From positions 1 to 20,107 of the IMG/VR virus record IMGVR_UViG_3300037961_004808: 20,107 nucleotides of DNA, one strand, 5' to 3'. Under the pieces are notes generated by a model, which was not told the DNA's origin, did no database searches, and saw only the letters and a list, made by a program, of their open reading frames with translations. Of this stretch, positions 1 to 20,107 are shown piece by piece; the stretch's first letter is position 1; every line of letters begins with the position of its first letter. The position numbers were made by a program, and so were the translations under genes. The stretch comes from a virus.

Positions 1-276
1 CGTCATGACCGTAGTTGCACCTTTGGTCACAGAAGTGACCTTGGCATGTGCCGGGTGACCATAGCGATAAAGGAAACCATTTCCTTTCTCTACGTGGAAA
101 GATCCGATGCCAGCTTCTGCGACAGTGTTGCACACAGAGATGTGCCCACTCTTCTTCTCAGAACTACATGCCAGATAAAGCAGACCACTTTGAACTACAA
201 AAGCACTCGATGCAGCCGTAGTAGCATTGTTGCTTGAAAGTTCACCATGGTCAGCTACAAGTTTCAGTGCTTGCAT
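1..276 (-). CDS. Unrecognised protein, N-terminal 92 codons (gene cut by window edge)
   Basis: The reading frame opens with ATG at 276 and stays open to the left edge. It begins MQALKLVADHGELSSNNATT and has no membrane segment or signal peptide in the visible part. The start is well supported. The ATG overlaps the TGA of the upstream acidic gene by one base (TGATG), and an AGGAG ribosome site lies about 10 bases before it, formed by the GAG GAG codons of that gene's acidic tail. By position, between the portal/core genes and where T4 encodes its prohead protease (gp21), it is probably a head-assembly or virion protein. I do not recognise the family. It could correspond to the T4 gene 68 position, but I see no sequence reason to say so. 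Confidence 0.75.
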   Translation of the reverse strand, partial: MQALKLVADHGELSSNNATTAASSAFVVQSGLLYLACSSEKKSGHISVCNTVAEAGIGSFHVEKGNGFLYRYGHPAHAKVTSVTKGATTVMT

Positions 277-497
277 CACTCAGTCTCCTCGTCGGTTTCA
301 GGTTCAGTCTCTACTTCGGTTTCAACCGGAGCATCGTCACCTGACGTGTCACCAAAGACACCCGCAGCGACAGCAGGAGTAACTTCCCCTACTTTTTCTG
401 CTGCTTTTTGATGCAACAGAGTTTTGATGGCATCATGAATTTCACTAGGAGTGGATTCGCTCGAACCCATCATGTCGAGAAGTTGATCAGTATCCAT
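276..497 (-). CDS. 67: Acidic prohead core protein, gp67-like
   Basis: This is a 73-residue protein with a helical N-terminal half (MDTDQLLDMM, then an amphipathic IKTLLHQKAAEKV stretch). A small Ala/Val patch follows (PAVAAGVFG), then a strongly acidic tail from about residue 53 that is almost all Glu, Asp, Thr and Val. T4 gp67 is also a small acidic internal core protein encoded directly after the portal gene, is needed for prohead assembly, and is cleaved by the gp21 protease. Gene position, size and acidic tail all fit. Sequence similarity to T4 gp67 itself is not obvious to me, so the symbol rests mainly on position and character. A TATAAATA late promoter lies 27 bases upstream. No clear Shine-Dalgarno sequence precedes the ATG. 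Its TGA overlaps the next gene's ATG, suggesting translational coupling. Confidence 0.65.
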   Translation of the reverse strand: MDTDQLLDMMGSSESTPSEIHDAIKTLLHQKAAEKVGEVTPAVAAGVFGDTSGDDAPVETEVETEPETDEETE

Positions 498-523
498 TAC
501 GAAGTAGTAGAAACGCTAAAGGT

Positions 524-531
524 TATTTATA
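524..531 (-). promoter_or_regulatory. Late promoter TATAAATA before the gp67-like gene
   Basis: On the minus strand this reads TATAAATA, an exact match to the core of the T4 late promoter recognised by gp55 sigma. It overlaps the portal gene's stop: the last codons read AAG ATA TAA ATA, so the promoter contains the TAA. The downstream ATG is 27 bases away. Confidence 0.8.
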
Positions 532-2191
532 TCTTGGCCTTCTTGATATCCAGAGTGGGCGCAGTCTCCTCGCCAGGTGTGTTGGGGACTTTGCCCGATG
601 CACCGTTGGTGTTCGACCCGATTTGACCGTTCTCAATCTGACCTTGCATGATCATATTTTGGGTCTCTAGGGGCACACCGGTACCTTCGGCATTCTCCTC
701 TTCCATCTCCTGCTCCATCTCCAGAATCTCTTCGTCGGTCTGACGGAGGATCTTACGCTTCACATAATCGCGGGAGTAGTAGGTACCGATGTAGGGTTCG
801 ATCTGGACCATCAGGTTCAGACGCTCATTCATCAGTTCCGCTTCCTTCAGTTCAGCGAAGTGGTTGTCATACAGGTAGTCAAACTGGATGTGCTCTGCCA
901 TCTTCTCCCAATCTTCGGGAGTCACAATGTTCTTCAGGATCAACTGAGTCTTCAGCAGATCAAGGAACAGTGCAGAGAAACGCTTGCGGAGACGACCCAC
1001 GAACTTACTGAACATCAGTTCGTCACGCAGGATCTCGCTAGAGCGACCCATGTTGAAACCCTGGTCACCACCAATGCGGGACTCGGGAACGTTCAGTGAA
1101 CGATACAGTTTCTTCTGGAAGTATTCGATGTCACTCAGTTCGCCCAGGTTCTGACCGCCAGGCAGAGTAGAGATCTCAGTGCCACGACCACCCTCACGAC
1201 GGGGCAACCAGAAGTCTTCCAACATGGACATGAACTTCTTGTCGTCCTTGATCTCACCGGTGTTGGCGTCATACACCAACTTGTTCCGGTAACGACTCAT
1301 CACGTCACGCAGATACTGTTCTGCCTTCACCTTTGGCAGGTTGCCAACGTCGATGTAGAAGATACGACGCTCAGGTGCACGCGACAAACGGTAGATGACG
1401 AGAGAGTCCTCAATCATCCGCAGTTGGTTCAAACCCTTGATTGCCTTGTGCAGATAAGACAGGGTAATCTTTTTGTTGCGATCAACCAGACCAGAGTGGA
1501 CGTGGCAGATAGCATCCTTTGCGATGCGAACACCCTTGCCTGCAACAGAACCATACTTCTGTGCCACACCCTGTGGATAGTAAGTATAGAACTCGCTTAC
1601 TTTAGTGTCTTTAGTTACAACCTCTCCGTTGTTCTCATTGGATGGGAGATTCTGAGCAACTCCCTTTTCCTTATCATGAGGTTTGACCCTCATCAATTTG
1701 ATTTTGAGTGCATCAATATAACGTACTTCTTTCAAACCCTCATCGGGTTTTTGCAAGTCGATTACTTTGTGATAGTAAAGTCGTCCGTCAACATACCAGT
1801 TGCGGAAAATTTCATGCGACTTTTTATCGAACTCAAGCAGGTCCTTGACCGTCTTGAACTCGTTACGGATAATTGTTTTTAGTGATTGACCAACCTGAAG
1901 ATTGTCCAGATCGATTTCAACAGGAGAATCATTCAGGTCAGAGACGATTGCCTCGTTCACCACATGCTCTACAGCAGTGTCACATTCTGGGTGCAAAGAC
2001 ATGTCTCTGTACCGTTTGATAATGTCAAACTCGGTACGAAAAACACCTTCAATATCTACATACTGCCCATAAAAACCAGAAGAAAGGTAGTAATCAGCAC
2101 CGTCCTCATTACTGGGGGCAACGGGACTGATTACACCTTTAGACTTCTTTTTGTCTCCATCATCAATAGAAAAACCAAAAAGTTTGGCCAT
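527..2191 (-). CDS. 20: Portal vertex protein gp20
   Basis: This 554-residue protein forms the dodecameric portal at one head vertex, the DNA channel on which gp17 docks and to which the neck attaches. It starts MAKLFGFSIDDGDKKKSKG. It has the portal-family pattern of an N-terminal domain rich in aromatic residues (YYLSSGFYGQYVDIEG, about 34-49), a central region with VIYRLSRAPERRIFYIDVGN (about 267-286), and a helical stem segment with FSKFVGRLRKRFSALFLDLL (about 395-414). The C-terminal 70 residues are Glu-, Gln- and Asn-rich and probably disordered. T4 gp20 is 524 residues, so the length is normal. This gene is the classic g20 diversity marker for cyanomyoviruses. A GATAAATA motif lies 28 bases upstream. 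No good Shine-Dalgarno is visible. Confidence 0.97.
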   Translation of the reverse strand: MAKLFGFSIDDGDKKKSKGVISPVAPSNEDGADYYLSSGFYGQYVDIEGVFRTEFDIIKRYRDMSLHPECDTAVEHVVNEAIVSDLNDSPVEIDLDNLQVGQSLKTIIRNEFKTVKDLLEFDKKSHEIFRNWYVDGRLYYHKVIDLQKPDEGLKEVRYIDALKIKLMRVKPHDKEKGVAQNLPSNENNGEVVTKDTKVSEFYTYYPQGVAQKYGSVAGKGVRIAKDAICHVHSGLVDRNKKITLSYLHKAIKGLNQLRMIEDSLVIYRLSRAPERRIFYIDVGNLPKVKAEQYLRDVMSRYRNKLVYDANTGEIKDDKKFMSMLEDFWLPRREGGRGTEISTLPGGQNLGELSDIEYFQKKLYRSLNVPESRIGGDQGFNMGRSSEILRDELMFSKFVGRLRKRFSALFLDLLKTQLILKNIVTPEDWEKMAEHIQFDYLYDNHFAELKEAELMNERLNLMVQIEPYIGTYYSRDYVKRKILRQTDEEILEMEQEMEEENAEGTGVPLETQNMIMQGQIENGQIGSNTNGASGKVPNTPGEETAPTLDIKKAKI

Positions 2192-2218
2192 AATATTGTT
2201 AGTAGGTTCTTATTTACC

Positions 2219-2226
2219 TATTTATC
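2219..2226 (-). promoter_or_regulatory. Late promoter-like GATAAATA before gene 20
   Basis: The minus strand reads GATAAATA, one mismatch from TATAAATA, 28 bases before the portal ATG. It starts within the tandem stop (TGA TAA) that ends gene 19. Promoter and termination codon are therefore fused, as at three other junctions in this window. Confidence 0.65.
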
Positions 2227-2869
2227 AGACGATGGAACCGCGATTCTGACCATCGTATGCCTGCCACCACTGGACCTGCATCGTGACCTGGAATTCTTCA
2301 ATCACATCCTGGGCATCATAGGTGAGTTCAATAGCACCCACAGAAGAAGGCCAGCAACCAACCATTTGGTAACGGCGGAGGACTTCAATCTTAGCGGGGT
2401 TAGAATCGCCAGTGACTGTCAGATCGGTGTTAGCACGACCAAGTTGGTTCACAACCCAGTCAGCATAGTAGTCAGAAGGATTGACGGTACCAGATCCATC
2501 AGACACTTTAGTGATGAAGTTCGCCCACTTCTCGAATGCTTCGCGCAGACGGAAGTCGCCATCGTTGATGACGGTGATGGTCCAAGGTTCAAAGCGACGA
2601 TCACCAGCAACCTTGAGTTGACGACCCCGGAAAGGGACCACCACTTCTTGGATGTTGGATGCAGGGAGTTGTGCTCCCTTGATCATCATGCGATAACTCG
2701 TGTCCTTGAGTTCAGGGAAAATAGCAGAGTCATCTCCGTTCACCGAAGGAAATGCCATCTCAACCTCAAAGAGGTTGGGACGGGCACCACCACCAATCAG
2801 GCGAGATTTGAAAGAATCAATCGACCTTGTGTTGTTACGAATTGAAAAAATGTTCTTGTCTAAAGCCAT
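2225..2869 (-). CDS. 19: Tail tube protein gp19
   Basis: This is a 214-residue subunit that polymerises into the inner tail tube through which DNA passes. It starts MALDKNIFSIRNNTRSIDSF and is rich in beta-strand sequence. It includes LPASNIQEVVVPFRGRQLKV (about 69-88), the beta-hairpin region of tail-tube and Hcp-like folds, and FEPWTITVINDGDFRLREAF (about 94-113). T4 gp19 is 163 residues, so this is the longer cyanophage form. The gene follows the sheath gene by 18 bases and has a strong AGGAG ribosome site at the expected spacing, consistent with a high-copy protein. It has no visible promoter of its own, so it is probably co-transcribed with gene 18. It ends in tandem stop codons, TGA TAA. 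Confidence 0.95.
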   Translation of the reverse strand: MALDKNIFSIRNNTRSIDSFKSRLIGGGARPNLFEVEMAFPSVNGDDSAIFPELKDTSYRMMIKGAQLPASNIQEVVVPFRGRQLKVAGDRRFEPWTITVINDGDFRLREAFEKWANFITKVSDGSGTVNPSDYYADWVVNQLGRANTDLTVTGDSNPAKIEVLRRYQMVGCWPSSVGAIELTYDAQDVIEEFQVTMQVQWWQAYDGQNRGSIV

Positions 2870-2887
2870 TGTTGGGATCTCCTATGA

Positions 2888-5074
2888 TCAGACAGTACCG
2901 ACGACTTCACTAAAGGAGACGCCCGTGCGAGTAGCAACGAATGTCAGACCGATGAAGTTGATGGAGCGAGCGGGTTTGATAAAGATGTCAGCAAGGAATT
3001 CATTACGATCAATGACATCAGGGGTATTGTTTGTTTCATCACAAACAACCAGGAAGTCAGTAACACCACGCTTCGACTGAACGTCGCGGAGGAAAGGTTC
3101 TACAATGTTCACGAAGTTAGTACGAGTTCCGGCATCGTTGAGCTCGAAGAGTTGTGCTCGTGCAGCGTTCTCAATTGCTTTCTCCAGAGTAATGAAGAGG
3201 CGACGAACGTTGATGCGATCAAATGCACTCTCAAAGGAGAGTCCGGTCTTGTCACCGAACAGGATGATTCCAGATCCGGGACGAGAGATGATCGGGTTGA
3301 TGCGATTAGAGTAAAGTTGGTCCCGAGCGTCTTGACCTGGGTTGAATGCCAGTTTGACCGGGAAGTTCAGGTTACCGCGAGTTTCGCCAGCAGGAGAGAA
3401 CCAGGGGAAGTTGTCCCGGTCAGTCCGTGCACAAAGACCTGCGATATCAGAAGAGGTTGGCATGTACACGAACTTCCGGTTGAACCGGTCGTACACGTAC
3501 TGATAACCAGCATCAAAGACCGCGTAAGAAGATGACGTAATCGGAGAGAAGAACTCCAGAACGTTCTTCAGTTTGTCAGCGTTGTCAGTAACGTTGACAA
3601 GAGAACTGCGGCAAGGTGAGATGAAGGTGATGCAATCCTTGCGGAATTCGCAGAGAGAGATCAGGTGGTTTGCCTTTGCCTGCTCTTCTTCTTTGTTGCG
3701 GTAGGCACTGCCTTGAAGAAGGAAGCGAATGTCAGCATCTTCAGGATCACGGAATTTATTGTAAGATGCGATGACATCACCCAGAGGTGCTCCGAATACG
3801 CCAACGCCGGTGTAGTCGAGACCTGCTTCCAGTTTGTAGACTTGGTTGCCAATCGAGTTGAATTTGATGTCCTTGGAGTCTTGACCCCATGCACCAGCGT
3901 TAGCAAGAACCGCCGTAAATCCAGAACTAAATCCAGAGGCGATCGGTTCGGTGCCGTTGTATGCGTCAGAACCAGAAACCAGAGATGCACCTGCCCAGAG
4001 ATACTCAGAGTTCTCTGCCAGATAATCCTTATAGTAGATCTCCAGATTGCCGGTGACCTTAGCGTCCTTAGACTTAGAAAGGTTCGGGAACTTCTCCAGA
4101 ACAGAAGCAGGATCGCCAGTTACGTTGCCAGCAGCGTCAATGACCACAATGTGAATTGCGTCATTGCTGCCCTCGCGAGCAGCGGTGTAGTTGCTAGTCT
4201 GAGGACGGTTCAGAACTGAGCGCCAGGGAAGGGTAACGAGGTCGTTACCACCATCTTCGATGCTGGTGAGGATGTTCTGAGTGTTGTACCAGTCAACAGT
4301 GGTAGTTGTTTGTCCCATTGCAACGGTGTTACCGCTGCTGTTGACGAAGTTGATAGCAGAACCAGTCTTGAACTCACGCTGTGAGTTTTGCTGGTAGTTG
4401 ACCAAAGTCTCCGTTCCGTCAATGACGGTGCTGACCACGCGAACTTCGACGGTTCCTGCGGTGTTGTCCTTAGCGGTAACAATACCCTTGAGGATACCAG
4501 TTGCATTAGTTACGGTACCGACGCCAATCGTCTGACCGGTAAGTGCTTGGGTGACACCCATGCCAACAGTCACGTTGGATGCGATGCTACCAGTTTGCAG
4601 GGTAGGGGTGAGGATTTGGTCTGAGATATTGTCAATGACTGCGACCTTGATCTCGTTCGCCCACGATCCGGGGTTTTTCGCGGCGAAGTACCAACCGAGG
4701 TCATCGGCATTATTATTTTCATAATCTTCAATGTTCTCAACCATCAGAGAGGTTGATGCTGCGTAACCAACGGCAGCGTTTGCGTTGTTCAGGTCCCCAC
4801 CCTTACAGCGGACAATATCAAGTTTGCCTCCGTAAGAGAGGAAGTTTGATGCTGCAAGAAAAGTCTCGTAGTGGTAATCAGTCGTGCCCACTCCGGGTTG
4901 ACCAAAAACTTCAATGAGTTCTTTCTCGTTATTGATCCGTGTAATTTCGTTGACCGGACCTTTACGGAAAGGTGCTGCCAGACCCGCTACGACGTTGACT
5001 GTGAAATCAACGCCACCACGAGTTAGGTCAACCTCCCTAATTGAAATCCCCGGAGATGCTAATCGAAGTGCCAT
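2888..5074 (-). CDS. 18: Contractile tail sheath protein gp18
   Basis: This 728-residue sheath subunit is assembled around the gp19 tube and contracts on infection. The start MALRLASPGISIREVDLTRG is typical of the family. The C-terminus (from about residue 690, RNEFLADIFIKPARSINFIG) is the conserved sheath core that links neighbouring subunits. T4 gp18 has 659 residues. The extra length lies largely at about 155-255, a Thr/Val/Gly-rich beta-type stretch (with VGMGVTQALTGQ at 170-181) that probably forms an exposed domain. The start is supported by an AAGGAG ribosome site and by the family N-terminus. Two late-promoter-like motifs lie in the 66-base gap upstream, as expected for one of the most abundant virion proteins. 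Confidence 0.97.
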   Translation of the reverse strand: MALRLASPGISIREVDLTRGGVDFTVNVVAGLAAPFRKGPVNEITRINNEKELIEVFGQPGVGTTDYHYETFLAASNFLSYGGKLDIVRCKGGDLNNANAAVGYAASTSLMVENIEDYENNNADDLGWYFAAKNPGSWANEIKVAVIDNISDQILTPTLQTGSIASNVTVGMGVTQALTGQTIGVGTVTNATGILKGIVTAKDNTAGTVEVRVVSTVIDGTETLVNYQQNSQREFKTGSAINFVNSSGNTVAMGQTTTTVDWYNTQNILTSIEDGGNDLVTLPWRSVLNRPQTSNYTAAREGSNDAIHIVVIDAAGNVTGDPASVLEKFPNLSKSKDAKVTGNLEIYYKDYLAENSEYLWAGASLVSGSDAYNGTEPIASGFSSGFTAVLANAGAWGQDSKDIKFNSIGNQVYKLEAGLDYTGVGVFGAPLGDVIASYNKFRDPEDADIRFLLQGSAYRNKEEEQAKANHLISLCEFRKDCITFISPCRSSLVNVTDNADKLKNVLEFFSPITSSSYAVFDAGYQYVYDRFNRKFVYMPTSSDIAGLCARTDRDNFPWFSPAGETRGNLNFPVKLAFNPGQDARDQLYSNRINPIISRPGSGIILFGDKTGLSFESAFDRINVRRLFITLEKAIENAARAQLFELNDAGTRTNFVNIVEPFLRDVQSKRGVTDFLVVCDETNNTPDVIDRNEFLADIFIKPARSINFIGLTFVATRTGVSFSEVVGTV

Positions 5075-5108
5075 TCTAACTCCTTGCTGTCCCTACAATG
5101 ACTAGGAT

Positions 5109-5115
5109 TATTTAG
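5109..5115 (-). promoter_or_regulatory. Second late promoter-like CTAAATA before gene 18
   Basis: The minus strand reads CTAAATA (CCTAAATA with the preceding base), 16 bases downstream of the CATAAATA motif and 35 bases before the sheath ATG. It matches the TAAATA core only, so it is a weaker candidate, possibly the downstream member of a tandem pair. Confidence 0.4.
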
Positions 5116-5124
5116 GGAAAAGGT

Positions 5125-5132
5125 TATTTATG
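5125..5132 (-). promoter_or_regulatory. Late promoter CATAAATA before gene 18
   Basis: The minus strand reads CATAAATA, fitting the NATAAATA form of the late motif in cyanomyoviruses. It lies in the gene 17/18 gap, about 50 bases before the sheath ATG, where a strong late promoter is expected. Confidence 0.7.
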
Positions 5133-5140
5133 GACTACTT

Positions 5141-6787
5141 CTAATGGTACTCCCACATGTATGAACGGTCGCCGTACTCGTCAACTCTCCAGACCTCACC
5201 AGTGGTGTCTATGATTTCTGTCTCGTCTTCAAATCCATCACTAATAAACCCAAAGGGTGCCATGTCTTGTTCAATAGCGTTCTTTTGCTCCTCATATATC
5301 CGTTTTCTGACATCTTGATCAGTCATTTCTTTGAAGTAATCCTGAGCAACTAACCAAGCAAAGATAACAAGACACATCGCCAAATCATCGTTAGAACCTT
5401 CTTCTGCTTCAAACGATTGCCTCTTCTGAATGAACGTTGTCAGTTCTGAAATGATGTTATAGTCACAGAAAATCAGTTTGTCATCCTCAATCAAAGTCTT
5501 GAGGTTAGAACAACCCACCTTCTTGGTGACCTGACTCATCTTGACACCCAACTGAGTCTTGACTCCAGAGAAACCAGATCCAACAATCTGACCTGCTCGT
5601 CCACGCATAGCAACCATCAGAAGGTTTTCATATTCCAAGTCGTAGAAAAGAATTGATGCTACCTGGTCACCAATATCATTCACCTCACACAAGACATACG
5701 CATTGTTGTATGCTCTACCAACCTCATCAATAATTGATGGGAAGAGCATTGGTTTGATTTCATTATCCCTAAATGTAGCAACAACTTTGTATGGGAATTT
5801 AGTGATATCAAATACACAGAATGTGCTGAAGTCTTTTCCTACACCGCGTGCAACGTCAACAGTGATGATATAATCATTCTTCTCTCTTGGCGTTTCAAAA
5901 ACAGATAACTTCCCATTCCGCTTCACTGGATCTTCATAGACCATTGCCTTCAGTTTGGAAGCAGAGATTAGAGTATCAACAGATCCTAAGAATTCGCATT
6001 CAAACTCAATCTGGAACTGTTGCTCTGACGTGTTAGCAATAGTCTGCGCTTTCCACTTGGCGTCTCTGCCTGGTACCTCTGACCAGTGCACCTCAGTAGC
6101 GACATACTCATTCTTTCCACGCTCAGCGTCATGCCACATCCTGTAGAAGTGGTTCATGCCGTGAGGCGTAGACACGATGATCACCTTGGTAGACTTACCA
6201 GATGAGATCGTGGGATACACAGATGCAAAGAAGTCATCTGCCAGGTGGTTTGCAACGAACGCAAATTCGTCCAGGAAGATGATGTTGAATGACATACCCC
6301 GAACAGCAGATGCTGAGGTAGATGCTGCGATAATCTTGGAACCATTCTCCAGTTCCATAGATCCTTTGTTCCAAGCTATGATGCCTTGCTGCATCCAACG
6401 CGGCAGGTTCTCATACGCCAGTTGTAATCTGCCGAGGAGATCTCTAGCAGTAGCCGCTTTGTTTGCGAGGATTCCGATGTTGACGTTATCATTGAAGATT
6501 GCGTAGTGCAGCAAATAAGATACCACAGTGGTAGACTTACCAGTCTGTCGTGGCATCTTACAAATATTGAATCGGTTTTCGTGGAAGTTTCTGATCAGTT
6601 TCCTTTGAAAAGGATACATCTCAAATCCAACTAGACCTTCATCAACGTTGACGATTTTGATATATTTTTCTGTAAAATAAACAGGATCGTTTTTACACCG
6701 AACGAACTCAATGATGTTCTCTTCGGTGAACTCCTGTGTAGTATTTGCTTTTTTTAGATTAGGATTACCAAGATAGATATCACTCAT
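5141..6787 (-). CDS. 17: Terminase large subunit gp17 (packaging ATPase and nuclease)
   Basis: This 548-residue protein is the motor that pumps DNA into the prohead through the gp20 portal and cuts the concatemer at headful. The N-terminal ATPase domain has Walker A MPRQTGKST (78-86), Walker B IIFLDE (169-174, with D173 and catalytic E174) and a coupling motif VSTPHG (205-210). The C-terminal RNase H-like nuclease domain shows its acidic residues in TVDVARG (D311), CEVND (E368) and NDDLA (D467/D468). All expected catalytic residues are present, so the enzyme looks intact. T4 gp17 has 610 residues, so this is the shorter cyanophage form. It follows the basic protein gene by 11 bases with no clear ribosome site of its own. 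It works with gp16, encoded two genes upstream. Confidence 0.98.
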   Translation of the reverse strand: MSDIYLGNPNLKKANTTQEFTEENIIEFVRCKNDPVYFTEKYIKIVNVDEGLVGFEMYPFQRKLIRNFHENRFNICKMPRQTGKSTTVVSYLLHYAIFNDNVNIGILANKAATARDLLGRLQLAYENLPRWMQQGIIAWNKGSMELENGSKIIAASTSASAVRGMSFNIIFLDEFAFVANHLADDFFASVYPTISSGKSTKVIIVSTPHGMNHFYRMWHDAERGKNEYVATEVHWSEVPGRDAKWKAQTIANTSEQQFQIEFECEFLGSVDTLISASKLKAMVYEDPVKRNGKLSVFETPREKNDYIITVDVARGVGKDFSTFCVFDITKFPYKVVATFRDNEIKPMLFPSIIDEVGRAYNNAYVLCEVNDIGDQVASILFYDLEYENLLMVAMRGRAGQIVGSGFSGVKTQLGVKMSQVTKKVGCSNLKTLIEDDKLIFCDYNIISELTTFIQKRQSFEAEEGSNDDLAMCLVIFAWLVAQDYFKEMTDQDVRKRIYEEQKNAIEQDMAPFGFISDGFEDETEIIDTTGEVWRVDEYGDRSYMWEYH

Positions 6788-6798
6788 AATAATCTAGA

Positions 6799-8040
6799 TC
6801 AACACTTCCACTTCCTGAGAGCAAGAGCTTTACGAGTCGGACGCCCCTTCTCATCTTTCATAGGTCCTTTCACACCACTCATACGGGCACAGAAAGATCT
6901 CTTACGAGGACCACCTTCTGGTTGCGGTGCTTTCAGATCTGAACCAGGATTCTCACGCTCATAAGATTTGCGACCCTTCTCGTTCAAACCACCAGTTTTG
7001 CTCTTGCCTTCCTTACGCTGCCATGCAGATTCTCTCTTTAGACCAGGAAACAGAACCTGAGTAGCAATGCTGTTTTGTTTGTTATAAAGTTTATATGATG
7101 GCATTGATGCTCTTCCACCATGAGCTTTGACGGCATCTACCTTTTTTTGGTTTATAACATTTGAAGTATCTGCGGCATCTTGAGCGATACGAATAGGATT
7201 TGGAACCCCATATGGTTTGCCACCGATGTTCACCGTTGGTCCAAGATAACCATCACCTGGTTTTTCTTGAAGATTAGATTCTACAATAGGAACAGCGGTT
7301 TCGAGATACTGCCTAAAAGTAATACCTTCTTTCCAAGAAGATTTGCCAAATGCAGCGGTAGCACCACCGATAGTATCCTTCGCTACTTTCGCTGCCCATC
7401 CAAGTGCCTTTGCAGCAACATGCCCTTTCGCTCTAAGTCCCATACCTCCCTTCTTCTTAGGAGTTCCCGGAGGACCTTCTCTCTTAGCAAGAGCACCACC
7501 CTTTGCCCGTGTCATTTCTTTTTGACCAGCACCAGACGGAGGACGGTTATTGCCACCTGCTCCACTACCACCAGAAATTTTCTTTTGACCGCCTGATCCT
7601 GATCCTGAGGAAGATGTAGAACCAGATGCTGAACCAGGAAGTTTTTTCTGCCCAGGAGTTACATCCCGAACCTTCACTTTCTTCACACCCATATCTACTG
7701 CCTTGCCCCCAGCAGAAGACACACGCTTGCTACCACCAGAGCCACCAACCTTATTAGACTTATTACCTTGTGAATCACTTTTGACAACACGATCATTCCT
7801 AACAATGGCACTAGTACCTAATCCTTTCTTTCCGGATGGTTTTGCTGAACTAGTGCCAGTGCTACTAGAGGGTTTTGCCCCTGCCTTAGCAGCACGTGCT
7901 TGTGCCTGCTTACGAACTTGTTTCGCCCTTTCCGCAGTACCAGGATTTTTCTTCTGGTAGTCTGCAAACTGGTCGTCGCTCATCTTGGCAAACGCATCAC
8001 CAGGTGCCTCAAAGATAGGCAATCTATAGGTATATTTCAT
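6799..8040 (-). CDS. Basic low-complexity protein between the terminase genes, Cys-containing C-terminal module
   Basis: This 413-residue protein has three parts. Residues 1-50 form a conserved-looking start (MKYTYRLPIFEAPGDAFAKM) and a basic helix. Residues about 50-205 are Ser/Gly/Lys/Ala-rich and probably disordered, with a repeated GQKK/GQKE motif at 130, 151 and 172. Residues about 235-413 are more ordered, ending in a highly basic segment with SFCARMSGVKGPMKDEKGRP (382-401) and a terminal KWKC. I recall this C-terminal FCARMSG...KALALRKWKC module from other phage proteins, where it is annotated as a domain of unknown function (from memory DUF6321). No signal peptide or membrane segment is seen. 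Its position between genes 16 and 17 suggests a role with DNA, packaging or the virion. T4 has no gene here. Function is unknown. Confidence 0.85.
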   Translation of the reverse strand: MKYTYRLPIFEAPGDAFAKMSDDQFADYQKKNPGTAERAKQVRKQAQARAAKAGAKPSSSTGTSSAKPSGKKGLGTSAIVRNDRVVKSDSQGNKSNKVGGSGGSKRVSSAGGKAVDMGVKKVKVRDVTPGQKKLPGSASGSTSSSGSGSGGQKKISGGSGAGGNNRPPSGAGQKEMTRAKGGALAKREGPPGTPKKKGGMGLRAKGHVAAKALGWAAKVAKDTIGGATAAFGKSSWKEGITFRQYLETAVPIVESNLQEKPGDGYLGPTVNIGGKPYGVPNPIRIAQDAADTSNVINQKKVDAVKAHGGRASMPSYKLYNKQNSIATQVLFPGLKRESAWQRKEGKSKTGGLNEKGRKSYERENPGSDLKAPQPEGGPRKRSFCARMSGVKGPMKDEKGRPTRKALALRKWKC

Positions 8041-8049
8041 CTGATGAGA

Positions 8050-8463
8050 CTACTTGTCCGTATTATTTAGCAGACCCTTCTTGATCATCTTCTGTAGTTC
8101 ACTTGTGCTACCAACAAATAGCGCATTGTTAGTGACATTTTTAGGACCATCTTCTGCTTTCAGATCCTTCATCTTCTTCTGAAGATCAACGATTTTGTCA
8201 GTAACATCACCAACGTGTTTGATCAACTGACCAGCAACTTCATATGCTCTAGGATGTTGAGTATCCATGCATACATCAAGGATACCGTTTACTGCTTCTT
8301 GTCCTTTCTCTACAAGATTATAAAGTTGAGCACGAGAATACTCGTAGTCTTGATCAGGAGCATCTGGAGTCTCCTTGATCTTTTTCTTTATTGCCTTTGT
8401 CTCATTGACAATCTCGGATTTTACATCTAGTGCTTTATCGATAGCATCAAAGTCTTTTGTCAT
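8050..8463 (-). CDS. 16: Terminase small subunit gp16
   Basis: This 137-residue, mostly helical, highly charged protein is predicted to recognise phage DNA and stimulate the gp17 ATPase. The call rests on its place directly after gene 15, its size (T4 gp16 has 164 residues) and its coiled-coil character. The coiled coil includes a Lys/Glu-rich helix at about 10-31 and a second region at about 87-107 (VGDVTDKIVDLQKKMKDLKA), matching the central oligomerisation helices of T4-type small terminases. The ATG overlaps the gene 15 stop by four bases (ATGA), indicating translational coupling. The final codons contain a CTAAATA motif that may be the promoter for the next gene. Confidence 0.88.
   Translation of the reverse strand: MTKDFDAIDKALDVKSEIVNETKAIKKKIKETPDAPDQDYEYSRAQLYNLVEKGQEAVNGILDVCMDTQHPRAYEVAGQLIKHVGDVTDKIVDLQKKMKDLKAEDGPKNVTNNALFVGSTSELQKMIKKGLLNNTDK
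8064..8070 (-). promoter_or_regulatory. Late promoter-like CTAAATA inside the end of gene 16
   Basis: The minus strand reads CTAAATA in the codons CTG CTA AAT AAT near the 3' end of gene 16, 24 bases before the ATG of the basic protein. Spacing is like the other late motifs here, but the match is partial and lies in coding sequence. Confidence 0.4.
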
Positions 8464-9509
8464 AATTCATCAGTGCCAGTAACAGTACTGAATTCAAGAC
8501 CATCTGCATCAAAGAAAGATCTGGTCTCCGTGAATCCAAAGGTATCGCCGTAATCAATAAGATCCGAATCAGATTTATTTACCAGATCGATACTATCTCC
8601 ACTTGCGTGTGAATCAATACTGGTGCCAAACTGTCCACGGTTGACGATCAAGTCGTTACCGGAGATCTCTTTGATCTTCATAACTTCACTGTTGATTTGG
8701 ATAAATCCACCAACAGTGAAGGAAGATCCTGATGTAACTTTTACGAGAGTTTGCTTTGTGGTGAGGGTGGCAGCAAGAGATCCTGTGCCATCATCATTAT
8801 AATCTTTGGCGGCTTGTGGAACAACAGTGTACCGTTGCTCCCTTGGAGCGCGGATAGCGGTAGAGTAATCGATTTGAACTTTTTTGATAATTCCATTTTC
8901 GTCCGTAGGTACTTCTTGATAAAAGTAAGTTTTTGCTACGAAATCTAGATCATATTGGATGAATCTACGAGTTGAAAAATCACCCTCATACTCATCAGTA
9001 AACGATACGTTTGTTAGAGTAAAGGGAATATCTCTCTTCTCTTCCACACCCTCCAGCATGTTCACTGTCACGCTGTAAGCGGGTTGGAAGAATGGTAAAA
9101 TTTGTTCTATAATTTGCAAGGCATCGTCTTGCAACTTGGTTGCAAAACTGAGTCTGAATCCCACATCATATGGGACAGGTAGAAACATTTTTTTGATCTT
9201 CGTCTTTTGAGACGGAGATTTCATAGTAAATTTTTGAATAGGTGATGCTTTCCTGGTAGCATCGTAAGTATATGAAGACAACTCAAATGATAAGCGAGGC
9301 AAAGAGATCGCTACATTGTCATCAAAGTTTGATTGTTGTTCAATGCGTGCAAGGAACCTTTGAATAGGTCCGTATGCAATGGGGACTTTGATCTGACTAA
9401 TAGACTTACCATCACTAGCATACTTCTTGATAGTGATGTTATTGAACAGAGTACCGAATGCGATTACGGTCTTCCGAATAGTCTCATTGTAAAAATAATT
9501 ACCAATCAT
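8460..9509 (-). CDS. 15: Tail sheath stabiliser / tail completion protein gp15
   Basis: This 349-residue protein makes the hexameric ring that caps the finished tail and joins it to the neck. The N-terminal MIGNYFYNETIRKTVIAFGT, the segment YGPIQRFLARIEQQ (46-59), and PVPYDVGFRLSFATKLQDDA (111-130) are typical of T4-type gp15. T4 gp15 has 272 residues. The extra length is C-terminal: residues about 254-310 form a separate beta module (SFTVGGFIQINSEVMKIKEI, 263-282, followed by LIVNRGQFGTSIDSHASGD, 287-305). I recognise this pattern from fibre-type proteins of cyanophages. The start codon overlaps the gene 14 stop by one base (TAATG). Confidence 0.93.
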   Translation of the reverse strand: MIGNYFYNETIRKTVIAFGTLFNNITIKKYASDGKSISQIKVPIAYGPIQRFLARIEQQSNFDDNVAISLPRLSFELSSYTYDATRKASPIQKFTMKSPSQKTKIKKMFLPVPYDVGFRLSFATKLQDDALQIIEQILPFFQPAYSVTVNMLEGVEEKRDIPFTLTNVSFTDEYEGDFSTRRFIQYDLDFVAKTYFYQEVPTDENGIIKKVQIDYSTAIRAPREQRYTVVPQAAKDYNDDGTGSLAATLTTKQTLVKVTSGSSFTVGGFIQINSEVMKIKEISGNDLIVNRGQFGTSIDSHASGDSIDLVNKSDSDLIDYGDTFGFTETRSFFDADGLEFSTVTGTDEL

Positions 9510-10885
9510 TATACTTCACCAAATGGATTTTTCTCTGTAAAGTCTAAAATACCGTCTGCTTCAATCTCAATCACGTCACCAGTGTTGAACTCTTCTTCGG
9601 TATCATCATAGTCAATAGTATTTAGACGATATGCAGAACCTTCATTGTCAACGATTAGTTCGCCGATTTGGAAGTCGTTACTAATATTACGTGCTGTCAG
9701 GGTCAAAGTGGAAGCATTCCAAGAGGTTACAAACGCTGTGCTGAGAGAAGACTGACCGGTAATAACTTCTCCATAAGAGAATGTTCCGACCCCAACAGTT
9801 CCAGCAGCAGAGACTTGAATAGTGGGAGCACTGGTGTAACCACTACCAGCATCAGTAATCCGAATAGATTCAAGGTTTCCATTGTTTCCAAGTACACCAT
9901 AACCTTGAGCGGTGTGACCTGCTCCGGGAGGTGCGGAGAAGGTAATCGTGGGAGGAACAACATACTCACCACCACCAGAGGTGATCGTAACAACACCAAC
10001 ACCACCTGTAGTGGAGATGGCAACTTGTGCAGCACCACCAATACCCTTACCATCTTCAGGAAGGAATTGGATGGAGGGGGTGCTTGTGTAACCAGAACCA
10101 GGATTAGTGATATAGAGTTGACTAATTCTGCGGCGTCTGAATCCTGACGTTTCACTAGTAATTGCAACAACAGTTGCTGTCGTTCCGCCAGCTTGAGGAG
10201 GAGCAATCTTGACTGGAGGATCAGCAGTCCATCCAGTACCACCGTCCAGCAATTTGATGTAACGGATGCCTGTTTGGACACTAGTAATTGCAGTTGCGGT
10301 ATTGCCGACCGAGACCAGTCTCAAGGTAGCGTTGTAACCAGCAGTCCTGAAATCGTCATCTACGACAGTGATTCCAGTATCAATAACCTCATCTTCATAC
10401 TCGAACGGTTCACACGTTAGAGTATATGAATAGTTCTTCCGCAGTTGATAGAAGTTGCTTACATCATCAACATACTTGATCTCTAGCAGAAGATCTCTGT
10501 ATGGGAAATATAAAAGATCGCCTTCTAGAGGACGAGTAGGATCGTTTGATAAACCAGTTCTTCCTGCAATCAGCGGGGTAATGTAGTTTGTATACCTATC
10601 CTGAGAGATGACAATCTTCATCTCTGCGGTGGTTCTCACACCAAATTTTGTAAGCAGATTATATCCAGAATCAAATCCTTCATATGATTCGATATAACCT
10701 TCAATCGGGAAGGAGTTCTTGAACTCAGAACTCGTGACCTCCCGCATCACATTCTTTATATTTACAAAAGTTCTAGGCAGGTAAACGAACTCTACCCCAT
10801 ACATTTGGATCTGTTCGTTGATTAGATCCTGTACAAGATTTTGTTCACCTACTGTGCCTTGCTGAAAGAAGGGGTTTAGTGCCAT
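9509..10885 (-). CDS. 14: Neck protein gp14 with an inserted repeat region
   Basis: This 458-residue head-completion protein acts with gp13 to form the neck that seals the filled head and receives the tail. Residues 1 to about 195 (starting MALNPFFQQGTVGEQNLVQD) and the last 20 residues (ILDFTEKNPFGEV at the end) look like the conserved family core. T4 gp14 has only 256 residues. The difference is a Gly/Thr/Ser/Val-rich insert at about 200-430. It holds four copies of an I-x-I-x-x-x-G-x-G-Y-T-x-x-P-x-I-like motif (208-229, 254-275, 297-318, 338-358) and then a segment with YGEVITGQSSLSTAFVTSW (371-389). The repeats look like short beta-strands of an exposed decoration. The start overlaps the gene 13 stop by one base (TAATG). 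Confidence 0.93.
   Translation of the reverse strand: MALNPFFQQGTVGEQNLVQDLINEQIQMYGVEFVYLPRTFVNIKNVMREVTSSEFKNSFPIEGYIESYEGFDSGYNLLTKFGVRTTAEMKIVISQDRYTNYITPLIAGRTGLSNDPTRPLEGDLLYFPYRDLLLEIKYVDDVSNFYQLRKNYSYTLTCEPFEYEDEVIDTGITVVDDDFRTAGYNATLRLVSVGNTATAITSVQTGIRYIKLLDGGTGWTADPPVKIAPPQAGGTTATVVAITSETSGFRRRRISQLYITNPGSGYTSTPSIQFLPEDGKGIGGAAQVAISTTGGVGVVTITSGGGEYVVPPTITFSAPPGAGHTAQGYGVLGNNGNLESIRITDAGSGYTSAPTIQVSAAGTVGVGTFSYGEVITGQSSLSTAFVTSWNASTLTLTARNISNDFQIGELIVDNEGSAYRLNTIDYDDTEEEFNTGDVIEIEADGILDFTEKNPFGEV
9596..10290 (-). repeat. Beta-repeat insert inside gp14
   Basis: The region encodes residues about 200-430 of gp14. Four degenerate repeats of about 41-46 residues carry variants of GSGYTSTPSIQF, for example GTGWTADPPVKI, GSGYTSTPSIQF, GGEYVVPPTITF and GSGYTSAPTIQV. 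Repeats are clear at protein level and diverged at DNA level. Confidence 0.75.
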
Positions 10886-11730
10886 TATCCAATCAGGTCA
10901 AGAGGAGGAAGTTCATACTCATATGTCATCCTCTCCTCAAGTTTCTCAATCTCACCAAGGGCATCTTCATAGATTTGTCTGCCGTTGAGTTCAACCCCAC
11001 CAGGCAATTTGACACCTTGGAACTTGATCAAGTTCATACCCCACTGCTTTTTACACAATGCAGTGAAGTATTTTTTCAAGAAAGGATCATTATATACTTT
11101 GTTATAGTCATTCGGATTTAGAACCCTATAACAACGAATAATCAAATAGTCACCCGCTTGCATGCTAGAGTAATCTACATCTAGGTACAAACGATTCTGA
11201 CGACGGTTGAATCGAATCTGTTTATCTGGATGCAGGATATGGTCCAGATCTTCCAAGTATCTCTTGGTCATCGTGTACCCAAGCAGTTCCATTGAACTGA
11301 AGAAGTACACATCATTCAACATCATTTGATAGTTGATGTTGAACATGTTCGTCGAGATCAGACGATTGTCCAGTTTGAAAACTCTTTCAATCCCAATAAC
11401 AGCGTCAGGAATCTGGATGAAATTCTGGTTCTCCTCATAACTAAAGGTGGTAGTGCCAATTCCAGTAATAGTTGCACTAGCGGTGGTGGTAGTGATACCA
11501 GTCCCTTTATCGTTTCCTTTAGCTTGGATTGCATCAAGAAAATCCTGAGTGACCTGATGTTTCAGATACATCAATTCTACGCCATCCATGTGGCGATTTT
11601 GATAAATCTGAATGGCATCATCCATCAGATCTTCAATTTGCTCATCAGCAACATTGATTTCAAGAACCGGAGCACCCAGTTGCCTTTTGGCGTAGTTGAC
11701 TAACTCCTGTCTTGTAGATGGGTTCGCCAT
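10885..11730 (-). CDS. 13: Neck protein gp13
   Basis: This 281-residue head-completion protein binds the portal side of the neck and works with gp14. The start MANPSTRQELVNYAKRQLGA and the next helix (VADEQIEDLMDDAIQIYQNR, about 27-46) are the typical T4-type gp13 N-terminus. The C-terminal half has YLIIRCYRVLNPNDYNKVYN and ends with a helix and a Leu/Pro tail. T4 gp13 has 309 residues, so the length is normal. A Thr-rich piece (GTGITTTTASATITG, about 97-111) may be a flexible loop. A CATAAATA late promoter lies 19 bases before the ATG. The gene heads a run of four (13-14-15-16) with overlapping stop/start codons, giving coupled, balanced production of neck, tail-cap and packaging proteins. 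Confidence 0.95.
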   Translation of the reverse strand: MANPSTRQELVNYAKRQLGAPVLEINVADEQIEDLMDDAIQIYQNRHMDGVELMYLKHQVTQDFLDAIQAKGNDKGTGITTTTASATITGIGTTTFSYEENQNFIQIPDAVIGIERVFKLDNRLISTNMFNINYQMMLNDVYFFSSMELLGYTMTKRYLEDLDHILHPDKQIRFNRRQNRLYLDVDYSSMQAGDYLIIRCYRVLNPNDYNKVYNDPFLKKYFTALCKKQWGMNLIKFQGVKLPGGVELNGRQIYEDALGEIEKLEERMTYEYELPPLDLIG

Positions 11731-11748
11731 TTATTCAAGACTTTCTTT

Positions 11749-11756
11749 TATTTATG
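11749..11756 (-). promoter_or_regulatory. Late promoter CATAAATA before gene 13
   Basis: The minus strand reads CATAAATA. It is fused to the end of the upstream virion-protein gene, whose last codons read TCA TAA ATA. It lies 19 bases before the gene 13 ATG and is the likely promoter of the 13-14-15-16 cluster. Confidence 0.75.
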
Positions 11757-13077
11757 AACGTCTTACGACAACATCTAACTCGTCACCTACATCTAGACCG
11801 GTTACGGGGTTGATAATTGTGATAGCGGGACTGCCAATAGTCCAATCAGCAGTCCTTTGCAATAATATACCATTCATGTATACTTCCATATTATCAGCAG
11901 ATGTGTCAGAGTTTGATGGGGCAAATGAAGTTTGACCTTGAGCAGCAGTTAGTTGGTCCTCAGCTTGATCTGAACAGATATCAATCTCATCTCCAACATT
12001 AGCGGCTTCTACTAAGATCACAGAAGCAGATGCTTGATAGTCAATATCTTTTCGGAGTCTGACTCCATTTAGAAAAACTCTATAGTTCTTAGAAGCAGAA
12101 AGGTTACCAGCAAGAGTAAAGGTTGTTTGATTCTGAGTAGATGTAAAATATTCTTCTTCAAAGGTATGCCCAAAATAGACACTAATCTGTACGTTGTCAC
12201 CTGCGGTAAGACCATTAGCAAAGGTTACCGTTGAGGGTGCTGATAATTGATAATCATGACTGGCACCTACTCTTTGTTTGACACCATTGACACTCACCTG
12301 CACCGAGAATGCAGTTGCCTGCTCTCCGTCATCAAACACATTGGGGGCAGTGAACGAAGTCTGTCCTTGGGATGCTTCGATATTAGCTACACTCATTGTG
12401 GTAGCGCCACCTACAGCACCTCCTCCACCACCTGACAGTGTTTTGAATGATAAGGAACCATTTCCATCAGTAACAAGTGCCTGATCTTCACTCCCGTCAG
12501 TTGATGGGAATGTAAACCCTGCAATGGTACTAATACCAGTAGAGTTTATGTTGCCAGAAAGACCATGGCCAGTTATATCCAGACCAAAACAGGTTACGAT
12601 TCCTGATAGGTTTGCACCTGCTCCAGTAAGACCTGCATTATGAACAAAAGTATTACCTACATTATATCCAGTTGAGTGAACAAATACTCCATTGCCACCA
12701 ACCTGCAATCCAGTGGTAAGTACTGTTGTACCTGCACCAACATTTATGCTGTCGTCATTGAGGGTTACACTACCGCTTCCTACGGTTAGAACACCAACAA
12801 CCCGACCATTTCCTCTAACTAAAAATTGAGTTTGTGCTGCACCAACTACAACAGTCTGGTCTCCGAAAGTACCAATACCAGACGATAGTACGTGCTCAGT
12901 TGATATACCAACTTCTCGTACAGTAACACCGGCACCAACACCATCTTGTCCTGCGGCGATAAAGACTTTACCGTCCGTGGTATTGATTGCAAATTCCCCT
13001 AAAGATATTGAATCTGGGTAATGGGGAACCTTACCCGCGATACTAGATCGCTTGACTTTTATTTGAGGAGCTGCCAT
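11752..13077 (-). CDS. Tail-fibre-like virion protein with three repeated adhesion-type modules
   Basis: This is a 441-residue protein. Residues 5-45 (IKVKRSSIAGKVPHYPDSIS, then LGEFAINTTDGKVFIAAGQD) are a motif common at the N-terminus of phage tail-fibre proteins, where the fibre attaches to the tail. Residues 55-225 are Gly/Thr/Val-rich beta-helix-like repeats with many IGTF/VGAG turns and a GGGGG linker at 216-220. Residues 236-302, 313-368 and 378-439 are three tandem modules. Each has a QGQTSF/QNQTTF start, a central VNGV/LNGVRL strand and a GDELDV-type end. The same module occurs once in the long fibre protein at the right of the window. No catalytic motif is seen. A late promoter lies 51 bases upstream. 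It is probably a structural or receptor-binding virion protein; the exact part is unknown. Confidence 0.85.
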   Translation of the reverse strand: MAAPQIKVKRSSIAGKVPHYPDSISLGEFAINTTDGKVFIAAGQDGVGAGVTVREVGISTEHVLSSGIGTFGDQTVVVGAAQTQFLVRGNGRVVGVLTVGSGSVTLNDDSINVGAGTTVLTTGLQVGGNGVFVHSTGYNVGNTFVHNAGLTGAGANLSGIVTCFGLDITGHGLSGNINSTGISTIAGFTFPSTDGSEDQALVTDGNGSLSFKTLSGGGGGAVGGATTMSVANIEASQGQTSFTAPNVFDDGEQATAFSVQVSVNGVKQRVGASHDYQLSAPSTVTFANGLTAGDNVQISVYFGHTFEEEYFTSTQNQTTFTLAGNLSASKNYRVFLNGVRLRKDIDYQASASVILVEAANVGDEIDICSDQAEDQLTAAQGQTSFAPSNSDTSADNMEVYMNGILLQRTADWTIGSPAITIINPVTGLDVGDELDVVVRRS

Positions 13078-13104
13078 TTATATCGGTGCTATGTAGCATC
13101 AATG

Positions 13105-13120
13105 AGTGGTATATACCACT
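13105..13120. promoter_or_regulatory. Perfect 16-bp palindrome in the divergent control region
   Basis: The sequence AGTGGTATATACCACT is its own reverse complement. It lies between the minus-strand late promoter (13128-13135) and the virion-protein ATG, so it would be in that gene's 5' leader. It is also just upstream of the plus-strand -10 box at 13139. It could be an operator for a dimeric repressor or an RNA hairpin. Only the palindrome itself is certain. Confidence 0.55.
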
Positions 13121-13127
13121 GTCACAA

Positions 13128-13135
13128 TATTTATG
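13128..13135 (-). promoter_or_regulatory. Late promoter CATAAATA before the 441-residue virion protein
   Basis: The minus strand reads CATAAATA in the divergent intergenic region, 51 bases before the ATG at 13077. It is one of the three best NATAAATA matches that lie outside coding sequence here. Confidence 0.75.
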
Positions 13136-13138
13136 TGT

Positions 13139-13144
13139 TATAAT
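13139..13144 (+). promoter_or_regulatory. Sigma70-type -10 box TATAAT for the plus-strand island
   Basis: A perfect TATAAT on the plus strand lies 22 bases before the ATG at 13167. No good -35 is visible at the usual spacing; the nearest candidate is CTGTCA at 13119-13124, only 14 bases away. It may be a host-polymerase (early or middle) promoter for the island. Confidence 0.5.
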
Positions 13145-13166
13145 TAGTTTGGGATTACGATATTAC

Positions 13167-13835
13167 ATGAAGACTCTCTGTGTACTTATTGGACCTCAAG
13201 GATCGGGCAACCATCTGTGGTCAAAAATCTTCTCGTTACATGAAGAAGTCTTTGGGTGGAAAACGCTGCTCGATAATTATTGGGAAGCACACCGATTATC
13301 CGAACCCTTCGCAGAGTATTGGAAAGACCCTGATACCTTGCGAACCTTTGATTGGTCTCAAAGTGAATATTTCTTTACATCAGTTAGCATCCCCCTCGGC
13401 ATAAAATCTCAAGGGACCTTACGTTGTCCAAACGTCGTGCAGTTTTGCACTGTCGCCGAGAGTATGGGGATCAATGTCAAAGTGCTCGTCTTAGGACGAG
13501 ATAAAAATATTCTAAATCATCAACAGTCACGCATACGTGAGCAAGATACCCTACATTATTTCTTAGATCAATTACAAAAAATCAAAAACCCAACATATCT
13601 TAGTTACGAACTTTTGTATCTTTACAGGAGAGAGTATCTAAAATCATTAGATGTTGGTATTCCTATTGCTTGGTATGATCCAAGAGTTCAAAAGATTTTA
13701 GAAATTGATGCTAACCAAAAATACATTTCTTATGTAAAATCTAGTCCTCTAGATGATTGCAATAGGACAGGAGTTCCTTCTAAATGGAACCCCAATAAAA
13801 CATATGTAGATCTTGATAGAGACCTGTGCTGCTAA
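13167..13835 (+). CDS. P-loop / sulfotransferase-like protein, copy 1
   Basis: This is a 222-residue protein. An N-terminal strand leads into GPQGSGNHLW (9-18), a phosphate-binding loop of the kind seen in sulfotransferase-like P-loop proteins. It is followed by GW at 30-31, NYW at 37-39 and EPFAEYW (46-52). A central LVLGRDKN (107-114) would be the second nucleotide-binding strand with the Arg typical of PAPS-binding enzymes. DANQKYIS lies near the end. The substrate is unknown, and a nucleoside-kinase-type ATPase is an alternative. I chose the ATG at 13167, because an upstream GTG (13086) would add 27 residues read through the palindrome and promoter, and the paralogue aligns from about residue 2. 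Its stop overlaps the next ATG by one base (TAATG). It is clearly AT-richer than the structural genes. Confidence 0.8.
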   Translation: MKTLCVLIGPQGSGNHLWSKIFSLHEEVFGWKTLLDNYWEAHRLSEPFAEYWKDPDTLRTFDWSQSEYFFTSVSIPLGIKSQGTLRCPNVVQFCTVAESMGINVKVLVLGRDKNILNHQQSRIREQDTLHYFLDQLQKIKNPTYLSYELLYLYRREYLKSLDVGIPIAWYDPRVQKILEIDANQKYISYVKSSPLDDCNRTGVPSKWNPNKTYVDLDRDLCC

Positions 13836-14017
13836 TGGGCAAATATGATTTTGGTGGAAGGTCAGTAGAACCTTGTAACTTGTTACTTCTTATTAGTGAC
13901 CTAGAAGGAACCTACCAAAATCTCAAGTATATGGGATTTGGGGAAGATATGAATATCATTGATGAAATGAAAAAGAAATACTATAAACTCTACTTTCAAA
14001 GTCTAAAGAAAAAATGA
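13835..14017 (+). CDS. Small unknown protein, 60 residues
   Basis: It starts MGKYDFGGRSVEPCNLLLLI and ends in a strongly basic, Tyr/Lys-rich helix. No signal peptide or convincing membrane segment is seen, and the hydrophobic LLLLI is too short. I prefer the ATG at 13835, which overlaps the upstream TAA by one base, over the in-frame GTG at 13826. The stop overlaps the next gene's start (ATGATG context). This tight packing on both sides is the main reason to believe the gene is real. Family and function are not recognised. Confidence 0.55.
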   Translation: MGKYDFGGRSVEPCNLLLLISDLEGTYQNLKYMGFGEDMNIIDEMKKKYYKLYFQSLKKK

Positions 14018-14625
14018 TGTTATTCAGTGGGTGTTCATTTACCTATGGTGCCGAACTAATAGATCGAGATAACGAAAGATTTTCTTCACATTTTCATTCT
14101 CACAACATCGGTGAATGTGGTCTATGTAATGATGCTATTGTTAGAAATACTATATCTGAAATAGAATCAAACCCAGGAAAATATGATACTGTTGTAGTTC
14201 AGTTTACCCTACACACTAGAACCGAGGTTCCTCTTCAAGACGGGTATCTTCCCATCACACCTCAAAATCTAAAACTTGAATCCCGTAGGGTAAAGCGATG
14301 GAAATTTGCAAAAGCAATATACAATAATGAATTGTGGACTATGCATATTGGTAAGGAAAATATGCATAAGAATATATTTTTTATGCAGACATTCCTTAGA
14401 ATGAAAGGATTGAAATATGTATTTCTAAGTATTGACGGACATAATCCAAAACATAATCATTTCACAGACTCGTGTTGGAAAAATATGATAGATAGTCCAA
14501 TCATCAATATCCATGATATAATTGGATTTAGATGTGACCATCCACAATATTATGATGGTTACGGGGGTCACCCCAATTCACTAGGTCACCGAGTCATCGC
14601 TAATGCAATCAAAGAAAGACTATGA
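14014..14625 (+). CDS. SGNH/GDSL hydrolase-like protein
   Basis: This is a 203-residue protein. Block I is GCSFTYG (6-12), placing the nucleophile Ser at S8. A NIGECGLCND region (31-40) supplies the Gly/Asn of block II. VVVQFTL (60-66) fits a block III strand. GGHPNSLGHRVIANAI (184-199) is the block V histidine motif. SGNH enzymes are esterases, acyl-hydrolases or deacetylases acting on sugars and lipids. The Asp normally two or three residues before the catalytic His is missing (Y183, G184 and G185 precede H186; the nearest is D181), so the triad may be altered. Either Met (14014 or 14017) could start it. It sits between two related P-loop genes and overlaps both neighbours. Its DNA is very AT-rich. 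Confidence 0.75.
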   Translation: MMLFSGCSFTYGAELIDRDNERFSSHFHSHNIGECGLCNDAIVRNTISEIESNPGKYDTVVVQFTLHTRTEVPLQDGYLPITPQNLKLESRRVKRWKFAKAIYNNELWTMHIGKENMHKNIFFMQTFLRMKGLKYVFLSIDGHNPKHNHFTDSCWKNMIDSPIINIHDIIGFRCDHPQYYDGYGGHPNSLGHRVIANAIKERL

Positions 14626-15313
14626 CGGTCCATTGTATGCACCATGGTCTAGTGTAGTAAAAGGAAGGCGACAAAGAAACAAAAAATTGCTTATCGTTAC
14701 TGGTCCACAAGGATCTGGTAATCATTTGTTTGCTAGGGTGTTTAGTCAGCATCCAGATGTTATTGGTTGGGAAAAACTAAAAACAAATTATTGGGTTCCC
14801 TCTGATGAAGAACCCTTTGCTGAGTATTGGGTAAACCCAGACCTTCTAGAATTTCCTGATGGAGATTATTTTCTAGCAAATGTAAGCGTCCCATTCTTTT
14901 ATGATGGAGTAAGACAGACACCAAAAATTTCACAGGTATGTCATCAAGCATTACATCTTGGCGTTCAACCTATCGTTGCAATCATTACTAGAGATCAAAA
15001 TATCAACGCTGTACAACAAAAAAGAGTCGGTGGGGAAGTTACCCTACCGACTGCCATGGAGTATTACAAGCATATTATCAATGACGAGTGGATTGAAACT
15101 CACTTCTTGTCACATGAATCCTTTTTCCTTTGGGGAGAAAATTATATCAAGTACGTTGCGGAGATGATCAACTTCCCTGTAACGACCAAAGGCATCGACC
15201 AGTATATAACCAGCGATGCCAATGGAAAGTATGTAAGTGCCATCGACCATCACTGGTTAGATGACACTATTAGGGAAGGTCGCAAACCGTTCAAACAACG
15301 GCGAGCGGAGTAG
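14603..15313 (+). CDS. P-loop / sulfotransferase-like protein, copy 2
   Basis: This 236-residue protein is clearly related to the island's first gene. It has TGPQGSGNHLF (33-43), GW (55-56), NYW (62-64), EPFAEYW (70-76), the central IITRDQNI (127-134) and DANGKYVS near the end. It has an extra basic N-terminal segment of about 28 residues (MQSKKDYDGPLYAPWSSVVK and RRQRNKK). The start at 14603 overlaps the SGNH gene by 23 bases. I keep it because no other in-frame ATG precedes the P-loop. The PAPS-like phosphate loop and distal Arg suggest transfer of a sulfuryl or phosphoryl group to an unknown acceptor. The 3' end overlaps the convergent di-iron gene by 23 bases. Confidence 0.8.
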   Translation: MQSKKDYDGPLYAPWSSVVKGRRQRNKKLLIVTGPQGSGNHLFARVFSQHPDVIGWEKLKTNYWVPSDEEPFAEYWVNPDLLEFPDGDYFLANVSVPFFYDGVRQTPKISQVCHQALHLGVQPIVAIITRDQNINAVQQKRVGGEVTLPTAMEYYKHIINDEWIETHFLSHESFFLWGENYIKYVAEMINFPVTTKGIDQYITSDANGKYVSAIDHHWLDDTIREGRKPFKQRRAE

Positions 15314-15965
15314 CGGTGTTCTGGCGGGAGATCTCCAGGAGATCAGAACGCATACGCTCAACCAGAGCGAGAACACGGTCTTGCAGTTCAGCACTACCTT
15401 CGACCAAACGACTCAGAGCACGACCACCCAGGTTGGAGTGGAAACCTTCGTCTTTGGCGATAGCGGCATAGCGGGAAGAGATGAAGGTGTCATCAACACA
15501 TTCTGCCATCTCGTTCCAGACTGCTTCTGCACGACCTTCAGCAACGAGCTGATAGGCAGCGAGGGCAGCGGGATCTTCAGCAGCTTCATACTTCTCAAGC
15601 AGGGAAGCACCCTTTGCCTGAGGCTTTTCTTCTTCAGCAGCAAATGCAGCAGCAACATCCAGTTCTTCACCGGTGATGTGCTCGATCACTTCCTTGACCA
15701 TACGGAAGTGTTTTGCTTCGTCGAGTGCCTGCTTGCTCAGCAGTTCCAGATCACGGACATCCGTGCTTGGGTCGGCAGAAGCAACTTGACCAGCGATGGC
15801 ATACATGTTTTGAGCTTCGTTGACCATGCGGCCACGGAAATGCTCAACCAGATACTCATCGCTAGGGGAGGAGGCAAAGAAACGTCGCACATTCTCACGT
15901 GAAGTGGCGAACAGTTCTTTATTACCTTCCTTGATTTTCTTTACAAAATCGGTTCCAGAAAGCAT
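15291..15965 (-). CDS. Ferritin-like di-iron carboxylate protein
   Basis: This 224-residue, all-helical protein has the four-helix di-iron ligand pattern. E50 lies in VNEAQNMY, E83 and H86 in DEAKHF (an ExxH), E143 or E147 in VAEGRAEAVW, and E173 and H176 in KDEGFH (a second ExxH). This is the ligand set of rubrerythrin, ferritin-like and di-iron oxygenase proteins, so it probably binds two irons and reacts with oxygen or peroxide. An Ala/Glu-rich insert (102-132) separates the two halves. It does not resemble cyanobacterial aldehyde-deformylating oxygenase closely, although the length is similar. Substrate is unknown. An AGGAT ribosome site and a CTAAATA motif precede it. It may be an auxiliary metabolic gene supporting host redox or iron chemistry during infection. 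Confidence 0.8.
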   Translation of the reverse strand: MLSGTDFVKKIKEGNKELFATSRENVRRFFASSPSDEYLVEHFRGRMVNEAQNMYAIAGQVASADPSTDVRDLELLSKQALDEAKHFRMVKEVIEHITGEELDVAAAFAAEEEKPQAKGASLLEKYEAAEDPAALAAYQLVAEGRAEAVWNEMAECVDDTFISSRYAAIAKDEGFHSNLGGRALSRLVEGSAELQDRVLALVERMRSDLLEISRQNTATPLAVV

Positions 15966-15986
15966 TTTTGAATCCTATCTACGTTG

Positions 15987-16505
15987 TTATTTAGTGTACC
16001 GAAAATAATAACGTAAGTGTCCTTGTGGAGAAATTTCCTCCTCCAAACACTCTAAGTTATAGTTGTATGTAACGGCGATACTATTTATTTTTTCTTTTGT
16101 CCATTGATACCAAACAATATCTTCATACTCTGCCCAATCATGAGCAATACCCGGATTTACCCTGAAGATACATTCTTTCAACCACAACTTATCCAACATC
16201 TTGATTTGGGAATCAATAGTTTCCTCATCGCCAAAATTGATTGACCCTAGACACAGTGCAATGTCTGCCGGAGGAAAATCGTAGGCATAGTAATCTTCTA
16301 ACGACAGACGCAGATGTGCCTCTGAGTTATATGGGTCTATGCCTATTAGACCTGGTATGAGATCGCGAAAACGATTATACCCACAACCAACATCTAAAAC
16401 GCTGGAAGGGTTCTGGGCATTTACGTGTTCAACAACTTGGTATCCAGAGTGCTCATAACCTTCAAAGTTATGGTCTTTCCAGACACCCCCAAAATAAGAT
16501 TGCAT
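15987..16505 (-). CDS. Class I SAM-dependent methyltransferase
   Basis: This is a 172-residue protein. Motif I is VLDVGCGYNRF (36-46), followed by GLIGIDPYN (52-60) with the acidic D57 expected to bind the SAM ribose, and DIALCLGSINFGD (81-93) at the motif IV position. It is compact, with the later strands shorter than usual, but it looks complete. No target-recognition domain or DNA-methylase catalytic motif (such as DPPY) is visible, so a small-molecule, sugar or protein substrate is more likely than DNA. The ATG overlaps the stop of the upstream small gene (TAATG). The start is MQSYFGGVWKDH. Substrate is unknown. Confidence 0.85.
   Translation of the reverse strand: MQSYFGGVWKDHNFEGYEHSGYQVVEHVNAQNPSSVLDVGCGYNRFRDLIPGLIGIDPYNSEAHLRLSLEDYYAYDFPPADIALCLGSINFGDEETIDSQIKMLDKLWLKECIFRVNPGIAHDWAEYEDIVWYQWTKEKINSIAVTYNYNLECLEEEISPQGHLRYYFRYTK
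15988..15994 (-). promoter_or_regulatory. Late promoter-like CTAAATA before the di-iron protein gene
   Basis: The minus strand reads CTAAATA(A), fused to the methyltransferase stop: its last codons are ACT AAA TAA. It lies 22 bases before the di-iron gene ATG, the same arrangement as other late motifs in this window. Confidence 0.5.
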
Positions 16506-16696
16506 TATTTTTTAGTGGTCTTTGCAGACCCAGGGTTGGTATCTTGTAAGTCTTGGATCTTTTCAACTAATTTCTGTTGCACATCAATGAGACTGTTTAT
16601 CCTTGCCTCATATGCAATGCATTTCTGAGTCTCGTCCATCAAGCGTTTGATATACACTTGCAAGACTGCTGTCAATTCTTGCTCTTTTTCACTCAT
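16505..16696 (-). CDS. Small coiled-coil protein, 63 residues
   Basis: The protein begins MSEKEQELTAVLQVYIKRLM and is one long amphipathic, charged helix (about 3-52) followed by a basic Thr/Lys tail. This suggests a coiled-coil oligomer or partner-binding protein. I choose the ATG at 16696. A longer reading from TTG at 16714 would start inside the terminator hairpin and is unlikely. The ATG follows the terminator T-run directly, so no normal ribosome site is visible. The stop overlaps the methyltransferase ATG by one base. Family is not recognised. Confidence 0.6.
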   Translation of the reverse strand: MSEKEQELTAVLQVYIKRLMDETQKCIAYEARINSLIDVQQKLVEKIQDLQDTNPGSAKTTKK

Positions 16697-16722
16697 AAAA
16701 AAAGGGGGAGTCAACTCCCCCT
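16697..16722 (-). terminator. Rho-independent terminator after the long fibre gene
   Basis: On the minus strand an 8-bp G+C-rich stem (AGGGGGAG pairing with CTCCCCCT, TTGA loop) is followed at once by seven Ts. It starts 11 bases after the fibre gene's TAA. This is the only convincing intrinsic terminator found in the window. Confidence 0.9.
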
Positions 16723-16733
16723 ATATAGCAACT

Positions 16734-19700
16734 TTAGAACGATCCTCCATCGATCGTTACGTTCTCCAAGGATCGAGTTGTGCCAGAACAGGAGATCACC
16801 TGTGAAGCGCCAGCACAATCGTTGACGTAGAGAGAACCAACTTCCAATCCAGCGTAGGCACTTGGAGTTAGAACACCGGAGTTCTCAGCAGCTTCGCTTG
16901 CGAGCACGAAGCGAGCAGCAGAGTCATCCCAGAAGACCGCTGCCTTCTTGGCAGATCCACTGTAGTAGTTCATCACCAAACCAACGTCTTTGTTGGTGTC
17001 GCTGCTCAGGTTACCGCCGTCAACCTTTTGGAGTTCGAGGAGAGTATCCTCAATCGTGGTGTTGACAGTATTGATCTGAGTGGTGTTACCGTTGACAACC
17101 AAGTCTCCAGTGACGGTCAGATTGCTGGTAGCAGTGATTGAACCGTTGACGGCAAGAGTTGATCCATTGAACGTCAGGTTAGCACTATCCTCAACAGCAC
17201 CAGAAGATCCTGCAAGGACGACACGACCAGAAGTTAGGTCAGACACCGTAGCGGAGGACAGAACTGTCTCAGCGCCTGTGATACTCGCTCCATTGGAACC
17301 GTTGATAGCACCACCAACTCCCAGAGTAGAACCGTCCCAGGTCAGGTTAGCATCATCTTCCAAGGCACCGGCACTACCAGCAGTTACGATGCGACCGTCA
17401 GTCAGGTCGGAGACCGTTGCGGAGGACAGGACGGTTTCGCCACCGGAGATGTTTGCACCGCCGTTTCCGTCAAGTGCACCGCCGACCGTCAGACCAGCAC
17501 CCACAGTGGCGGTGGTGGACTTCATGAAGGTATTGGTGGAAATACCCGTTACATTGATTTGAGCGAAGGTTGCTCCAGACCCACCGCCGAGAACGTAGGA
17601 CTTCAGGTTGCTGGCAGTCAGTTTGCGGTTGGTTCCGTTAGCACCATCATCCACAAGCAGAAGGTCTGCGTCAGCAAGACTACTGGTAGCAGTAGCACCA
17701 TCAATGTCCAGAGCACTTGCAGCGACCTTGTTAGCAGTGCTAATCGTGTTGAGTTTGCTGTCAGCAATAGAACCCGCCAACTGTGCGTTGGTGATGGTAC
17801 CAGTCAAACTGGTCGTCGGTAGGTTCGTTGCGTCCTGGAGGTCAAAGGCAGGAGTTGCATCAGCAGCACCAAGTTCAACCTCTACACCACCAAAGGAAAC
17901 ACTATCATTTGCCAACTGTGCATTAGTAATCGTGCCAGTTAGGTTTGTAGTTGCTAGTGCACCGTCAAAGGTAGTAGCAGTGGCAATGCCGCCGACCGTC
18001 AAGTCGGTGACCGTGGTCAGAGAAGTCAGTTCAACAACGTTACCCAGGGACTTCCAACCCACCATCTCCAGTTCATCACCAGCGGTGGCAGCGTTAGTAA
18101 GAACTGCGGTGCTTCCGTTCGTGGCAGCGTAATCAGTACCAGTTACGAGACGAACACCGTTGAGGTACAGATCAAGGAATCCTGCTTGGTAACCGGCGTT
18201 GAAGGTAAAGGTGGTTTGACCTTGAGTTGCTGTCTTTACCTCTGTAGTAGTAAAGGTGGTAGAAGCAACACCAGTCAGAACAACGTCAGCAACTCCATCT
18301 TGAACGATGAAGTCTTCGAGACCTTGACCTCTAAACTTGAATGCAGTAACAATACCAGCAGAACCAGAGGCACTGGAAACACCGACCAGGGAAAGCAGAC
18401 CGCCAGCAGCGTTACGAACGTCGGTTGCAGTAATAACACCACTAGAGACCACGTTACGCAGAGAAGCGTCGCGAGCAGTCAGTTCTTCGGTAACCGTCAG
18501 GTCAGTGCTGACAGTTGCAGCACCCGTGACAGCAAGAGTTGAACCATCAAAGGTCAGGTTTCCGCTGTCTTCCAGTTCACCACCGGAACCAGCAAGAACC
18601 ACCCGATTGTCAGTCAGGTCAGAAACGATTGCAGAGTTTGCAGTCAGACCACCAGTTACGGTCAAACCAGAAGCGATGTTAGCACCGCCGTCAACGTCGA
18701 GTGCGCCAGTAACAGTTGCACCAGCACCAACCTTCAGGGTCGTGGTGTCGGCAAACGTTACAGTACCAATACCGCTAACACTGATGGCATTGAAGTTAGC
18801 ACCAGCGCCACCACCAAGGACATATTCCTTGACGCGAGACATTGCCGTCTTGCGGTTAGTGCCGCCAGCACCATCATCCACAAGCAGAAGATCTGCATCA
18901 ACCAGGTCAGCACCAATATCCGTGGCACCGTCAATGTTGACAGAAGCAGCGTCAACTACAACAGAACTGCTCAGAGCAGTTGCACTCAGGATCTCAGTGT
19001 TGTTGACCTTGAGGACCTTGCCAGAAGCAAGGTTGATGTTTTCTGATGCACCCCAGTTATCGCCAGTTGCTTCAAACTGGAAGGTCTTGTCACCATCACC
19101 AGAATCAACTGTGATACCAGCACCATTTGCAGCAGAATCATCAGCAGCACCAGTGGCAACCTGGATGTTCTTATCAACAATATTGACGACCGTAGAATTC
19201 ACAGTCGTAGTGGTGCCATCAACTTGGAGGTCACCAGCAATCACAACCTTACCAGTGTCATCGCCTACAGCAGCAGGGTCAATGGTAAGGGTTGCTGGAC
19301 CGGAGATAGTGTCGGAGGTAACACGGATTGCAGAACCTTCAGCACCCGTGTGGAATGCAGTACCATTTACAACACCACCTACTGTCAAACCAGAAGCGAT
19401 GTTAGCGCCACCGTCAACGTCAAGAGCACCAGTAACAGTTGCACCAGCACCAACGGTCAGTGTGGTCGCCTTAGCAAAGGTTACGGTAGAAATACCACTA
19501 ACGTTGATGGCAGCAAAGTTTGCACCTGCACCGCCACCAAGCATGTAATCCTTGAGGTTGCTTGCAGTGACCTTACGGTTTGTACCGTTAGCACCGTCAT
19601 CAACAACCAGCAGGTCAGCATCAACAACACTGGTTGTAGCGGTAGCACCATCAATATCGAGGGCACTCAAGGCAACCTTATTGGCGGTAGATACCGTGTT

Positions 19701-20107
19701 CAGTTTGCTGTCAGCAATGCTACCTGCAAGTTGAGCGTTGGTGATCGTACCAGTCAGACTGGTGGTAGGAAGATTAGTTGCATCCTGAAGATCAAATGCA
19801 GGAGTTGCGTCAGCAGCACCCAGGGCAACCTCTACACCACCAAAAGAAACGCTGTCGTTTACCAGTTTGGCGTTGGCAATGTTACCCGCCAGTTGAGCAT
19901 TACTAATGGTGCCTACCAGACTGCTGGTGGGGTAGTTAGTAGCGTCAGAAAGGTTGAATGCTGGTGTAGCGTCAGTTTGACCAAGGTCAAGGTTTACACC
20001 ACCAAAGTTGATGCTACTGTTAGCAAGTTTAGCGTTAGCAATACTACCTGCTAACTGGGCATTGGTAATTGTGCCAACCAGAGAACTGGTAGGATAGTTG
20101 GTAGCGT
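16734..20107 (-). CDS. Long repetitive tail-fibre-like virion protein, C-terminal part
   Basis: The frame is open from the right edge (first complete codon at 20105) to the TAA at 16734. This gives 1,123 visible residues with the N-terminus outside the window. No ATG or GTG occurs in the first 145 codons, so a start near 19670 is not real. The protein is Gly/Ala/Thr/Ser/Val/Asp-rich, with few aromatic residues or cysteines, and built from repeats: a 54-residue repeat at the edge, a roughly 95-residue block (with DADLLLVDDGANGTNRK) present three times, and a VLSSATVSDLT...GSTLAV unit also three times. A QGQT-type module is encoded at 18057-18233. The C-terminal 110 residues (with a YYSGSAKKAAVFWDD motif) look like a globular tip. 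It is probably an extended host-contact fibre. Confidence 0.88.
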   Translation of the reverse strand, partial: ATNYPTSSLVGTITNAQLAGSIANAKLANSSINFGGVNLDLGQTDATPAFNLSDATNYPTSSLVGTISNAQLAGNIANAKLVNDSVSFGGVEVALGAADATPAFDLQDATNLPTTSLTGTITNAQLAGSIADSKLNTVSTANKVALSALDIDGATATTSVVDADLLVVDDGANGTNRKVTASNLKDYMLGGGAGANFAAINVSGISTVTFAKATTLTVGAGATVTGALDVDGGANIASGLTVGGVVNGTAFHTGAEGSAIRVTSDTISGPATLTIDPAAVGDDTGKVVIAGDLQVDGTTTTVNSTVVNIVDKNIQVATGAADDSAANGAGITVDSGDGDKTFQFEATGDNWGASENINLASGKVLKVNNTEILSATALSSSVVVDAASVNIDGATDIGADLVDADLLLVDDGAGGTNRKTAMSRVKEYVLGGGAGANFNAISVSGIGTVTFADTTTLKVGAGATVTGALDVDGGANIASGLTVTGGLTANSAIVSDLTDNRVVLAGSGGELEDSGNLTFDGSTLAVTGAATVSTDLTVTEELTARDASLRNVVSSGVITATDVRNAAGGLLSLVGVSSASGSAGIVTAFKFRGQGLEDFIVQDGVADVVLTGVASTTFTTTEVKTATQGQTTFTFNAGYQAGFLDLYLNGVRLVTGTDYAATNGSTAVLTNAATAGDELEMVGWKSLGNVVELTSLTTVTDLTVGGIATATTFDGALATTNLTGTITNAQLANDSVSFGGVEVELGAADATPAFDLQDATNLPTTSLTGTITNAQLAGSIADSKLNTISTANKVAASALDIDGATATSSLADADLLLVDDGANGTNRKLTASNLKSYVLGGGSGATFAQINVTGISTNTFMKSTTATVGAGLTVGGALDGNGGANISGGETVLSSATVSDLTDGRIVTAGSAGALEDDANLTWDGSTLGVGGAINGSNGASITGAETVLSSATVSDLTSGRVVLAGSSGAVEDSANLTFNGSTLAVNGSITATSNLTVTGDLVVNGNTTQINTVNTTIEDTLLELQKVDGGNLSSDTNKDVGLVMNYYSGSAKKAAVFWDDSAARFVLASEAAENSGVLTPSAYAGLEVGSLYVNDCAGASQVISCSGTTRSLENVTIDGGSF
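17436..17909 (-). repeat. Long repeat block, internal copy
   Basis: This stretch aligns without gaps at protein level with 19386-19859, exactly 1,950 bases (650 codons) away. Both encode NDSVSFGGVEV, then DATNLPTTSLTGTITNAQLA, and on through the DIDGATAT and NRK.TASNLK segments. DNA identity is high by eye in the first 60 bases compared. Confidence 0.8.
18663..18944 (-). repeat. Partial third copy of the long fibre repeat
   Basis: It encodes NIDGAT, then DADLLLVDDGAGGTNRK, LGGGAGANF and VGAGATVTGALDVDGGANIA, matching the C-terminal half of the longer block with one extra residue. Confidence 0.75.
19386..19859 (-). repeat. Long repeat block, copy near the right edge
   Basis: This is the partner of 17436-17909 at an offset of exactly 650 codons. 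Together with 18663-18944 it makes three copies of the block that encodes DADLL.VDDGANGTNRK and GALDVDGGAN. Confidence 0.8.
19701..20107 (-). repeat. Tandem 54-residue (162-base) repeats
   Basis: Two full units and half of a third run from 20105 leftwards, with starts at 20105, 19943 and 19781. Each opens ATNYPTSSLVGTI or ATNLPTTSLTGTI, then NAQLAG.IA..KL; the two full units continue with FGGV and DATPAF. The array continues beyond the window. A shortened copy lies at 17751-17942. Confidence 0.85.

Follow-up and report, generated by a model that had tools for sequence, protein, structure and literature searches.

Four overlapping plus-strand genes lie beside neck and fibre-like genes of an uncultured phage, and the question that this locus raises is whether they form one cassette with a common task or parts of a different unit. 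Here, we analysed a stretch of 20,107 nucleotides (the window; positions 1 to 20,107 of IMG/VR record IMGVR_UViG_3300037961_004808), which belongs to a virus record of 111,966 bp with a G+C content of 43.3%. The features discussed below are as follows:

13078 to 13166, putative divergent promoter region: -10-like TATAATTA on the plus strand; late-type motif ATAAATA on the minus strand, at 13134
13167 to 13835, plus strand: P-loop A, 222 aa, core gene; paralogue of P-loop B, in a clade of its own (support 100/99)
13835 to 14017, plus strand: DUF7212 protein, 60 aa, cargo; PF23848, E 4.5e-30; phrog_741
14014 to 14625, plus strand: SGNH-like protein, 203 aa, cargo; motifs GCSFTYG and GGHPNSLGH
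14603 to 15313, plus strand: P-loop B, 236 aa, core gene; 26-aa N-terminal extension special to the clade
15291 to 15965, minus strand: diiron ferritin-like protein, 224 aa, core gene; invariant ligand set; AlphaFold2 pLDDT 90
15987 to 16505, minus strand: class I methyltransferase-like protein, 172 aa, core gene; VLDVGCG motif

Arrangement and composition of the locus

The positions of the open reading frames confirmed four plus-strand genes at 13167–15313, overlapping by 1, 4 and 23 bases. P-loop B further shares a convergent 23-base overlap with the diiron gene, as it does in most relatives in which the set adjoins gp13. A preliminary description had placed all other genes on the minus strand; this holds for the recognisable neighbours but not for the 111,966-bp record, which carries plus-strand genes at about 48–52, 64–66 and 94–98 kb. 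Its two 60-base G+C samples (16/60 at 14341–14400 and 32/60 at 18541–18600) were exact on recounting, and its AT-rich island is real, with a G+C of 0.379 against 0.433 for the record, about 2 standard deviations lower. Equally low values were found in 37 of 2,197 stretches of island length, a count that takes in those overlapping the island itself, and since stretches at 53–57 kb are comparably low, the island is AT-rich but not unique. The two inner genes, with G+C of 0.317 and 0.350, are the main source of the low value; P-loop A and P-loop B stand at the 12th and 28th percentiles of per-gene G+C in the record.

Co-occurrence and gene order

The fetched viral loci, together with the window, collapsed to 103 contigs, all uncultured viral, and co-occurrence was counted over contigs with at least 5.5 kb of flank on both sides. 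Under this condition, every contig with the methyltransferase also encoded the diiron protein and P-loop B (32/32), every one with the diiron protein encoded P-loop B (28/28), and every one with P-loop A encoded the other three (25/25). The exceptions were three contigs (L096, L097 and L098) in which P-loop A was undetected, one of which (L097) also showed no detectable diiron gene. The carriers are uncultured ocean and lake phages, and the set occurs in two gene orders: P-loop A and P-loop B on the plus strand followed by the diiron and methyltransferase genes on the minus strand, next to gp13 and with a convergent P-loop B/diiron overlap of 23, 17, 14 or 4 bases; or the methyltransferase on the minus strand followed by the diiron protein, P-loop A and P-loop B on the plus strand, in other surroundings. 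The functional unit crosses the strand boundary and takes in the diiron and methyltransferase genes. We hold with high confidence that these four genes form a conserved module in which the space between P-loop A and P-loop B is a slot for exchangeable cargo. Apart from the nearest-identical pairs, the module genes are under purifying selection (dN/dS <0.4).

That the set is conserved in two gene orders speaks for a genuine shared pathway, most likely a small one of oxygenation, methylation and group transfer. Since every contig was recovered using module genes as queries, relatives without the module are under-sampled, and among close relatives linkage can mimic function; both points would suit a quartet linked by shared descent alone, as co-inherited neighbours without a common pathway. 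This explanation is nonetheless very improbable, as the set is kept across two gene orders, beside different neighbours and in bacterial clusters, while the contents of its slot turn over. In our literature searches, the module was nowhere described, and a defence system was rejected as a candidate, with no PADLOC match.

Kinship and history of the P-loop pair

At 35% identity (E 8e-39), P-loop A and P-loop B are paralogous to one another; the preliminary description had missed this kinship, as well as the overlap of P-loop B with the diiron gene. The tree splits the P-loop A clade from P-loop B with support of 100/99 and places the P-loops of bacterial and archaeal assemblies within P-loop B; as it separates A from B, the duplication is older than the split into the two gene orders. 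The two are an ancient and tightly conserved paralogue pair, and they often adjoin directly with a 4-base overlap (ATGA). Neither they nor the diiron protein matched anything among 50,697 isolate phage records, 1,019 of which encode a gp13 homologue. Scans of IMG/VR, in turn, yielded 168 stretches encoding relatives of P-loop B, 272 for P-loop A and 341 for the diiron protein.

These distributions bear on the proposal that the four plus-strand genes are one acquired block that alters a surface sugar or a component of the virion, in which the neck/fibre site was taken to mean that the products act on the virion. In its favour, the locus adjoins gp13 and fibre-like genes in one lineage, the island is AT-rich, and genes for SGNH, cytidylyltransferase and carbamoyltransferase proteins at other places in the record fit work on saccharides. 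We nevertheless consider the proposal quite unlikely. The inner and outer genes have unlike distributions and histories, so the same four genes do not always occur together, and acquisition as a single block was rejected. The quartet of the second lineage has another order and other neighbours, and part of it lies in bacterial chromosomes; action on a surface sugar or virion component is possible but gains no support from this. P-loop G+C equals that of the contigs (mean difference from the own contig -0.006 for P-loop A and +0.002 for P-loop B, over 71 contigs), and foreign composition was rejected as a sign of their acquisition. Moreover, P-loop A and P-loop B proved core and syntenic throughout the gp13-side contigs whose length allowed both to be seen. 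Given this synteny and the matching G+C, two of the four genes are not recent cargo, and the label of acquired cargo stands for the inner two alone, the DUF7212 and SGNH-like genes.

The cargo slot and its passengers

The DUF7212 protein matched PF23848 with 103.8 bits against a gathering cut-off of 27. Its family was found in 368 cyanophage records, and the matches in the isolate collection were all to cyanophages. The SGNH-like protein shows its two motifs by eye, as candidates for the N-terminal Ser block and the C-terminal Asp-His block of SGNH hydrolases, lacks the canonical DxxH spacing and has no Pfam SGNH match. Its gene occupies the slot only in the closest relatives, and in one contig (L006) it has been deleted, with the scars MMLLSA and NAIKERL-stop corresponding to both of its remaining ends. 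Elsewhere, DUF7212 and SGNH, the slot contents of the window's clade, give way to a bilin reductase (PF05996; L119:9706–10323 and L144:9819–10457), a DctP solute-binding protein, a GFO/IDH/MocA oxidoreductase or a phosphoribosyltransferase-like protein. Other slot proteins are sulfotransferase-like by eye without a Pfam match. The DUF7212 and SGNH-like genes are interchangeable passengers, the true cargo in the window's clade.

Separately, four consecutive plus-strand genes in the 111,966-bp record (G000 49062–52181; L019:9062–12181) are SGNH-like by eye, with G.SWT.G starts; the two that were tested in Pfam gave no match. The record also holds three carbamoyltransferase-like stretches and three radical SAM genes at 45–46 kb and 101–110 kb.

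The 26-aa N-terminal extension of P-loop B (14603–14680) carries the motif DYDGPLYAPWSSVVKGRR, which recurs in 126 cyanophage records, where it lies in short or unannotated frames whose neighbours are unrelated genes, among them denV and the sliding clamp gene. The motif resembles a short mobile peptide or a DNA element, here fused to P-loop B. As DUF7212 and this motif were found among isolates only in cyanophages, and a Fer2 ferredoxin is encoded in the 111,966-bp record, a picocyanobacterial host is likely on sequence grounds.

The putative divergent promoter region

TATAATTA lies upstream of P-loop A at a near-constant distance in 75/75 contigs (1.6% of shuffles), and in 67/75 it stands back to back with a minus-strand ATAAATA. 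The reported cyanomyovirus late promoter is NATAAATA (PMC2984593). The element at P-loop A was missed by a standard promoter scan because such a scan requires a -35 box. We infer that the P-loop pair is transcribed from a host-type promoter, and transcription of the plus-strand pair would then perhaps be earlier than that of the surrounding late genes. The palindromes GGTATATACC and TGTATATACA were observed within the 13078–13166 region in 36/75 contigs and may represent an operator.

Relatives in bacterial chromosomes

A genome scan identified diiron homologues (57–62%) in Massilia atriviolacea, in Janthinobacterium sp. UMAB-56 and on two MAG contigs; the latter could be phage DNA that was assigned to a cellular bin. 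The clusters of Massilia and Janthinobacterium lie on contigs of 410 and 260 kb and resemble the phage module in holding diiron, P-loop B and methyltransferase homologues together. They differ from it in lacking P-loop A and in carrying extra genes (cupin, sulfatase-family, NMT1-type ABC transporter, nucleotidyltransferase-like and DUF455), as well as a second P-loop protein, which in Janthinobacterium weakly matches Sulfotransfer_3. Among 295 genomes sampled from the family, the Oxalobacteraceae, the P-loop was found in 2.

Identity of the P-loop proteins

The AlphaFold2 model of P-loop B (pLDDT 87) found its nearest Foldseek neighbours in tyrosylprotein sulfotransferases (E 1.2e-4, with modest TM-scores of 0.41–0.48); adenylate kinases followed close behind. 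All aligned members share the loop GPQG[SA]GNH, which reads GPQGSGNH in P-loop B. The 5'-phosphosulfate loop of sulfotransferases has a Lys or Arg before SG(T/S), as visible in L242 and L244 (GLPRSGST), and this residue is absent from the loop in every aligned member of the P-loop families; likewise, no member satisfies the Walker A pattern GxxxxGK[ST], its Lys being missing. On these motifs, a canonical kinase and a canonical sulfotransferase were both rejected. The P-loops have no sulfotransferase match in Pfam or NCBIfam, the profile libraries recognise no known enzyme in them, and two bona fide Sulfotransfer_3 proteins, when compared by profile, matched only locally, at the P-loop (probability 14%). 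Searches of PDB sequences returned no significant hit for either P-loop B or the diiron protein. The likeness to PAPS-dependent sulfotransferases resides in the fold neighbours of P-loop B and, in our reading, in an N-terminal loop with an HPDV-like segment after it and in a conserved Arg at the site expected for the 3'-phosphate-binding Arg. The P-loops differ in having, again in our reading, a Gln in place of the 3'-phosphate Ser and in lacking the Lys/Arg before SG. Sulfo-type transfer chemistry is a plausible assignment for P-loop A and P-loop B, for which we would put the odds somewhat short of even.

Could the pair instead be kinases or NTPases, with the module modifying nucleotides or nucleic acid and not transferring sulfate? 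In the structural comparison, adenylate kinases rank next, and P-loop kinases serve in phage DNA hypermodification. This assignment is unlikely, given that GPQGSGNH is without the Walker A Lys, that the partial bacterial clusters adjoin a sulfatase-family protein and an NMT1-type transporter, and that the partner P-loop protein there weakly matches Sulfotransfer_3.

Identity of the diiron protein and the methyltransferase

The residues E50, E83xxH86, E143 and E173xxH176 of the diiron protein are invariant in 20 sequences and constitute a ferritin-like ligand set, the E, ExxH, E, ExxH pattern of the diiron oxygenases PaaA/PaaC, AurF and R2-like. Its AlphaFold2 model (pLDDT 90) is all-helical with a suitable helix order, and the nearest folds are TenA, CADD and PaaA, so that the protein also resembles TenA/CADD-like helical proteins. 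It matched PaaA_PaaC, Ribonuc_red_sm, AurF, Ferritin_2 and R2-like oxidase weakly, below the curated cut-offs throughout (PaaA_PaaC 21.5 against 28.5 bits, the others lower). The methyltransferase carries the class I motif VLDVGCG, and its bacterial homologues exceed the Pfam cut-off for Methyltransf_11. No curated family takes the P-loops, the diiron protein or the phage methyltransferase above its cut-off.

A proposed pathway and its meaning

The best explanation overall, to which we assign a probability of about 0.5, is a conserved four-enzyme module with a slot between P-loop A and P-loop B that makes or decorates a small molecule or saccharide. The diiron protein would use O2 to oxidise a substrate, perhaps supplied by the record-encoded ferredoxin, and the methyltransferase would add a methyl group. 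P-loop A and P-loop B would be group-transfer proteins with a sulfotransferase fold that bind nucleotide or PAPS, and they may act as a pair. Jointly, the module enzymes would make or decorate their product inside the infected cell, and cargo genes would contribute further steps peculiar to a clade, for instance hydrolysis of an ester by the SGNH protein. Another auxiliary metabolic gene cassette of aquatic phages, hemO-pcyX with alaS (PMC11480375), is similar in that metabolic genes are carried together, and bilin reductases also occur in the slot; the module described here differs from it in being a fixed four-gene core with a cargo slot inside.

More tentatively, abundant uncultured T4-like aquatic phages may share an undescribed O2-dependent biosynthetic pathway that leads, during infection, to a specific small molecule or saccharide and comprises a diiron protein, a methyltransferase and a non-canonical enzyme pair of sulfotransferase fold, with a related chromosomal cluster in the Oxalobacteraceae pair and the gap between the P-loop genes serving as a loading site; we regard this broader proposal as possible but doubtful. 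With about 100 uncultured contigs and the P-loop and diiron genes in no isolate record, the quartet is a marker of a large group of phages that cultivation has overlooked. The slot between P-loop A and P-loop B is a clear example of a fixed site at which T4-like phages load auxiliary genes, and the clusters of Massilia and Janthinobacterium provide a route to the product through ordinary gene knock-out and metabolite comparison.
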